DNA of 64,000 nucleotides from Deltaproteobacteria bacterium. GTDB lineage: Bacteria; UBA10199; JACPAL01. The notes under the pieces are model-generated. The model saw only the letters and a program-made list of their open reading frames with translations. It did not search any database and was not told the DNA's origin. The DNA is taken from positions 1 through 64,000 of the forward strand of contig JACPAK010000009.1 in assembly GCA_016180845.1 (NCBI GenBank), written 5' to 3'. The position numbers and the translations under genes were made by a program. Positions 1 through 64,000 of the stretch are shown piece by piece. Positions within the stretch are counted from its first letter, which is position 1. Every line of letters starts with the position of its first letter.

Positions 1-1
1 G

Positions 2-115
2 AGTTTGGAGGTTGAGTTGATCACGCCGATTGCGATGGATAAGGAGCTCCGATTTGCGATTCGAGAGGGAGGACATACAGTCGGGGCAGGAGTGGTAGCG
101 GAAGTGATTGAGTAA
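2..115 (+). CDS. tuf: Elongation factor Tu, C-terminal fragment (5' end outside window)
   Basis: The open frame entering the window ends with [20 protein letters not shown] followed by two residues and TAA, which is the diagnostic C-terminal beta-barrel end of EF-Tu. EF-Tu carries aminoacyl-tRNA to the ribosome as a GTP complex. Only the last 37 residues are visible. It sits 15 bases upstream of rpsJ, the classical str-to-S10 operon junction, so the ribosomal operon is probably co-transcribed with tuf and no separate promoter is visible here. Confidence 0.95.
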
Positions 116-130
116 AGGGAAGATTTTTTT

Positions 131-457
131 ATGGCACAAGAAGAATTTAAAGGTCCAAAGATCCGAATCAGATTGAAGGGATTTGATCACAGGCTTCTCG
201 ATCAATCAACGTCGGAGATTGTGGAAACGGTTCGTCGTACGGGAGGTCATATTGCCGGGCCGATTCCGCTTCCAACGAAGATTGAGAGATACTGTGTTCT
301 GAGGTCCCCTCATGTGGATAAAAAATCACGTGAGGAGTTTGAGATTCGGACCCATAAAAGGCTCCTGGATATCCTGGAACCGACTCAACAGACGGTCGAT
401 GCCCTGCTTAAGCTGGAGCTTTCGGCTGGTGTTGAGGTCGAAATCAAGATGCTGTGA
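131..457 (+). CDS. rpsJ: 30S ribosomal protein S10
   Basis: A 108-residue protein (usual length about 103) with the conserved S10 segments [37 protein letters not shown] and [16 protein letters not shown]10 binds the 30S head and, with NusB, takes part in transcription antitermination. The ATG follows a weak purine run (AAGGGAAGA). It opens the S10 part of the super-operon, directly after tuf. N-terminal MAQEEFKG is slightly longer than usual. Identification is certain. Confidence 0.98.
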
Positions 458-485
458 GCCATGAAGTGAGGAATTGAGGGCAAAG

Positions 486-1049
486 ATGATTGAAGGGATT
501 ATTGCAAGAAAAAAAGGGATGACCCAGCTCTTCTCGAATCAGGGAGAGGTGGTGCCGGTTACCGTTCTTGAGGCCGGTCCTTGTCAGGTGGTTCAGCGCA
601 AGACGAAGGGTCATGAGGGGTATGATTCTGTTCAGATTGGATGGTCTGGTGCGACCAAGAAACGTCGGTATCTTCGTGAGTTTCGAGTTGCCCCGGAGGA
701 GGAGTTAAAGGTGGGAGATCAGGTGACCGCAGCGATCTTCAAGGCTGGAGATCGACTCCATGTGACGGGAGTTTCGAAAGGAAAAGGGTTTCAGGGTGTT
801 ATCAAGAGGCATGGGAAGGCGGGGGGACCGGCGAGTCACGGTTCGCGTTTTCATCGTACAACCGGTTCTATTGGTCAGAGAACTTCGCCAGGAGAGGTTT
901 TTAAGAATATGAAACTGCCCGGTCATATGGGCCACGAGCGTGTGACAACAAAAAATTTAGAGGTTGTTGAGGTTCGTGACAATCTGCTTTTTTTAAAGGG
1001 ATCTGTTCCAGGACCCAATGAAGGGGTTGTCATTTTAAGGAAGGGATAA
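486..1049 (+). CDS. rplC: 50S ribosomal protein L3
   Basis: A 187-residue L3. It begins MIEGIIARKKGMTQLF and has the central loop VTGVSKGKGFQGVIKRHG plus GQRTSPGEVFKNMKLPGHMG, the part that reaches toward the peptidyl-transferase centre. An in-frame TTG at 474 would add four residues, but ATG 486 matches the family N-terminus and has GAGGG five bases upstream, so it is chosen. L3 is an early assembly protein of the 50S subunit. Confidence 0.97.
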   Translation: MIEGIIARKKGMTQLFSNQGEVVPVTVLEAGPCQVVQRKTKGHEGYDSVQIGWSGATKKRRYLREFRVAPEEELKVGDQVTAAIFKAGDRLHVTGVSKGKGFQGVIKRHGKAGGPASHGSRFHRTTGSIGQRTSPGEVFKNMKLPGHMGHERVTTKNLEVVEVRDNLLFLKGSVPGPNEGVVILRKG

Positions 1050-1051
1050 AG

Positions 1052-1666
1052 ATGCAGCTCGAAGTTTACAATTCGGAGAAGAAAAAGGTTGGCCAGGTAG
1101 CGGCTCCGGAGTTTCTTTCATCCAGGCCTCGGAATGGTCTGATCTATCAGGTGGTGGTTCAGCAGCTGACGAATCAGCGTGAGGGGAATTCTCGCGTGAA
1201 AAATCGGCATGAGGTGACTGGGAGTACGCGAAAGATCTATAGACAGAAAGGGACCGGTCGGGCGCGCCATGGAGATATCAAGGCGCCTCTTTTTGTCGGT
1301 GGAGGCCGTGCCTTTGGGCCCAAACCGAGGGATTGGTCTTCTGTTCTTCCGAAAAAAATTCGGGATGGGGCCTTGCGTGATCTTGTTGTCTCCAAACAGG
1401 CGGAAGGGAAGTTGTGGCTTTTGGATTCTTTGACATTCCCGAAGCCAAAGACGAAGGAGATGAAGACGCTTTTTGAGAAGTTTGGAGCCCCATCAGGGCT
1501 TCTCGTCTTCTCCGAAAAGAATTTGAATCTTGAAAAATCGATTCGCAATCTGGAGAAATTTAAAGGGGCTCATTGGGAGGCGCTTTCGGTCAAAGACCTC
1601 CTTCATTATGACCATCTCTTGATGACGAAAGAGGCCTTTCAGCGATTTGTGGAGAGATACTCATGA
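1052..1666 (+). CDS. rplD: 50S ribosomal protein L4
   Basis: A 204-residue L4 with the exit-tunnel loop motif [20 protein letters not shown] and [16 protein letters not shown]4 lines the peptide exit tunnel and in many bacteria represses its own operon. The start lies two bases after the rplC stop. The last codons overlap rplW by four bases (ATGA), indicating translational coupling. No S10-leader attenuator is visible because the upstream gene is tuf. Confidence 0.97.
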
Positions 1667-1950
1667 GACCGGTTCATGAAATAATCCATCGTGCTGTTGT
1701 GACAGAAAAATCTGTCATGGAAAGGGCGCACTCTCGCTATGCCTTTGAGGTGGCATCTGATGCGAGCAAGCCGGTGATTCGGCAGGCGGTTGAGGATTTT
1801 TTTAAAGTGAATGTTGTTTCTGTTCGGACCATTAAGGTTCCTGAAAAAAAGAGACGCTTTGGTCGTTACCCAGGGAAGAAGCCTGTATGGAAAAAGGCGA
1901 TCGTTACCCTGAAGGAAGGCCAAAAGATAGAAATGTTGGAAGCTGAGTAG
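1663..1950 (+). CDS. rplW: 50S ribosomal protein L23
   Basis: A 95-residue L23 beginning [20 protein letters not shown], with [20 protein letters not shown] and a closing [16 protein letters not shown] stretch, as in the family. L23 sits at the tunnel exit and docks trigger factor and SRP. The start overlaps rplD by four bases. Length and order in the operon are normal. Confidence 0.97.
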
Positions 1951-1960
1951 TGGAGGCATA

Positions 1961-2791
1961 ATGGGTATTAAATCTTACAGATCGTATACGCCAAATCGCC
2001 GATTTCAAACGTCGCTTGATTTCTCTGCCCTGACGGCCACAAGACCCGAAAAGGGGCTTTTGGAGGGGATCAACAGAACCGGGGGGAGGAACAATACCGG
2101 GCGAGTGACGATGCGTTGGATTGGTGGAGGGCATAAACGGCGTTATCGCATGGTCGATTTTCGTCGCTTGAAGCGCTCCATCCCTGGTCGTGTTACTTCA
2201 ATTGAATATGACCCAAATCGATCCGCCTTTATTGCTCTTGTGACGTATCAGGACGGTGAGAAATCTTATATCCTTGCCCCTGAAGGGATTCGAGTTGGAG
2301 TTTTGGTCGTTGCAAGTTCTGATGCGGAAATCGAAGTCGGAAATCATCTTCCTCTTCGTGGAATTCCTGTGGGAACGGGAATTCATAATATTGAAATGTA
2401 TCCCGGTCGTGGGGGTCAGCTTGTACGGAGCGCCGGCTCTGTGGCCCAACTGATCGCGAAAGAAGGAGAAGAGGCTCAGATCCGACTCCCTTCGGGAGAG
2501 GTGAGGAAGGTCGATCTCGACTGTTGGGCGACCATTGGGCAAGTCTCAAATCTGGATCATGAAAATATTGTGATTGGAAAGGCAGGACGGATGCGTTGGT
2601 TGGGAAGACTGCCTAAGGTGCGTGGTGTCGCGATGAATCCTGTCGATCATCCTCATGGCGGTGGTGAAGGCAAATCCAAAGGGGGGAATCACCCGTCATC
2701 ACCATGGGGGACACCGACGAAAGGGTTCAAGACCCGTCATAATAAACGAACCGACAGGTTTATTGTTAGAGATCGCAGGGCCAAATTATAG
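1961..2791 (+). CDS. rplB: 50S ribosomal protein L2
   Basis: A 276-residue L2 with the conserved [20 protein letters not shown] start, RSAGSVAQL core and the universally conserved C-terminal [20 protein letters not shown] motif, which contacts 23S rRNA near the peptidyl-transferase centre. L2 is needed for subunit association. Start ATG 1961 follows GTGGAGGCATA. The length is typical of bacteria. Confidence 0.98.
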
Positions 2792-2803
2792 AGGAGGTAA
2801 GTA

Positions 2804-3175
2804 GTGCCACGTTCAGTAAAAAAAGGACCGTTTGTTGACGAGCATTTGGTGAACAAAGTGAAGGGTGCGCTTGATTCCAAGAGTCGCAAGGTGATCAAGA
2901 CCTGGTCTCGACGTTCAACGATCACACCTGATTTTGTGGGTCTGACCTTTGCGGTTCATAATGGGAGGAAGTTTATTCCTGTTTTCGTGACGGAGAATAT
3001 GGTGGGGCATCATTTGGGAGAGTTTGCGCCGACTCGTTTATTCAAGGGGCACTCCGGGATACGGAAGGCTGAGACTCCTGCAGCAGGTGGGGCAGCTCCT
3101 GCAGGCGGGGCTCCTGGAGCGGCAGCCGCTCCCGCTGGTGCGCCAGCAGCAGCTCCGAAACAGGGAGGGGCTTAA
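2804..3175 (+). CDS. rpsS: 30S ribosomal protein S19 with Ala/Gly/Pro-rich tail
   Basis: Residues 1-91 are a normal S19 ([32 protein letters not shown]), the 30S head protein that binds S13 and 16S rRNA. The start is GTG 2804 after GAGGAGG. From about residue 92 the protein continues for some 30 residues of almost only Ala, Gly and Pro with one Lys near the end, so it is 123 residues instead of about 92. The frame is open without interruption and stops three bases before rplV, so this is a real extension rather than a missed stop. Confidence 0.95.
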
Positions 3176-3178
3176 TCG

Positions 3179-3514
3179 ATGGCACAGATTACAGCAAAGC
3201 TCCGTCATTTTCGTGTCGCCCCACGGAAGGTTCGTCTTGTGGCAGATCAGGTTAGGGGAAAGCCGGTGCAGGAGGCGCTTGATCTTCTGGCTTTTCTGAC
3301 TGTTTCCTCTGCCAAGGATATGTCCAAGCTGATTCGCTCGGCGGTCTCAAATGCGGATCGGAAGGGTGGCATGGATCTGGATAATCTGTTTGTTCGATTC
3401 GTTTATGTTGATCAGGGACCAACGTTGCGTCGTTTTATGACGCGGGCTCGTGGAAGTGCTTCTCGGGTTAATAAGAAAACAAGTCATATCACTCTTGTGT
3501 TGGAGGAAAAGTAA
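3179..3514 (+). CDS. rplV: 50S ribosomal protein L22
   Basis: A 111-residue L22: AKLRHFRVAPRKVRLVADQV at the N-terminus, and PTLRRFMTRARGSASRVNKK forming the tunnel-lining beta-hairpin where macrolide-resistance changes are known in other bacteria. Start ATG follows the rpsS stop by three bases; the stop is immediately followed by rpsC. Normal length. Confidence 0.97.
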   Translation: MAQITAKLRHFRVAPRKVRLVADQVRGKPVQEALDLLAFLTVSSAKDMSKLIRSAVSNADRKGGMDLDNLFVRFVYVDQGPTLRRFMTRARGSASRVNKKTSHITLVLEEK

Positions 3515-4177
3515 ATGGGACAGAAAACGGACCCCCGTGGATTTCGATTAGGGATAACGCGTACTTGGGATTCTCAATGGTATGCGAGGAAAGACTACGC
3601 CAAGTATGTGGCTCAGGATGTCAAGATCCGTCAGCTTGTTAAAGAGAAGTTGTCTCATGCGGGTGTGTCTCGAATTGAGATCGAGAGACGTGGTTCAAAG
3701 ATTACGGTAAAAATTCACACGGCACGCCCTGGTTTGGTGATTGGGAAAAAGGGGACAGGGATTGATGCGTTGAAGGTGGAGCTCTCTTCTTTGATTCAGG
3801 GAGATATTGATGTGACGATTCATGAGGTTCGAAAGGCAGAACTCGATGCGCAGTTGGTCGCTGAAAATATTGCCATGCAGCTCGAGCGGCGTATTGCCTT
3901 TCGTCGAGCGATGAAAAAGGCGGTAACACAGGCTCTGAAATTTGGTGCCTTGGGTATCAAGGTCAAGTGTGGTGGGCGACTTGCGGGGGCTGAGATCGCA
4001 AGGAAAGAATGGTATCGGGAGGGGAGGGTTCCTCTTCATACACTTCGGGCAGATATTGATTATGGACAGGCAGAGGCGCTCACAACCTATGGGAAGATTG
4101 GAGTGAAGTGTTGGATCTACAAAGGAAACGTTTTTGGAAAAGGAATTGAAAAACAGGAAGCGGAGGCAGTGAAATAA
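3515..4177 (+). CDS. rpsC: 30S ribosomal protein S3
   Basis: A 220-residue S3 with N-terminal [20 protein letters not shown], a KH domain ([17 protein letters not shown], with the GxxG loop) and the C-terminal GVKCWIYKG segment. S3 lies at the mRNA entry channel and contributes to helicase activity of the ribosome. It starts directly at the rplV stop and ends one base before rplP, so coupling is tight. Confidence 0.98.
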
Positions 4178-4600
4178 ATGTTACAACCGGCACGGCTCAA
4201 ATTTATGAAGCTGCAGAAGGGTCGGATTCGTGGGAATGCGACTCGAGGATTCCGTTTGAGTTTTGGTGATTATGGTCTTCAGTCCCTTGAGCGTGGGCTT
4301 GTCACAGCCCGGCAGATTGAGGCGAGTCGTCTGGCGATGGCTCGTTTTATGAAGAAGGGCGGGAAAGTTTGGATAAGAATTTTCCCTGATAAACCGATTA
4401 CGAAAAAACCTGCTGAAACACGCATGGGAAAAGGGAAGGGATCTGTTGAAGGCTGGGGAGCAGTTGTGAAGCCGGGACGGGTCTTGTTTGAACTGGAAGG
4501 TCTGGAGGCGAGTGAGGCGCACGCTGCCTTAAAATTGGCGGCCGACAAACTCCCCGTTCTGACCCATTTTATTACAAGAGAAAAATTCAGGGAATTTTAG
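4178..4600 (+). CDS. rplP: 50S ribosomal protein L16
   Basis: A 140-residue L16 ([50 protein letters not shown]). L16 binds near the A-site tRNA and organises the A and P sites. It starts with ATG right after the rpsC stop. The N-terminus begins [20 protein letters not shown], slightly different from the usual RTKFRKQHRGR pattern but clearly the family. Confidence 0.97.
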
Positions 4601-4613
4601 AGAGAGTGTGATC

Positions 4614-4802
4614 ATGCATAAGGCGAGTGAAATAAAAGAGAAGAAACCAGAGGAGCTTATCCTTTTGGAGAGAGATTTGCGTCGGGAGCTTGGCGAACTT
4701 CAATTGAAGGTACGTATGGGCACGACCGCCTCAACAGCTCGTCTTGGCCAGATTCGGAGAGAGATTGCTCGAATTTTAACAATTCGGAGGGAAAAACAAT
4801 GA
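4614..4802 (+). CDS. rpmC: 50S ribosomal protein L29
   Basis: A 62-residue helical L29 with the typical SEIKEKKPEELILLERDLRR pattern and a C-terminal Q-IRREIARILTI-R helix. L29 sits beside L23 at the tunnel exit. GTG 4608 is in frame upstream, but ATG 4614 has AGAGAG seven bases upstream and gives the family N-terminus (MHKASEIKEK). The stop overlaps the rpsQ start by four bases. Confidence 0.93.
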   Translation: MHKASEIKEKKPEELILLERDLRRELGELQLKVRMGTTASTARLGQIRREIARILTIRREKQ

Positions 4803-5065
4803 GTCGTCGAACTCAGGTAGGGCGTGTGCTTAGTCATAAAATGCAGAAAACCGCCATTGTTATCGTTGAAAGACGTACGCCTGAATTGCGGACAGGGAAG
4901 GTTGTTCTTCAACAGAAGAAATACAAGGTTCACGATGAGAGTGATGAGACGCAAGCTGGAGATGAGGTATTGATCGAAGAATCCCGTCCCTTGTCTCGTG
5001 AAAAGAGGTGGAGAATTCTAAAGGTTTTGAAAAAGGCTTATGCTGAAGCTGGAGGGCAGGCTTAA
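4799..5065 (+). CDS. rpsQ: 30S ribosomal protein S17
   Basis: An 88-residue OB-fold S17 with the conserved [17 protein letters not shown] start, [20 protein letters not shown] core and [12 protein letters not shown]. It is an early 16S rRNA-binding assembly protein. It overlaps rpmC (ATGA) and rplN (TAATG), so translation is probably coupled across all three genes. Confidence 0.97.
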
Positions 5066-5433
5066 TGATTCAGACGGAAACAGTTTGTGATTCGGCGGAT
5101 AATTCAGGCGCGAAAAAACTTCTCTGCATCCGCGTTTTGGGAGGCTCCTACAGGAGGTATGCATCCCTGGGGGATCTCATTGTGGTTTCTGTCAAGGAGG
5201 CCTTGCCAAATTCAAAGGTTAAAAAAGGAGATGTCAAGAGGGCAGTGATAGTCCGGTGCGCCAAAGAATATCGAAGGAGTGACGGTTCTTATATCCGCTT
5301 CGATGATAATTCAGTGGTGCTTCTGGATCAGGCAGGCGAGCCGATCGGAACTCGTATTTTTGGTCCTGTGGCTCGGGAACTGCGAGCTAAGAATTTCACA
5401 AAGATTATCTCGTTAGCTCCGGAGGTTTTATAA
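5065..5433 (+). CDS. rplN: 50S ribosomal protein L14
   Basis: A 122-residue L14, the usual length. It begins [19 protein letters not shown] and contains the signature [34 protein letters not shown] and [14 protein letters not shown]14 forms an intersubunit bridge and is the binding site of RsfS. One base is shared with the rpsQ stop. Confidence 0.98.
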
Positions 5434-5434
5434 A

Positions 5435-5743
5435 ATGATTCGTAAGGGTGACAACGTTATTGTGACGACTGGAAAAGAAAAGGGGAAGATTGCGAAGGTC
5501 ATTGCCATTTTCCCGAGGGAAAGCTCTGCCCTTTTGGAAAAGCTTAACAAGGTCAAGCGGCATCAGAAACCGACAGCCAAACTTCGCCAGGGAGGTATTG
5601 TTGAGAAAGAGGCGCCGATTCATGTTTCAAAAATGATGCTTTACTGCTCGAAATGTTCCAAAGGGGTGCGGGTTGGTTCTAAAGTGATCGATGGTGGAAA
5701 GAAGGTCCGGTTTTGTCGCAAGTGTCAGGAGGTATTTGCTTAA
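5435..5743 (+). CDS. rplX: 50S ribosomal protein L24, zinc-ribbon form
   Basis: A 102-residue L24: KOW motif near the N-terminus ([17 protein letters not shown]), then [20 protein letters not shown]. The C-terminal part carries two CxxC pairs (YCSKC around residue 70 and FCRKC near the end), consistent with a zinc ribbon, which many L24 proteins lack. L24 initiates 50S assembly. It begins two bases after the rplN stop. Confidence 0.95.
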
Positions 5744-5744
5744 T

Positions 5745-6284
5745 ATGTCGTTTGAGAAATTTTATAAGGAAAAATGTCTTCCGAAACTTCAAAAAGAGTT
5801 GGCGATTGAGAATTGGATGCGGGTTCCGCGACTTGAAAAAGTTGTGGTCTCCACTTGTCTTAAGGAGGCAACTCAAGACAAGAAGGTTCTGGATCACGCT
5901 GCTCAGGAAATGGCCTTGATCACCGGTCAGCGGCCGGCAGTCACCCGGGCGCGGAAGTCGATTGCGAATTTCAAATTGAGGCAAGGGATGCCGATCGGAT
6001 GCCGTGTTGTTTTGAGGAAAAAGATGATGTTTGAGTTTTTGAATCGCTTGATCAATGTCGCCCTTCCGAGAATGCGGGACTTTCATGGTGTTTCTCCAAA
6101 GGGTTTTGACGGTCAGGGAAATTATACATTGGGAATTACAGAACAGATTGTTTTTCCGGAAATTGAATATGACAAGATTGAGAGGGTCTGGGGAATGAAT
6201 GTGACTATTGTGACGAGTGCAAAGAGTGATGCAGAGGCCAAGGTGCTTCTTCGTCTTTTGGGAGTGCCTTTTAGGGAGAACTAA
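5745..6284 (+). CDS. rplE: 50S ribosomal protein L5
   Basis: A 179-residue L5 beginning [20 protein letters not shown], with [19 protein letters not shown] and [11 protein letters not shown]; it binds 5S rRNA. The frame is open upstream to 5691, but that stretch lies inside rplX; ATG 5745, just after the rplX stop and 11 bases after AGGAGG, fits the family start. Normal length. Confidence 0.97.
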
Positions 6285-6287
6285 AAC

Positions 6288-6473
6288 ATGGCAAAGACTT
6301 CATTAAGGGTGAAGGCAACAAGGAAACCCCGTTTCAAGGTCAGAGGCTATTTTCGGTGTCATTTTTGTGGTCGACCCCGTGGTTATCTGCGCCGGTTTGG
6401 CATGTGCCGTATTTGCTTCAGGATGAAGGCGCTTGCCGGTGAATTACCTGGGGTTACGAAAGCAAGCTGGTAG
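6288..6473 (+). CDS. rpsZ: 30S ribosomal protein S14, zinc-binding type
   Basis: A 61-residue short S14 with two CxxC pairs ([20 protein letters not shown], then C), i.e. the zinc-binding C+ form rather than the 100-residue C- form of Escherichia coli. It helps assemble the 30S head. The short zinc form in the spc operon is standard for many phyla; together with S4, L24 and L36 it makes this ribosome zinc-rich. Confidence 0.97.
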
Positions 6474-6482
6474 GAGGATTTC

Positions 6483-6878
6483 ATGACGGATCCATTGAGT
6501 GATATGTTGACAAGAATCAGAAATGCCCAGAAGGCGGGACATGACGAGGTTCGTGTTCCTTTTTCTCGGTTGAAGCTTGAGGTTATCAAGATTCTCAAGA
6601 AAGAAGGCTACCTGGGTGATGTTCGCGAAGAAACGGGAGAAAAGGGAGATCGTTGGATCGAGGTGAAGCTTCGCTATGTCGGACGTCGGAAGCCTTTGAT
6701 TCAAAATTTAAGTCGAACAAGCCGACCCGGTTTGAGAATTTACAAAGGGCATACGGAAATTCCCACCATCAGGAGCGGGATTGGCATGGCGATCCTTTCC
6801 ACATCGAAGGGAGTGATGACGGATAAGGAGGCCCGCGAAAAGAAGGTAGGGGGAGAGGTGCTTTGCACCATTTGGTAA
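6483..6878 (+). CDS. rpsH: 30S ribosomal protein S8
   Basis: A 131-residue S8: MTDPLSDMLTRIRNAQKAGH at the start and the C-terminal signature GIAILSTSKGVMTDKEA in the variant form GMAILSTSKGVMTDKEAREK. S8 binds the central domain of 16S rRNA and represses the spc operon in E. coli. Start ATG follows TAGGAGGATTTC, a strong ribosome-binding site. Confidence 0.97.
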   Translation: MTDPLSDMLTRIRNAQKAGHDEVRVPFSRLKLEVIKILKKEGYLGDVREETGEKGDRWIEVKLRYVGRRKPLIQNLSRTSRPGLRIYKGHTEIPTIRSGIGMAILSTSKGVMTDKEAREKKVGGEVLCTIW

Positions 6879-6888
6879 AAGGAAGATT

Positions 6889-7443
6889 ATGTCGAGAATA
6901 GGAAAACAACCGATTAAGATCCCCGAGAAGGTGAAGGTAGCGGTTCAGGGGGACAGGGTCCTTGTTGAAGGGCCTTTGGGCAAGTTGCAGCAAGAGCTGG
7001 ACTCCATGACGACGATCGCCCTTAAAGAGGGGGTTCTTACTGTCTCTCCAAAGGAAGAGCTCCGAGAGGCGAGGATGCGACAAGGGTTGATGCGTAATTT
7101 GATACGCAACATGGTCGACGGGGTGACACAAGGGTTTAAGAAAGAGCTGGAGATCAATGGTGTCGGTTACCGTGCTGAGGTCAAGGGGGATACTCTTAAT
7201 CTGACACTCGGTTTCTCTCATCCTGTTATATTTCCCATTCCACAGGGGATCAAGATCCAAGTGGAAAAACAGGTTAAGTTGCAGGTTTCAGGGGTTTCAA
7301 AGGCACTTGTGGGAGAGACTTCGGCGCGAATTCGAAAGTTAAGGCCACCTGAACCTTACAAAGGCAAGGGGATCAAGTACGTGAGTGAAATCATTCGGAG
7401 GAAGGTTGGGAAGGCTGTGGTCGGTGCCGGAGGAGGCAAGTAA
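6889..7443 (+). CDS. rplF: 50S ribosomal protein L6
   Basis: A 184-residue L6 (SRIGKQPIKIPEKVKVAVQG; LGFSHPVIFPIPQGI; C-terminal RPPEPYKGKGIKYVSEIIRR, the family signature). It sits near the factor-binding site of the 50S subunit. The stop overlaps the rplR start (TAATG). Normal length. Confidence 0.97.
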   Translation: MSRIGKQPIKIPEKVKVAVQGDRVLVEGPLGKLQQELDSMTTIALKEGVLTVSPKEELREARMRQGLMRNLIRNMVDGVTQGFKKELEINGVGYRAEVKGDTLNLTLGFSHPVIFPIPQGIKIQVEKQVKLQVSGVSKALVGETSARIRKLRPPEPYKGKGIKYVSEIIRRKVGKAVVGAGGGK

Positions 7444-7796
7444 TGAAAACAAAAACTGAAGCTAGAGATCGTCGACATTCCCGAATTCGGAAGAAAGTAT
7501 CCGGGAGCTCCTCAAGACCTCGTCTTTCCATTTATAGGAGTTTGAAGCATCTTTATGCCCAGCTGATTGATGATAATGACAAAAAGACCCTTCTCGGTCT
7601 TTCCTCGAAGTCGAAGGAGTTCTCAAAAAAAATAGCCGGGAATGTGAAGGGGGCACGTGAGTTTGGGTTGTTTTTTGCCAAGATGGCGCGTCAGAAACAG
7701 TTTGAGAATGTGACTTTTGATCGAGGTGGGTATATTTATCATGGACGTCTGAAGGCCTTTGCTGAAGGGGCTAGAGAAGGAGGGTTAAAGTTTTGA
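7443..7796 (+). CDS. rplR: 50S ribosomal protein L18
   Basis: A 117-residue L18 with [35 protein letters not shown] and the C-terminal [20 protein letters not shown], the 5S rRNA-binding signature. It starts inside the rplF stop and ends overlapping the rpsE start. Confidence 0.97.
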
Positions 7797-8275
7797 TAAG
7801 TGCAGAAACATCACAGTTTGTTGAAAGAATTATTGATATCCGACGTGTCGCAAAAGTAGTGAAGGGAGGGCGCCGTTTTAGTTTTTCGGCTCTCGTGGTT
7901 ATCGGAGATCATAATGGGAGAGTCGGTATCGGATTAGGAAAAGCGAGCGAGGTTCCCGAGGCGATCCGAAAAGGAACTGAGAAGGCGAAACGAGAACTTT
8001 TTGACGTACCAATGGCTGCTGGAGGCACCATCCCGCATGAAGTGATGGGAATTTATGGTGCAGGGATGGTACTTTTGAAGCCAGCTTCTGAAGGGACTGG
8101 TGTTATTGCCGGCGGTGCGGTGCGTGCTGTTTTGGAATCGGCAGGTCTTAGGAATATTCTGACGAAAAGTATTGGAACGAATAATCCGCAGAACGTCGTT
8201 AAGGCGACTGTGAATGGTTTGAAGCAGCTTCAGCAGCGTGAAGAATATCAAAGATTAAGGGGAGGTTCCCTGTGA
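7793..8275 (+). CDS. rpsE: 30S ribosomal protein S5
   Basis: A 160-residue S5 with the double-stranded-RNA-binding part ([20 protein letters not shown]) and [21 protein letters not shown]5 influences decoding accuracy. The start is TTG 7793, overlapping the rplR stop by four bases (TTGA), with GGAGGG eight bases upstream. The gene is followed directly by rplO: the L30 gene (rpmD) that normally lies between is absent. Confidence 0.95.
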
Positions 8276-8715
8276 ATCTGGGTTCATTAGTTGCCCCAGA
8301 AGGGGCGAGAAAAAAGAGAAAGCGCGTTGGTCGAGGTGAAGGTTCCGGGCATGGAGGGACCTCGACTCGCGGTCATAAAGGACAGAAGTCGCGCGCTGGA
8401 GGGCCCAAGGGGCGTGGATTTGAGGGTGGGCAGACACCCATGATTCGTCGTCTTCCCAAGAGGGGGTTTTTTAATTTTTCGAGGAAAGAATATTCTGTTG
8501 TGAATGTAGGGGATCTCAAGGATATTCCTGCGGGGTCGGTGGTTGATGAGAATTTTCTTTTTGAGCAAGGATTCGTCAAAAGAAAGAAATTGGGCATCAA
8601 AATTTTGGGACAAGGCGATCTGGGAGTTTCCCTGGTTGTTAAGGCAAATTCCTTTTCGGAGTCGGCTCAGAAAAAGATCACAGAAGCGGGAGGAAGGTTT
8701 GAGGTGGTTTCCTGA
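8272..8715 (+). CDS. rplO: 50S ribosomal protein L15
   Basis: A 147-residue L15: [48 protein letters not shown], all diagnostic. It starts with GTG overlapping the rpsE stop (GTGA) after GGGGAGG. The stop shares bases with the secY start. L15 is a late assembly protein. Confidence 0.96.
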
Positions 8716-10019
8716 TGGCTTTGCCGATTGTGAACGTCGCAAAAGTTCCCGAATTGCGAAGGCGCCTTCTCTTTACCTTGGCCCTTCTGGCGGTCTATCG
8801 GATCGGCGTTTTTGTCCCAACCCCCGGGATTGACGTTTCTGCCCTGAGCAATCTTATTCAACGAGGCACCGTTTTTGATATTTTCAACCTCTTTTCAGGA
8901 GGCGCCCTCGAGAGATTTTCTGTTTTTGCCCTTGGGATCATGCCTTACATCAGCGCCTCAATTATCCTGCAACTGCTGACGGTGGCGGTTCCAACACTCG
9001 AAAAGCTTTCAAAAGAGGGAGAGCAGGGGCGTCGAATTATCACACAATATACACGTTACGGGACAGTGGTTCTTTCCCTGGTCCAAGGTTTCGGGATCAG
9101 TTTTGGATTGGCCAAACAAGGGGTTGTCCTTCCCGGGGTCGGGGGCTTTTCATTCTACTTGATGACAATGATTACCTTGGCTGCAGGGACCTGTACCATT
9201 ATGTGGTTAGGGGAGCAGATAACGGAGCGAGGAATAGGAAATGGGATCTCTCTCATTATTTTCGCTGGTATTGTGACCCAAATTCCAGGTGGTTTTAGGG
9301 ATGCTTGGGCGACTAAGGATCAGTTTGCCGGTCTCTTCGGTTTTCTCCTCCTTGTCGGTTTTATTTTTCTTATTATCAGCTTTATTATTTTTTTCGAACG
9401 ATCTCATCGACGGATTCCGATTCAATATGCGAAGCGGGTTGTTGGGAGGAAAATGTACGGGGGACAAAGCACCCACTTGCCTCTTAAGATCAACTCCGCT
9501 GGCGTTATCCCGCCGATTTTCGCCTCTTCTTTGATCCTCTTCCCAGCGACGATGGCACAGTTTATTCCGAATGAGCGGCTTCAGGGGTTCGCCTCTATTT
9601 TTGGATTAGGATGGATTCATAACATTTTATACGTAGCCCTGATTATCTTTTTTACCTACTTCTATACGGCAGTCACTTTTAATCCTGTGGATGTCTCTGA
9701 GAACATCCGGAAGTTTGGCGGATTCATCCCGGGTATTCGTCCGGGAAAGAGCACCTCGGATTATATCGATAAGATCTTGGCGAGGATCACCTTGGGCGGT
9801 GCCCTTTATCTAGCAGCTATTTGTGTCCTTCCACAGATGTTAATCAATCAATTTGGGATCCCCTCCTCTCTGGCGTATACGTTTGGAGGGACCTCGCTGT
9901 TAATTGTGGTTGGTGTTGCCTTGGACACGTTGGCTCAGATCGAGGCGCATCTTTTGTCACGTCATTACGAAGGACTTTTAGGAGAGGGGGGAGGAAAATT
10001 TCGAGGGCGACGCGAATGA
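8715..10019 (+). CDS. secY: Protein translocase subunit SecY
   Basis: A 434-residue polytopic membrane protein with about ten transmembrane segments, the pore of the Sec translocon that exports proteins and inserts membrane proteins. Diagnostic segments are YRIGVFVPTPGID, GIMPYISASIILQLL (plug and TM2 region), GNGISLIIFAGIV, LPLKINSAGVIPPIFASSLI and EAHLLSRHYEG at the C-terminus. It starts TGATG on the rplO stop and overlaps adk by four bases. Confidence 0.98.
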   Translation: MALPIVNVAKVPELRRRLLFTLALLAVYRIGVFVPTPGIDVSALSNLIQRGTVFDIFNLFSGGALERFSVFALGIMPYISASIILQLLTVAVPTLEKLSKEGEQGRRIITQYTRYGTVVLSLVQGFGISFGLAKQGVVLPGVGGFSFYLMTMITLAAGTCTIMWLGEQITERGIGNGISLIIFAGIVTQIPGGFRDAWATKDQFAGLFGFLLLVGFIFLIISFIIFFERSHRRIPIQYAKRVVGRKMYGGQSTHLPLKINSAGVIPPIFASSLILFPATMAQFIPNERLQGFASIFGLGWIHNILYVALIIFFTYFYTAVTFNPVDVSENIRKFGGFIPGIRPGKSTSDYIDKILARITLGGALYLAAICVLPQMLINQFGIPSSLAYTFGGTSLLIVVGVALDTLAQIEAHLLSRHYEGLLGEGGGKFRGRRE

Positions 10020-10636
10020 GCATTGTCTTGCTTGGCCCGCCAGGGGCAGGAAAGGGGACACAGGCTCGGCTTTTGTCCGAGCACTTGAAGCTCCCCCATA
10101 TTTCGACAGGGGAAATACTGCGGGCGGCCCGGGAGGCGAGGACTCCGTTGGGTCAGAGTGCCGAGAAATATATGAGGGAAGGGAAACTGGTTCCCGATGA
10201 ACTGATTGTCGATCTTGTTCAGAACAGATTGAAAGAGACGGATTGTCGCCAGGGATATATCTTGGACGGCTTCCCAAGGAATCTGGCCCAGGCAAAGAGT
10301 TTGAGACAAAAACATATTGTTCTCTCGCTTGGGGTTGATGCTGAAGAATTGGTGCGCAGGATTTCGGGGCGTCGACAGTGTGGCCAGTGTGGTCAGACTT
10401 ATCAGATTCATTTTCAACCTCCAAAAGAGGCAGGAAAGTGCGATCGCTGTGGAGGGGAGCTTCGTCAACGAGATGACGATCGAGAAGAAGTTGTTCGAAA
10501 AAGACTTCGGGTTTATGAAAATGAAACAGCCCCTCTTCTTGGTTACTATCGAGATAAAGGTCAGTTGGTGATGATTCAGGGAATAGGGGATGTCCAAGAA
10601 ATTTTTCAGTCCCTTGTTCAGGTTTTGAGTCGATGA
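10016..10636 (+). CDS. adk: Adenylate kinase, zinc-LID type
   Basis: A 206-residue enzyme converting ATP + AMP to 2 ADP. It has the P-loop GPPGAGKGTQ at residues 7-16, the AMP-site GYILDGFPRN, and a LID domain with four cysteines (CGQCGQTY and CDRCGGEL) that should bind structural zinc. The frame is open upstream within secY, but ATG 10016, overlapping the secY stop by four bases, gives the family N-terminus MSIVLLG. It also overlaps map by four bases. Confidence 0.97.
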   Translation: MSIVLLGPPGAGKGTQARLLSEHLKLPHISTGEILRAAREARTPLGQSAEKYMREGKLVPDELIVDLVQNRLKETDCRQGYILDGFPRNLAQAKSLRQKHIVLSLGVDAEELVRRISGRRQCGQCGQTYQIHFQPPKEAGKCDRCGGELRQRDDDREEVVRKRLRVYENETAPLLGYYRDKGQLVMIQGIGDVQEIFQSLVQVLSR

Positions 10637-11379
10637 TTGTCTTGAAGTCAGCAGAAGAGATCGGAAAAATGCGGACGGCATCGAGGATCGTTGCGGAGGT
10701 TTTGATGCTTTTGGAGGAGACAATTAAACCAGGGATGACCACTAAGGATCTCGATCGAATGGCTGAGGAAAAGATTCGCAAACTGGGTGGGAAACCGGCC
10801 TTTAAGGGATACCGAGGCTTTCAGGCGACCCTTTGCACCTCTGTGAACGAAGAAATTGTGCATGGAATCCCTTCCTCTCGAGTCCTGAAAGCAGGGGATA
10901 TTATCGGGGTCGATTGCGGGGCGATTTTTGAGGGTTATTATGGGGATGCCGCCAAGACGCTTCCTGTGGGCAAGATTGACGAGGAATCGGCAAAGCTGAT
11001 TCAGGTGACAAAAGAGGCCTTGGAAAAGGGGGTCCAAGAGGTCCAGGCTGGGAATCGGATCGGTGATATTGCCGCTGTGATTCAGAGGCATGCGGAGAGC
11101 CATGGTTATGGCGTTGTCAGGGATTTTGTTGGCCATGGTATTGGTCGGCAGCTTCACGAAGAGCCCCAGGTGCCCAATTTTGGACTTCCTCATACAGGCC
11201 TTAGGCTTTCTCCAGGAATGGTATTGGCCCTGGAGCCGATGTTTAACCTTGGAACCCATGAAGTTAAAATTTTAGAAGATGGCTGGACAGCAGTCACGGC
11301 AGATGGTAAGCGGTCTGCCCACTTTGAACATACGGTTGCTTTGACCCCCCAGGGGGGCGAGGTGTTGTCAATTTTATGA
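10633..11379 (+). CDS. map: Methionine aminopeptidase type I
   Basis: A 248-residue cytosolic enzyme that removes N-terminal methionine from new proteins. Metal ligands are visible in [18 protein letters not shown] (two Asp), [14 protein letters not shown] (His), LALEPMF (Glu) and [11 protein letters not shown] (Glu). It overlaps adk upstream and rpmJ downstream by four bases each. infA usually follows map in this operon type but is missing. Confidence 0.97.
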
Positions 11380-11489
11380 AAGTAAGGTCTTCGGCAAAAA
11401 AGATTTGTATGAAGTGCAAGATTGTTCGGCGCAAAGGGATTGTGCGTGTTATTTGCTCAAACCCGAAGCATAAACAGAAACAAGGATAA
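11376..11489 (+). CDS. rpmJ: 50S ribosomal protein L36, zinc-binding type
   Basis: A 37-residue protein starting [20 protein letters not shown], with Cys11, Cys14, Cys27 and His32 forming the CxxC...C....H zinc site of canonical L36. The ATG overlaps the map stop by four bases (ATGA). It is too short for routine ORF calling but its place before rpsM and the zinc ligands make it certain. Confidence 0.97.
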
Positions 11490-11491
11490 CG

Positions 11492-11878
11492 ATGGCTAGA
11501 ATTGCCGGCATTGATATTCCCTCCAAGAAAAGGATAGTTGTGGCCCTTCAATATATCTATGGGATTGGGTGGGCTACAGCAGGTGAGATCCTTGGCCGAG
11601 TCGGCATTGACCCAAATCTGAAGACAGATCAATTGAATGATCAGCAGGTGGCGAAGATTCGTGAGACGATTGAATCCAATTACCGTGTTGAAGGTGACTT
11701 GAGGAAAGAGATTTCGATGAGCATTAAACGGCTCATTGATTTGGGGGCCTATAGGGGTTTGCGTCACAAGAATCGATTGCCGGCCCGAGGGCAGCGAACT
11801 CATACAAATGCAAGGACAAGAAAAGGACGTGCGAGGATTGCGATTGCCGGCAAAAAGAGGGCGCCGGGTCCCAATTAA
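11492..11878 (+). CDS. rpsM: 30S ribosomal protein S13
   Basis: A 128-residue S13: [26 protein letters not shown], and the C-terminal basic tail with [20 protein letters not shown]. It contacts S19 and the 50S subunit through bridge B1. It starts two bases after the rpmJ stop. Confidence 0.97.
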
Positions 11879-11891
11879 AGGATAAAACATT

Positions 11892-12332
11892 ATGGGAAAA
11901 TCTGCACCTGTGAAGGTTGAGACTGAAGCGGCTGTTACGACTCCGGAGGCTGAGAAGCCAAAGAAGAAACGTAAGGCGAAGAAAAATATTCCGGTGGGCA
12001 TTGTTCATATTTGCTCAACCTTTAACAACACGATGGTGACAATAACGGACCCAGTCGGAAACGTTATTTGCTGGTCCTCTGCGGGGGCAAAAGGTTTCAA
12101 GGGGTCTCGAAAGAGTACTCCTTTTGCAGCCCAGATTGCTTCTGCCGATGCGGCGAGAGTTGCTGTAGAGCATGGGGTTCGGACAGTTTCCGTTTTGATC
12201 AAGGGGCCTGGAGCGGGTCGAGAGTCGGCTTTACGTGCCCTGTCAACAGCGGGGATCAGAGTGTTGTCGATACGGGATGTGACTCCGATTCCGCATAATG
12301 GTTGTCGTCCTCCCAAGAAGCGGAGGGTGTAA
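11892..12332 (+). CDS. rpsK: 30S ribosomal protein S11 with basic N-terminal extension
   Basis: A 146-residue S11. The core is clear ([34 protein letters not shown], and the end [17 protein letters not shown]). It lines the mRNA exit channel. The N-terminus carries about 16 extra residues compared with the usual 129-residue form, with an acidic/Ala part followed by [16 protein letters not shown] 11892 is the only good start. Confidence 0.96.
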
Positions 12333-12350
12333 AGGATGTGGAGAAGATAA

Positions 12351-12980
12351 ATGGCAAGATATCTGGATTCAGCATGTCGGGTTTGTCGTCGAGAAGGGCT
12401 TAAGCTTTTTTTGAAGGGACAGCGTTGCTACACCGATAAGTGTGCGATTGAGCGCCGGGAATATGCCCCTGGTCAGCATGGACAGCGGCGGCGTGGCAAG
12501 CCATCGGAATATGGGGCCCAACTACGTGAAAAACAAAAGGTGCGCCGTCTCTATGGATTGTTGGAGGGTCAATTTCGTAATACCTTTTACAAGGCCTCTC
12601 GTTTGAAGGGGATTACAGGCGAAAACCTGCTTTTCTTGCTGGAAAAACGATTGGACAACATGGTTTACCGGATCGGTTTTTGTAGTTCGCGGAATGAGGC
12701 GAGGCAGTTTGTTCAGCATGGACATTTTCTTGTCAACGGGAAGAAAGTGACGATCCCTTCCTATCAGGTGAAGGCGGGGGATGAGATCATGTTGAGGGAG
12801 AAGAGTCGCCAGATTCCTCAAGTGGTCGCCTCACTCGAGTCGATTGAGCGACGAGGGATTCCCTCATGGCTTGAAATGGATAAGGGAAAGTTTGTGGGAC
12901 GAGTGAAGAGTTTGCCTTCTCGAGAAGAGTTAACGCTTCCGATGCAGGAGCAATTGATAGTCGAGTTATATTCTAAATAG
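12351..12980 (+). CDS. rpsD: 30S ribosomal protein S4, zinc-binding type
   Basis: A 209-residue S4. The N-terminus has Cys9, Cys12, Cys26 and Cys31 (ACRVCRREG and RCYTDKC), the zinc finger of the C+ S4 form, followed by the S4 RNA-binding domain ([30 protein letters not shown]). It nucleates 30S assembly. Start ATG follows AGGATGTGGAGAAGATAA. Confidence 0.97.
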
Positions 12981-12995
12981 ATTTAAGGAGGTCAC

Positions 12996-14006
12996 ATGTA
13001 CCGAAATTGGAGAAACCTGATTAAACCAAAACTTCTTGAATTTGAAAAGGAGACGGGAACGCCCACTTATGGTCGTTTTATTGCGCGCCCCTTAGAGAGA
13101 GGTTTTGGTCAAACTTTAGGAAATACCCTTCGAAGGATCCTGCTTTCCTCTCTCCAGGGTGCTGCTATCACGAATGTCCGGATCGACGGTGTTTTACATG
13201 AGTTTGGAACAATTCCTGGTGTTGTGGAAGATGTGACTGACATTCTCCTGAACCTGAAACAGGTGCGACTCAAATTGCACTCTGGTGATCAGGATACGAT
13301 TCATCTCGAGGTTAAAGGAGAAAAGCAGGTCAAGGCAGGGGATATCACGACCGGTGAGAATGTGGCGATTTTGAATCCCGATCTTCATCTGGCGACTCTG
13401 AACAATGACGGTCGTCTCAAAATGGAGATGGTGGTCAAGCTGAACAAGGGATATCTGCCGGGCGATCGAAACAAATCGGAAAAAGACCCTATTGGGATGA
13501 TTGCGGTCGATTCCATTCATTCCCCTGTGACGAAAGTCAATTATATGGTGACGAATGCCCGTGTTGGTCAGATGACAGACTATGATCGTTTGAGCATGGA
13601 GATTTGGACAGATGGATCTGTTTCGCCGTCAGATGCGTTGGCCTTTTCGGCAAAGATCCTCAAGGAACAGCTCCAGATTTTTATCAATTTTGAAGAGATT
13701 CCGGAACCTGTGATCGAGGAGATGGCAGAGCAGAAGCCTTCCTTTAACGAAAACCTGAATCGACGCGTTGATGAATTGGAACTCTCTGTACGATCCGCCA
13801 ATTGTCTTGAAAATGCCAATATTCGTTATATCGGCGAACTTTGTCAGAAGACTGAGGCCGAAATGCTGAAGACGAAGAATTTTGGTCGTAAGTCTCTGAA
13901 TGAAATTAAAGAGATCCTTGCTGAAATGGGACTGGGTCTTGGAATGAAGCTTGAGGGATGGGGTCTTCCCAAGGAAGAAGAAAAACCGAAGGAAGAGATT
14001 GAATAA
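12996..14006 (+). CDS. rpoA: RNA polymerase alpha subunit
   Basis: A 336-residue alpha subunit. The N-terminal dimerisation domain has [20 protein letters not shown], and the C-terminal domain (from about residue 260) has [17 protein letters not shown] and [17 protein letters not shown], which bind UP elements and activators. The ribosome-binding site TAAGGAGGT is one of the strongest in the window. It lies in its usual place between rpsD and rplQ. Confidence 0.98.
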
Positions 14007-14014
14007 AGGATTCT

Positions 14015-14584
14015 ATGAGGCATCTGGTCGATCATCGAAAACTCGGTCGGACGGCGGCTCATCGCAGGGCGCTTTTTCGCAATATGGTCACCTCTCTTAT
14101 TTTGAATGAGAGAGTTGAGACGACTCTCGCAAAAGCGAAAGAGCTTCGAGGTCTAGCCGATCGGATGATCACCTGGGGCAAGCAGGGGGATCTGGCGGCG
14201 CGGCGTCAGGCAGCGAGGGCGCTGACCTCTTCTGTTGCGCTCCAGAAACTTTTTGATGGTCTTGCGGGTCGTTTTAAGGATCGGCAGGGTGGCTATACCC
14301 GCTTGATGCATCTCGGTTTTAGACGGGGAGATGGGGCCCCGATGGCGTTGCTCGAATATCTGGGGTATGAGCTTCCGAAGGTCGAGAAAGGGAAAGAGAA
14401 GAAAAAAGAGGAGAAGAAGGCAAAGATTGAGAAGAAGATCGAGAAAAAAGCGGCTGAAAAGGAAGTCAAGGCGGAATCTGCTCCGAAGGAGAAGAAGATT
14501 AAAGAAAAAGTGGAGAAGGAAAAGGGAGAAAAGAAGGGATGGGGAATCTTCCGTCGCAAGGGGCAGAAAAAGGAAGGATCATAA
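14015..14584 (+). CDS. rplQ: 50S ribosomal protein L17 with long Lys/Glu-rich tail
   Basis: Residues 1-117 are a normal L17 ([60 protein letters not shown]). A tail of about 70 residues follows, made almost entirely of Lys, Glu, Ala and Ile, ending [17 protein letters not shown]. The total is 189 residues. This end overlaps the tlpA-like start by about 46 bases. The charged tail is probably disordered or a single helix; its function is unknown. Confidence 0.95.
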
Positions 14585-15081
14585 AGCTTAGGTTTGTCTT
14601 TATCATTGTGGCCATCGTCCTGGTGGTCTATTTTCTGGTGATTCTGGAAGAACGAGGGGGGCTTCAAAAAGGGGATCTTGTCCCTCATTTTTCCCTCCCC
14701 TCCATGAAGAACTCCGTGAGCCTTCAGGAATATAGGGGCAAGCTGGTCCTGCTTAATTTTTGGGCTACCTGGTGTCCTCCTTGTCTTGCAGAGATGCCTT
14801 CTCTGGATCGGCTGAATGAGAGGATCGGAGACGGTTTTGAGGTCATTGCCATTGGTGTGGATGACACGTGGAGCTCGATTCAGCAATTTTTAAAAATGAC
14901 TCCCTTGACGCTCGTTATCCTTCTGGACCAGAAGGGGGAGGTTGCAGAGAAATATGGTGTGACTCATCTGCCGATAAGTTATTTGATTGATCGTGAGGGG
15001 ACTGTTCTCAAAAAGTATGTGGGACCCCGCGTTTGGGATGATCCGGAAATTATTTCTGAAATTAAAGAACATCTCCGTTAG
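14539..15081 (+). CDS. TlpA-like membrane-anchored thioredoxin
   Basis: A 180-residue thiol-disulfide oxidoreductase. An N-terminal membrane segment (about residues 18-36) anchors a thioredoxin fold with the active site [12 protein letters not shown] and the cis-proline loop [13 protein letters not shown]. Such proteins reduce cytochrome c or other periplasmic substrates; the partner here is unknown. The only canonical start near the anchor is ATG 14539, inside rplQ; no start codon follows it before the anchor. Redox role from family knowledge, start moderately certain. Confidence 0.85.
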
Positions 15082-15877
15082 GAGAGTTATCTTACTCCTG
15101 ATTTGTCTCTTCTTCTTTTCCTGTGCCAAAGACGCTGTGACCGGCAAGAAGACCTATAATTGGTATGGTTTGAATGATGATATCAAGTTAGGGCAGCAGG
15201 TCATTCATCAACAACTTCGTGCCCTGAAAAAAAAGAAAAAGGCGATCGACGAGGAGGCCGATCCGGAGATGACGAGGCTCATCCGGGAAATAACCGGAAA
15301 GATCGCTGCGATTTCTCACTTCCCCAATTTTCCTTACGAGACCCATTATGCCGATCTGGATATTGTGAATGCCTGGTGTGCCCCTGGAGGGAAGGTGATG
15401 GTCTATAGCGGTCTTTTTAATCCTAAGGAAGGGTTGGTGACGCGATCGGAAAAAGACGAGCTTGCTGCTGTCCTGGGGCATGAGATCGCCCATGCCACTG
15501 CGAGGCATGTGACAGAGTCTCTGAGTCGTAATATGAGTCTTGCGGTCATCGGCCAGGCTGCAGCGATCGCTGTTGGGACCACAGGAAGCGGTATTGTTCA
15601 GGATCTTTTTCAAAAAGTGATTTCCAAGGGGATCGATGTTTTTATCCCTGCCTACAGTCGCAAGAGTGAGTCTGAGGCGGATCAGATCGGTCTCTTTTAT
15701 ATGGCAAAGGCCGGATACAATCCAAAAGCAGCGGTGGATCTGTGGTACCGGGCCTGTAAGAGGCGGGGCGACAAGACGAGTCTTTTTGCCAGCCACCCCG
15801 GTTCCTGCGAGAGGGCCAAAAACCTCGAAAAGCTGCTCCCTCAAGCGATGGAAGAATATCAGAAGCTTGCTCATTAA
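15038..15877 (+). CDS. M48-family metallopeptidase lipoprotein (LoiP/BepA-like)
   Basis: A predicted periplasmic lipoprotein protease. The signal peptide ends in a lipobox (CLFFFSC), giving a lipid-anchored Cys. Zinc site: HEIAHATARH (HExxH) and the downstream Glu in SESEADQIGLFYMAKAGYNP. Family members degrade misfolded outer-membrane proteins. Start choice is uncertain: TTG 14987 and ATG 15017 are also in frame, all inside the preceding gene; ATG 15038 gives a normal-length signal peptide. No clear ribosome-binding site, so coupling to the tlpA-like gene is likely. Confidence 0.85.
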   Translation: MIRKLFLKLKNISVRRVILLLICLFFFSCAKDAVTGKKTYNWYGLNDDIKLGQQVIHQQLRALKKKKKAIDEEADPEMTRLIREITGKIAAISHFPNFPYETHYADLDIVNAWCAPGGKVMVYSGLFNPKEGLVTRSEKDELAAVLGHEIAHATARHVTESLSRNMSLAVIGQAAAIAVGTTGSGIVQDLFQKVISKGIDVFIPAYSRKSESEADQIGLFYMAKAGYNPKAAVDLWYRACKRRGDKTSLFASHPGSCERAKNLEKLLPQAMEEYQKLAH

Positions 15878-15884
15878 ACGACAA

Positions 15885-15931
15885 TTGACAAGCCCCCTGT
15901 TTGCCCGTAAGCGATATTGAAATTCATTTTC
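15885..15931 (+). promoter_or_regulatory. fur promoter -35 element and autoregulatory Fur box
   Basis: A perfect -35 hexamer TTGACA lies at 15885-15890. Downstream, GATATTGAAATTCATTTTC at 15913-15931 matches the 19-base Fur consensus (GATAATGATAATCATTATC) at 15 of 19 positions, ending three bases before the preferred fur start codon. A protein bound here would cover the expected -10 and transcription start, so this looks like negative autoregulation. The -10 hexamer itself is not obvious. Fur versus Zur cannot be decided from one site. Confidence 0.75.
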
Positions 15932-15933
15932 AT

Positions 15934-16377
15934 ATGGAATCCAAGATCGAAAACTACCGCCGCTATTTGAGAGACCATGGTCTCAAGTCGACCAAGCAAC
16001 GAGACCTGATTGTCGCCGAGTTTTTTCAAAAACATCAGCATCTGACTGTCGAGGAGCTTTTAGGGCTTGTTCGAAAAAAAGATGCAACGGTTGGCTATGC
16101 GACTGTTTATCGGACCTTGAAATTACTGACAGAGTCTGGTTTGGCCTTCAAGAGGGAGTTTGGGGGAGGGAAGGCGAAATTTGAGCATTTGACAGACAGG
16201 CATCATGATCACCTCATTTGTGTGCGGTGCGGGGATATCATTGAGTTTGAGAATCATCGGATCGAGGAACTTCAGAAAAAGGTCTGCAAAAATTATCGTT
16301 TTCAGTTAATTCATCATAAAATGGAGCTCTACGGTTTTTGTCAGAGATGTCGACAGCGAGGACAAAGAGATGCTTGA
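15934..16377 (+). CDS. fur: Fur-family metal-dependent repressor
   Basis: A 147-residue Fur-family protein: winged helix (VGYATVYRTLKLLTESGLAF is the recognition region), metal site with HHDHLICVRCG, and a second Cys pair FCQRC near the C-terminus for structural zinc. TTG 15901 is in frame, but ATG 15934 fits the family length and lies directly after the Fur box. No Shine-Dalgarno precedes it. It overlaps the ZIP gene by eight bases. Being next to a ZIP transporter, it could be Zur rather than Fur; the two downstream Fur boxes favour Fur. Confidence 0.9.
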   Translation: MESKIENYRRYLRDHGLKSTKQRDLIVAEFFQKHQHLTVEELLGLVRKKDATVGYATVYRTLKLLTESGLAFKREFGGGKAKFEHLTDRHHDHLICVRCGDIIEFENHRIEELQKKVCKNYRFQLIHHKMELYGFCQRCRQRGQRDA

Positions 16378-17458
16378 TATCGATCTGGGAACAATTCTTT
16401 TTGGAGGGGCTATTGCTGGCTTCACGATTTATCTCGGACTCCCGATTGTTTTTTTAAGGGTATCGGATCGTCTTCGTCTTTTCTTAAGTGCTGCGTCTGT
16501 TGGGATTCTCCTCTATCTCTTTGTCGAGATCTCCTATCATGTCATCGAACAGATTGAATCGGCGATGAAGCTGACTATTCTAGGTTACCGCTCTGTATCT
16601 GATGTCGTCTCTCTGGTTCTTATTTTTGTCGCCGGTTTTGCGTTGTCTCTCTTGAGTCTCCTTGGGTTCGAGGCGTTTGTGATTCGGCAGAATGGAGGTC
16701 AGCCAAAGTCGCCAACTCATTTGGCCCTGATGATCGCTGTTGGCATTGGTCTTCATAACTTTAGCGAAGGGCTTGTGATTGGTCAGCAGTTTGCCAGTGG
16801 CGCCTTGTCGCTGGGTTATCTTCTCGTTATCGGATTTGCCCTTCACAATGCGACGGAAGGTTTTGGGATCGCCGGTCCTTTGTCGAATCATCGTCCTTCA
16901 GTTTTGTTTGTGATACTTCTTGGTCTTATCGGAGGTGGGCCTACTTTTCTGGGTACCTTTGTGGGGAGTCAGTGGACCTCTGAGCCGGTTGAGACTCTCT
17001 TTCTTTCCCTTGCGGCAGGGGCGATTCTCTATATCGTGGGTGAATTGATTCATCTTGGGAAGCTTAAAGGGGCCCATATGACCGCCACGATGGGGCTCCT
17101 GGTCGGTTTTTTCCTCGCCTTTGGGTCTGATTTAGTCATTGAGGGGGCAACAACCGTTGGCTTCTTAAAAGAGGCAGATCAAAAGGAGATCCAGATGCAT
17201 GCGGGGGACTATTTTTTTGAACCACGAGAAATTCATCTAAAAACGGGGGAGGCGACAAAAATTCTTATTGAAAATCGTGGTGAAGTTGAGCATGAGATAG
17301 AGATCCTTGGGATGGGTGAAGAGATCGAGCAGGTGATTCCGTGGCAGGGGAAAGGGGTGGTTCTGCTCTATCCGCGTCATGCAGGGCGGTATCCCTTTAT
17401 CTGTGATATGCCGGGTCATCTGGCTCAGGGGATGCGCGGAACGCTCGTCGTAGAATAG
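16370..17458 (+). CDS. ZIP metal transporter fused to a C-terminal cupredoxin domain
   Basis: A 362-residue fusion. Residues 1-265 form about eight membrane segments with the two ZIP metal-site helices: IGLHNFSEG (His129, Asn130, Glu133) and FALHNATEGFGIAGP (His159, Asn160, Glu163). Residues 270-362 are a cupredoxin-like domain with a complete type-1 copper set: His308 (VEHEIEI), Cys345, His350 and Met355 (FICDMPGHLAQGM). ZIP proteins import Zn2+, Fe2+ or Mn2+. The cupredoxin would lie outside the cytoplasm and might oxidise or shuttle the metal (inference). Overlap with fur shows co-transcription. Confidence 0.88.
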   Translation: MLDIDLGTILFGGAIAGFTIYLGLPIVFLRVSDRLRLFLSAASVGILLYLFVEISYHVIEQIESAMKLTILGYRSVSDVVSLVLIFVAGFALSLLSLLGFEAFVIRQNGGQPKSPTHLALMIAVGIGLHNFSEGLVIGQQFASGALSLGYLLVIGFALHNATEGFGIAGPLSNHRPSVLFVILLGLIGGGPTFLGTFVGSQWTSEPVETLFLSLAAGAILYIVGELIHLGKLKGAHMTATMGLLVGFFLAFGSDLVIEGATTVGFLKEADQKEIQMHAGDYFFEPREIHLKTGEATKILIENRGEVEHEIEILGMGEEIEQVIPWQGKGVVLLYPRHAGRYPFICDMPGHLAQGMRGTLVVE

Positions 17459-17479
17459 GGGGAAGAGAGGAGACGGGTT

Positions 17480-17797
17480 GTGGCTACTGGTTGGTTGGAG
17501 CTGCCCATTTTGTTGCGAAAGTGGTTAGCCTCTCAAATAGCACCAGAGGAAATTCAGACAAGGAAGTCGGAACGAGACGTCGCGTCTCATTTTAACTCCG
17601 AGTTTTTTGAAGAACGAGTGCGCCCAGGCCATTCAATCCTGCTGGGTAAATTCCAGATCGGCAATGAAATTATTCAGGTAACCCACTCTCAGTGGGAAGG
17701 TGACTCTTATCTCATGAGTCTCCAGCAACGTAAGGAAATTCTGCGTATGACTGTTCTTGAAAGGATTAAGAAAGCCCCCACAGTTGGCTCAGCCTAA
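17480..17797 (+). CDS. Hypothetical protein
   Basis: A 105-residue protein I do not recognise. It starts with GTG 17480 after GAGAGGAGACGG and ends one base before the exbB start. No signal peptide or membrane segment; it is a mixed, fairly charged soluble protein with LPILLRKWLASQIAPEE near the N-terminus. Position between the ZIP fusion and exbB suggests it belongs to the same metal-uptake operon, but no function can be assigned. Confidence 0.7.
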   Translation: MATGWLELPILLRKWLASQIAPEEIQTRKSERDVASHFNSEFFEERVRPGHSILLGKFQIGNEIIQVTHSQWEGDSYLMSLQQRKEILRMTVLERIKKAPTVGSA

Positions 17798-17798
17798 T

Positions 17799-18416
17799 AT
17801 GTTTGAAAAACTGATTTATTTCTTCCAAGTCAGCGGCTGGACCATGTATGGGATCGCCATTTGTTCTATCCTCGCCTTGGCAGTTTTTCTCGAGCGACTG
17901 TGGAGCCTTCGCTCCAGTCAAATCATTCCGAAGGGGCTCTCAGTTGAGCTGGAGGATTTTGTTCGCAGGAATCAGCTTCCCGAGGCGATTACTCTTTGTA
18001 AAAAGGTTGATTCCCCTCTCGCAAGGATCATTCAGACAGGACTCGAGAATGCCGGAAAAAGTCGAGAGCAGATCAAGGAGATCGTCAGTGAGGTCGGTCA
18101 GAGAGAAACCAACCATCTCGAACGTTATCTCCCTGTCCTGAACACAACAATTTCTGTCGCTCCGATGCTTGGATTTTTGGGGACGGTTTTGGGGATGGTC
18201 CAGCTTTTTACGAGTGTTGCTGAGATTGGAGAGGTGACCAATATCGGGATGATCGCCGATGGGATTTATAAGGCCCTTTACACAACGATTGCCGGACTGA
18301 CTGTGGCTATTCCAGCGACGATTTTTTATCGGTTTCTTATGTCAAGAATCGATCGTCTCATTTTCGCGATGGAAGAGGTTTCATTGAAGATCGTTGATTT
18401 AATCAAGCAGGAGTGA
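17799..18416 (+). CDS. exbB: ExbB/TolQ/MotA-family proton channel
   Basis: A 205-residue inner-membrane protein with three membrane segments: one at residues 12-30 and two near the C-terminus, around the signature PMLGFLGTVLGMVQLF and the following TTIAGLTVAIPATIFY. It forms the proton-driven motor with ExbD that energises TonB or Tol systems. ATG 17799 immediately follows the upstream stop (TAATATG). Its place beside Fur and a Fur-box porin favours ExbB over TolQ. Confidence 0.9.
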   Translation: MFEKLIYFFQVSGWTMYGIAICSILALAVFLERLWSLRSSQIIPKGLSVELEDFVRRNQLPEAITLCKKVDSPLARIIQTGLENAGKSREQIKEIVSEVGQRETNHLERYLPVLNTTISVAPMLGFLGTVLGMVQLFTSVAEIGEVTNIGMIADGIYKALYTTIAGLTVAIPATIFYRFLMSRIDRLIFAMEEVSLKIVDLIKQE

Positions 18417-18417
18417 G

Positions 18418-18819
18418 ATGGCCTTCCGCCGGTTTCGCAAAAATGAAGAAGAGGGGATTAACACGACACCTCTTGTTGACGTGATGTTCAACCTCCTCAT
18501 TTTTATTATTATCACCGCTCAGTACAGCAATATCCAGTCGCTCAAGGTGAATCTACCCAAGGCCCAGTCGGGAACCGGTTTGGAAAAGACAGAACAGATT
18601 GTCCTGACACTGACACGTGACGAAAAGATCTACTTGAACGACAAGCCAGTTATTGTGGAAACATTGAAGGAGCAGCTTCAACCCTTTGCCAAAAAGGAAG
18701 ACCAGCCTCGTGTCATTCTTCAGGCGGATGAAGGTTCCACCACCGGCGGGCTTGTTCGTCTCATGGATATCGCCTCTCAAGTGGGCCTGAAAAAAATCTC
18801 AATCGAAACAAGGAAATAG
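18418..18819 (+). CDS. exbD: ExbD/TolR-family motor protein
   Basis: A 133-residue protein: short cytoplasmic start (FRRFRKNEEEGINTTPLVDV), one membrane helix containing the conserved PLVDVMFNLLIFIIITAQY with the proton-path Asp, and a periplasmic domain ending QVGLKKISIETRK. It starts one base after the exbB stop. ExbB-ExbD pairs drive TonB-dependent uptake; a TonB-like protein is encoded at 30495. Confidence 0.92.
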   Translation: MAFRRFRKNEEEGINTTPLVDVMFNLLIFIIITAQYSNIQSLKVNLPKAQSGTGLEKTEQIVLTLTRDEKIYLNDKPVIVETLKEQLQPFAKKEDQPRVILQADEGSTTGGLVRLMDIASQVGLKKISIETRK

Positions 18820-18826
18820 TTTTGTC

Positions 18827-19594
18827 GTGGAAATCCTCCTCTTTGAGAATCTCTTCCTACGCACTTCAAAAGTAAGAAAGGCGACTGCTGATCTCTGGTT
18901 TATTCATGGCTTTGGGGAATCGGGACTCAGTTTTCGCGAGGCCTTTTCTTCGCCACTAGCGCGAAGATTCAATCTGTTTGTTCCTGATTTTCCAGGGTTC
19001 GGTGTGAGCCCTTATCAAAAAAAGTTTTCCACTCTACCAGCGGTCACCGAACTTTTTGCAAGGGTCATCAAAAAATTTTCAAGAAAGAGACCGATCTGTC
19101 TTGTCGCCCATTCGCTCGGGGGTGTGATTGGAACCTGGATTTGTGAGAGGCTCCATTCGCAGGTTGTCGGGTATATCAGTGTTGAAGGAAATCTGACGAG
19201 ATCCGATACCTTCTTTAGTGGATTGGCGGCGAAGGCGGCATCACCGGAGAAATTTTACCACGATTTTTTGAGGGAAATTTACCGAAGGTCTGGAGACGAT
19301 GAGTCGCTTCAGAGATATTTCGCAAGCCTCCGGTTTTCTGATCCACGGGGCTTGGTGGGATGGGGGAGGTCCGGGGTCAAGGCAACAGGAGATAATCTCT
19401 CTGGCAGGGAATTTGCGGCCCTTCGGTGCCCAAAGATTTACTTTTGGGGGAATCAAAGCGCCCCTCAGGAGTCGGTTGATTTTTTAAAGGCTTATTCCCT
19501 GGCCAATCGCTGTTTCAAAGGATCCGGCCACTGGCCGATGATTGATCAATCGAGAGAGTTTTACGAATCAGTTACAGAATTTTTATCGCGTTGA
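18827..19594 (+). CDS. Alpha/beta-fold hydrolase
   Basis: A 255-residue alpha/beta hydrolase: oxyanion region LWFIHGFGESG, nucleophile elbow VAHSLGGVIG (GxSxG variant AHSLGG with Ser), and the catalytic His in FKGSGHWPMIDQS. Start is GTG 18827, eight bases after exbD. No signal peptide, so it is cytoplasmic. Substrate unknown. Its place behind exbBD could suggest an esterase in siderophore handling, but this is only a guess from context. Confidence 0.85.
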   Translation: MEILLFENLFLRTSKVRKATADLWFIHGFGESGLSFREAFSSPLARRFNLFVPDFPGFGVSPYQKKFSTLPAVTELFARVIKKFSRKRPICLVAHSLGGVIGTWICERLHSQVVGYISVEGNLTRSDTFFSGLAAKAASPEKFYHDFLREIYRRSGDDESLQRYFASLRFSDPRGLVGWGRSGVKATGDNLSGREFAALRCPKIYFWGNQSAPQESVDFLKAYSLANRCFKGSGHWPMIDQSREFYESVTEFLSR

Positions 19595-19607
19595 TCAAAT
19601 AAAATTA

Positions 19608-19636
19608 TTGACACCTCTCTCTCCTCCAGTTATCCA
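19608..19636 (+). promoter_or_regulatory. Promoter of the porin/flavin cluster
   Basis: A perfect -35 TTGACA at 19608-19613, a 17-base spacer, and a partial -10 TATCCA at 19631-19636. Transcription would start near 19643, just before the Fur box at 19652-19670 and about 48 bases before the porin ATG, which has a good AAGGAGG ribosome-binding site. Confidence 0.65.
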
Positions 19637-19651
19637 ATCGTGACTTTAAAT

Positions 19652-19670
19652 GAAAATGATTTTCAAAATC
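19652..19670 (+). promoter_or_regulatory. Fur box upstream of the porin
   Basis: GAAAATGATTTTCAAAATC matches the 19-base Fur consensus at 14 of 19 positions and lies just downstream of the predicted transcription start. Together with the box before fur it indicates that the porin, FMN-binding protein, membrane protein and apbE are repressed when iron (or another Fur-family metal) is plentiful. Confidence 0.75.
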
Positions 19671-19690
19671 AGTTTCGATAAGGAGGGGCT

Positions 19691-20860
19691 ATGAAAAGAA
19701 TAAGGATATCGTGCGCCTTTATGGGGCTTATGGGGTTCTTGTTTTTGTTTGAGACAGCCTCCAACGCTGTGCCTAAGGTGGAGCTGGCAGAAGAAGAGGT
19801 GGCGGCAGGGGAAGGGCATCCTACAAGTCGCTGGGACCGGTTTCATCTCTTTGGCTATGGTGAGCTTCACTACAATAATCGGATCGGGTCAGTCGATGAT
19901 GATATCGATTTTCATCGGATGGTTTTGGGGTTCGGATATGATTTTACCGAGAAATGGAATTTCAGGACGGAGCTTGACTTCGAGCATGCCTTTACGGAAC
20001 CGGAGCTTGAATTCGCTTATGTCGATTACCTTCACCGGCCGGGACTGAATCTTAGGGCAGGGAGTATCCTTGTGCCTATGGGGGTGATTAACCAGCATCA
20101 CGAGCCACCGCTTTTCTACAGCGTGGAGAGACCTGAGGTTTATCGAGTCTTGATCCCGACGACATGGCAGGAGGGGGGCGCGGGGCTCTACGGTAGCCTT
20201 GGCGATTTTCATTACGAACTGTATGGCCTCTCAAGTCTCAATGCGACCGGATTTACCGGAAGTACCGGTCTTCGAGGGGGCAGGGGTCATGTCGGAGAGG
20301 CGCCTGGTCGCGATTTCGGCGGGGCGGGTCGACTCGAGTATCGAGGATTGCCCGGTTTTCGTTTGGGCAGTTCCCTCTTCACAGCGAATACCGGTCAGGG
20401 GAATGCAACGATTGATGGCGGTTTTCTGGCCCTTATGGAAGGGGATGCGAAGTATAGCGTCGAAGGATTCGACCTGGACGGAATTTTTGTCTACAGCCAT
20501 CTTTCTGATGCGGGATTGATTAATACCGTTCGCGTCGCCACCGACGCCACTTTTACCAATTTCGTGGCGACTGAGATGATCGGTTGGTATGCGGAAGCGG
20601 CGTACCATCTCTTCTATCATCTATGGCCAGAGACAAAACAGGACCTGGTTCTCTTTAGCCGATTCGAAGATTTTAACACCCAGCGCAGCATGCCGTCCGG
20701 TTTTGCGGCCAATCCGGCGAATGACCGCAATACCTGGACCTCCGGCATCTCGTACCTGCCGATTCCGCAGGTCGCCTTGAAGGCTGATTACATGGCGAAT
20801 TGGAACGCCGTCAACGGCGGTACGGATCAGTTTAATCTTGGCGTCGGGTTCATGTATTGA
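19691..20860 (+). CDS. Outer-membrane beta-barrel porin (OprO/OprP-like)
   Basis: A 389-residue protein with a signal peptide of about 26 residues (FLFLFETASNA) and many short alternating strands rich in Tyr, Phe and Gly, ending in an aromatic strand (LGVGFMY). The RAGSILVPMGVINQHHEPPL segment resembles the phosphate-selective porin O/P superfamily. A His/Glu-rich mature start follows. Fur-box control suggests it imports an iron- or metal-related solute rather than phosphate; the substrate is unknown. The stop overlaps the next open frame. Confidence 0.8.
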   Translation: MKRIRISCAFMGLMGFLFLFETASNAVPKVELAEEEVAAGEGHPTSRWDRFHLFGYGELHYNNRIGSVDDDIDFHRMVLGFGYDFTEKWNFRTELDFEHAFTEPELEFAYVDYLHRPGLNLRAGSILVPMGVINQHHEPPLFYSVERPEVYRVLIPTTWQEGGAGLYGSLGDFHYELYGLSSLNATGFTGSTGLRGGRGHVGEAPGRDFGGAGRLEYRGLPGFRLGSSLFTANTGQGNATIDGGFLALMEGDAKYSVEGFDLDGIFVYSHLSDAGLINTVRVATDATFTNFVATEMIGWYAEAAYHLFYHLWPETKQDLVLFSRFEDFNTQRSMPSGFAANPANDRNTWTSGISYLPIPQVALKADYMANWNAVNGGTDQFNLGVGFMY

Positions 20861-20880
20861 TATGCGATCCTATATCACTA

Positions 20881-21396
20881 ATGCCTTTTATTTCATCCTT
20901 TATTCTCATCTTTCTCCTGACAGGAAATCTCTCGGCGCAGACCGTTTACCTCAAGCCCGAAGAGGCGTTGAGGCTTCACTTTAAGGATTCAGCGGAAGTG
21001 ACTCCCGATAAAAAGATTCTTTTGGAATCGCAAACAGTCGATTTCAAAAAAAAGACCGGACAGGCACCACCTAAAACCGATTGGATTTTTTATGTTGCGA
21101 AGAGCGGTAAAAATGTTGACGGCTATGCCTTGATTGATAACGAAATCGGCAAAACAGAGCCGATCACATTCATGACTGTTTTTTCCCCGAAGGGGGAGGT
21201 GATCGCGGTCGAGGTCCTTGTCTATCGCGAGTCGGTTGGGAGCGAGGTTCGTCAGAAAAGTTTTTTAAAACAATTTTTGAAAAAGGGTGCTAGAGACGTG
21301 AAGCCGATCACGGGGGCGACACTCTCTTCCCGGGCGTTGGTGAAGGGAGTGAAAAGGGGAGAAGTGCTTTGGAAGATTTTTTATGGAAAAAATTAG
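20881..21396 (+). CDS. Exported FMN-binding domain protein (covalent flavin carrier)
   Basis: A 171-residue secreted protein. From ATG 20881 it has a clean signal peptide (PFISSFILIFLLTGNLSAQ); TTG 20857 is in frame but would only add residues before it. The C-terminal half has the FMN-binding fold with the flavinylation motif PITGATLSSRAL, whose second Thr is the usual site of phosphoester-linked FMN in NqrC/RnfG proteins. An ApbE flavin transferase is encoded two genes downstream, which strongly supports covalent FMN. Likely a periplasmic electron carrier. Confidence 0.85.
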   Translation: MPFISSFILIFLLTGNLSAQTVYLKPEEALRLHFKDSAEVTPDKKILLESQTVDFKKKTGQAPPKTDWIFYVAKSGKNVDGYALIDNEIGKTEPITFMTVFSPKGEVIAVEVLVYRESVGSEVRQKSFLKQFLKKGARDVKPITGATLSSRALVKGVKRGEVLWKIFYGKN

Positions 21397-21859
21397 ACTG
21401 TCAGCCCTTCCTATTTCAGTCAAGATTCTGATCACCTGTTTTGTGATGGCGATCGGTGTCGGTTATTCCATCTCCATCCTGCAGGTCCGGGCAAGGACCC
21501 ACCTTGATCGAGGAGAGACGGTCAGGCATTTCCGTGGCTCGGAGCAAAATCCGGAGGTTTATCTCCCACAGAGTACCGGCACGATGGTAGCGATCGCCCA
21601 TGTCCACAGCTTTAGCCAACCGGTTGTAGTGGGGCTCCTGGCGTTTCTCTTTCTTTTCACCCCCCTTTCCGAAGGGTATAAGACAAGCTGGATCTTGATT
21701 TCCTTTGCAGGCAGTTTGACGAATATCCTTTCCCCCTGGTTCATTCGCGATATCTCACCCCATGCTGTTTATCTTCTCTATCTTTCCGGAGGGGCAATGC
21801 TTGTATCATTTCTCGTGATGGCTCTTTCTATTATTCATGAAACTTGGAAAAAAGCCTAG
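21383..21859 (+). CDS. Small membrane protein of the flavin cluster
   Basis: A 158-residue protein with about four membrane helices (residues 14-33, 72-94, 101-120, 126-150). The loop after helix 1 contains AIAHVHSFSQPVV at the membrane edge, with two His that could hold a metal or haem. I do not recognise the family. It overlaps the FMN protein by 14 bases and apbE by 23, so the three are translated as a unit. A membrane electron-transfer partner for the flavoprotein is a reasonable inference, not shown. Confidence 0.75.
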   Translation: MEKIRLSALPISVKILITCFVMAIGVGYSISILQVRARTHLDRGETVRHFRGSEQNPEVYLPQSTGTMVAIAHVHSFSQPVVVGLLAFLFLFTPLSEGYKTSWILISFAGSLTNILSPWFIRDISPHAVYLLYLSGGAMLVSFLVMALSIIHETWKKA

Positions 21860-22736
21860 GCTCCTTATTTTCTTTACGCTTTGCCTCTCTGGTTGTTCTC
21901 TGACACAAGTTTTTTCCCGTACTCAAATGCTGATGGGGGATGTGCCGGTATCGATTCAGATTCGGGCCCCGTTTTACCAAAAAGAGAAGGCGTTTGAGGC
22001 GATGGAGGAGGCCTACAAGGTTGCGAGGGGGTTGGAGACGGAATTGAGCGAATTCAAGATCGTGAGTGATACCTCCCGGCTCAATAACGGCAAGGCGGGT
22101 GAGACGATTCCGGTTGGGGCGGCACTTTTCAATCTTCTTAAAACTGCGGAAAAGATTTCGAGAGAGACGAACGGGGCGTTTGACGTCACCTACGCCTCTC
22201 CGAGAGGAATCTCATTTCATGATCTGGAAATTAAGGATTCAGGACGAATGGTTTATTTAAAAAAGAGCGGAATCAAAATTGGCGTTTCCGGTATCGCCAA
22301 GGGTTACATCGTTGATCAAATGAGTGATTCTCTCATCCAACAGGGGTTCAAGGATCACCTCGTCAATGCCGGAGGAGATCTGGGGGCCCACGGGGTTTGG
22401 GAGGTAGGAATTCGCGATCCCCGTCGTGAGGGTTTCTCACTCTGCACGATGACCTTGGAGGATCAATCCGCTTCGACCTCAGGTCTTTATGAAAGGGGAG
22501 AGCATATTATGGATCCCCGAACAAAAAAGAGGGTGAAGCGAAACGATCTCCTGAGTGCAACCGTCATCGGCCCTTCCACGCTCGAGACCGATCCCCTCGC
22601 GACGGCGGCGTTTGTCCTTTCTTCACCTGAAATCGAGGAGCTTTTTTCACAGTCATCTCAAATCGCTCTGTTTCTCGTGGGTGCCGATAAAAAGGTAAGG
22701 AAGATTGGTCTTTCGTCGCTGGAATGTCAGCCCTGA
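21837..22736 (+). CDS. apbE: ApbE-family FAD:protein FMN transferase (lipoprotein)
   Basis: A 299-residue ApbE with a lipoprotein signal (FTLCLSGC lipobox). Family motifs are SGIAKGYIVDQMSDSL, VNAGGDLGAHG, HIMDPRTKKRV and TDPLATAAFVLS. ApbE moves FMN from FAD to a Thr of exported flavoproteins; the substrate here is almost certainly the FMN-binding protein encoded at 20881. It ends the Fur-controlled cluster. Confidence 0.93.
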   Translation: MKLGKKPRLLIFFTLCLSGCSLTQVFSRTQMLMGDVPVSIQIRAPFYQKEKAFEAMEEAYKVARGLETELSEFKIVSDTSRLNNGKAGETIPVGAALFNLLKTAEKISRETNGAFDVTYASPRGISFHDLEIKDSGRMVYLKKSGIKIGVSGIAKGYIVDQMSDSLIQQGFKDHLVNAGGDLGAHGVWEVGIRDPRREGFSLCTMTLEDQSASTSGLYERGEHIMDPRTKKRVKRNDLLSATVIGPSTLETDPLATAAFVLSSPEIEELFSQSSQIALFLVGADKKVRKIGLSSLECQP

Positions 22737-22745
22737 GAAAGTCGC

Positions 22746-22774
22746 TTGATTCCGCCCTCTCTTCCTCCTACACT
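22746..22774 (+). promoter_or_regulatory. nfuA promoter
   Basis: TTGATT at 22746-22751, 17-base spacer, TACACT at 22769-22774. Transcription would begin near 22781, giving a short leader with AAAGGAG placed about seven bases before the nfuA ATG. The -35 lies just after the apbE stop. Confidence 0.6.
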
Positions 22775-22796
22775 GTTTTTCAAAAGGAGCGACACG

Positions 22797-23381
22797 ATGC
22801 TTAAAATCACAGAAAAGGCACAAGAGAAGATTCGATTTTATTTGAAAGATAGAGATCCGATGCAGTGGGGGGTTCGCATCAAATCGGCAGGGGGAGGTTT
22901 TGGTTTTGCCCTCGAGGAATTTAAGGTTTCTTCACCGAGTGATCAGGTGATCGATGCCGATGGGATCAAGGTTATTGCCGATCGGACATTTGCGGGGAAA
23001 CTTCAGGAGGCGGTCGTTGATTTTGTGGAAACAAATGCCGCTAGTGGTTTCAAGGTGACCCTTCCAGAGGTTCCACGCCAGAACACGACTGGCTTCTCCG
23101 GACCTGATTTCTCGAACCCACAGGTCAAAAAGGTCCACGAAATCTTGATGAATGATATCAACCCGGCGATCGCCTCCCACGGGGGGATGGCACGATTAGT
23201 CGACGTGAAGGATAATGTCGTTTATCTCCAGTTTGGTGGTGGTTGTCATGGCTGCGGGATGGTCGATGTGACGCTGAAGCAGGGGATCGAGAAACGGATC
23301 AAGGAACTCATGCCGGATATCGTTGCCGTGGTTGATGAGACCGATCATGCTAAAGGGACCGACCCGTATTTTCACGCTTAA
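22797..23381 (+). CDS. nfuA: Fe-S cluster carrier NfuA
   Basis: A 194-residue two-domain protein. Residues 1-95 are an A-type (IscA-like) domain without the usual Cys ligands, as in NfuA of other bacteria; residues about 105-194 are a NifU C-terminal domain with CHGCGMVDVTLKQGIEKRI, whose CxxC holds a [4Fe-4S] cluster at the dimer interface. It repairs or delivers clusters under iron or oxidative stress. ATG 22797 follows AAAGGAG; an upstream TTG at 22746 is part of the promoter. Its own terminator follows. Confidence 0.93.
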   Translation: MLKITEKAQEKIRFYLKDRDPMQWGVRIKSAGGGFGFALEEFKVSSPSDQVIDADGIKVIADRTFAGKLQEAVVDFVETNAASGFKVTLPEVPRQNTTGFSGPDFSNPQVKKVHEILMNDINPAIASHGGMARLVDVKDNVVYLQFGGGCHGCGMVDVTLKQGIEKRIKELMPDIVAVVDETDHAKGTDPYFHA

Positions 23382-23400
23382 AGAGTTTCAAAAATAAAAA

Positions 23401-23424
23401 GGGGCTGCAGCCGAATGCAGCCCC
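23401..23424. terminator. Bidirectional intrinsic terminator
   Basis: Perfect 9-bp stem GGGGCTGCA (23401-23409) / TGCAGCCCC (23416-23424) with a six-base loop, followed by TTTTGTTATT on the plus strand and preceded by AAAATAAAAA, which is a T-tract on the minus strand. It separates nfuA (+) from the convergent small membrane-protein gene (-). Confidence 0.92.
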
Positions 23425-23461
23425 TTTTGTTATTCTGTTTTACGAATCTAGCCTCTTCTTA

Positions 23462-23734
23462 TTATTTCTTGGACATGTAGGACAGTACGAATAGTGAGAA
23501 GGCAACAAGGACGATCCAGCTTGCCCCTGATGTATCATGCATGAACTGCCTATAGTAGTTCATGATCGTTGTGATCCATCCGAGCTTGCCGGTCAGGAAG
23601 TCAATCAGCAAGCCGATCATGGCGACCGGTTTTGCGAGCTTCCAGACCTTGTTGGCCGCATCGAAGAGGAGATCGTATACGTGGGCGATCAGCTCCTTGA
23701 TTGGGCTGAAGATCGGTTCTAATACCCTTTCCAT
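23462..23734 (-). CDS. Small membrane protein, unknown
   Basis: A 90-residue protein I do not recognise. Two hydrophobic stretches: PVAMIGLLIDFLTGKLGW in the middle and SWIVLVAFSLFVLSYMSKK at the C-terminus, with an amphipathic N-terminal half. The frame opens at 23767, but ATG 23734 has GGAGGGGGC directly upstream and is preferred. It has its own -10 box and leader hairpin and shares the bidirectional terminator with nfuA, so it is a complete single-gene transcription unit and probably real. Confidence 0.75.
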   Translation of the reverse strand: MERVLEPIFSPIKELIAHVYDLLFDAANKVWKLAKPVAMIGLLIDFLTGKLGWITTIMNYYRQFMHDTSGASWIVLVAFSLFVLSYMSKK

Positions 23735-23747
23735 GCCCCCTCCTTTC

Positions 23748-23794
23748 GGGGATTTTTTAATAATCCCCATTGGTTAATAACCGCCGTCATTATA
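23748..23794 (-). promoter_or_regulatory. -10 box and leader hairpin of the small membrane-protein gene
   Basis: On the minus strand a perfect TATAAT occupies 23794-23789; no good -35 is seen. The transcript, starting near 23782, would contain a hairpin with 6-bp arms GGGGAT / ATCCCC (plus-strand 23748-23753 and 23763-23768) and a nine-base AU-rich loop, ending just before the ribosome-binding site. It may affect translation, but its role is unknown. Confidence 0.55.
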
Positions 23795-23842
23795 CCCTTG
23801 AATTTAATGATTTTTTCGACACAAAGCGTTAAGTCGTTGAAA

Positions 23843-23848
23843 TATAAT
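23843..23848 (+). promoter_or_regulatory. -10 box of the panE promoter
   Basis: A perfect TATAAT 75 bases before panE, with no convincing -35. The leader contains a short GGACG / CGTCC inverted repeat around a CTCTTTTCATT loop and ends with AGGTAGGGGGG as ribosome-binding region. It is divergent from the -10 box at 23789-23794. Confidence 0.5.
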
Positions 23849-23922
23849 GGTAAAAAAAACAGTTTCGTGCTGGACAGGACGCTCTTTTCATTCGTCCAAA
23901 AAGAAGGTAGGGGGGTAAGCCT

Positions 23923-24855
23923 ATGAAAGTCCTGCTTGTCGGTCCTGGGGCGATTGGGGGGTATTATGCCGCGAAATTAGTCCGTTCAGGGGCCGATCTT
24001 ACCATTTTGGCGAGGGGTAAGACCTTTCGGGCGATTCAGATGAAGGGTCTCTTGATTAAAAGCTATGAGGGGAATTTTCGTGTTCGACCCAAGGTGATTG
24101 ACGGTTTTAGACGTCCCACCCCCTTTGACCTCATTATTATTTGTGTGAAGTCCTACGATACTGAAGGGGTCTTAAAAAAGATCAGACCAGCGGTTGGAAA
24201 CAAGACGGTCATCCTCTCGCTTCAGAATGGGGTCGATAATGAAGAAAAAATCGCGAAGGCGTTTGGAAGGCGAAAGGTTTTGGGGGGAGTCTCGTTTATT
24301 TCGTCGGAGGTTTTGAGGCCGGGCGTCATCCGCCATACCGGTCGAGGGACGATCACGATCGGGGAGTTGGATTACAAGAAAACAAAGCGGCTGCAGGCAA
24401 TCGCGAAGATTTTTCTCAAGGCAGGTATTCCGACGATCCTTTCGCTCCAGATCCAGAGGGACCTCTGGCAGAAGTTTGTCTGGAATGTCGGTTTCAATCA
24501 GGTCTGTACGATTCTTCGCTTGTCTCCGGGGGATGTCGTCTCGAATGAGGCTGGGGTCGCGCTTGTTCGGGGGGCGATGGAAGAGGTGATTGCGGTCGCT
24601 CGGAAAAGGGGGATTTCTATTTCTCGAAAAGTCATATTGAATCATCTGCATTGGTCCCGTACCGCGAAGAGTCGCTATACCCCGACCTCGATGGAACAGG
24701 ATTTTTATAAGGGGAGGAATATGGAGTATGAGGCGTTTGCTGGGACGGTGGTGAGAGAGGGGAAACGGTTAAGAGTCCCGACACCAGTAAACGAAGTCAT
24801 TTATCGAATCTTGAAATTTCTTTCTGAAAGACGCTTGAAGAGTCAGAATGCTTGA
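23923..24855 (+). CDS. panE: 2-dehydropantoate 2-reductase (ketopantoate reductase)
   Basis: A 310-residue NADPH-dependent reductase of pantothenate/CoA synthesis. N-terminal Rossmann motif VGPGAIGGYYAAKL, cofactor-phosphate region ILARG, ICVKSYDTE, LQNGVDNEE, and the catalytic Lys region DLWQKFVWNVGFNQ. The C-terminal TPTSMEQDFYKGR is also typical. Related ApbA/PanE paralogues act on other 2-keto acids, so the exact substrate is likely but not certain. It is followed by a tRNA gene 20 bases downstream. Confidence 0.88.
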   Translation: MKVLLVGPGAIGGYYAAKLVRSGADLTILARGKTFRAIQMKGLLIKSYEGNFRVRPKVIDGFRRPTPFDLIIICVKSYDTEGVLKKIRPAVGNKTVILSLQNGVDNEEKIAKAFGRRKVLGGVSFISSEVLRPGVIRHTGRGTITIGELDYKKTKRLQAIAKIFLKAGIPTILSLQIQRDLWQKFVWNVGFNQVCTILRLSPGDVVSNEAGVALVRGAMEEVIAVARKRGISISRKVILNHLHWSRTAKSRYTPTSMEQDFYKGRNMEYEAFAGTVVREGKRLRVPTPVNEVIYRILKFLSERRLKSQNA

Positions 24856-24875
24856 GGTATGAAAGGCGGCTTCAC

Positions 24876-24948
<73 letters not shown>

Positions 24949-24957
24949 CATCCCCTC

Positions 24958-24985
24958 TTGCAATCCTCTGAGACGTTGATCTAAG
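24958..24985 (+). promoter_or_regulatory. Candidate rlmN promoter with near-zero leader
   Basis: TTGCAA at 24958-24963, 16-base spacer, TCTAAG at 24980-24985. The -10 ends eight bases before the rlmN ATG, so the transcript would begin at or one to two bases before the start codon. Confidence 0.45.
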
Positions 24986-24993
24986 AAGCCGGT

Positions 24994-26034
24994 ATGCGCC
25001 AAAATATCCTTGATCTCTCCCGGGATCAGCTTTCCCAGTGGTGCGAGGAGAAAGGTCTCAAAAAGTACATCTCAGGGCAGGTTTATCAGTGGCTTTATTC
25101 GAAGAAGGCGCCGTCATTCGAAGAGATGACAGATTTGGCGATTCCGATGCGGGCCCTTTTTGCCGAGTATTTTGAGATCGGTCGTCTTGAGGTCGGTGCA
25201 AGACATCACTCCGCTGTCGATCGTTCGACTAAATTTCTCTACAGGCTTCACGATACTAATTCTGTTGAGGCTGTCCTGATGCCCCAAAAAAACAGAACGA
25301 CACTCTGTCTCTCATCTCAGGTCGGGTGTGCGATGGGATGCAAGTTTTGCAAGACGGCGGAGATGAAACTTGTCAGAAACTTAACTCCGGGGGAGATATT
25401 GGGGCAGATCCTCGAGACGCAAAGACAGCTCCCTCCAGAAGAGAGGATTTCTAACATAGTCCTGATGGGGATGGGAGAGCCGCTCCATAATTATGATTCT
25501 GTGATTCAGGCGATCCGGATCATGACAGATCCGAAAGGGCTCGGGATTTCACAGAGGAAGGTCACACTCTCTACCGTCGGCCTGGCGCCTGAGATCGAAA
25601 GGTTTGGAAAGGATACTGGGGTCAAACTCGCACTCTCGCTGAATGCGACCACCGAAGAGGGGAGAGGGGATTTGATGCCGGTGACGCGTAAATATTCTCT
25701 CGAGCGTGTCCTTGAAGCGTGTAAGGTTTATACAAAAGATCAACCCAATCGGCGTGTGACCTTTGAATATGTGATGTTGGCAGGGATCAACGACTCACTC
25801 GACGACGCGAAGAGACTCTCCCAGATAGGTTCTCATCTCCCCTGCAAGATAAATCTGATCCCATACAACGAATACCCCTCGTCACCTTATAAACGTCCGA
25901 CTGAGGAGAAAGTACGTGCCTTCTTTACGTATCTCGCTGATCGGCACTTTCAGGTAAATATCCGGTACTCGAAGGGACTCGATGTGAATGGTGCGTGCGG
26001 GCAGTTGTGTGTCTCAACCTCTTCTCCTCATTGA
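24994..26034 (+). CDS. rlmN: Dual-specificity rRNA/tRNA adenine C2-methyltransferase RlmN
   Basis: A 346-residue radical-SAM enzyme that methylates A2503 of 23S rRNA and A37 of some tRNAs. The cluster motif CAMGCKFCKT supplies the three Cys of the [4Fe-4S] centre; VLMGMGEPLHNYD and the C-terminal GLDVNGACGQL with the methyl-carrying Cys complete the active site. N-terminal QVYQWLYSKKAPSFEEMTDL is typical. No Shine-Dalgarno is seen before the ATG. Confidence 0.96.
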   Translation: MRQNILDLSRDQLSQWCEEKGLKKYISGQVYQWLYSKKAPSFEEMTDLAIPMRALFAEYFEIGRLEVGARHHSAVDRSTKFLYRLHDTNSVEAVLMPQKNRTTLCLSSQVGCAMGCKFCKTAEMKLVRNLTPGEILGQILETQRQLPPEERISNIVLMGMGEPLHNYDSVIQAIRIMTDPKGLGISQRKVTLSTVGLAPEIERFGKDTGVKLALSLNATTEEGRGDLMPVTRKYSLERVLEACKVYTKDQPNRRVTFEYVMLAGINDSLDDAKRLSQIGSHLPCKINLIPYNEYPSSPYKRPTEEKVRAFFTYLADRHFQVNIRYSKGLDVNGACGQLCVSTSSPH

Positions 26035-26058
26035 CTTTTCTTTTCCAATAGATACAAA
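26031..26058 (+). promoter_or_regulatory. mtnP promoter, apparently leaderless
   Basis: TTGACT at 26031-26036 (overlapping the rlmN stop), 16-base spacer, TACAAA at 26053-26058. The -10 ends ten bases before ATG 26069, leaving a leader of about four bases and no ribosome-binding site. Confidence 0.55.
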
Positions 26059-26068
26059 CACATAACCT

Positions 26069-26929
26069 ATGCTCGAAAAACTGATTGGAATTATCGGTGG
26101 CAGTGGTCTCTACGAGATGGAGGGGCTCAAGGTCCTCGAGGAGAAGAGGCTTGAGACGCCGTTTGGGGCCCCTTCGGATGCCTATATCATGGGGGTTCTC
26201 GAGGGGAAGAAGGTCGTCTTTCTGCCACGACATGGGCGAGGGCATCGAGTCTCTCCCTCCGAACTTAATTTCAGGGCGAATATCTGGGGGCTGAAGAAGC
26301 TTGGGTGTGAGTGGATCATCGGTGTCTCTGCGGTCGGAAGTTTGAAGGAGAAGATCCGGCCGGGGGATATGGTGATCATCGATCAGTTTGTGGATCGGAC
26401 GAAGGGGCGCGCCTCGACGTTTTTTACCGATGGGGTTGTCGCCCATGTCACCTTTGCCGATCCGCTCTGTCCGGCGCTTCGCAAGCAGCTCATCGATTCT
26501 GGGAAAAAGGTGGGTGCGACTGTGCATGAAGGAGGGGCCTACCTCTGCATGGAGGGACCCCAGTTTTCAACCCGTGCTGAATCGAATCTCTATCGCGAGT
26601 GGGGGATGGATGTAATCGGGATGACCAATCTTCAGGAGGCAAAGCTGGCGCGTGAGGCAGAAATCTGCTATGCGACGATTGCCCTTTCGACAGACTATGA
26701 TTGTTGGCATGAACATCATGAAGATGTGACGATCGAGGCGGTTTTGGATGTTTTGAAGAAAAATGTTGAAACAGCGAAACGCATGATTCGGGAAACGGTT
26801 GTCCAACTCCCTGAGAGCCGTACCTGTCCCTGTGAAAGTGCGATGAAAAATGCAATCCTCACCGATCGCAAGTTGATTCCCGAAAAAACTCGGGAGCGGC
26901 TGAAGGTGATTGCCGGAAAGTATCTCTGA
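26069..26929 (+). CDS. mtnP: S-methyl-5'-thioadenosine phosphorylase
   Basis: A 286-residue purine-nucleoside-phosphorylase-family enzyme: phosphate site IGIIGGSGLYEME and LPRHGRGH, and the purine site MEGPQFSTRAESNLY and GMTNLQEAKLAREAEICYA, followed by STDYDCWHE. It splits methylthioadenosine, a by-product of polyamine synthesis and SAM radical chemistry, to adenine and methylthioribose-1-phosphate. It is followed two bases later by a PfkB kinase, an arrangement suggesting a shared nucleoside-salvage role. Confidence 0.93.
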   Translation: MLEKLIGIIGGSGLYEMEGLKVLEEKRLETPFGAPSDAYIMGVLEGKKVVFLPRHGRGHRVSPSELNFRANIWGLKKLGCEWIIGVSAVGSLKEKIRPGDMVIIDQFVDRTKGRASTFFTDGVVAHVTFADPLCPALRKQLIDSGKKVGATVHEGGAYLCMEGPQFSTRAESNLYREWGMDVIGMTNLQEAKLAREAEICYATIALSTDYDCWHEHHEDVTIEAVLDVLKKNVETAKRMIRETVVQLPESRTCPCESAMKNAILTDRKLIPEKTRERLKVIAGKYL

Positions 26930-26931
26930 TT

Positions 26932-27849
26932 ATGGGAACGATTCTTGTGGTTGGAACAGTCGCGATTGATTCTATCGAGACCCCCTTTGGCAAGGAAGAC
27001 GAGGTGCTTGGTGGTTCGGCGACCCATTTTGCTGCCGCTGCGAGTTTTTTGGCTCCCGTAAGGCTTGTCGGGATTGTCGGTGAAGATTTCCCATTAGACG
27101 ATCTCAAATTCCTGAAGGCGAGGAAGGTTGACCTTTCAGGACTCAAGGTCGGCCGGGGAAAATCATTCCGATGGGCTGGTCGTTACAGCTACGACATGAA
27201 TCGACGCGACACCCTCCGGACAGAGCTCGGGGTTATTGAGAATTATTCTCCAGAAATTCCGGCGGAGTGGAAAAATCCGGACCACCTTTTCCTGGGAAAT
27301 ATTGATCCAAAATTTCAGATGAAGGTTCTGGAGGAGGCTGGTCGCCCCAAGAAGATTTATATTGATACGATGAATCTCTGGATAGAGACCCAAAGAAAAT
27401 GGGTGGAGGAGGTCCTCGCGAAGGCCCACCTTGTCGTCATCAATGAAGAAGAGGCACGCCAGTTAACAAAAGAAACCTCTCTTGTGAAGGCGGCAAAACA
27501 GATTGGATCCTGGGGACCTGTGGCGATTGTGATCAAGCGAGGAGAATACGGGGCGCTGCTTTTTTACAAGGGGGAGATCTTTTCGGCCCCCGGTCTTCCG
27601 TTAGAAGAGGTCAAGGATCCTACAGGGGCAGGCGATACCTTTGCTGGAGGTCTGGTCGGTTATCTTGCGATGTCTGACCAGTTTGATTTTGAGCATTTGA
27701 AAAAAGGGGTGATTATCGGAAGTGCGATGGCTTCTTTTAATGTGGAGGATTTTGGACCGAATCGTCTGAAAGATCTTGAAATCGGAGAGATTCAAGGGAG
27801 AATAGCGGAGTTTCAGAAACTGGGATCATTTGGGAAGATCGAGATCTAA
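26932..27849 (+). CDS. PfkB-family carbohydrate/nucleoside kinase
   Basis: A 305-residue ribokinase-fold enzyme. Visible: N-terminal GGSATHFAAAASFLAPVRLV (substrate lid region) and the catalytic PfkB signature VKDPTGAGDTFAGGLVGYL with the base Asp. Substrate is not evident; co-location with mtnP suggests a nucleoside or methylthioribose-type sugar, but this is inference. The first residues IVVGTVAIDSIETPFG pattern (ILVVGTVAIDSIETP) is typical of the family. Confidence 0.85.
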   Translation: MGTILVVGTVAIDSIETPFGKEDEVLGGSATHFAAAASFLAPVRLVGIVGEDFPLDDLKFLKARKVDLSGLKVGRGKSFRWAGRYSYDMNRRDTLRTELGVIENYSPEIPAEWKNPDHLFLGNIDPKFQMKVLEEAGRPKKIYIDTMNLWIETQRKWVEEVLAKAHLVVINEEEARQLTKETSLVKAAKQIGSWGPVAIVIKRGEYGALLFYKGEIFSAPGLPLEEVKDPTGAGDTFAGGLVGYLAMSDQFDFEHLKKGVIIGSAMASFNVEDFGPNRLKDLEIGEIQGRIAEFQKLGSFGKIEI

Positions 27850-27853
27850 GAAT

Positions 27854-28216
27854 ATGGAAAATGAAACGCTGGGACAATTTTTGAGGAGAGAACGGGAGTT
27901 TCGAGGGCTGACCCTCGAGGATATTTCTCAGCAGACAAAGATCAGTATCCGATTCTTGAAGTGTATAGAGGCCGATCTTTGGAATGATCTCCCTGAGGGG
28001 GCCTTTATCAGGGGGTTTTTGAGATGCACTGCGCAGGCGATCGGGGTTCCCCGGGAAGAGGTAATGCGACGCTTCGAGTCTCTGCAGCCGAAAGAGTCCT
28101 CGCTTGAGAACCCTTTTCGGAAGTTTCGTGGGATTGAAGTCAAAAACCAGTTTTTTATCTTTCTTGTCTTTGCGATTGTTGTGATCTTGCTTGCAGCGTA
28201 TCTGTCTTCGAGATAA
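27854..28216 (+). CDS. Short RodZ-like membrane protein with helix-turn-helix
   Basis: A 120-residue protein: an N-terminal Cro/RodZ-type helix-turn-helix (TLGQFLRREREFRGLTLEDI; ISIRFLKCIEADLWNDLPEG; FIRGFLRCTAQAIGV) and one C-terminal membrane helix (FFIFLVFAIVVILLAAYLSS). Full RodZ proteins continue into a periplasmic beta domain, absent here. ATG 27854 is preferred over an upstream in-frame start inside the PfkB gene. Likely a cell-shape scaffold binding MreB, though the truncation leaves doubt. Confidence 0.8.
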   Translation: MENETLGQFLRREREFRGLTLEDISQQTKISIRFLKCIEADLWNDLPEGAFIRGFLRCTAQAIGVPREEVMRRFESLQPKESSLENPFRKFRGIEVKNQFFIFLVFAIVVILLAAYLSSR

Positions 28217-28875
28217 TGGAAGGAACCTTAGCTATCGTCTTGAAAGTCATCCCACGTGGTGAGGATGATCTCCTCTGTGATTTCCTGACAGAAAAAAAGG
28301 GGCGTCTCTGGGCATTGGCCCGTTCGGCACGTAAAAGTCGCAAGCGATTCGGATCGACACTTACCGCCTTGAACATTGTCACGGTCGATCTGGTGGAAAA
28401 GGCGAATTCTTCGCTACTTTTTTTGCAAGAATCGAATGTCTCTCTTCCGCTGACTCATCTTCAGGAGGAGCTGGAACGATTGGGGTGTGCCTTTTATCTT
28501 GTTGAGGCAATCCGGGGAATGACGCCGGAACACTCCCCGGAACCCCAGAAGTTTCACCTGCTCCTGGAATCCCTTCAAAAATTGAATAGAGGAGAAGGCC
28601 CACCCGATGTTCGGAAGTTTTTTGAGCGGTCTCTGCTCAAAATTTCAGGGTTTGAACCGCACCTTTCCAGTTGTCTCAAGTGCGGGGCAAAAGAAGAGAA
28701 GCGTTATTTTGTTTTTAAAGAGGGGGGGGTTTATTGCCATCGGTGTCTTCCTGCACGAGAGAGGTTTGAGGTTGTGTCTAAAGGGCGGGAAGAACGTATC
28801 TTTACTCTCTTTCTTGAATACTGTATGGGTAAGTCTTTCAAATCAAAGGTCTTATGCCCACTCCCCGCTTTTTAA
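28216..28875 (+). CDS. recO: DNA repair protein RecO
   Basis: A 219-residue RecO: N-terminal OB fold (IVLKVIPRGEDDLLCDFLTE; KGRLWALARSARKSRKRFGS) and a C-terminal zinc finger with CLKC and CHRC. It loads RecA on gaps through RecFOR. It starts on the RodZ-like stop (TAATG) and overlaps the UbiB gene by 22 bases. Length is slightly below the usual 240. Confidence 0.92.
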   Translation: MEGTLAIVLKVIPRGEDDLLCDFLTEKKGRLWALARSARKSRKRFGSTLTALNIVTVDLVEKANSSLLFLQESNVSLPLTHLQEELERLGCAFYLVEAIRGMTPEHSPEPQKFHLLLESLQKLNRGEGPPDVRKFFERSLLKISGFEPHLSSCLKCGAKEEKRYFVFKEGGVYCHRCLPARERFEVVSKGREERIFTLFLEYCMGKSFKSKVLCPLPAF

Positions 28876-30488
28876 GGGCCTACTGGCTCTTTTTGGTTGT
28901 TCTCACCTCCTACCTCCTGGTTTGGGTCAAAAAGAGGATTCTCGGTGAGGGATGGATGAAACCCCGCATATCGGAGATCCACCGCCGTAATGCGCGTCGG
29001 ATCGAAAGGACGATCCTCGATCTGAAGGGGCTTTTCATCAAGGTCGGACAGATGCTCTCGATCATGAGCAATTTCCTTCCAGACGAGCTTCGAAGTGGCC
29101 TGGAGGGGCTTCAGGATGCGGTTCCGCCCCACCCCTATCCGGCGATCGAAAAGAGATTCCTTCAGGAATTTTCGAAGCGGCCCCTCGATCTTTTCCGAAG
29201 TTTTGAAGAAAAACCGATCGCCTCGGCATCTCTTGGTCAGGTGCATGTCGCTTATCTGGCCGATGGGACGAAGGTTGCCGTGAAGGTACAATATCCAGAG
29301 ATCGAAAAGATCGTTCGGTCCGATCTAAAAACCTTAAAGAGGATCTTTGGCCTGCTTCATCTCTTCTTTCCCGCTTACGGTCTCAGACAAGTTTATGCGG
29401 AGATCGCTCAGGTGATTCAACAGGAGCTCGACTATCAGTATGAGGCGAAGAATCTTGAGGCGATCCGGAAAAATTTTGAGAAGGAAGAGGATTTTCTCTT
29501 CCCCGATATTTTTTGGGATCTTTCCACAAAGAGGATCCTGACCCTTCGATTCATGGAAGGGATTAAAGTCTCCGCTGTTGACGAATTGAAGGCACAGAAG
29601 ATCGATCCGACAACCATTGCGACAAAAATCATCCACGCCTATTGCAAACAGATTTTTCTGGACGGTGTTTATCACGCTGACCCTCATCCGGGGAATCTCC
29701 TTGTTCAGGACAACGGTAAAATCATCCTGGTTGACTTCGGGGCGATCGCGACCGTCTCTGAGCCGATGCGAAAGGGGATGGCCCGTTTTGCGGAGGGGTT
29801 GATCAAGCGGGACACCCGGATCCTTGCCGATGCGATGCGGCAGATGGGTTTTGTGGCGAGGGAAGAGGGGATGGAGCCTTTCGAAGGGTTGATCGATTAT
29901 TTTTATGGCAAGCTTTCCAATCTCAAGATCGAGAGCTTCAAGGACCTGAATGTCTCCGGCATCCAGAGCCTCGAGGAAATTCTGGAGCTCAAAAAACTTA
30001 AGATCAATTTCAAGGATTTGATGGGTTCCTTCCATGTCCCGAAGGATTGGGTTCTCCTGGAGAGAACGATGCTTCTTGTCTTCGGGCTCTCGAGCCATCT
30101 CGATCCTAAATTAAATCCGATGGAGATTGTGCTGCCTTATGTCGAGCGGTTTGTGCTTCAGGACAAACCGATTTCGGAGGTCGTCGTCTCTCTGACGAAA
30201 GAGGTCGCCCTTTCCTATCTCCAGCTCCCTCGGGAGATTCACCGATCACTGCAACGTCTGCATGCCGGTGAGCTTTCTTTCAAAAGTCCTGAATTGAAGG
30301 CCCAGACACAGAAGATCTATCTCCTGGGGCATCAGATCCTTTATGGGCTTCTCTTTTTAGGGGGGCTCTTTTTGGGGCTTCGGTTTGAAGAGGTTGGCTT
30401 TGTTGCCGAATCGCGGTATGCTTACGGCGGTGGCGGTTTGTTTGGTTTTGTCTTGCTTTTGTCGCTCATCAAAAACCGCCGGGGTTAG
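28854..30488 (+). CDS. UbiB/AarF-family atypical kinase
   Basis: A 544-residue ABC1/UbiB protein: KxGQ motif (LKGLFIKVGQMLSIM), Ala-rich loop (ASASLGQVHVAYL), nucleotide Lys (VAVKVQYP), catalytic HADPHPGNLL and metal-binding LVDFGAIATV. An N-terminal hydrophobic helix and two C-terminal membrane helices anchor it. Family members support ubiquinone synthesis or membrane-lipid trafficking. No ubiquinone genes are nearby, so the pathway is open. It starts inside recO. Confidence 0.9.
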   Translation: MPTPRFLRAYWLFLVVLTSYLLVWVKKRILGEGWMKPRISEIHRRNARRIERTILDLKGLFIKVGQMLSIMSNFLPDELRSGLEGLQDAVPPHPYPAIEKRFLQEFSKRPLDLFRSFEEKPIASASLGQVHVAYLADGTKVAVKVQYPEIEKIVRSDLKTLKRIFGLLHLFFPAYGLRQVYAEIAQVIQQELDYQYEAKNLEAIRKNFEKEEDFLFPDIFWDLSTKRILTLRFMEGIKVSAVDELKAQKIDPTTIATKIIHAYCKQIFLDGVYHADPHPGNLLVQDNGKIILVDFGAIATVSEPMRKGMARFAEGLIKRDTRILADAMRQMGFVAREEGMEPFEGLIDYFYGKLSNLKIESFKDLNVSGIQSLEEILELKKLKINFKDLMGSFHVPKDWVLLERTMLLVFGLSSHLDPKLNPMEIVLPYVERFVLQDKPISEVVVSLTKEVALSYLQLPREIHRSLQRLHAGELSFKSPELKAQTQKIYLLGHQILYGLLFLGGLFLGLRFEEVGFVAESRYAYGGGGLFGFVLLLSLIKNRRG

Positions 30489-30494
30489 AAAAAA

Positions 30495-31292
30495 ATGAAT
30501 CAGCCCAATGATCGTAGAATTACAATCGCGATTCTTTTTTCGCTCCTGCTCCACCTTTTGCTTCTCTACTTTTTCACGCACCCCTTGACGCTCTCGAAGG
30601 TCGCTTCGGAGGAGTTGGAGGTTTTCCTCGAGAAGAAGCAAATCGCCGACATCTCCCCGCCGGAGAAGGAGAAACGACCGGAGAAGGCACGATTTCTGGG
30701 GCTCTATGATTCGCAGGTGGAGGAAGAGCAGGTCGCTTCAACACCCTACACCGCTCCTTCGGGCCGTCGGATTGTGACCGATTCAGAGGGGAGGGACCTG
30801 CCAAAGAAGGATCAGGAAGGGGAAGGGGCTCAATATGCGGCCAAGACACCTGATACGGGGGTTATGGAACAGGAAGGGGAAGAGGACCTGGGAACGGTCC
30901 TCCCCGAGGATTTTTTCCCGAATATCAGGGTCGGAGAGCGTACCTATTTGAATGTTTTGCGTTATCCCAAGATCGGTTATTTTGTCCGGATAAAGAAGAT
31001 CTTCAAACTGACCTGGGATCCCCGCCCCGCTTTGAGCCAGTATTTTTTTGCTAATCAGATTGTCTCGGCGAATGTGCAGGCAACCGTTTGTTTTCAGATT
31101 GATCGGAAGGGGAATCTGAGGCGTGCCTTTGTCTGCCGTTCCTCAGGGCTTCCCCTTTACGACGAAGAGGCGATCCGTGTTGTTCGGGATTCGGCCCCTT
31201 TTGAGACCCCTCCACGGGAACTTCTGAAAATGGATGGGAATAATGATGGGGTCCTGGACATCAGCTGGGGTTTTATTGTTTACCAATCCTAA
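30495..31292 (+). CDS. TonB-like energy-transducing protein
   Basis: A 265-residue protein with an N-terminal membrane anchor (IAILFSLLLHLLLLYFF), a charged middle region rich in Glu, Lys and Pro (residues 45-145) and a C-terminal TonB-type domain (ANVQATVCFQIDRKGNLRRA; GLPLYDEEAIRVVRDSAPFE). It would transmit force from ExbB-ExbD (17799-18819) to outer-membrane receptors. The closing DGNNDGVLD stretch resembles a calcium loop. No receptor gene is in the window. Confidence 0.8.
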   Translation: MNQPNDRRITIAILFSLLLHLLLLYFFTHPLTLSKVASEELEVFLEKKQIADISPPEKEKRPEKARFLGLYDSQVEEEQVASTPYTAPSGRRIVTDSEGRDLPKKDQEGEGAQYAAKTPDTGVMEQEGEEDLGTVLPEDFFPNIRVGERTYLNVLRYPKIGYFVRIKKIFKLTWDPRPALSQYFFANQIVSANVQATVCFQIDRKGNLRRAFVCRSSGLPLYDEEAIRVVRDSAPFETPPRELLKMDGNNDGVLDISWGFIVYQS

Positions 31293-31320
31293 AAAAATTC
31301 AACACAGGCCTGAAAATTAG

Positions 31321-31329
31321 TGATATACT
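31321..31329 (+). promoter_or_regulatory. Extended -10 promoter of the NHL-repeat gene
   Basis: TGATATACT is an extended -10 (TGn plus TATACT at 31324-31329). The expected start near 31336 leaves only about three bases before TTG 31339, so the mRNA may be almost leaderless, though GAGG at 31330-31333 could serve as a ribosome-binding site for read-through from the tonB-like gene. Confidence 0.45.
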
Positions 31330-31338
31330 GAGGCCGTT

Positions 31339-32634
31339 TTGAAGCGACTCCTTTTGATCTCTTTCCTGTTTCTTTCCCCGTCTGTGCAAGCCGAGACCTG
31401 TATCTCAACCATCGCCGGTAAATCGACCCTTGGTTTTTCAGGGGATGGAGGACTGGCCCAGGAGGCGGAGCTTTTTATGCCGATGGGGCTCGCGATCGAT
31501 AAAGAGGGGAATCTGCTCGTGGCGGATCATCTGAATCACCGGATTCGGAGGATCGAGCCGAATGGGATGATCTCTTCGATCGCGGGACGAAATAGTGATC
31601 CTACTAAACCCCAGGAGCGATTTTCAGGGGATGGAGGTCCTGCCTCAGAGGCGCTTCTTTGGGGGCCGATGGGTCTTGTGGCGGATAACGATAGGAATCT
31701 CTTCTTCGTCGACAGCTTGAATAATCGTATCCGTCAGATTCGATCCGATGGGGTGATACAGACAATAGATTTGTCGGCTGTTCATCCGATGGGGCTTGCC
31801 AGAGATCAGAGCGGGGCCCTCTATTTTTCAGAAATGGGACTTCGGGATGAAATGCCTCTTTTTCAGAAACTTGTTGAGAAAGAAGGGGAGGGATGGACCG
31901 CAACCCCTCTGGCTGGGGGTCAGAGAAAGGGGTTTTCAGGGGATGGGGGTCTTGCCGTATCGGCACAATTCAATGTCTATAATGACGGCGCCCTCGGGCT
32001 TGCGGTTGACCCGGAGGGGAATCTTTATATTGCAGATACCAATAATCACCGAATTCGTCGTGTCGGGGTCGATGGGATGGTGACGACAATTGCCGGGACG
32101 GGGGTCGCTGGTTTTTCCGGGGATGGGGGGTCGCCGACTCTCGCACAATTGAATCGTCCCACCGGCCTGGCTTTTGATTCAGAAGGAGATTTATTCGTCG
32201 CCGATTCCTGGAACGCCCGAATCCGCAAGATTACCTTTAAGCCAGAACCGATGATTGCCACCTATGTCGGAAGTGGTGAGGTGGGGATCGGAAGCCAGAC
32301 GATTGAGAAAATCACGATTGAGTACCCGATGGGGGGTGGTTTTGGTGGGGATGGGGGATCAGCCGATCAGGCAAAATTAATGCTCCCGACCGGGATTGGT
32401 TTTGATTCAGAGGACACATTATACATTGCGGACTACTCACGCATCCGGAAGGTGACACGCGCAAAGGATTGTGCGCATGGGATTGGAAGTGGTGCCGGCA
32501 CGCCTCCCTCTTCCGGAGAGATCATCAATATTTTTTCCCAAAAAGGTTCCCCTTCTTCCTTTAAGGAGGGAACGTCTGAAGAGACGGGCAAATCGAAGCC
32601 TCCTCGCGCCTCCGGTGGATGTATGAAGAAATAG
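31339..32634 (+). CDS. Secreted NHL-repeat protein
   Basis: A 431-residue exported protein: signal peptide MKRLLLISFLFLSPSVQAE, then about five or six NHL beta-propeller blades recognisable by GFSGDGG and by NHRIRRI-type strand ends (e.g. GNLYIADTNNHRIRRVGVDG). The C-terminal 50 residues are Ser/Gly/Pro/Lys-rich with CMKK at the very end. NHL propellers bind proteins or ligands; no enzyme motif is present. The start is TTG. Role unknown. Confidence 0.85.
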   Translation: MKRLLLISFLFLSPSVQAETCISTIAGKSTLGFSGDGGLAQEAELFMPMGLAIDKEGNLLVADHLNHRIRRIEPNGMISSIAGRNSDPTKPQERFSGDGGPASEALLWGPMGLVADNDRNLFFVDSLNNRIRQIRSDGVIQTIDLSAVHPMGLARDQSGALYFSEMGLRDEMPLFQKLVEKEGEGWTATPLAGGQRKGFSGDGGLAVSAQFNVYNDGALGLAVDPEGNLYIADTNNHRIRRVGVDGMVTTIAGTGVAGFSGDGGSPTLAQLNRPTGLAFDSEGDLFVADSWNARIRKITFKPEPMIATYVGSGEVGIGSQTIEKITIEYPMGGGFGGDGGSADQAKLMLPTGIGFDSEDTLYIADYSRIRKVTRAKDCAHGIGSGAGTPPSSGEIINIFSQKGSPSSFKEGTSEETGKSKPPRASGGCMKK

Positions 32635-32639
32635 ATTTC

Positions 32640-34115
32640 TTATTGAAAGAAATAGCGGAGCTTCAGGTCTCTGGCCGCCTTCGCCTCATTGAGTCTTTTT
32701 AGCTTCGTCTGGTGGGGGGCATTATGCAACGTGTCCGGCTCTTCCTGTGCCTCTTTTGCAATCTGGATCATCGTGTCACAGAATTGATCGACGGTCTCTT
32801 TTGATTCCGTTTCGGTCGGTTCAATCATGAGGGCCCCGAAGACGATGAGGGGAAAATAGATCGTCGGGGGGTGATAGCCATAATCAAGCAGTCTTTTTGC
32901 GATATCCATCGTTGTGACGCCCGTCTCCTTCTGTTTCTTGTCCGAGAAGACCACCTCATGGAGATTTCTGGTGGCATAGGGGAGATGGTAGTAGGGTTCG
33001 AGACGTGAGCGGACGTAGTTGGCATTGAGAACGGCAAGTTCCGCGACCTTCGAGAGCCCTTCGGGTCCCATCTCTCGAATGTAGGTGTAGGCGCGGACCA
33101 ACATCCCGAAGTTACCAAAAAAAGAACGGATACGACCGATCGAGTGGGGACAATTGATGTCGAGGGTGTATCGCACTTCCGATCCTTTTTGTTCAACAAT
33201 TCTCGGAATCGGCAAAAACGGTTCTAATATTTTCTTCACCGCCACCGGTCCTGCACCCGGTCCGCCTCCGCCATGCGGGGTTGTAAATGTCTTGTGCAGA
33301 TTGAATTGAAGGAGATCAATGCCCAAATCGCCGGGTCGACATTTACCGAGGATCGCGTTCATGTTGGCCCCGTCCCCGTAGACAAGGCCTCCCTTCTCAT
33401 GAACGATCGCAGTGATCTCTTGTATCTCACTCTCAAAAAGCCCCAGGGTGTTCGGATTTGTCAGCATGATCGCCGCGACATCCTCGTTCATCTCGCGTCG
33501 GACCTCTTCGGGGACAACTCTTCCCTCCTTGTTGCTCCGTAACGGAATCACTGAGTAGTTTCCCATCGCCGAAGAGGCCGGGTTTGTCCCGTGGGCAGAG
33601 TCCGGAATCAGGATTTTTTTTCGCGGGTTTCCTTTCGACTCCAGATAGGCACGGATCATGAGGATCCCGGTCAGCTCTCCATGGGCCCCGGCAGCCGGTT
33701 GGAGTGTGGCGGCATCCATTCCGCTGATCTCGCAGAGGTAAGCCTCGAGTTCAGAGATAAGCTGGAGACAGCCTTGGATCGTTTCGACCGGTTGGTAGGG
33801 ATGGACATGGGCAAAACCGGCATACCGTGCGACCTCTTCATTAATACGCGGATTGTGTTTCATCGTGCAGGAGCCGAGCGGGTAAAAGTTTGTATCGATG
33901 GAAAAATTCCATTGCGAAAGTCGTGTGAAATGTCGAACCACATCCGGTTCTGAGGCCTCCGGAAGCCGGGCCGGTTTTGATCGAAGCAGTTTTGTCGGGA
34001 GGGGAGGGGATTCCGGGGAGGGGTCTGGCAGGGAAAACCCCTCTCGTCCTTTTCGAGAAAGCTCGAAGATCAATTCTTCATCAAACTGGAATCCTTTTTC
34101 GCCCGCTTGGCTCAT
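32640..34115 (-). CDS. gcvPB: Glycine dehydrogenase (decarboxylating) subunit 2
   Basis: A 491-residue PLP-dependent C-terminal half of the glycine cleavage P-protein. The PLP Lys is in FNLHKTFTTPHGGGGPG; FYPLGSCTMKHNPR and DSAHGTNPASSAM are also diagnostic. With gcvPA it forms the alpha2beta2 decarboxylase. The start overlaps the gcvPA stop by four bases. Last gene of the one-carbon operon; it converges with the NHL gene, only five bases away. Confidence 0.96.
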   Translation of the reverse strand: MSQAGEKGFQFDEELIFELSRKGREGFSLPDPSPESPPLPTKLLRSKPARLPEASEPDVVRHFTRLSQWNFSIDTNFYPLGSCTMKHNPRINEEVARYAGFAHVHPYQPVETIQGCLQLISELEAYLCEISGMDAATLQPAAGAHGELTGILMIRAYLESKGNPRKKILIPDSAHGTNPASSAMGNYSVIPLRSNKEGRVVPEEVRREMNEDVAAIMLTNPNTLGLFESEIQEITAIVHEKGGLVYGDGANMNAILGKCRPGDLGIDLLQFNLHKTFTTPHGGGGPGAGPVAVKKILEPFLPIPRIVEQKGSEVRYTLDINCPHSIGRIRSFFGNFGMLVRAYTYIREMGPEGLSKVAELAVLNANYVRSRLEPYYHLPYATRNLHEVVFSDKKQKETGVTTMDIAKRLLDYGYHPPTIYFPLIVFGALMIEPTETESKETVDQFCDTMIQIAKEAQEEPDTLHNAPHQTKLKRLNEAKAARDLKLRYFFQ

Positions 34116-35452
34116 AACGCCTCTAACTCCTCGACAAGCCTGTCCACCTGCTCATCGGAGGTGGTTTCGGTGAGACAGATAACGATATAGTTTTCAAGCT
34201 TTGGATACCAACATTCTAGCGGGACTCCCCCGAAGATCTTTTTCTCTCCAAGTTGACCGAGGACCTTTTCAGAGTCCTTGGGAAGTCGGAGGACAAATTC
34301 GTTGAAAGTCACTCCGGAGAACGGGATTTCAAATTTTTTCTCACGCAGTCTTTTTTTGAGATTTTCTGTCCTCTGGAAATTGTTCAGGGCGAGGCGTTCG
34401 AATCCCCCTTTCCCCCACAGGGAAAGTGTGATGGTCGCTGCAAGGGCGCAGAGGGAGACATTAGTGCAGATATTTGAGGTGGCCCGATCACGTCGGATAT
34501 GTTGTTCCCGGGTCGCGAGGGTCAGCACAAAACCACGACGTCCCTCCTGATCGACCGTTTCGCCGACAAGACGACCCGGAAGGTTTCGGACGAAATCCTG
34601 TCGGGTCGCGAAGAGACCCAAGGAAGGCCCGCCAAAGCTTAAAGGGTTCCCGAACTGTTGTCCCTCGGCCACCGCGATATCCGCCTCCATCTCCCCCGGT
34701 GGTTTAAATAGGCCGAAGGCGAGCGGTTCCGGACTGCTCGTGATCAGGAGGGCCCCCGCCTCATGGAGTTTTTTCGCGAAATGAGTCAGGTCCTCGACAA
34801 TGCCGAAGAAATTTGGTGTTGCCGCCACGAGGCAGGCGGTCTCCGAGTCAATTTGAGAGAGGAGGAATTCGGAGTCGAGGGTCCCCTCTTTTGTGAAGGG
34901 GATTTCGACGAGGGTTGCTTCCTGATTCTTAAGATAAGTTTTCAGGAGGGCTCGATATTCCGGATGAACGGTTTCGGCGACGAGGACCTTCGGACGATTA
35001 ACAAGTCGAAGGGCCATGAGTGCCGCCTCTGCTGTGGCGGTCGAGCCGTCGTAGTGTGAGGCGTTCGCAATATCCATGCCGAGAATCTCTGCGGCGATTG
35101 TCTGATATTCGTAGATCGCCTGAAGGGTTCCTTGAGAGACCTCGGGTTGATAGGGGGTATAGGCGGTGAGAAACTCGCCTCGTTGGATCAATTGACCGAC
35201 GACACTTGGAATATAATGTGAGTAACAGCCTGCCCCCAGAAAAGAGGCCCACTCCTCTCCATGGGCATTCTGGCGTGAAAGTTGGCGCATATGATGGCGC
35301 AGATCGATTTCAGTGAGGGGAGGGGGAAGTTTGAGAGGGCGACCCAGTCGTACAGACGACGGGATCGACTCGAATAGATTTTCGATCGAGTGGACACCGA
35401 TTGTTTGAAGCATTTCCTGAATTTCTTGTGAGGTATGCGGAAGGTAACGCAA
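34112..35452 (-). CDS. gcvPA: Glycine dehydrogenase (decarboxylating) subunit 1
   Basis: A 446-residue N-terminal half of the split P-protein: RYLPHTSQEIQEMLQTIG start, FLGAGCYSHYIPSVV, TPYQPEVSQGTLQAIYEYQT and LATREQHIRRDRATSNIC. The only in-frame starts are TTG codons; TTG 35452, one base after the gcvH stop, gives the family N-terminus (M)RYLPHT. TTG 35476 would add eight residues and overlap gcvH. It acts with gcvPB to decarboxylate glycine onto the lipoyl arm of GcvH. Confidence 0.93.
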   Translation of the reverse strand: MRYLPHTSQEIQEMLQTIGVHSIENLFESIPSSVRLGRPLKLPPPLTEIDLRHHMRQLSRQNAHGEEWASFLGAGCYSHYIPSVVGQLIQRGEFLTAYTPYQPEVSQGTLQAIYEYQTIAAEILGMDIANASHYDGSTATAEAALMALRLVNRPKVLVAETVHPEYRALLKTYLKNQEATLVEIPFTKEGTLDSEFLLSQIDSETACLVAATPNFFGIVEDLTHFAKKLHEAGALLITSSPEPLAFGLFKPPGEMEADIAVAEGQQFGNPLSFGGPSLGLFATRQDFVRNLPGRLVGETVDQEGRRGFVLTLATREQHIRRDRATSNICTNVSLCALAATITLSLWGKGGFERLALNNFQRTENLKKRLREKKFEIPFSGVTFNEFVLRLPKDSEKVLGQLGEKKIFGGVPLECWYPKLENYIVICLTETTSDEQVDRLVEELEAL

Positions 35453-35453
35453 C

Positions 35454-35843
35454 TCAAGCCTGCTCTTCTTTGACAAAAGCCTGATAATGCTCTGCAGTCA
35501 TCAACTCATCGATTTCTGCAGGGCTTGCGATCTCGACCTTGATGAGCCATCCCTCTCCGTACGGTTCCTCATTCAGCGTTTCCGGATTGTCCAGGAGGGG
35601 GTCATTGACCTCGATGACACGACCCGAAATCGGGGCGTAGATATCACTGACCGATTTCACCGACTCGACAACCCCGAAAGAGTCATCTTTTACGATCTCT
35701 TCGCCTTCATCCGGGAGCTCTATAAAGACCACCTCTCCCAATTGTTCCTGGGCATAATCGGTGATTCCGATCGTGACGACACTGTCTTTGACACGAATCC
35801 ATTCATGCTCTTTGGTATATTTTAAGTCTTCTGGAAAGGTCAT
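35454..35843 (-). CDS. gcvH: Glycine cleavage system H protein
   Basis: A 129-residue lipoyl carrier: YTKEHEWIRV start, GITDYAQEQLGEVVFIELPD, and the lipoyl-Lys loop VVESVKSVSDIYAPISG. It shuttles the aminomethyl group between P- and T-proteins. It lies two bases from gcvT and one base from gcvPA. Length is normal. Confidence 0.97.
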   Translation of the reverse strand: MTFPEDLKYTKEHEWIRVKDSVVTIGITDYAQEQLGEVVFIELPDEGEEIVKDDSFGVVESVKSVSDIYAPISGRVIEVNDPLLDNPETLNEEPYGEGWLIKVEIASPAEIDELMTAEHYQAFVKEEQA

Positions 35844-35845
35844 GT

Positions 35846-36904
35846 TTACCTCTTGTAGAATGGAAGCGGAACAACGACCGCTTCCTTTTTCTTTTCCCTG
35901 ATTTCTACGTGGATCTTATTTCCGACTAATTTTTCCTTTGTCAAGGGTTGATTCACATAAGCCAGCGCAATCGCCTCCCCGCTAAAAGGGGAGAGGGTCC
36001 CGCTCGTCACCCTGCCGACTTCTTCTCCTTCGAGGAATAATTTATATCCTTGTCGCGGAATTCCAGACTCCTTGAGCTTCAAACCGATCAGCTCTTTTTT
36101 CTTATTCTGTGAAGAGAGTGATCCTCGACCGATGAAGTCCCCCTTTTCCATTTTAACGATCCAATTCAGGCCTGCCTCAAAAGGGTTCGTTTCGTCGTCA
36201 ATTTCATGTCCATAGAGGGGGTAGGAGGCCTCGAGTCTCAAGGTGTCTCGAGCGCCGAGTCCACACGGCAGAAGACCGATAGAACGCCCCTTTTCCAGAA
36301 GCCCCTTCCAGATAATTGGCGCCTCTTCACTTTTACAAAAGATCTCAAAACCATCCTCTCCGGTATAGCCTGTTCCGGACAGCAAGACACGACAGCCAAA
36401 GATCTTCTCTTCCAGAAAATGATTTTTCTTGAGCGTGGAGGAGAGGATTTCACGCGCAAGGGGACCCTGCAAGGCGATGAGTCCCCAGGTATCGCTTCGA
36501 TTCGAAACTTCGGCCCCAGGAAGGCTGTTTTTCAGGATCCACTGAAAATCTTTTTCGGTGTTCGAGGCGTTGACACAGATCAGGAAGTGGTCATTGGCAA
36601 GACAGTAGACCATCACATCATCCACAAAACCTGCTTTGGGGTTCAGAAGGGCGGAGTATTGGGAGCGACCGGGGGTAAGACGACTTGCGTCGTTACAGGT
36701 GACCCTTTGGACAGTCCCCAAGGCCTTCGTGCCTCGGATCTCGATCTCTCCCATATGACTGACGTCGAAAAGCCCTGCCTTGGTCCGAACCGCCATGTGT
36801 TCCTCGCGAATGCCGGCATATTGAACCGGCATCTCCCAACCGGCAAAATCAACCATGCGGGCTCCAAGCTCACGATGAAGAGAATTGAGCGGTGTTTTGT
36901 TCAT
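35846..36904 (-). CDS. gcvT: Aminomethyltransferase (glycine cleavage T protein)
   Basis: A 352-residue folate enzyme that moves the aminomethyl carbon from GcvH to tetrahydrofolate. It shows FAGWEMPVQYAGIREEHMAV, GLFDVSHMGEIEIRG, GYTGEDGFEIF and the C-terminal VGRVTSGTLSPFSGEAIALA. The start overlaps the metF stop by four bases. The normal gcvT-gcvH-gcvPA-gcvPB order is preserved. Confidence 0.96.
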   Translation of the reverse strand: MNKTPLNSLHRELGARMVDFAGWEMPVQYAGIREEHMAVRTKAGLFDVSHMGEIEIRGTKALGTVQRVTCNDASRLTPGRSQYSALLNPKAGFVDDVMVYCLANDHFLICVNASNTEKDFQWILKNSLPGAEVSNRSDTWGLIALQGPLAREILSSTLKKNHFLEEKIFGCRVLLSGTGYTGEDGFEIFCKSEEAPIIWKGLLEKGRSIGLLPCGLGARDTLRLEASYPLYGHEIDDETNPFEAGLNWIVKMEKGDFIGRGSLSSQNKKKELIGLKLKESGIPRQGYKLFLEGEEVGRVTSGTLSPFSGEAIALAYVNQPLTKEKLVGNKIHVEIREKKKEAVVVPLPFYKR

Positions 36905-37758
36905 AAGGATTCGATTACCTTGCCGACACTATACGATTTATTCAAGGTGTAAAAATGAATGCCAGGAACCCCTCGGCTGAGGAGTTCCTGGCATTGCCGT
37001 ATGGCATGTTCGATCCCGATCTCGTGAACTCTCTCGAGATTCGATTCATTGCGTCTCAGTTCTTCATACAGAGAGGGTGGGATCGATGCCCCGCACATCC
37101 GAGTGATTTTTTCTATCTGTTTGAAATTTACGATCGGCATGATCCCCGGAATGATCGGGACGTTGACCCCTATTTTTTTGGCCCTTTCCTGGAAGTCAAA
37201 AAAATCCTGATTGTTGAAGAAAAGTTGCGTGATCACAATATCCGCCCCCGCCTCGACCTTTTTCTTGAGGTGGGCGAGATCGGTTTCCTTGTCAGGTGAT
37301 TCCATGTGACCTTCTGGATAACCGGCAACTGCGATGCTGAACCCATCGATCTCCTTCAGATACTGGACTAATTCGTTGGCGTAGCGAAACCCGTCTTTCG
37401 GAGGGGTAAATTTTTCGGTTCCGGCAGGTGCATCCCCGCGCAGGGCGACGACTAGATCGATCCCTTCTTTCTTCAAATGTTCCAGATAGGTTCGGATGAA
37501 TTGTCGATTCGAGCCGACACAGGTAAAGTGAAAGGCAGTGGTCAGCTTAAGCTCCTGATGGATCCGGATGGCGAGATCCCGTGTCAGATCCTGCGTTGTT
37601 CCCATCGCCCCGTAGGTGACGGAAATGAAGGCGGGATGAAATCTGGAAAGTTCCCTCATCGCGGTCAAGAGATCTTGAAGAGCTGCTTCATTTTTGGGCG
37701 GGAAAATTTCGAAGGAGAATGGCTGTTTCCCCTTTTGATAAAAGTCTCTGAAGTTCAT
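36901..37758 (-). CDS. metF: 5,10-methylenetetrahydrofolate reductase
   Basis: A 285-residue FAD-dependent TIM-barrel reductase: FSFEIFPPKNEAAL, FISVTYGAMGTT, LVVALRGDAPAG, AGYPEGH and GADIVITQLFFN with the folate-binding residues. It makes 5-methyl-THF for methionine synthesis. It overlaps folD and gcvT by four bases each, tying methyl-group supply to glycine cleavage. Confidence 0.96.
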   Translation of the reverse strand: MNFRDFYQKGKQPFSFEIFPPKNEAALQDLLTAMRELSRFHPAFISVTYGAMGTTQDLTRDLAIRIHQELKLTTAFHFTCVGSNRQFIRTYLEHLKKEGIDLVVALRGDAPAGTEKFTPPKDGFRYANELVQYLKEIDGFSIAVAGYPEGHMESPDKETDLAHLKKKVEAGADIVITQLFFNNQDFFDFQERAKKIGVNVPIIPGIMPIVNFKQIEKITRMCGASIPPSLYEELRRNESNLERVHEIGIEHAIRQCQELLSRGVPGIHFYTLNKSYSVGKVIESL

Positions 37759-38603
37759 AGGCGCTTGGCGGCCTCAAGGGTGTTCCAGAGGAGCATCGCA
37801 ATGGTCATCGGGCCGACACCGCCGGGGACTGGCGTGATCCATCCGGCCCTTTCCTTAGCTGCTTCGAATTCGACATCACCGACGATTTTACCGGAAGCGG
37901 TTCGATTGATGCCGACATCGATCACAACACCCCCTTTTTTGATCCACTCCCCCTTGATCGCTTCCGGTTGACCGATCGCGGCGACAAGAATGTCCGCGCG
38001 CCCGATCTTTTCCGCGATATTTTTGGTTCGCGAGTGGCAGATCGTGACCGTCGCATTTCTTCCCATCAAGAGAAGGGCGATCGGCTTTCCGACGATCTTT
38101 GACCGACCGACAATGACCGCTTCCTTTCCCTCGATCGGGTAATCGATCGACTCGAGGATTTTCATGATCCCGAACGGAGTGCAGGGGATCAATCTTGCCT
38201 CACCTTCGAGGAGGTGTCCCAAATTCAGGGGATGAAATCCGTCGACATCCTTTTCGGGCGAAACCGATTCAAGGACCTTTTTCTCATTGATCCCTTTCGG
38301 AAGTGGGAGCTGTACGAGGATCCCGTGGATCTTTGGATCGTTATTGAGTTTCGTGATCAATCGCAGGAGCTGATCCTCGGAGGTTGTTGACGGGAGGAGA
38401 TGTTGTTCGGCGTACATCCCGGCCTCTTTGCAGGCTGCTTCCTTATTGCGGACATAGATCTTCGAGGCCTCATTGTCACCGACAAGGACCGCGGCAAGAC
38501 CTGGGACGATCCCCTTTTTCTTTTGGAGGGTTGCAACCTCACCCGCAATCTCTTTCCGAATCTTTTCGGCCAGTTGCTTGCCATTGATGATTTGCGCCGA
38601 CAT
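37755..38603 (-). CDS. folD: Methylenetetrahydrofolate dehydrogenase / methenyl-THF cyclohydrolase
   Basis: A 282-residue bifunctional enzyme: GLAAVLVGDNEASKIYVRNK with the catalytic Lys, HGILVQLPLPKGI, PEKDVDGFHPLNLG, and the NADP region VIVGRSKIVGKPIALLL and TPVPGGVGPMTIAMLL. ATG 38603 is preferred over TTG 38621. It is the first gene of the six-gene folate/glycine operon and is divergent from the NUDIX gene. No clear minus-strand promoter was found. Confidence 0.95.
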   Translation of the reverse strand: MSAQIINGKQLAEKIRKEIAGEVATLQKKKGIVPGLAAVLVGDNEASKIYVRNKEAACKEAGMYAEQHLLPSTTSEDQLLRLITKLNNDPKIHGILVQLPLPKGINEKKVLESVSPEKDVDGFHPLNLGHLLEGEARLIPCTPFGIMKILESIDYPIEGKEAVIVGRSKIVGKPIALLLMGRNATVTICHSRTKNIAEKIGRADILVAAIGQPEAIKGEWIKKGGVVIDVGINRTASGKIVGDVEFEAAKERAGWITPVPGGVGPMTIAMLLWNTLEAAKRL

Positions 38604-38677
38604 AGGCCCCGGTCTTAACAAGGCGTCTTACTTCTTGGCAACCGTTTTGATCTTTGCCGTGAATAGAAAAGTTTCTT

Positions 38678-38707
38678 TTGACTCAAAATCTCATTTGACT
38701 GTATAAG
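38678..38707 (+). promoter_or_regulatory. Promoter of the NUDIX lipoprotein gene
   Basis: TTGACT at 38678-38683, 18-base spacer, TATAAG at 38702-38707, about 33 bases before ATG 38740. The leader includes a strong GAGGAGG ribosome-binding site. Confidence 0.6.
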
Positions 38708-38739
38708 CCTGTCCTAACAAAAATAATGAGGAGGTTCCT

Positions 38740-39258
38740 ATGAAACGATTCTCTTTCCTGATCGTTCTTGCCCTTTCGTTAGCGCTTGGATGCGCCAAGG
38801 GGGGGTATTTCGGTTCGTCAAAGACCGAATGCCGTGTGAACCCGAAATTTCAATCGAAGGCCCATGGCAATGGCGGTTGTTTCATCGTCTCTGATGGGAA
38901 GATGCTCGTGATTCGTCATAAACCGACAGGCAAATTTGATTTTCCAGGTGGAACGGCAGAGAAAGGCGAAACAAGCCAATGCACCGCCTCTCGTGAAACA
39001 AAAGAGGAGACGGGGAACTCTGTGGAAGTCGGAAAACTTTTGGTGAATTTTGAAAAGATCCGTCTCTTTGACTGCAAACCACTCAAGAAGGTTCGATTAA
39101 AGGCTTCACGAGGTGTGCGCGATGAGGTGAGCGAGGTCCTTCTGATTGATCCAACAAAAACCAAGGCGAAAGAATGGCGTTATCCAGTCCAACACGGCAC
39201 GCTCACATCGATCTACAAACAACAGACAAGGGCAACCAAGACGAAGTGGTTTCATTGA
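38740..39258 (+). CDS. NUDIX-domain lipoprotein
   Basis: A 172-residue protein with a lipoprotein signal (IVLALSLALGC lipobox) followed by a NUDIX fold. The NUDIX box is complete in its metal ligands: GGTAEKGETSQCTASRETKE, then ETG (Gx5Ex7REuxEExG). NUDIX enzymes cleave nucleoside diphosphate derivatives and are normally cytosolic, so periplasmic placement is unusual. Five Cys in the mature chain could form disulfides. Substrate unknown. Confidence 0.82.
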   Translation: MKRFSFLIVLALSLALGCAKGGYFGSSKTECRVNPKFQSKAHGNGGCFIVSDGKMLVIRHKPTGKFDFPGGTAEKGETSQCTASRETKEETGNSVEVGKLLVNFEKIRLFDCKPLKKVRLKASRGVRDEVSEVLLIDPTKTKAKEWRYPVQHGTLTSIYKQQTRATKTKWFH

Positions 39259-39298
39259 GTTTTTTGCCTTTAACCACTTAGCGGGTAACATGAAAAAA

Positions 39299-39336
39299 GG
39301 GGTCAACCTTTTTCAGGGGCGATCGATAATGACCCC
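39299..39336 (+). repeat. Inverted repeat ending at a start codon
   Basis: GGGGTCA (39299-39305) and TGACCCC (39330-39336) are perfect 7-bp arms around a 24-base loop; the right arm ends at the base before ATG 39337. A smaller AAAAAGG / CCTTTTT hairpin (39294-39300 / 39307-39313) competes with it. A -10-like GATAAT (39325-39330) overlaps the right arm. It could be an operator or a translation-control hairpin. Confidence 0.5.
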
Positions 39337-39795
39337 ATGAGATATTATTGGCCCCTTTCAATAACAGCAGGGGTCTTGTCAGCCAGTGTCGTAGCGATTT
39401 GGGCGAGATCGAAAAAAACTGGTTTTAATTCTCATTACGAATGCCTGATTCCGGGAAAATGTAGTGAGCGGGAGCAACTCAACCAGGTTGAGGAGTATGC
39501 TGGCCGGGTTTACGGTGATGAATATCTGGGCATTAATTATGACGGCAGTCTGAGTATCGGTGAAACGAGGTCGGTTAAAAAACTGATGGGCGGGCGACTG
39601 ACCCGCGCGAGTGATGTTGATTCTTATCTTTCCTGGGCCAAGGTCCATTTTTTTCTGCAACGGAGCGATCACTGTGAAGAGGGGAATTATGGTCATGGCG
39701 GACACCGGTCCGCGGAGTGGGGTCAGGTGCTCTATGCGATCCGGAACCAACAGCTCCCCGTTGTCCTGAAGGCGAATGGGGTTGAGAGCCAATGA
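39337..39795 (+). CDS. Hypothetical membrane-anchored protein
   Basis: A 152-residue protein I do not recognise. One N-terminal membrane segment or uncleaved signal (ITAGVLSASVVAIWA) and a soluble domain with three Cys (CLIPGKC; HCEEG) and HGGHRSAEW. There is no ribosome-binding site; a hairpin and -10-like box lie just upstream. It overlaps the next gene by four bases (ATGA), so the two form a translationally coupled pair. Confidence 0.65.
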   Translation: MRYYWPLSITAGVLSASVVAIWARSKKTGFNSHYECLIPGKCSEREQLNQVEEYAGRVYGDEYLGINYDGSLSIGETRSVKKLMGGRLTRASDVDSYLSWAKVHFFLQRSDHCEEGNYGHGGHRSAEWGQVLYAIRNQQLPVVLKANGVESQ

Positions 39796-40616
39796 ATGTC
39801 GTTTCATCACTCCTGTTGCGCGACAGTCCTGCAGCACGGGGAACGCGTCGTCTCATTTGTCGCCGTCTCACAAAATTAAAGGGCCAATTTCATGCGTACG
39901 ATTATGAAGAACTCAGGGAATTGGTTGGCCGTCATTCGCGGGAGGTCGGTCTTCCCCTTCTGACCCAAGACTCCCGGTATGCTAGAAAATACCCCCCTTG
40001 GCAGTTTAAACTTCACACCGAATTGGATGCACAATACGGGCGTGCTGTGAGGAAGGTACATCCGAGGTCCCACTTGGTTTATTATGAGGCCGACTTTGAA
40101 GTGGTTGCTGTTCCAGCTCAGCGGGTTGTTCCTTATCATTATTTGAATTTAATTCCCGATAATGGCAGTGAACGTGGACCACTCTATCTCGATAAGATCA
40201 ACGACCTGCGTGGTCTGATCATTTACCGGCTGATGGATAGGGGCTGGAAGCCGGGATCTCTTCCGACGGAACAGATGATACAGGGGGCACTGACCTGTGT
40301 TGGGGCGACTTATGAGTCACTTAACATTTATGGGCCGACTCCTGCGGGACTCTATCTATTGCGGAATGGCCATCATCGCTTCGCTGCCTTGATGACGTTG
40401 GTCAACGACGGCGTCTTGCCGGCAGAGGTACTGCAGTTACCAAAACTCGCTCGATATAAATTTATGGATCCCGCTCCGGTCGTTGCAAAAGTCGAGCGTC
40501 GGCATCCGGGGGGTATCGGATCATTCGGTTGGGCCGCCGTATTGAGCTTTAATAGACAGCAATCGATTGGAGTTCGTGAGCTTGGGCTTGTAGGAGATCT
40601 TTCCAATCTGAGCTAA
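39792..40616 (+). CDS. Hypothetical protein with ParB/sulfiredoxin-like motif
   Basis: A 274-residue soluble protein. The segment LYLLRNGHHRFAALMTLVND resembles the nucleotide-binding box of the ParB/sulfiredoxin fold (GxHR), preceded by a plausible strand-helix region (DKINDLRGLIIYRLMDRGW). No helix-turn-helix typical of chromosome ParB follows, so it is not a segregation protein. It may bind or hydrolyse nucleotides. The stop overlaps the stop of the convergent GGDEF gene. Confidence 0.65.
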   Translation: MNVVSSLLLRDSPAARGTRRLICRRLTKLKGQFHAYDYEELRELVGRHSREVGLPLLTQDSRYARKYPPWQFKLHTELDAQYGRAVRKVHPRSHLVYYEADFEVVAVPAQRVVPYHYLNLIPDNGSERGPLYLDKINDLRGLIIYRLMDRGWKPGSLPTEQMIQGALTCVGATYESLNIYGPTPAGLYLLRNGHHRFAALMTLVNDGVLPAEVLQLPKLARYKFMDPAPVVAKVERRHPGGIGSFGWAAVLSFNRQQSIGVRELGLVGDLSNLS

Positions 40617-41503
40617 CCACTCACCCGATTTCGGCCGTTGAATTTGGATTGGTAGAGGAATTGGTCGGCCAGTTTCACCATCGCCTCATAACCCTCAAGA
40701 TTTTTTCCGGAGAGTGTGGCGATGCCGAGGCTGACCGTGGCGTGGATCTTTTTGCCGTCAAATTCGAAAACCGATTCATCAATAATCCGCCGGATTCTTT
40801 CCGCGATCGTCATCGCCTCTTTCGCATCGGTCGCCTTCAGGATGATGGCAAACTCCTCCCCCCCATAGCGGGCCAGGATATCTTCATTCCGGATGATCGA
40901 CTTCGCCAGCGCTGCGATATGACTCAAGACGAAGTCCCCGGCCTGATGGCCATGGGTGTCGTTGACCCCTTTGAAATAATCGATATCCATCATGACGAGA
41001 GAGAGCGGGACATTGTTCCTCAAACAATAGGTAAACTCCTCGCGAAGGCGCTCTTCAAAATAGCGTTTGTTATAAGCACTCGTGAGCGCATCGACCACTG
41101 CCATGCGGTAGAGTTCTGTATGGAAGATATTCTCGACCTTGTCCTGATAGGCGAATTTGATGATCGTCGAAGAGGAGATCTGGATCTTGTCTCCATCCTT
41201 GAGATCTGCCTCCTGGACCTTCGTTCCATTGAGGAAGGTCCCGTTCGTGCTTCCAAGGTCCTTAATTTTGACAGCTCCCTGATGGAGTTTGACTTCGAGA
41301 TGATGCCTGGAGATGCCGAGATCATTGATCGGAATATCCGCATCGGCGGCACGCCCTATCTTGATCGCCCCCTCTTCCAGAAGATGGATCTTTCCGACAA
41401 GAGGTCCTGAGAGGAAGACGATGTAGGCATGTTTCTCTTTTTTATCCTCGTCCAGTTGGGGGACAGGTGTTATGACCGTTTCGTCATGGGTTTCTTCTGG
41501 CAT
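40613..41503 (-). CDS. FHA-domain diguanylate cyclase
   Basis: A 296-residue signalling protein. Residues about 20-120 are an FHA domain (KIGRAADADIPINDLGISRH; LGSTNGTFLNG), which binds phosphothreonine. Residues 135-296 are a GGDEF domain with the active motif RYGGEEFAI and an inhibitory I-site RxxD (RNED) five residues earlier, so it should make c-di-GMP with product inhibition. ATG 41512 is also in frame; ATG 41503 lies about five bases after the predicted transcription start. The adjacent kinase may phosphorylate its partner. Confidence 0.9.
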   Translation of the reverse strand: MPEETHDETVITPVPQLDEDKKEKHAYIVFLSGPLVGKIHLLEEGAIKIGRAADADIPINDLGISRHHLEVKLHQGAVKIKDLGSTNGTFLNGTKVQEADLKDGDKIQISSSTIIKFAYQDKVENIFHTELYRMAVVDALTSAYNKRYFEERLREEFTYCLRNNVPLSLVMMDIDYFKGVNDTHGHQAGDFVLSHIAALAKSIIRNEDILARYGGEEFAIILKATDAKEAMTIAERIRRIIDESVFEFDGKKIHATVSLGIATLSGKNLEGYEAMVKLADQFLYQSKFNGRNRVSG

Positions 41504-41514
41504 CTTTTGCATCC

Positions 41515-41543
41515 ATTATAATAGAGAATGGCCTTAGCGTAAA
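41515..41543 (-). promoter_or_regulatory. Promoter of the FHA-GGDEF gene
   Basis: On the minus strand TTTACG (41543-41538), 17-base spacer, perfect TATAAT (41520-41515). Transcription should start near 41508, making ATG 41503 almost leaderless and placing ATG 41512 upstream of the start. The -35 lies just upstream of the kinase stop codon, so the GGDEF gene has its own promoter. Confidence 0.65.
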
Positions 41544-43333
41544 GCTCTAGATTTCTTGGTCTTTTGAAGGCTTGCCTTCACGATCTCCCTTTTTCCACCG
41601 AAAATTTTGACGTCACGCCGCCACTCCTCATACCCCTCCAATTGGAGAACGACCTCAAAAGTTGTTTCCGGGGGGAGGCGACGACGTTCAAAGGGGGTCT
41701 GGCCAACCCGCTTTCCGTTTAAATAAACGGCGGCCTTCGGAGGCAGGGAATCGATCTCAAGATCGCCGAAATTGATCTCTAATTTTGCGGCAAGCTCGGT
41801 TGTTTCCTTTGATTTGATGTCGAAGGTCGACTCCCAAAATCGATATTTCTCCAAATGGAGCCCGATTTTCTGGTGATCGCGAGGGGGGAGTTCGACCTTT
41901 GCCGGGGTGATCCACTCCGTTTTTTTATCGTTTAAAAAAACGATCGCACCGGGTGGCTCTGATTCAATTTTTAGAAAACCGTTGGGAGGTGGTTCAACGA
42001 CCGAGGGCAATTTTGGCGGAAGAGGTTTTTCGGCAATTTCTTTTTCAATGGGGGGCTGAATCGTCTCGGACAATGAGGTGAGGTACGATGAGGCTGTCTT
42101 GATCTGGCGCGAGATCCAGGGGGCTGCCTCGATTCCGATCAGGGCCAAGGCAATAACTCCGAGGCCGATCGCACCGATCCGCGCGATTTTTTGGAGACGA
42201 GGCAGGATCAATTTATAAAAAGAGACCTTCTCCTCAGAACTCTCTGGAGGGGAGACGGAAGGGACCTCGTAGATCTCATCCATGGCGAGGTTTTTTCGGA
42301 TCACGTTTGAAGAGGCGGCAGCGGTCGGCTCGCTTAAAGACTCCTCTTCTTTCTCGGTCGCTGTGGGTGTGTGGGGGATCGGTGTCTCGCTCATTTTCTG
42401 GGCCAGTTCCGGGAAGATCTGTGCGAGATATTTGACCAGCTCCCTTGGTGAGAATTCCGGATATTGGGTAACCAGATAACGGGTGAGATCGCCATGAAAC
42501 TCGAGGGCGGTCTGATACCGTTTTTCGCGATCTTTGGCGAGCGCCTTCAGCACAAGACGATCGAGCTCTTTGGTGACCTTGTCTCGCAGTTGGGAGGGGA
42601 GGGGGACTTTCGCCTTCTTGACCCTCGAGATCGTCTCGCGGTTATTTTTCCCTTTGAAGAGTCTTTCACCGGTCAAGAGTTCAAAAAGGATCACGCCGAG
42701 CGAGAAGATGTCGGTACGATGATCCAGTTTCCCCCCCTCGGCATGTTCAGGGGACATGTAGGCAAATTTTCCCTTCAAGATACCGGAGTCGGTTGTGGAG
42801 ACCTTTGTTTTGGCCTTCGCAATTCCAAAATCGATGATCTTCACTGTTCCGGAGGTCGAAAGGATGATGTTTTGCGGACTGATGTCGCGATGAACAATAT
42901 GAAGCGGATTTCCCTGATCGTCGGTTTTTCGATGCATATAGTCGAGGCCGTTGGCAATCTCCGCACAAAGCCAGAGCGCATACGCAACCGGCATGCGTCG
43001 ATTCAGATTTCGGAGTCTCTTCATGATATGGGAGAGGGTCTTGCCATCGACATATTCCATGACGATGAAGTAGTCGTCCGCGACCTTCCCGAGATCATAG
43101 ATCTGGGCGATATTGCCATGGGAGAGCATGACCGCGATCTTCGCCTCATCGATCAGCATCTCGACGAACTCAGGAGAGGCGGCGATCTGCGGGAGGATCC
43201 GTTTGATCACGACCGGTTTTTCGATCCCCTCGAAGTCACGCGCCCGTCCGCGGAAGATCTCCGCCATCCCGCCTTGCGCGATCTTCTCCACCAGCTGGTA
43301 CTGGCCAAATTGATGTTCTTCGGGTTCAGGCAT
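41534..43333 (-). CDS. Ser/Thr protein kinase with two PEGA repeats
   Basis: A 599-residue membrane kinase. Residues 10-290: Hanks-type kinase (KIAQGGMAEIFRGRA glycine loop, VVIKR Lys, IVHRDISPQNII catalytic loop, KIIDFGIAKA, MSPEHAEGGKLDHRTDIFSL). One membrane helix near residue 395 (IGAIGLGVIALALIGIEAAP). Outside it are two PEGA repeats (LKIESEPPGAIVFLNDKK; LEIDSLPPKAAVYLNGKR). It probably senses an envelope signal. The ATG has no Shine-Dalgarno. Confidence 0.93.
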   Translation of the reverse strand: MPEPEEHQFGQYQLVEKIAQGGMAEIFRGRARDFEGIEKPVVIKRILPQIAASPEFVEMLIDEAKIAVMLSHGNIAQIYDLGKVADDYFIVMEYVDGKTLSHIMKRLRNLNRRMPVAYALWLCAEIANGLDYMHRKTDDQGNPLHIVHRDISPQNIILSTSGTVKIIDFGIAKAKTKVSTTDSGILKGKFAYMSPEHAEGGKLDHRTDIFSLGVILFELLTGERLFKGKNNRETISRVKKAKVPLPSQLRDKVTKELDRLVLKALAKDREKRYQTALEFHGDLTRYLVTQYPEFSPRELVKYLAQIFPELAQKMSETPIPHTPTATEKEEESLSEPTAAASSNVIRKNLAMDEIYEVPSVSPPESSEEKVSFYKLILPRLQKIARIGAIGLGVIALALIGIEAAPWISRQIKTASSYLTSLSETIQPPIEKEIAEKPLPPKLPSVVEPPPNGFLKIESEPPGAIVFLNDKKTEWITPAKVELPPRDHQKIGLHLEKYRFWESTFDIKSKETTELAAKLEINFGDLEIDSLPPKAAVYLNGKRVGQTPFERRRLPPETTFEVVLQLEGYEEWRRDVKIFGGKREIVKASLQKTKKSRALR

Positions 43334-43344
43334 AGGAAATTCGA

Positions 43345-43372
43345 ATTCTAAGGAAATTCTTTAAAATATCAA
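43345..43372 (-). promoter_or_regulatory. Promoter of the PEGA kinase gene, apparently leaderless
   Basis: On the minus strand TTGATA (43372-43367), 16-base spacer, TAGAAT (43350-43345). The expected start near 43338 lies five bases before ATG 43333, and the sequence between (TTTCCT) is not a ribosome-binding site. Confidence 0.6.
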
Positions 43373-43378
43373 TAAATT

Positions 43379-43393
43379 ATGCTAGGTTAGCAT
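43379..43393. promoter_or_regulatory. Palindrome in the kinase/sctU divergent region
   Basis: ATGCTA GGT TAGCAT: perfect 6-bp arms with a three-base centre, midway in the 94-base region between the divergent kinase and sctU genes and just upstream of the kinase -35. A dimeric regulator could act on both promoters from here. No matching protein is evident. Confidence 0.5.
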
Positions 43394-43427
43394 CTTGGGG
43401 GTCTTAGTAAGACGATAATTATAGTAT

Positions 43428-44498
43428 ATGGCCGAGCAAGGATCATCTCAGGAAAAGACCGAACAACCAACACCGAAGCGTCTTAGAGACGCGCGGAAGA
43501 AGGGTCAGGTCTTCAAGAGCCGCGATCTGGAGACGGTAGTTGTCATGATCGCCGCCTTTGCGGCGCTCGTTTTTTCACGATCGTACATGGTGGGAGAGCT
43601 CCGACGCCTCATGGAGCTTATCTTTAAAGAGGTTGGTCACGCCGATTTTCAAATGGGGCTGATCTACCAGCTCGGCTATGCCTCACTCATCACGCTTGTC
43701 AAAATCAGTGTCCCCTTTTTGACGACAGTCGTTGTCGTGGCAGCCCTTGTCGGTTTTTTGCAGGTCGGGCCTGTGTTTTCGATTGAGCCGCTGAAGCCCC
43801 AGACAAAACGCCTCAATGCGATCGAGAATCTGAAGAACATGCTGAAACCGAAGATTCTGTTTGAGCTGGCCAAGAATGTCTTCAAGGTGGTTGTCGTTTT
43901 TTTGATTGCCTATCTAGTGGTGAAAGGGATGCTCGAACCTTTCCTTCTCTCTGTGACGGTTCCCCTCGACGGCTCTTCGAAACTGGGCTCGATCATGTTG
44001 GTTCGGTTTCTGCTCCGTTTCTTTATCTTTTTTATGATCCTCGCGATCCTCGATCTGATGATGCAGCGGAGGGAATATATCAAAAATTTGAAGATGACGA
44101 AGGAAGAGGTGAAGAGGGAATACAAGGAGGATGAGGGGGATCCCCTGATCCGTTCCCAGAGAAAACAACTGCATATGGAAATGGCGATGGGGGATGTGCG
44201 GCAGCAGGTGAAAAATGCCGATGTGGTGATCACGAACCCAACGCACCTCGCGATCGCGCTGAAATATGACAAGGTCGAGATGATCGCGCCTCAAATCGTC
44301 GCGAAGGGACAGCGACTCTTCGCCGAATTTATCAAACAATTGGCAGAGGAATACGAAATCCCGGTTGTCCGAAACATCCCGCTCGCCTGGTCTCTGATTG
44401 AGCTTGATATCGGTGATGAGGTTCCTGAGAATCTCTATCTCGCCGTCGCCGAGGTGCTCACCTTTGTTTACAAGTTAAAACAGCAGAAAGAGGAATAG
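43428..44498 (+). CDS. sctU: SctU/FlhB-family type III secretion switch protein
   Basis: A 356-residue FlhB/YscU protein: KTEQPTPKRLRDARKKGQVF start, four membrane helices, and a cytoplasmic domain with the autocleavage site NPTH (VVITNPTHLAIALKYD), followed by VVRNIPLAW. It switches substrate class in flagellar and injectisome export. No other secretion or flagellar gene is in the window, so FlhB and SctU cannot be fully separated. No Shine-Dalgarno; a GATAAT box (43414-43419) lies nine bases before ATG. Confidence 0.88.
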   Translation: MAEQGSSQEKTEQPTPKRLRDARKKGQVFKSRDLETVVVMIAAFAALVFSRSYMVGELRRLMELIFKEVGHADFQMGLIYQLGYASLITLVKISVPFLTTVVVVAALVGFLQVGPVFSIEPLKPQTKRLNAIENLKNMLKPKILFELAKNVFKVVVVFLIAYLVVKGMLEPFLLSVTVPLDGSSKLGSIMLVRFLLRFFIFFMILAILDLMMQRREYIKNLKMTKEEVKREYKEDEGDPLIRSQRKQLHMEMAMGDVRQQVKNADVVITNPTHLAIALKYDKVEMIAPQIVAKGQRLFAEFIKQLAEEYEIPVVRNIPLAWSLIELDIGDEVPENLYLAVAEVLTFVYKLKQQKEE

Positions 44499-44613
44499 GT
44501 TCTTACTTTTCCCTTGCAAAACCCTTTAATTTTGTGGAATTAGACACACTTCGCGCTCAGAGAGGGAAACCGGGCAAACCTTCTAAGAAGCCGAAATTAT
44601 TAAGGAAAAATAT

Positions 44614-45474
44614 ATGATCGAAATATCGATTCGCGAGATGCTTGAAGCGGGGGCCCATTTTGGGCACCAGACCCAGTATTGGAATCCCAAAATGAAGCCG
44701 TTTATTTATGGGGCGAAGAATGGGGTTCATATCATTGATTTGCAGAAGACCCAGCCGCTTTTTGAAGAGTCCTGTCGTTATTTGGTAAAGGTCGTGAGTG
44801 AGGGGGGGGATATCCTCTTTGCTGGAACTAAGAGACAGGCCCAGTCGATCGTCGAAGACGAGGCGAAGCGTTGCAATATGTTCTATGTGAACAAACGTTG
44901 GCTTGGTGGGACCCTCACCAATTTCAGGACGATCAAGGCCTCATTGATGCGTTTAAAAGATTTAGAGAAGAAAATGGCCGAGGGGGGATTCGAAGTTCTG
45001 ACGAAGCGAGAGAAACTGGAGATTGAGAGAGAAATTAAAGACCTTCAGTCAAGTTTCGGTGGTATCAAAGAAATGACGCGGCTTCCCCAAGTGATTTTCC
45101 TGATCGATGCCCAAAAGGAGCAGATTGCGTTGCAAGAGGCGGTTCGTTTGAAGATTCCGGTTGTCGCGCTTGCCGATACGAATTGTAACCCGAATGGGAT
45201 CGATTATCTGATCCCGGCCAATGATGATGCGTTGAAGTCAATTCGTTATTTTTGTCACAAGGTGGCGGATGCCTGTCTTGAGGGGCTTGATCAGAGGGGG
45301 ACCGTGATGCGTGAGAAGGTGAAGGAGGGTGAGTCTCTCGTGAAAGAGGCTGTTATTGGAACCCGCGGCCATGCCTATGTCTCCCGACCGGAATCTTATG
45401 AAAAAGAGGGGGTCGGCCAGTACAGTTCCGAGCAGGCCTTTGCTGATGAGAAGGAAAAGGACAAGGAGCCTTGA
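44614..45474 (+). CDS. rpsB: 30S ribosomal protein S2
   Basis: A 286-residue S2: REMLEAGAHFGHQTQYWNPK, FIYGAKNGVHIIDLQKT, VNKRWLGGTLTNFRTIK and PVVALADTNCNPNGIDYLIP. A C-terminal tail of about 45 charged residues extends past the core. It opens the rpsB-tsf-pyrH-frr operon. The 115-base region before it holds AAGGAAAAATAT as ribosome-binding site and a possible TTGCAA -35 (44514-44519) without a convincing -10; no known leader structure was recognised. Confidence 0.97.
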   Translation: MIEISIREMLEAGAHFGHQTQYWNPKMKPFIYGAKNGVHIIDLQKTQPLFEESCRYLVKVVSEGGDILFAGTKRQAQSIVEDEAKRCNMFYVNKRWLGGTLTNFRTIKASLMRLKDLEKKMAEGGFEVLTKREKLEIEREIKDLQSSFGGIKEMTRLPQVIFLIDAQKEQIALQEAVRLKIPVVALADTNCNPNGIDYLIPANDDALKSIRYFCHKVADACLEGLDQRGTVMREKVKEGESLVKEAVIGTRGHAYVSRPESYEKEGVGQYSSEQAFADEKEKDKEP

Positions 45475-45476
45475 AA

Positions 45477-46331
45477 ATGGAGATCAGTGCAGAAAAGGTA
45501 AAAGAGCTTCGCGAGCGGTCAGGGGCTGGAATTATGGACTGCAAGAAGGCGCTTCACGAGACTGGTGGTGATCTTCAAGAGGCGATTGATTATTTGCGAA
45601 AACAGGGGATCGTTAAGGCGAGCAAAAAAACAGGTCGTTCTGCCGAAGAAGGTTTGGTCGGTCTTTCTGTTTCTCCTGATGGAAGCGAGGCAAGTCTCGT
45701 CGAAGTGAATTGCGAGACTGATTTCGTGGCGCGAACCGATCAATTTCAGCATTTTGTTAAAGAGGTGAGTAACGTGGTTCTGAAAAATGGGCCCGCCGAT
45801 CTGAATCTTCTCTTATCAGAGAAGATGAATCAGGAGAGTGTGGAAGAGGATTTGAAGGCCTTGATCGCCCGACTTGGGGAAAACATGGTGATCCGCCGTT
45901 TTGTAAAAATTTCGGCTCATCTGAAGGACCAGGAAAGGGTAGGGGCCTATCTGCATGCAGGTTCCAAGATAGGTTCTCTGGTTCGAGTTCGTGGAGACAA
46001 GGTGACCGAAGAGGTTTGTCGGAATATCTCCATGCATGTGGCGGCGATGCATCCTGCTTATATCCATCGAGAGATGGTTCCGCTTTCTGTGATTGATAAG
46101 GAGCGGGAAATTATTAACAGCTCTCCTGAACTCACGGGCAAACCACCAGCAGTCCTTGAAAAGATCGTTAACGGGAAGCTTTCTCGATACTACAGTGATG
46201 TCTGCTTGATTGAGCAACCTTACGTGAAAGATACCTCGGGGAAGAAAACAGTGGGACAGTATCTGAAAGAGATTGATCCGAAGGCAGAAGTTTTGGAAAT
46301 GGTGAGATTTCAAGTTGGCGGGCCACTCTAG
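45477..46331 (+). CDS. tsf: Elongation factor Ts
   Basis: A 284-residue nucleotide-exchange factor for EF-Tu: VKELRERSGAGIMDCKKALH, then the core VEVNCETDFVART and the MHVAAMHPAYIHREMVP segment, and a final PYVKDTSGKKTVGQYLKE. ATG 45477 is used; TTG 45471 is in frame but overlaps the rpsB stop. AAGGAG lies nine bases upstream. Family length is normal. Confidence 0.97.
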   Translation: MEISAEKVKELRERSGAGIMDCKKALHETGGDLQEAIDYLRKQGIVKASKKTGRSAEEGLVGLSVSPDGSEASLVEVNCETDFVARTDQFQHFVKEVSNVVLKNGPADLNLLLSEKMNQESVEEDLKALIARLGENMVIRRFVKISAHLKDQERVGAYLHAGSKIGSLVRVRGDKVTEEVCRNISMHVAAMHPAYIHREMVPLSVIDKEREIINSSPELTGKPPAVLEKIVNGKLSRYYSDVCLIEQPYVKDTSGKKTVGQYLKEIDPKAEVLEMVRFQVGGPL

Positions 46332-47075
<744 letters not shown>

Positions 47076-47085
47076 GGGGGATGCT

Positions 47086-47643
47086 ATGGATAAAAAATCT
47101 CTTGATGAATGTAAAAGTAGGATGACGAAGGCGGTGGAAAGTTTGAAGGGGGATTTTTCAAAAATCCGTGCCGGACGCGCCACTCCTTCTTTGCTTGATG
47201 GGGTGCGTGTTGAATACTACGGGAACAAAATGCCAATGAATCAGGTCGCCACGATTTCCGTTTCGGACAGCCGGACCCTTCTTATTTCTCCATGGGATAA
47301 GGCAGCCCTTTCGGAAATTGAAAAGGCTATTCTGAAATCAGATCTGGGTCTCACGCCGATCAATGATGGTAAGGTGGTCCGGATTTCTCTTCCGATTCCA
47401 ACAGAAGAAAGAAGAAAAGAGCTGGTCAAACAGGCCAAAAAAACTTCTGAAGAGGCGCGGGTTTCTGTGCGCAATATTCGGAGAGAGATCAATGAAGCTG
47501 TAAAGGCTCAGCAAAAGGAAGGGAAAATTTCCGAGGATGATCTGAGAAGGACAGAGACTGAAATCCAAAAATTGACGGATCAATTTATTGTACAAGTTGA
47601 TCAGTTGCTGTCTCACAAAGAAAAAGAAATCATGGAAGTCTAA
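47086..47643 (+). CDS. frr: Ribosome recycling factor
   Basis: A 185-residue RRF: FSKIRAGRATPSLLDGVRVE, MNQVATISVSDSRTLLISPW and the long C-terminal helices (KQAKKTSEEARVSVRNIRRE). With EF-G it splits post-termination ribosomes. GAGGGGGATGCT precedes the ATG. Normal length and position. Confidence 0.97.
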   Translation: MDKKSLDECKSRMTKAVESLKGDFSKIRAGRATPSLLDGVRVEYYGNKMPMNQVATISVSDSRTLLISPWDKAALSEIEKAILKSDLGLTPINDGKVVRISLPIPTEERRKELVKQAKKTSEEARVSVRNIRREINEAVKAQQKEGKISEDDLRRTETEIQKLTDQFIVQVDQLLSHKEKEIMEV

Positions 47644-47645
47644 TC

Positions 47646-48377
47646 ATGAATCTTGATCTCAAAAAACTCCCCCAGCATATCGCTATCATCATGGACGGCA
47701 ATGGCCGTTGGGCCAAGAGTCGAGGTTCCCTACGGGTCGATGGGCATTATCGTGGGGCGGATCGTGTTGATGAGATTGTCACCTGTTGTCGCGAGTTGGG
47801 GATTCGGTATCTTACCCTTTATGCTTTTTCGATGGAAAATTGGGCGAGACCCAAGGCGGAGATCGATGCCTTGATGGCCCTTCTGAAGGAGTTTCTGATC
47901 ATCAAGAGAGAGAAGCTTGTGAAGAACGAGATCCGGATGGTTTCGATCGGTGATACGGAGCGTCTTCCCGTGGAAGTGCTGGAAACGTTGCGTGAAACCG
48001 AACGACTCACGGCAGGGTTTGACAAAATGGTCTTAAACCTCGCCTTGTCCTACAGTGCCCGTGATGAAATCATGCGGGCTGTGAATACGCTTCTTCGAGA
48101 AAAAGAGGAGGGGAAGTTCCGGGATAATTTTATCTCTGTGGATCGTTTCCATGAATACCTCGACACAGCGGGGATGCCCGATCCCGATCTTGTGATACGG
48201 ACAAGTGGAGAACATCGAATCAGCAATTTTCTTCTTTGGCAATCGGCCTACGCCGAGCTTTATTTCAGTGATACCTTTTGGCCTGATTTTGGTCGGGAGT
48301 CGCTCTGTCAGGCGATCGAGGAATATCAAAGTCGTGAACGCCGATTCGGTCGGACATCAGAACAGTTGAGGAGGTAA
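47646..48377 (+). CDS. uppS: Undecaprenyl diphosphate synthase
   Basis: A 243-residue cis-prenyltransferase: HIAIIMDGNGRWAKSRG with the catalytic Asp, LTLYAFSMENWARPKAEID, and RTSGEHRISNFLLWQSAYAE. It makes the C55 lipid carrier for peptidoglycan and O-antigen. Start ATG lies two bases after the frr stop. The cluster frr-uppS-cdsA-dxr-rseP is widely conserved. Confidence 0.96.
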   Translation: MNLDLKKLPQHIAIIMDGNGRWAKSRGSLRVDGHYRGADRVDEIVTCCRELGIRYLTLYAFSMENWARPKAEIDALMALLKEFLIIKREKLVKNEIRMVSIGDTERLPVEVLETLRETERLTAGFDKMVLNLALSYSARDEIMRAVNTLLREKEEGKFRDNFISVDRFHEYLDTAGMPDPDLVIRTSGEHRISNFLLWQSAYAELYFSDTFWPDFGRESLCQAIEEYQSRERRFGRTSEQLRR

Positions 48378-48380
48378 CTC

Positions 48381-49178
48381 TTGTTTCAGAGGATCCTTTC
48401 CGTCCTGATTGCCGTTCCGCTGGTCCTGGGTGTCCTTTTTTCTCCGTGGCCGAATCTTTTCAAATCTCTCGTGGTTCTCTGCCAGATCTTTGCCCTTCAT
48501 GAATATGCCCGTTTGGTTCACCTTCGGCCAAGAGATCAGAAGGGGTGTCTCGTGCTTGGGGCGATCTTTAGCCTCTCGCTGGCCTTTGTGCCTCTTTCGA
48601 CCGATGGTCTTTTGCTCGAGATTGCTTTTCTCGTCGTCGCCATCTTTTTTTATTTTCTTCTCTGGCATGAAACCCTTGAGGGGGTGGGACAATCAATCAG
48701 TCTCATGTTGTTGGGACTTTTCTATGTCGGTCTCTTTCCCTCTTTCATTGCCCAAATGCGGGATCTCCCTCAGGGTTCGATCTGGATCCTTCTTCTTTTG
48801 GCTGTGACCTGGCTCAATGATACCTTCGCTTATTTTGCAGGGCACTGGTGGGGAAGGAGAAAGCTGGCCCCCAAGGTTTCACCGGGCAAGACGTGGGAAG
48901 GTTTTTGGGGAGGGTTTGTCGGGAGTTTTGTTGGTTTTCTTATTGTCTGGCATTTCTTTGATCTTCCAGTTCCCCTTTCTTTTGGGATTTTATTGTCGGT
49001 AATCGTTGGCATTGTGGCCCCCATGGGGGATCTCTCAGAGTCGCTCCTCAAAAGAGGATTTGGTGTGAAGGACTCAGGACATCTGATCCCGGGGCATGGC
49101 GGAATCTTGGACCGTATTGATGCCTTGTTGTTTGTGGCGCCGGTGGTGTATGCATTTGCAAAATATTTTAGCGGGTAA
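48381..49178 (+). CDS. cdsA: Phosphatidate cytidylyltransferase
   Basis: A 265-residue membrane enzyme with about seven helices making CDP-diacylglycerol from phosphatidate and CTP. The C-terminal signature DLSESLLKRGFGVKDSGHLI followed by PGHGGILDRIDALL is complete; SPGKTWEGFWGG is also typical. The start is TTG 48381 after GAGGAGG. Its product feeds PssA (encoded at 55276) in phosphatidylethanolamine synthesis. Confidence 0.95.
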   Translation: MFQRILSVLIAVPLVLGVLFSPWPNLFKSLVVLCQIFALHEYARLVHLRPRDQKGCLVLGAIFSLSLAFVPLSTDGLLLEIAFLVVAIFFYFLLWHETLEGVGQSISLMLLGLFYVGLFPSFIAQMRDLPQGSIWILLLLAVTWLNDTFAYFAGHWWGRRKLAPKVSPGKTWEGFWGGFVGSFVGFLIVWHFFDLPVPLSFGILLSVIVGIVAPMGDLSESLLKRGFGVKDSGHLIPGHGGILDRIDALLFVAPVVYAFAKYFSG

Positions 49179-49181
49179 CAG

Positions 49182-50321
49182 ATGAAAAAAATTACCATCT
49201 TGGGAAGCACCGGATCGATCGGCCGACAGGCGTTGGATGTGATCGCACGTCATCCTGATCGATTTTGCATGGAGGGGCTTGTTGCCGGAAGAAATCTGGA
49301 TCTCTTGGAGGATCAGATCCGGCGATTTCGACCTCGCTTCGTTTCAGTCGAGAAGCAAGAGGATGCGTTGCGACTCAAGGCGATCTTTGACAGTTCCTGC
49401 AAGATCTTGTGGGGGGAAGAGGGGGCTGTGGAGGTTGCTTCCGCATCCGATGCCGATCTCGTCCTTTCGGCAATCGTTGGGGCGGCTGGACTCAAGCCGA
49501 CTTATGAGGCGCTACGGGCCGGCAAGGATGTGGCGCTTGCCAATAAAGAGAGTCTTGTGATTGCGGGACCGATCATGACCACTTGTGCCCAGCAGACAGG
49601 GGCCAGGATCTTGCCCGTTGATAGTGAACATAGTGCCCTTTTTCAGGCCCTGTCTTGCGGGGATCGTTCTTCGGTTCGAAAACTGATCCTGACCGCTTCA
49701 GGAGGGCCTTTTTTCCAGAAGTCGAGGGAGGAGCTTGCAACAGTCTCTGTGGAGCAGGCGTTACGACACCCGAATTGGGACATGGGGGCGAAGATTACGA
49801 TTGATAGTGCCACTCTGATGAACAAGGGACTCGAGGTCATCGAGGCCCACTGGCTGTTTCAAACCGCTGTTGATCAGATCGATGTCGTTATCCATCCCCA
49901 GAGCATTGTTCACTCGCTCGTTGAATATTGTGATGGATCTGTGATTGCCCAGATGGGGACCCCCGACATGCGATGCGCGATCTCTTATGCCTTGGCCTAT
50001 CCAGAACGTGTGGAGTCCGGTGTGAAGTCACTGAAGTTGACAGAGATCGGCACCTTGAGTTTTTATGAGCCGGATTTTGAAAAATTTCGTTGTCTGAAGT
50101 TGGCCTGTGAGGTGGCGAGAGAGGGAGGGAGTCTGCCTGTGGTACTGAACGCCGCTAATGAAGTGGCTGTCAGCCTTTTTCTGGAACGGAAAATAGGTTT
50201 TCTTGATATTCCTCGCCTTGTCGAACAAACTTTGATACGTCACCAGAAGTTTTCCCTGAAAACACTGGATGAGGTGAAAGAGATTGACCGGTGGGCGCGG
50301 GAGACGACTCTACATTTATGA
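49182..50321 (+). CDS. dxr: 1-deoxy-D-xylulose 5-phosphate reductoisomerase
   Basis: A 379-residue NADPH enzyme of the MEP isoprenoid pathway: ITILGSTGSIGRQALDVIAR cofactor motif, LANKESLVIAG, PVDSEHSALFQAL with metal ligands, SGGPFF, MGAKITIDSATLMNKGLEVI and EAHWLF. Its products feed uppS. The stop overlaps rseP by four bases. Confidence 0.97.
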   Translation: MKKITILGSTGSIGRQALDVIARHPDRFCMEGLVAGRNLDLLEDQIRRFRPRFVSVEKQEDALRLKAIFDSSCKILWGEEGAVEVASASDADLVLSAIVGAAGLKPTYEALRAGKDVALANKESLVIAGPIMTTCAQQTGARILPVDSEHSALFQALSCGDRSSVRKLILTASGGPFFQKSREELATVSVEQALRHPNWDMGAKITIDSATLMNKGLEVIEAHWLFQTAVDQIDVVIHPQSIVHSLVEYCDGSVIAQMGTPDMRCAISYALAYPERVESGVKSLKLTEIGTLSFYEPDFEKFRCLKLACEVAREGGSLPVVLNAANEVAVSLFLERKIGFLDIPRLVEQTLIRHQKFSLKTLDEVKEIDRWARETTLHL

Positions 50322-51670
50322 CAATTCTTTCTTTTATCGTAGCGCTGGGGCTTTTGATCTTTATCCATGAGTTTGGGCATTTTTTAGTCGCGAAGTGGCA
50401 GAAGATCGGGGTGGAGAAGTTTTCTCTGGGTTTCGGTCCGAAACTTGTCGGGTTTCAATGGGGAGAGACGACCTATATGATCTCTCTCCTTCCTTTTGGT
50501 GGTTACGTAAAACTGCGTGGGGAAGAGGCCGAGTCGGCTGATTCCAACGATCCTTCCTCCTATGCCGCTCGACCCGTTGGTCATCGCTTTAGTGTGGTGT
50601 TTGCCGGCCCTTTCATGAATCTCCTCCTTGCGGCGATTTTGATGCCGATGGTTTTTCTCTTTGGAAGATCGGAGCCAGCCTTCTGGCAAGAGTCTCCTGT
50701 GATTGCCTCTATTCAAAAAGGGTCTCCTGCAGAGGCGATCGGTCTAAAAGTTGGCGATCGGCTCCTGCAGATTGCGGGGGAAGAAACCCCTCAGTGGAGG
50801 GATGTGAGTCAGGTGATCATCCTGCGTGGGGGGGATCGTATCAATCTTGTTGTTGATTCGGGTGGGCAGCAGATCACGAAGGAACTTGTTGTCGGAGAAG
50901 ATGACCTGACAAAGGGGGGCTATTTGGGAGTGGAGCCTACGCTCTTTATCGGGAATGAGCCGATTGTGGATGGTTTGGTTTCAGGGGGTGCGGCGGAAGA
51001 GGCCGGTTTTCAGGTGAATGACGAGGTGATCGCGATCGATGGAGAGAAGATTTTGTCCTGGAGCGAGATGACTTCCTTGATCAATGAAAAAGGAGGCAAA
51101 AAGCTTCAATTTCTTGTCAGACGTGCAGGAGCGGAGGTCACCCTCGAAGTTCAACCCCGACGTGACAAATCTCGTTGGGTTATCGGGATCCAAAAGGATT
51201 ATGAGAAGAGGGGACCTGAGATGGTTTTTCGTCGCTATCCCCTGACTGAGGCGATTACCTTGGGGATGCAGGAAAATATCCGACTCTCACAGATGACCCT
51301 TTTGGTCTTGGGGCGTCTGGTGACCTTCAAATTATCCTACAAAAGTCTGGGAGGGCCGATCCGGATTGCCCAGGCGTCTGGGGCTGCTGCCAAAGCAGGG
51401 CTTTCCAGTTTTCTCTTTTTCCTCGCCTTTCTTTCCCTCCAGTTGGGCTGGTTGAATTTCCTGCCGATTCCTGTTTTGGATGGCGGTCATCTTTTCTTTA
51501 TGGTCGTGGAAAAGGTGATCGGTCGTCCTGTGCCCCAGAAGTTGAGGTTAACTGCCGAACAGGCCGGTTTCGCGATTCTGATACTCTTGATGGTCCTTGT
51601 GACATTGCATGATGTGGAGAGTGTCTGGGGGCTAGGAAAAATTTTGGCCTGGTTCCGGAATTTGGTCTAA
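50318..51670 (+). CDS. rseP: Site-2 zinc metalloprotease RseP
   Basis: A 450-residue inner-membrane protease: zinc motif FIHEFGHFLVAK in the first helix, two PDZ domains (about residues 125-205 and 215-290) and the third zinc ligand in PIPVLDGGHLFF. It cleaves anti-sigma factors and remnant signal peptides. ATG 50318 overlaps the dxr stop (ATGA); an upstream in-frame start lies inside dxr. Confidence 0.95.
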   Translation: MTILSFIVALGLLIFIHEFGHFLVAKWQKIGVEKFSLGFGPKLVGFQWGETTYMISLLPFGGYVKLRGEEAESADSNDPSSYAARPVGHRFSVVFAGPFMNLLLAAILMPMVFLFGRSEPAFWQESPVIASIQKGSPAEAIGLKVGDRLLQIAGEETPQWRDVSQVIILRGGDRINLVVDSGGQQITKELVVGEDDLTKGGYLGVEPTLFIGNEPIVDGLVSGGAAEEAGFQVNDEVIAIDGEKILSWSEMTSLINEKGGKKLQFLVRRAGAEVTLEVQPRRDKSRWVIGIQKDYEKRGPEMVFRRYPLTEAITLGMQENIRLSQMTLLVLGRLVTFKLSYKSLGGPIRIAQASGAAAKAGLSSFLFFLAFLSLQLGWLNFLPIPVLDGGHLFFMVVEKVIGRPVPQKLRLTAEQAGFAILILLMVLVTLHDVESVWGLGKILAWFRNLV

Positions 51671-52405
51671 ATGAAGATCCTTGCCATTGATACGTCGACG
51701 CTCACCGGCAGTGTTGCGTTGCTTGAAACGTCCCCACTTGTCTTAAAGACCGAGATGGTCCTCTCTGTCTCTGTCAAACATTCCCAATCCCTGATGCCGG
51801 CGATTGAACGGATCCTGAAGGAAAATCAGGTTGAGGTCGGTGAAATTGATCTCTTTGCTGTTTCAGAAGGGCCAGGATCATTCACCGGTTTGAGGATCGG
51901 GATTGCGACGACCCAAGGCCTTGCGTTGGGGACAGGCAAACCTTGCGTCGGTGTCTCCAGTCTTCTGGCATTGGGTCTGAATGGCTCCTTTTTCCCCGGG
52001 CTCGTTGTCCCGATGTTCGATGCGAGGCGGGGAGAGGTTTATGCGGCTTGTTTTCAAAATCCCCCCCGGCCCCCCTTTTTCAAAGGGGGGGGAGTTGTTA
52101 TTGAGGAATCAGCTGTCACTCCTGACGACTTGCTGACTAGACTCTTACAAATTTCATCGGACGATCCGTTGCTCTTTTTGGGTCAAGGGGCTGAGGTGCA
52201 TCGGGATCTCATCGTGAGCAAGTTTGCAGAGAGAGCGGAGTTCGCCCCCCCTGGGTTTAATCTTCCGCGTGCCTCTCATGTGGGCTATCTCGCCTGGCAG
52301 AAATATCTCAAAGAGGGGAGCGGTTCAAAAGGCCTCGTTCAACCGACCTATCTTCGAAGCGCCGAGGTCACGTTTCCAGTTTCAAAACGCTCAATTGCAC
52401 CTTGA
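51671..52405 (+). CDS. tsaB: tRNA threonylcarbamoyladenosine protein TsaB
   Basis: A 244-residue TsaB, partner of TsaD in making t6A37 of tRNA: ILAIDTSTLTGSVALLE, SEGPGSFTGLRIGIATTQGL, VPMFDARRGEVYAACF. Just after that motif lies a stretch encoding NPPRPPFFKGGGV, produced by an inserted GC-rich palindrome in frame (see repeat at 52057). The frame stays open, so the protein is probably functional. It starts directly after the rseP stop. Confidence 0.93.
   Translation: MKILAIDTSTLTGSVALLETSPLVLKTEMVLSVSVKHSQSLMPAIERILKENQVEVGEIDLFAVSEGPGSFTGLRIGIATTQGLALGTGKPCVGVSSLLALGLNGSFFPGLVVPMFDARRGEVYAACFQNPPRPPFFKGGGVVIEESAVTPDDLLTRLLQISSDDPLLFLGQGAEVHRDLIVSKFAERAEFAPPGFNLPRASHVGYLAWQKYLKEGSGSKGLVQPTYLRSAEVTFPVSKRSIAP
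52057..52094. repeat. GC-rich palindromic element within tsaB
   Basis: Perfect 9-bp arms CCCCCCTTT (52070-52078) and AAAGGGGGG (52082-52090) around TTC, flanked by a C-run on the left and further G-run on the right that extend the dyad imperfectly. Read in frame it gives NPPRPPFFKGG, the typical translation of small dispersed palindromes found in many bacterial genomes. It interrupts a variable loop of TsaB. Confidence 0.7.
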
Positions 52406-52452
52406 CACCCCTCCAATAAGTCCGCAATATCAAGATCTTGTAACTTTATTCT

Positions 52453-52677
52453 ATGGAATCACCAGACTTCAACGGGATTGAGACCTATCTTGAAGAAGAT
52501 TCCCTGCTTCGGAAGGAGCATGACGACTACAAAAAACTCAAGAAACAGATTGCGAAGCTCGAAAAGAAACCCTTTCTCACTTCAGCTGAAGAGAGGGAGG
52601 AAAAACTTCTTAAGAAAATGAAGCTCAAGAAAAAAGAAGCGATTATGCAACTGATGGAGAAACATAAAAATGGGTAA
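52453..52677 (+). CDS. DUF465/YdcH-like small coiled-coil protein
   Basis: A 74-residue, highly charged helical protein with [20 protein letters not shown] and [20 protein letters not shown], the pattern of the DUF465 (YdcH) family, whose role is unknown. The start has no ribosome-binding site; TTGACA at 52402-52407 could be a -35. It overlaps ilvB by eight bases, so it probably heads the ilv operon transcript. Confidence 0.75.
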
Positions 52678-54379
52678 GCAAATGACAGGGGCGCAGATTT
52701 TCCTGAAGACGCTTGAAGATCTCGGTGTTGACACCATCTTTGGTTATCCCGGTGGTGTTGTCCTTTATATTTACGACGAGATTTTTAAACAAAATAAAAT
52801 CAAACATATCCTTGTCCGACACGAACAAGGAGCGACACATATGGCGGATGGTTATGCGCGCGTTACGGGAAAGCCGGGTGTTGTCCTGGCGACGTCGGGT
52901 CCAGGGGCGACGAACACGGTGACTGGCCTCGCGACGGCGATGATGGACTCGGTCCCGATGGTCTGCTTTACCGGTCAGGTGCCGGTCCAATTGATCGGGA
53001 ATGATGCGTTTCAAGAGTGTGATATTGTCGGCATCACCCGTCCCTGTACGAAGCATAACTATCTCGTGAAAGATGTGAACGATCTCGAGCGGGTCATTCA
53101 TCAGGCCTTTTACATTGCGACCTCGGGACGTCCGGGTCCGGTACTTGTCGATATTCCGAAAGATGTGAGTCTTGCCACTGCTGAATATCAGGGGCTCAAG
53201 AATGTCTCACTTCGCGGTTACAAGCCGCAAAAAATTGCCCCTCAAGGCCATATGGAAGAGGCGATGGAGATGATCTTTTCCTCGAAGAAGCCTGTCCTTT
53301 ATATGGGGGGAGGTGTCGTGGCGTCGGGGGCGGCCGATCTGGTCCGGGAGTTCAGTGACAAGTTGAATCTGCCGGTTGGGATCACCCTCATGGGGCTTGG
53401 AGGTTTTCCAGGGACTCACCCCAATTCCATGGGGATGATCGGGATGCATGGTGGTTATTGGGCCAATATGGCGATGCATGATGCGGATCTTCTGATCGCG
53501 CTTGGCCCACGCTTTGATGACCGCGTGACCGGTGATCTCAAAAAATTCTCCGTTCGCTCAAAGAAGATCCATCTTGATATTGATGCCACTTCGATCGGGA
53601 AGATTGTCAATGTAGATGTCGCACTTGTTGGAGATGCGAAAGAGGTGCTTAAAAAAATGATTGAGATCGTCGATAGAGATCCAAAACGGCTCGCTCAGTA
53701 TCGAAAAACGGTCCAGCCTTGGCATGACCAGATCGATCAATGGCGCAAGACACACCCGCTTTATTATCCTCAGGAGATGGGTGGTGAGCTTCGACCGCAA
53801 TTTGTGATTCAAAAGATCTACGACGTGACCAAGGGGAATGCGATCGTCACGACCGATGTGGGACAACACCAGATGTGGGCGGCCCAGATTTATGCCTTCG
53901 ACAAGCCACGTCGTTGGTGTACCTCCGGTGGCTTGGGGACGATGGGTTACGGTTTCCCCGCCGCGATAGGCGCGCAGATGGCGCATCCTGGGGATACTGT
54001 TTTCTGTATCTCCGGAGATGGTTCAATCCAGATGAATATTCAGGAGATGGCAACTGCGGTTCAGTATAAATTACCGGTGAAGGTGGCGATCATTAATAAT
54101 TTCTATCTCGGAATGGTCCGTCAGTGGCAGGAGTTCTTTTACGGGCGTCGTTATTCAGAATCCTCCATGGCCCCGCTCCCTGATTTTGTGAAGCTGGCGG
54201 ATAGTTACGGTGGGGTCGGTTTTCTTGTTAAGAAACCTTCTGAGGTTGAACCGGTTCTCAAGGAGTCGATGAAGGTCAAGGATCGCCCTGTCTTGATCGA
54301 TTTTCAGGTAGCTAAGGAAGAAAATGTAATGCCCATGGTGCCGGCGGGGAAGGGGCTGGATGAGATGTTGTTGGCGTAG
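52670..54379 (+). CDS. ilvB: Acetolactate synthase, large subunit
   Basis: A 569-residue ThDP enzyme of branched-chain amino-acid synthesis: [39 protein letters not shown] with the catalytic Glu, and the ThDP motif [20 protein letters not shown] to [14 protein letters not shown]. The FAD region (GDFDDRVTG-type: [13 protein letters not shown]) is present. ATG 52670 overlaps the preceding gene. ilvN follows; ilvC and ilvD are not in the window. Confidence 0.96.
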
Positions 54380-54390
54380 GGGCTTATAAT

Positions 54391-54645
54391 ATGGACAAGA
54401 AACACACCATCTCTGTTCTCGTTGAAAATGAATTCGGTGTGCTCGCCCGCATCGCTGGACTGTTTGCGCAGAAAGGATACAACATTGAGGCGCTCCATGT
54501 TGAGCCGTGTACCGATGACAAATCTCTCTCACAAATGACGATTGTGACGATTGGAAGTGATCAGATTCTGAAACAAATTATCAAACAACTCGATAAACTG
54601 ATCAATGTTCTGCGGGCAGAAGACGTAACAGGTAAAAAATCATGA
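54391..54645 (+). CDS. ilvN: Acetolactate synthase, small regulatory subunit (short form)
   Basis: An 84-residue protein that is a single ACT domain: HTISVLVENEFGVLARIAGL, GYNIEALHVEPCTDDKSLSQ and a C-terminal QIIKQLDKLINVLRAED. It gives valine feedback to IlvB. Many small subunits are about 160 residues with a second domain; this one resembles the short IlvN/IlvM type, and the clean stop and next gene show it is not truncated by a frameshift. Confidence 0.93.
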   Translation: MDKKHTISVLVENEFGVLARIAGLFAQKGYNIEALHVEPCTDDKSLSQMTIVTIGSDQILKQIIKQLDKLINVLRAEDVTGKKS

Positions 54646-54655
54646 GGAGCAGAAG

Positions 54656-55279
54656 ATGGTTGTGAAAGAAAGTTATCCTTTTGTTGCCACCGGTCTGTTT
54701 TTCTCTATTCTTCTGATCGCCTTTTTTGGGGTTTTTGGATTACCGACACTTATTATACCTGCCTATATTGCCTACTTCTTCCGGAATCCACGGCGAACGA
54801 TCCCTTCAGAAAAAAATCTGATCCTTGCCCCGGCTGATGGGAGGATCCTCACGGTGGGGGAGGGAGAGGAAAAAAGGTACCTTCAAAAGAAGATGAAGAA
54901 GGTCAGTATCTTTATGTCTCCAATGGACGTTCATCTGAATCGGATTCCTTATTCTGGAAAAATCAAAAAGGTTTTTTACAACCACGGAAAATACCTTGCT
55001 GCCTTTAAAGAGAAGGCGTCGTTGGATAATGAGCAAAATGCGGTTTTATTGGAAACCGAGCGGGGAGACGAGATCCTCTTTGTACAGATTGCCGGGTGGT
55101 TAGCCCGAAGGATTGTCTGTTATTTAAAAGGAGGGGAGACGGTAGAACGCGGTCAGCGCTATGGGTTGATTCGCTTCGGTTCACGCATGGATGTTTACCT
55201 TCCGTCAACAGTTGAACTCTTGGTTTCTGTGGGAGAACGTGCTAAGGCTGGTGAAACAGCGATTGCGAGGTTTTTATGA
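54656..55279 (+). CDS. psd: Phosphatidylserine decarboxylase, short type
   Basis: A 207-residue pyruvoyl enzyme making phosphatidylethanolamine. An N-terminal membrane region is followed by APADGRILTVGEGEEK, SIFMSPMDVHLNRIPYSGKI and the self-cleavage site FGSRMDVYLP, where Ser becomes the pyruvoyl group. This is the short (archaeal-type) Psd found in many Deltaproteobacteria. It overlaps pssA by four bases. Preceded by GAGGAGCAGAAG. Confidence 0.95.
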   Translation: MVVKESYPFVATGLFFSILLIAFFGVFGLPTLIIPAYIAYFFRNPRRTIPSEKNLILAPADGRILTVGEGEEKRYLQKKMKKVSIFMSPMDVHLNRIPYSGKIKKVFYNHGKYLAAFKEKASLDNEQNAVLLETERGDEILFVQIAGWLARRIVCYLKGGETVERGQRYGLIRFGSRMDVYLPSTVELLVSVGERAKAGETAIARFL

Positions 55280-56091
55280 AACGTGTTCCGTTGTCAAAGG
55301 GAGTCTATATCCTTCCCAGTCTTTTTACGACCGGGTCTCTTTTTTGCGGATTTTATTCCATAGTCCACTCGGTCTCTGGGGATTTTGTCCGGGCGACGAT
55401 CGCGATTTTTGCCGCTGGCTTCTTTGACCTCCTCGACGGTCGGATTGCGCGATTGACGAAGAGTGAGAGCGATTTTGGGGTCGAATATGATTCCCTCGTT
55501 GATCTTGTTTCTTTTGGTCTTGCTCCAGCATTGCTTCTCTATATGTGGAACCTCAAGGATATGGGTCGTATCGGTTGGCTCGCCGCTTTTGTCTATTTTG
55601 CCTGTGGGGCTTTGAGGCTGGCCCGCTACAATATCCAGATCGGGACGATTGAGAAGAAACGTTTTGAGGGGCTTCCAATTCCTGCTGCCGCATTGACCCT
55701 TGTGAGCTTTGTCATCTTTTTTGAGACCGGCTATGGTATGCCGTTGCTTCGTCAGCCGCTCTCTCTCTTTTTCCCTTTTTTGCTCGGGCCCTTGATGGTC
55801 AGTCGGATTCCTTATCGCAGTTTCAAAGATCTTGATTTCAAAAGAAGTCGAAATGCCTTTTATCTCCTTGTCGGAATGGTTGGAGTGATCTTGGTGATTG
55901 CCTCGGATCCGGAGCGAGTCCTTTTTTACATCGGGCTTCTCTATATTTCCTCAGGTCCTCTGGAAAAACTTTTTCTCTCCTGGAAGGCCCATCGGGAAAA
56001 GGCAGCCCTGACGAAAGGAGAGTCGCTCTGGAGACGTCGGAGGCGCAAGATTACAGTCCTTGAGGAAAGCCGAGATCGCAATGCCGGCTGA
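55276..56091 (+). CDS. pssA: Phosphatidylserine synthase (CDP-alcohol phosphotransferase)
   Basis: A 271-residue membrane enzyme with the CDP-alcohol phosphotransferase motif DGRIARLTKSESDFGVEYDS ending LVD (DGx2ARx8Gx3Dx3D) and about seven helices. It joins serine to CDP-diacylglycerol (from CdsA) and its product is used by the upstream-encoded Psd. The 3' end overlaps leuA by 11 bases. Confidence 0.95.
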   Translation: MKRVPLSKGVYILPSLFTTGSLFCGFYSIVHSVSGDFVRATIAIFAAGFFDLLDGRIARLTKSESDFGVEYDSLVDLVSFGLAPALLLYMWNLKDMGRIGWLAAFVYFACGALRLARYNIQIGTIEKKRFEGLPIPAAALTLVSFVIFFETGYGMPLLRQPLSLFFPFLLGPLMVSRIPYRSFKDLDFKRSRNAFYLLVGMVGVILVIASDPERVLFYIGLLYISSGPLEKLFLSWKAHREKAALTKGESLWRRRRRKITVLEESRDRNAG

Positions 56092-57619
56092 TTTTGTCAA
56101 AATATTTGATACGACCCTTCGAGATGGTGAACAATCCCCCGGTTACAGCATGGATATTAATGAAAAGCTGACGATGGCCCATCAGCTAGCGCGGCTCGGT
56201 GTCGATGTGATTGAGGCGGGATTTCCGATCGCCTCACCGGGGGATTTCGAGTCCGTTCGGAGGATCGCCTCTGAAGTAGAAGGGCCTTCAATTTGCGGAC
56301 TGGCACGTGCCCAGACAGCAGATATCGAACGCTGTTGGGAGGCGGTGAAACCCTCAAGGAAACCACGAATCCATGTCTTCATTGCGACATCCGATATTCA
56401 TCTCAAATACAAATTGAGAAAAGATCGGGAACAGGTTTTGAAGGATGCCGTTCAGGCGATAAGATTGGCGAAAAGCTTTACCGAGGATGTTGAGTTTTCG
56501 GCTGAGGATGCCACGCGCAGCGATCCCACTTACCTGGCAGAGATACTTTCGGCGGTCGTTGAGGCGGGGGCAATGACACTCAATATCCCGGACACGGTCG
56601 GCTACACGATTCCTTCCGAATATTCAAAACTGATTCGATATCTGAAGGAGCATGTGCAGGGAGCCGACCACGTTGTTTTGAGCGCCCATTGTCATAACGA
56701 TTTGGGATTGGCGGTGGCAAATTCTCTGGCGGGAATCGAGAGTGGAATCAGACAGGTCGAGTGCACGATCAACGGGATCGGTGAACGGGCCGGCAATGCC
56801 TCTTTGGAAGAGATCGTGATGGCGCTCAAGGTTCGACAGGAGAAACTGGGTTTAACAACTCGAATTCAAACCGAACAGCTCTATCCCTCAAGCCGTCTTT
56901 TGGCCCATATTACCGGAATCGGGGTCCAGCCGAACAAGGCAATCGTCGGGGCGAACGCATTTGCCCACGAGTCGGGGATCCATCAGGATGGTCTTCTCAA
57001 GTCGGAGTTGACCTATTCGATCATGACACCGGATCAGGTGGGGGTGACGGCCCATCAATATGTTTTGGGGAAACATTCCGGTCGCCATGCCTTTCGCGAG
57101 AAATTGAAGGCGTTGAATTATCAACTGACTGACGCGCAGTTTGAAGAGGTGTTTAAGAAGATGAAGGAGTTGGCAGACAAGAAAAAACGGGTATTTGATG
57201 AGGATATCGAGATGATTGTCATGGATCTTTTGGGACATGGCCCGGAACGATACATCCTCGAGGATCTGAAGATCCAGAGTGGTACCAGACTGACTCCCAA
57301 GGCGGTTGTGACACTTAAAATCAACGGCAAAAAAGTACGCACCGAATCAAAAGGGGATGGTCCTGTCGATGCCGCCTTTTCAGCGATCAAGAAGTTGACG
57401 AAGTTCAAGGGGAACCTCCAAAAATTTTCAATCAATGCGATCACGGGGGGGACCGATGCCCAAGGGGAGGTGACTGTTGCGTTGGAGTACGACGGACGGA
57501 CGGTGCGTGGCGTCGGTTCGCATACCGATATTGTCGTTGCCTCCGTGAAGGCATTTCTCGCGGCGCTCAATCGTACCGAATCAACGACCGATCGAGTTCA
57601 TCCGCAAAAGGGGGTTTAA
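56081..57619 (+). CDS. leuA: 2-isopropylmalate synthase
   Basis: A 512-residue leucine-pathway enzyme: VKIFDTTLRDGEQSPGYSMD catalytic start, LSAHCHNDLGLAVANSLAGI metal site, NGIGERAGNASLEEIVMALK, HESGIHQDG, and a C-terminal leucine-binding regulatory domain (GTDAQGEVTVALEYDGRTVR). ATG 56081 is chosen as it gives the family N-terminus; it overlaps pssA. Leucine synthesis continues with leuB at 60060, after the toxin-antitoxin island; leuCD are not in the window. Confidence 0.96.
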   Translation: MPADFVKIFDTTLRDGEQSPGYSMDINEKLTMAHQLARLGVDVIEAGFPIASPGDFESVRRIASEVEGPSICGLARAQTADIERCWEAVKPSRKPRIHVFIATSDIHLKYKLRKDREQVLKDAVQAIRLAKSFTEDVEFSAEDATRSDPTYLAEILSAVVEAGAMTLNIPDTVGYTIPSEYSKLIRYLKEHVQGADHVVLSAHCHNDLGLAVANSLAGIESGIRQVECTINGIGERAGNASLEEIVMALKVRQEKLGLTTRIQTEQLYPSSRLLAHITGIGVQPNKAIVGANAFAHESGIHQDGLLKSELTYSIMTPDQVGVTAHQYVLGKHSGRHAFREKLKALNYQLTDAQFEEVFKKMKELADKKKRVFDEDIEMIVMDLLGHGPERYILEDLKIQSGTRLTPKAVVTLKINGKKVRTESKGDGPVDAAFSAIKKLTKFKGNLQKFSINAITGGTDAQGEVTVALEYDGRTVRGVGSHTDIVVASVKAFLAALNRTESTTDRVHPQKGV

Positions 57620-57700
57620 TTCAGGGCGCTAATAATCCTTCCGTCGAGATCAAACAGTTTATCAAAGACACCAACCATGAACATCTATGGTAGAATCACC

Positions 57701-57729
57701 TTGTCTTTTGGCTGTATAGGTGCTATACA
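57701..57729 (+). promoter_or_regulatory. Promoter and operator of the ribbon-helix-helix/PIN operon
   Basis: TTGTCT (57701-57706), 17-base spacer, TATACA (57724-57729). A perfect palindrome TGTATAG GTG CTATACA (57713-57729) covers the spacer and -10, the typical place for antitoxin autoregulation. Transcription would start about three bases before ATG 57739. Confidence 0.7.
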
Positions 57730-57738
57730 TAGGCACAT

Positions 57739-57978
57739 ATGTCTCAATTCAATATCAATATAACTCCAGATTTTGAAAAAGACCTTGAAAAATATATGAA
57801 AAAACAAGGTCTTAAACAAAAATCGGAGGCGATTCGAAGGGCTGTTCATGAAGCGGTTGAGCGACTGAGCCGTAAAAAAATAGAATATAATTTTAAAGAT
57901 ATCTTGGGGATTGCGTCTCAATACCCTCAAAACCAACATCCAAAATTCCAATCGGAAGATGAGTTGTGGGAAAAGTGA
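57739..57978 (+). CDS. Ribbon-helix-helix antitoxin
   Basis: A 79-residue protein: an N-terminal strand and two helices (NINITPDFEKDLEKYMKKQG; KQKSEAIRRAVHEAVER) typical of ribbon-helix-helix antitoxins, then a C-terminal toxin-binding tail. It overlaps the PIN toxin start by one base (TGATG). It should bind its own palindromic operator and neutralise the PIN RNase. Weak AGG only before ATG. Confidence 0.85.
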   Translation: MSQFNINITPDFEKDLEKYMKKQGLKQKSEAIRRAVHEAVERLSRKKIEYNFKDILGIASQYPQNQHPKFQSEDELWEK

Positions 57979-58349
57979 TGGTTATTGATACCTCCGCACT
58001 CTTAGCCATTGTATTCCATGAGGAAAAGGGATCTTCCATCCAAGAGAGGCTAGACCAAGAAGAGGGTTTGCTCCTTATGAGCACGGTGAATCTCACGGAG
58101 TTTCTCATCCTGATACGGTCCCGATTGACTGTGGGTTACGATCAAGTTTATGAGAAAATTCTGACGACAGGTATTCGCTTTATCCCACCGACTGTGCACC
58201 ATGCAGAAGTTGCCGCCAAGGCAAGGCTTCAATATCCGCTCAATCTCGGTGATTGCTTTGTCTACGCCTTGGCAAAAGATGAAAATGAGCCGATATTGAC
58301 CTTGGATCCTGATTTTAAAAAAACAGATGCCGTTGTCATCATGCCCTGA
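57978..58349 (+). CDS. PIN-domain ribonuclease toxin (VapC-like)
   Basis: A 123-residue PIN toxin with all acidic metal residues: Asp in MVIDTSALLAIVF, Glu in STVNLTEFLIL, Asp in LNLGDCFVYALA and Asp in LTLDPDF. Such toxins cut tRNA or rRNA when the antitoxin is lost. ATG 57978 shares a base with the antitoxin stop; GTG 57975 or 57966 are alternatives. Confidence 0.88.
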   Translation: MVIDTSALLAIVFHEEKGSSIQERLDQEEGLLLMSTVNLTEFLILIRSRLTVGYDQVYEKILTTGIRFIPPTVHHAEVAAKARLQYPLNLGDCFVYALAKDENEPILTLDPDFKKTDAVVIMP

Positions 58350-58353
58350 TCCT

Positions 58354-58644
58354 ATGCCCTCCTGCTTTTCCTGTGAAAATTCTATCGAGGTGACCGAGCG
58401 AGTGGGGCGACGAGACAGTTGTCCGAAATGCCATGCCGATCTTCACTGCTGCAAAAACTGCGAGTTTTACGACCGGTCGGCTTATAATGAATGCCGTGAA
58501 TCCCAGGCCGATCGGGTTCTGGATAAGGAGAAGTCCAATTTTTGTGATTATTTTCAGCTCGCCCAAGCGCCTCATGCGATGAAAGAGAACGATGTAGCGG
58601 CCGAGGCGAAACGAAAACTGGAGGCGTTATTCAAGAAGAAGTGA
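58354..58644 (+). CDS. Small cysteine-rich (zinc-ribbon) protein
   Basis: A 96-residue protein with about ten Cys, arranged CFSC, CPKCHADLHCCKNCEFY, NECRE and FCDYF, suggesting one or two zinc sites. The rest is charged and helical (KENDVAAEAKRKLEALFKKK). ATG 58354 lies four bases after the PIN toxin stop; an earlier in-frame ATG lies inside that gene. Family not named with certainty; function unknown. Confidence 0.75.
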   Translation: MPSCFSCENSIEVTERVGRRDSCPKCHADLHCCKNCEFYDRSAYNECRESQADRVLDKEKSNFCDYFQLAQAPHAMKENDVAAEAKRKLEALFKKK

Positions 58645-58653
58645 ATATTTTAT

Positions 58654-59037
58654 TTACTTCAAAATCCTGATGGGAACGATCTGCGCAATTTTAGAAAAAA
58701 TAGTGTCGAAAGAATAGAGGAGGCCATTCGTCTCCAGAGCACACTGAGCCACATGGGCATCCGGAACACTTACCCTTAACCCTTTTTCACGAAATAATCG
58801 GCGTGCCCGGCCGACCGCCGTCCAATGAGCCTCTGTAGTTTCATGAAAATTGAGGTCTTCCAGAAAATCGACGAGTTGTTTTTCTTTAGCTGTGGTCATC
58901 GTCCCACTCAACAGCTCGGCGCGCACAATCGGGGAAAGCAGCACGCGGCCGTCTTTTAGCGCCTGTTCCAGCTCTGGGAGTGTTTTTCCAGAAAAAAAAT
59001 CGATCCAGACAGAAGTGTCAACGATGAGTTCGCTCAC
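58654..59037 (-). CDS. vapC: PIN-domain toxin VapC
   Basis: A 127-residue PIN RNase: Asp7 in LIVDTSVWIDFF, Glu in IVRAELLSG, Asp in VPDAHVAQCAL and Asp in YSFDTIF. It starts inside vapB (20-base overlap) and converges with the zinc-ribbon gene, only nine bases away. It is a second, unrelated toxin copy (different sequence from 57978). Confidence 0.9.
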   Translation of the reverse strand: MSELIVDTSVWIDFFSGKTLPELEQALKDGRVLLSPIVRAELLSGTMTTAKEKQLVDFLEDLNFHETTEAHWTAVGRARRLFREKGLRVSVPDAHVAQCALETNGLLYSFDTIFSKIAQIVPIRILK

Positions 59038-59242
59038 GGGCTTGATCCAGATCGATATGTAGTTTTAATTTTCCTTTGAGAGACATCCCCTTCTCATAGG
59101 CACGACGACGCTTAACCAAACGGAGTCCCTCGATGAGGGTCTCGGTGACCCCTGTTTTTGTCGTCTCAAGGGCCCCCTCCAATAATTTTTTGGGGAGATT
59201 TGCCGTAATTCGACGGACGGGATCTGCAAGGTTTCTATTCAT
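59018..59242 (-). CDS. vapB: VapB-type antitoxin
   Basis: A 74-residue basic protein: RRITANLPKKLLEGALETTK is a ribbon-helix-helix-type start (VTETLIEGLRLVKRRRAYEK helix), followed by a tail that would fold on VapC. It overlaps vapC by 20 bases. The ATG lies inside a perfect inverted repeat and has no ribosome-binding site. Confidence 0.87.
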   Translation of the reverse strand: MNRNLADPVRRITANLPKKLLEGALETTKTGVTETLIEGLRLVKRRRAYEKGMSLKGKLKLHIDLDQARERTHR

Positions 59243-59277
59243 ATCTGTATGATGACGTAGATATGTATTTATGTCAA
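59240..59277 (-). promoter_or_regulatory. vapBC promoter and operator, apparently leaderless
   Basis: On the minus strand TTGACA (59277-59272), 17-base spacer, CATCAT (59254-59249), with the transcription start expected at or next to ATG 59242. Perfect 7-bp arms CATATCT (59240-59246) and AGATATG (59259-59265) with a 12-base centre cover the -10 and start codon, a fitting antitoxin operator. Confidence 0.65.
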
Positions 59278-59972
59278 TATGTTTTAGCTTGTTTGGCTAT
59301 TTCCGTAAACAGAGGTTCAATATAACCCCGCGCAACCACCTCAGCACTCTGTTTTCCTCCTATCATGGAGTTCTTTGAGGCTCCGGTGCAGGAGATGTTG
59401 TAATCAGGGCTGCTGTAAGCCCGATAACGTGCCTCCTCGGAAGGGGCATACGTTGGACCATTGACTGTTTCGCGAACCGTCAGTGTACAGGAGGAGCCAT
59501 CACGGACCCCTTGGATCGCAAATTGGATACTTAGGATCCAGCTGTCACAGGCAAGGGTCATCTCTTCACAGGAACTGGTTTCATGGGCCATTGAAATTTC
59601 GGTTACACTGACGTTTTCATTTCTTAATGAACCATTGAACGTATAGGTTGCCCGGATATCGCTGTGGAGTACTCCATTCGGTGCCCGGGTAAGAACGGGA
59701 TTTACGTTCAAGCTATCCGCGGCTCCTATCGCCTTACCGAAAATCCGGGTGTATTCGTATTCCAAGGCATTCTCTCTCAGAGCCACGAAGCTTGTTTGAA
59801 GATTTCTTGTTTCAATATCTTTATCTTTTAGTGTTTGGGGTGATTTCCGACGGGCTGATCGGTCGTTTAGCCAGTCCACCAATTTATTAGCGAGCCAACT
59901 ACCGACGAAAGGAGCGGCAATAACACCCCCTATTGTACCTAAAATGATTCCGCTCCTTCCAATACCGCTCAT
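59274..59972 (-). CDS. Hypothetical membrane-anchored protein
   Basis: A 232-residue protein I do not recognise. ATG 59972 has AGGAGG five bases upstream and is preferred over the start at 59993. One N-terminal membrane segment (GIILGTIGGVIAAPFVGSWL), a basic linker (NDRSARRKSPQTLKD), then a soluble, strand-rich domain with four Cys. Its stop overlaps the vapBC -35. It lies in the island between leuA and leuB. Confidence 0.7.
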   Translation of the reverse strand: MSGIGRSGIILGTIGGVIAAPFVGSWLANKLVDWLNDRSARRKSPQTLKDKDIETRNLQTSFVALRENALEYEYTRIFGKAIGAADSLNVNPVLTRAPNGVLHSDIRATYTFNGSLRNENVSVTEISMAHETSSCEEMTLACDSWILSIQFAIQGVRDGSSCTLTVRETVNGPTYAPSEEARYRAYSSPDYNISCTGASKNSMIGGKQSAEVVARGYIEPLFTEIAKQAKTY

Positions 59973-59999
59973 AGGAACCTCCTTATTTGGCAAAGTTTC

Positions 60000-60030
60000 A
60001 AGACGCTTGTTTTTCGATAGCAGGCGTCTT
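60000..60030. repeat. Inverted repeat upstream of leuB
   Basis: AAGACGC (60000-60006) and GCGTCTT (60024-60030), perfect 7-bp arms with a 17-base loop, in the short divergent region before leuB. No T-tract follows, so it is not a terminator; it could be an operator or leader hairpin. Confidence 0.4.
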
Positions 60031-60059
60031 AAGTTGCTAGAAATTTTTCAGGAGCAGTT

Positions 60060-61154
60060 ATTCAAAAAGAAATAAAAATTTTAGTTCTTCCCGGTGACGG
60101 GATTGGGCCCGAGGTGACTGAGGTCGCCGTTCAGGTGCTCAGAAAGGTTGGGGGGAACTGCGGCATCCCGCTCAAATTTGAGACGAGCTTGGTCGGAGGG
60201 GTGGCGATTGATCGTGTCGGATCTCCCTTGCCTCCTCCTGTCTTGGAAAAAGCGAAAAAGGCCGATGCGGTCCTTTTAGGGGCGGTTGGAGGGCCGAAAT
60301 GGGACAACCTCCCTCATGCCAAACGTCCCGAGCAGGCCCTCTTGCGGCTTCGTTCAGGGTTGACACTTTTTGCAAATTTAAGACCTGCTAAAGTCTTTAA
60401 GCCATTGATCGATGCCTCGTCATTGAAGCCGGAGGTGGTGGATGGTATTGATCTGCTAATTGTTCGGGAATTGACTGGGGGGATCTATTTTGGGAAGCCA
60501 CGTGGTCTCGTCAAAGAGAAGGGGAAGCGGAGTGGATTCAATACAGAGATTTACGATGAGAAAGAAATCGAAAGAATCGGACGCATCGCCTTCGAGGCGG
60601 CGTCAAAAAGAACGAAAAAGGTGACCTCTGTTGACAAGGCAAACATCCTCGAGAGCTCCATTCTCTGGAGAGAGGTAATGACAGAGGTTGGAAAGGACTA
60701 TTCGGGGGTGAAGCTGGATCATATGTATGTGGACAATTGCGCGATGCAGCTGGTTCGAAATCCGAGGCATTTTGATGTCATTGTTACCTCCAATCTTTTT
60801 GGTGATATCCTTTCCGATGAAGCGGCGATGTTGACCGGTTCGATCGGGATGCTCCCTTCGGCCTCGTTGGGTGAGGTAAAAAATTCGTTGGGCTATCCTC
60901 GTGGTATGTATGAGCCGATTCACGGGACGGCACCGGATATAGCAGGGAAGGGGCTTGCGAATCCGCTCGCGACTATTCTATCGTGCGCGATGTTGCTTCG
61001 TTATTCGGTGGGGGCAGAAGAAGGGGCGCGGAAGATCGAAGAGGCGGTTGAAAAAGTACTGTCACATGGCTTCAGAACGGCGGATATTGCCAAAAAAGGG
61101 GAAAAGGTTGTCTCAACGGGTGAGATAGGCGAGGCGGTATTGGAGCGGTTATGA
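60060..61154 (+). CDS. leuB: 3-isopropylmalate dehydrogenase with apparent ATT start
   Basis: A 364-residue leucine-pathway dehydrogenase. The conserved N-terminal [10 protein letters not shown] lies upstream of the first GTG (60114), so that GTG cannot be the true start. Between the upstream in-frame stop (60030-60032) and that motif there is no ATG, GTG or TTG; ATT 60060 has GGAG five bases upstream and gives the expected N-terminus. Other motifs: [67 protein letters not shown]. The stop overlaps asd. Confidence 0.9.
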
Positions 61155-62176
61155 CTCGAAAGACAAAATATCATGTTGGCGTTGTTGGGGCGACCGGTGC
61201 CGTTGGGCGGGAAATGCTCTCGATCCTCGATCAAAGAAAATTTCCCATAGAATCTGTCCGAGCCTATGCCTCGGAGAAAAGTGTTGGGCAGAGGCTTGAG
61301 TTTGGGAAGAAGAAGGTTGCTGTAGAGCTCCTGACCGAAAAATCGTTTACGGGGATTGACATCGCCCTCTTTTCAGCAGGGGGGAGTATCAGTCAGCGAT
61401 TCGCGCCGATTGCCGCGGAATCAGGGGCGGTGGTGATTGACAATTCGAGTGCCTTTCGTATGGAGCCGGACATCCCGCTCGTCGTCCCTGAGGTGAATCC
61501 TCAAGCGATTGAAAAATTTAAAAACCGCCGGATTATTGCGAATCCAAATTGCTCGACCATTCAGCTCGTTGTTGCCCTAAAACCGATTCATGATCTTGCT
61601 CGAATTAAACGGGTTGTCGTATCGACTTATCAATCAACTGCCGGGGCAGGGCAAAAGGCAATGAACGAGTTATCGGAACAGGTCACTGCCCTTTTTAATC
61701 AAAAGGAGATCAAGAAAAAGGTCTTTCCCCATCAGATCGCCTTCAATTGCATCCCGCATATCGATGTCTTTTTGGACAATGGATATACAAAGGAAGAGAT
61801 GAAGGTGATCCTGGAGACCCAGAAGATCATGGGGGATTCGTCAATTCAGGTGACGGTGACGGCGGTTCGGGTCCCGGTCTTTTGTGCCCATTCGGAGTCG
61901 GTGAATATCGAGACGGAGAAGAAATTATCGGCTGAGGATGTCCGTCAGATTCTCCGAAAGGCGCCGGGAGTCGTCGTCAAGGATAACCCTGTAAAGAACG
62001 AATATCCGCTCGCGATCGAGGCGACAGGGCGTGATGAGGTCTTCGTCGGTCGGATTCGTGAGGATGAGTCGATACCGAACGGGATTAACCTCTGGATTGT
62101 TGCGGATAACCTGCGTAAGGGGGCGGCCCTGAACGCCGTCCAGATCGCTGAGATCCTGGCTAATAAATATCTTTAA
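61151..62176 (+). CDS. asd: Aspartate-semialdehyde dehydrogenase
   Basis: A 341-residue enzyme of the lysine/threonine/methionine branch: NADP motif [20 protein letters not shown], active-site Cys in [15 protein letters not shown], the [17 protein letters not shown] segment and the catalytic His region [14 protein letters not shown]. It overlaps the leuB stop by four bases (ATGA). The leuB-asd pair is common in Deltaproteobacteria. Confidence 0.96.
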
Positions 62177-62177
62177 T

Positions 62178-63947
62178 TTATTGTCCCCAATCGAGGAAGA
62201 AGTCGTCCTGTTCTTCCGGATTCTGATATTGCTGAGTTGGCGGGTTTTCCGTATCAGCAACTGTTTCGTAGGAATAATCTTGGCTCCCTGGAAGTGGGAC
62301 ATACCATGACTGCCGCTCAAGATCCTTTTGGATAAGAAACTCCAAGGCGAGGGACTCGAGGCCCTCAGACATCATCGACATCGCCATCGGGATATCTTCT
62401 TCCATCGCCTGTTGAATCGCCTCAAGCTCGATCGGAGAGGCCCCTTCGCCGCCATAACGGTTCAGGTAGGTGATGAGGCCATTCAGGTTATCAATTCCTG
62501 TTTCAATACTGGAGACATCGCCATTAAAGGCGTTGGAAAGATCAATGCCGGTTCCTCCCTCAACAACCTCATTGGTATCATCGCCAGCATCATTATGGGC
62601 TGTGAAGATCGCATCATTTCCGCCTTGTCCCAAAAGTACGTTTTCTCCGAGGGCGCCATAGATGAAGTCATTTCCCTCTCCTCCACTGATTCGGTCCGTG
62701 GCGTCACCGCCTTGAAGGATATCATTTCCAGCCCCTCCATCGATTGTGGCACCATTTCCGTCGACGCTCTCCTCGATAACGACCATGTCATTTCCACCTT
62801 GACCGTAGATTTGACTCCCGGCGCCACCGACGGAGTAGATCAGATCGTCTCCACTCCCTCCATAGATGGAGACGGCGACACTCGAATCGAGTCTTTGACC
62901 ACTGTCATGGAGATGAAATTGTAGCTGCGCGCGAATCGTATCGGTATTTCCATCCTCGAGGATAAACCTTCCGATCACCTCACCCTGCCTGCTTTTCGCC
63001 TCGACAATCAGATTATCGCCATCCGCATTGACCGTCCATTGCTTCGCCTCCTGACCTGCGATCGTATCCATCATCCGAAAGTTAAAATCGTTTGCCCCAT
63101 TCATTTCGAAGGTCATCTGATGGACCCCTTGTGATGTCTGTCTTCGCGATTCTGGTTCCAGATTCTCAAACGGGCTTGAGGTATCTTCCACTGAAGTTGA
63201 ATTTCCTGCAGAAGAGCCGCTGCCGGTAGATTGGGCCCCCACACCAGACGATCCGGCCCCTCCCGCACCTTCGGTGGCGGATTCCATTCCTAATTGAACA
63301 CGGATTTCATCATTGAGTTGGGCACTATCCAGAATGCCGTCTCGATCTCCATCTCCACTTAAGGCGTTCCCGCGTCTCATGAGGGCCTGGCCCTCTTCGA
63401 CATGTCCTTCAGCGATTAAGGCGCGTCCCAAATTATAAATACGAATCTCATTGTCATCAGTAATACCATCCCCATCACTGTCAGCATTGTCTGGATTGGT
63501 GCCGTCGCGGAGCTCTCGTTCATTGGTAATCATATCACCATCTCGGTCTGGATCGCCGGCGTCATAAACACCATCACCGTCGATGTCGCTCGAGAGGGTT
63601 TGTTCTAGTTGAGCGATCTCCTGCTCTAAAACTGGCATGAGCCGATCGATTTCTGCGACGAGATCGGCTGCATTGTGGTCATGTGGGGCTATTGGAGCAA
63701 GTTGTTCTCGAATCCTTTGAAGCTGTTCTAATTGATATAAGGCCTCTTCAAGACGTTGATTCGGGTTTGAGGAGGGATTCGGGATCTCACTCGACGCCGT
63801 ATTGGATGTTTGTCCGAGGAGGACACCCCTTTGGGTCTGCAGAGAGGTCGTTTGAACAAGTGTCGACGTTGATGGGGATTCCGGAAGATCCTCCAGATCC
63901 TGTGAAATGACCGGTGTCTGATTATTTCGAATTCCGTCAACAGCCAC
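62178..63947 (-). CDS. Acidic calcium-binding-repeat protein (TSP3-like and RTX-like repeats)
   Basis: A 589-residue very acidic protein. Residues about 85-125 are coiled coil; about 135-215 have Asp-rich calcium loops (DIDGDGVYDAGDPDRDGD; DSDGDGITDDNE; SGDGDRDGILD) like thrombospondin type 3 repeats; a Ser/Gly linker follows; then about five hemolysin-type nonapeptides (GGSGDDLIY, GQGGNDMVV, GGAGNDILQ, GGEGNDFIY, GQGGNDAIF). No signal peptide, so export by a type I or other system is likely. GTG start eight bases after AAGGAGG; the frame stays open upstream to the window edge. Confidence 0.85.
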   Translation of the reverse strand: MAVDGIRNNQTPVISQDLEDLPESPSTSTLVQTTSLQTQRGVLLGQTSNTASSEIPNPSSNPNQRLEEALYQLEQLQRIREQLAPIAPHDHNAADLVAEIDRLMPVLEQEIAQLEQTLSSDIDGDGVYDAGDPDRDGDMITNERELRDGTNPDNADSDGDGITDDNEIRIYNLGRALIAEGHVEEGQALMRRGNALSGDGDRDGILDSAQLNDEIRVQLGMESATEGAGGAGSSGVGAQSTGSGSSAGNSTSVEDTSSPFENLEPESRRQTSQGVHQMTFEMNGANDFNFRMMDTIAGQEAKQWTVNADGDNLIVEAKSRQGEVIGRFILEDGNTDTIRAQLQFHLHDSGQRLDSSVAVSIYGGSGDDLIYSVGGAGSQIYGQGGNDMVVIEESVDGNGATIDGGAGNDILQGGDATDRISGGEGNDFIYGALGENVLLGQGGNDAIFTAHNDAGDDTNEVVEGGTGIDLSNAFNGDVSSIETGIDNLNGLITYLNRYGGEGASPIELEAIQQAMEEDIPMAMSMMSEGLESLALEFLIQKDLERQSWYVPLPGSQDYSYETVADTENPPTQQYQNPEEQDDFFLDWGQ

Positions 63948-64000
63948 CTTTAAAACCTCCTTGGAAAATGGCCCAGAATAGTCTGGATCCAGGTTTCCAT

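Follow-up and report, generated by a model that had tools for sequence, protein, structure and literature searches.

A four-gene unit encoding a porin, an exported FMN_bind protein, a small membrane protein of an unnamed family and the flavin transferase ApbE lies behind a predicted Fur operator in the 64,000-nucleotide stretch of DNA analysed here (the window), and on balance we read this cassette as an assimilatory iron (metal) reductase that works in the periplasm and is repressed by Fur. Iron limitation would cause Fur to let go of the operon, small ferric complexes would cross the outer membrane via the porin, and ApbE would couple FMN covalently to the Thr of the ITGAT motif in the exported FMN_bind protein. 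The inner-membrane protein, for which we use the working name MEM (the 4-TM protein encoded between FMN_bind and ApbE), would draw electrons from the quinone pool and pass them to the flavin of the FMN_bind protein, through an electron site that may include an invariant His-x-His (HxH) near the periplasmic side and may hold a b-type haem or bind quinol. Fe(III) would then be reduced by the flavin, and the resulting Fe(II) would be imported by FeoB or, here, possibly by a ZIP-cupredoxin transporter encoded beside fur. More tentatively, and with our judgement leaning to the doubtful side, MEM could stand for a widespread and so far undescribed family of minimal membrane proteins that oxidise quinol by means of a b-haem or a quinone site and pass the electrons to a flavinylated iron reductase in the periplasm, served by a porin of its own, a form of reductive iron uptake free of siderophore receptors.

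All four genes were found on the forward strand where the initial annotation had placed them, and their close packing was confirmed from the open-reading frames and Pfam matches. The porin gene (19691-20860) encodes 389 amino acids with a signal peptide recognised by eye and a weak match to PF07396 (Porin_O_P, E = 2.9e-5 over 68 residues). The FMN_bind gene begins at 20881 (ATG) or 20857 (TTG) and ends at 21396, overlapping by 14 nt the MEM gene (21383-21859), which in turn overlaps the apbE gene (21837-22736) by 23 nt. ApbE, the FAD:protein FMN transferase, scores far above the curated cut-off (PF02424, E = 4.6e-44, 151 bits vs 25.6) and is a predicted lipoprotein with a lipobox, LSGC, identified by eye. 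The FMN_bind domain is likewise above its cut-off (PF04205, E = 2.9e-8, 34.7 bits vs 22), with the export signal judged by eye, and the TGAT flavinylation motif reported earlier is present as PITGATLSS. The acceptor Thr is invariant among 17 aligned relatives, and the sequence predicts that FMN is covalently attached to this residue. This is the sole FMN_bind protein in the genome, so that among FMN_bind substrates ApbE serves the cassette protein alone. Downstream of the cassette, a NifU/HesB-like ORF was noted by eye.

The predicted Fur operator (19646..19676, forward strand) consists of the palindrome TGAAAATGATTTTCA within three overlapping Fur-box matches of 13-14/19 at 6 bp spacing. The palindrome, at 19651-19665, is a perfect 7-1-7 repeat that starts 40 bp upstream of the porin ATG. 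The 14/19 Fur box on which the initial annotation relied is real and lies at 19652-19670, but its score alone is at chance level, with 1.4 matches of at least 14/19 expected per 64 kb, and the operator is therefore argued from the perfect palindrome, the three overlapping sites and their recurrence in relatives. In the 2.13-Mb genome TGAWAATNATTWTCA is matched exactly just once, at the cassette operator itself; allowing up to one mismatch gave 10 sites, compared with 1 for a reversed control pattern, and the other one-mismatch sites, most of them within ORFs, were left out of the operator count. A second Fur-like box, TGAAATTCATTTTCA (15918..15932, forward strand), stands directly upstream of the gene for a Fur-family regulator (15940..16377, forward strand; PF01475, E = 3e-36), which probably regulates the cassette. 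In a relative from the same family, a box TGAAAATCAATTTCA is found where the fur ORF begins, and the gene beside fur is also kept. That gene (16370..17458, forward strand) encodes, by Pfam, a metal transporter of the ZIP type that carries a fused cupredoxin domain at its C-terminus, associated with the cassette rather than part of its core and possibly an importer of Fe(II). ExbB and ExbD follow (17796..18819, forward strand; Pfam) and adjoin the cassette in three further genomes of the class (4/48 MEM loci, within 5 kb). An alpha/beta hydrolase gene sits between exbBD and the cassette.

Comparison of promoters, counting boxes that scored at least 12/14, placed a Fur-like box at 12/27 cassette-gene promoters and at 0/25 other promoters within the class (Fisher p = 8e-5), and at 8/48 cassette promoters vs 2/102 others outside it (p = 0.002). 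The gene set recurs with upstream Fur boxes in other genomes, both in the class and in other taxa. With a palindrome in its promoter that is conserved in relatives, the cassette is predicted to belong to the Fur regulon. Loci in Nitrospina contain the porin and FMN_bind genes together with Fur-like boxes, and MEM was not detected in them.

A profile of MEM matched 48 of 385 sampled genomes, 18 within the class and 30 outside; MEM was not found in the plasmid collection. The closest named relatives are metagenome-assembled Deltaproteobacteria. Within 5 kb of MEM, we found FMN_bind at 42/48 loci (40 as separate genes and two as FMN-ApbE fusions, L037 and L086), a homologous porin at 33/48 and ApbE at 29/48. 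Gene order recurs across many families, which answers the doubt raised in the initial annotation that it might be conserved nowhere. From this association in many families we infer a reductase, with the direction and path of electrons proposed above. Iron is the probable substrate because FeoB lies within four genes of MEM at 9/48 loci from several families and because Fur-like boxes stand at cassette promoters. One FeoB-linked locus, L039, comes from the taxonomic order of the window's own genome and comprises, in this gene order, Fur, FeoB, a DtxR/FeoA fusion, FMN_bind and MEM; the others are L033, L035, L044 and L046 in one family of the class, L037, L085 and L086 in family f50, and L111. 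The proposal of a Fur-controlled iron or metal system is thus strengthened by the FeoB and FeoA/DtxR neighbours and by the comparative boxes, but outside the class the iron context holds for part of the loci only. Against a reductase stand the linkage to FeoB in only a fifth of the loci, the absence of the flavinylation motif from the FMN protein of some members (L110 and L112) and the few MEM genes that occur without cassette partners (L087, L100, L103 and L104). The distance matrices of MEM, FMN_bind and porin correlate moderately (Pearson 0.65-0.71), a value uncorrected for species phylogeny and hence not used as evidence. Two candidates were set aside: a MEM/FMN_bind fusion in L111, the N-terminal part of which resembles an out-of-frame reading, and a downstream 639-aa ORF in L042 considered as FeoB, which had no Pfam match.

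The main rival, which we consider unlikely, takes Fur control as cofactor economy rather than iron uptake, with the flavinylated protein standing in for iron-containing periplasmic cytochromes under iron scarcity and serving respiration or another periplasmic reductase. The Fur boxes at cassette promoters fit such an iron-sparing carrier, c-type haem proteins are encoded near some cassettes (L028 and L107), and flavinylation has been proposed to suit iron-poor settings (PMC8238504). It leaves the recurrent porin, FeoB and FeoA neighbours unexplained.

An AlphaFold2 model of the porin has 16 strands (pLDDT 86) and resembles OmpC, OprP, OmpU and OprO (Foldseek E about 1e-12), so that the protein models as a 16-strand OmpF/OprP-like channel. 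A HEPP motif conserved across the porin family falls between strands 5 and 6, probably the position of loop 3, the loop that such porins fold into the pore. A barrel of this type fits a channel for solutes better than a wide conduit for electrons. At L027, L029, L045 and L105, a different conserved protein occupies or lies near the porin position, and the one at L027 matches the barrel families DUF6662 and Phenol_MetA_deg, which suggests that an outer-membrane channel is functionally required. The solute could be some other small porin-permeant compound, such as an oxyanion, another metal or an organic acceptor, given the weak Porin_O_P similarity, the PstS-like PBP_like_2 protein encoded after the FMN protein in L112 and the absence of iron genes from many loci. 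We regard a substrate other than iron as rather improbable in view of the Fur boxes and FeoB linkage, and in the branch that includes L112 the flavinylation motif has been lost from the FMN protein.

The 158-residue membrane protein has the four helices described in the initial annotation (AlphaFold2 pLDDT 92), but its two histidines, His73 and His75, are part of TM helix 2 (model residues 65-90) and not of a loop. Close family members all keep His73 and His75 together with Lys100 and Arg122 of TM3, and among 31 diverse MEMs His73 and His75 are the sole invariant residues. The charge distribution suggests a cytoplasmic N-terminus, which would put the HxH in the half of the membrane that faces the periplasm. 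The two histidines neighbour each other in one helix, so that a bis-His haem would require an oligomer. A MEM paralogue in another genome (G009, locus L113) carries the c-haem motif CVSCH in the segment between TM1 and TM2, the best sequence hint of an electron-transfer role for the MEM fold. This paralogue, the invariant HxH and the presence in the genome of a cytochrome b of quinol-oxidising complexes together lead to the redox reading of MEM, the cofactor of which would be a haem or a quinone.

MEM matched no family in Pfam, NCBIfam or the PDB, and the earlier concern that it might belong to a known family of unrelated function was not borne out in these databases. MEM is not significantly related to any cytochrome in sequence or in fold, which counts against the reductase. 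Foldseek gave no significant match, with MAPEG enzymes at the top (best E 0.059, TM 0.46-0.49, rmsd about 11) and styrene oxide isomerase lower in the list (E 1.7), and a viral structure library gave no significant fold match. Cytochrome b6 came first in a PDB profile search (E = 1.9), in an alignment that places the first MEM His on the His of SVHRWSAS and the conserved Arg on the Arg of TRFYSLH. We also compared MEM and reversed MEM by hhalign with profiles of cytochrome b, Ni-hydrogenase cytochrome b (a poorly extracted set and hence a weak control), ExbB, FMN_bind and Fur; cytochrome b was the best of these, at a probability of 9.9%. Given that probability and the E value of 1.9, homology of MEM to cytochrome b or b6 is not claimed, and the resemblances to MAPEG, styrene oxide isomerase and cytochrome b6 are leads rather than evidence of membership. 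The Pfam models for NapH, MsrQ, PepSY, DsbD, NQR/RNF and DUF4405 were matched by none of 18 MEMs, and the same published flavinylation families were also absent among the matches listed (25 families) for the 31 diverse MEMs. A DUF4405 search within the class returned mostly cytochrome b-like proteins. DUF2871 is another short family with an HxH, for which a look-up gave too few members to compare with MEM.

Alternatively, MEM may be redox-inactive and supply FAD to ApbE as a flavin exporter, or help flavinylation in another way, as its gene lies between those for the FMN protein and ApbE, overlaps the latter and has no other flavin exporter in sight in the cassette. This is quite improbable, since FMN_bind accompanies MEM more often than ApbE does (42 vs 29 of 48) and the intramembrane HxH and c-haem-bearing paralogue fit a redox role better. 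Least probable of all is an outer-membrane conduit, or extracellular electron transfer, in which the porin wraps the flavoprotein and electrons pass to outside acceptors, as in porin-cytochrome complexes: the porin and FMN protein adjoin in most loci and at L107 an FMN-ApbE fusion neighbours a cytochrome-c/barrel protein that resembles Cyc2 in its motif, but the model of the barrel is that of a diffusion porin of the 16-strand OmpF/OprP type and not of a wide conduit, there is one flavin per protein, and Fur control points to assimilation.

Flavinylation is an accepted third class of extracytosolic electron carrier, and for many apbE clusters no electron donor in the membrane has been named. 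MEM, being conserved, unnamed, linked to porin and iron and equipped with an intramembrane HxH, is a concrete candidate for the missing donor. Five classes of flavinylation-associated membrane components have been described, NapH-, MsrQ-, PepSY-, DsbD- and NQR/RNF-like, with clusters beside iron transporters and PepSY clusters that are Fur-repressed in some species (PMC8238504; Meheust et al. 2021). These systems share with the cassette ApbE, a flavinylated extracytosolic domain, an inner-membrane protein and, in some cases, ties to Fur and iron transporters, whereas MEM is a small four-helix family outside their Pfam models and the cassette has a recurrent dedicated porin. Within the PepSY class, VciB and FoxB offer an iron-linked inner-membrane reduction of extracytosolic iron, but the class has three helices, its partners are DUF2271 proteins or TonB receptors with no porin named among them, and it has no sequence match to MEM. 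The DUF4405/FezC haem proteins, reported as a further flavinylation membrane component (PMC11334425), are also small membrane proteins in apbE clusters with histidines as their best conserved residues and a link to iron; DUF4405 differs in having six helices and four central histidines, compared to four helices, one HxH and no PF14358 match in the Pfam scans for MEM. A porin is mentioned in the main text of neither PMC8238504 nor PMC11334425. The combination of porin, FMN_bind, MEM and ApbE was not found in full-text literature searches, and prior notice of it may exist in supplements, preprints and most subscription journals, which lie beyond the scope of those searches.

Styrene oxide isomerase is a four-helix trimer, and it and the MAPEG enzymes resemble MEM as small four-helix proteins. 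In the isomerase, H57 ligates haem b and R111 touches a haem propionate (PMC12502698). MEM offers a loose parallel in His73/75 of TM2 and Arg122 of TM3, but with Foldseek E values of 0.06-1.7 and no sequence similarity homology is not established. RnfG and NqrC share an FMN_bind domain with an SGAT-type motif; the cassette protein differs in scoring 37.3 bits against the rnfG cut-off of 102 and in having porin and MEM, not Rnf/Nqr genes, as neighbours.

If the iron-reductase reading is right, reductive iron uptake would operate in uncultured Deltaproteobacteria-like lineages, with the porin and FMN protein part also in Nitrospina. TonB-dependent receptors number only one in the genome of the window, which also has one clear FeoB. 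An oxidase subunit-3-like ORF, noted by eye, adjoins this feoB gene.

Cytochrome-type proteins lie near some related cassettes of porin, FMN_bind protein, four-helix membrane protein (MEM) and ApbE at loci in other genomes. At locus L107, a protein with CSSCH at its N-terminus followed by barrel-like sequence (3539-4957), which is predicted by motif to be Cyc2-like, has as neighbours an FMN_bind-ApbE fusion, MEM and ExbB. Two proteins with one CxxCH motif each, located between porin and FMN_bind at L028 (4377-5979), suggest a version of the cassette that mixes cytochrome and flavin. At L113 (5700-6404), the segment that joins TM1 to TM2 in a MEM paralogue contains CVSCH, a motif of the c-type haem kind, and no FMN_bind gene adjoins this paralogue.

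FMN_bind relatives that adjoin MEM and have lost the flavinylation motif occur at L110 (4429-5031) and L112 (6498-7088), the latter followed by a PstS-like binding protein. In the Nitrospina MAGs (L047-L052), porin and FMN_bind genes form pairs that carry Fur-like boxes, MEM was not detected at these loci, and a Ysc84-domain protein often comes next.

The gene directly 3′ of fur in the window (16370-17458) encodes a metal transporter of the ZIP type that bears a cupredoxin domain at its C-terminus, and it is retained within the gene order TlpA-fur-ZIP-ExbB in the same-family relative L225. Between this gene and ExbB, a 105-aa protein without a Pfam match (17480-17797) is also kept in the same-family relative.
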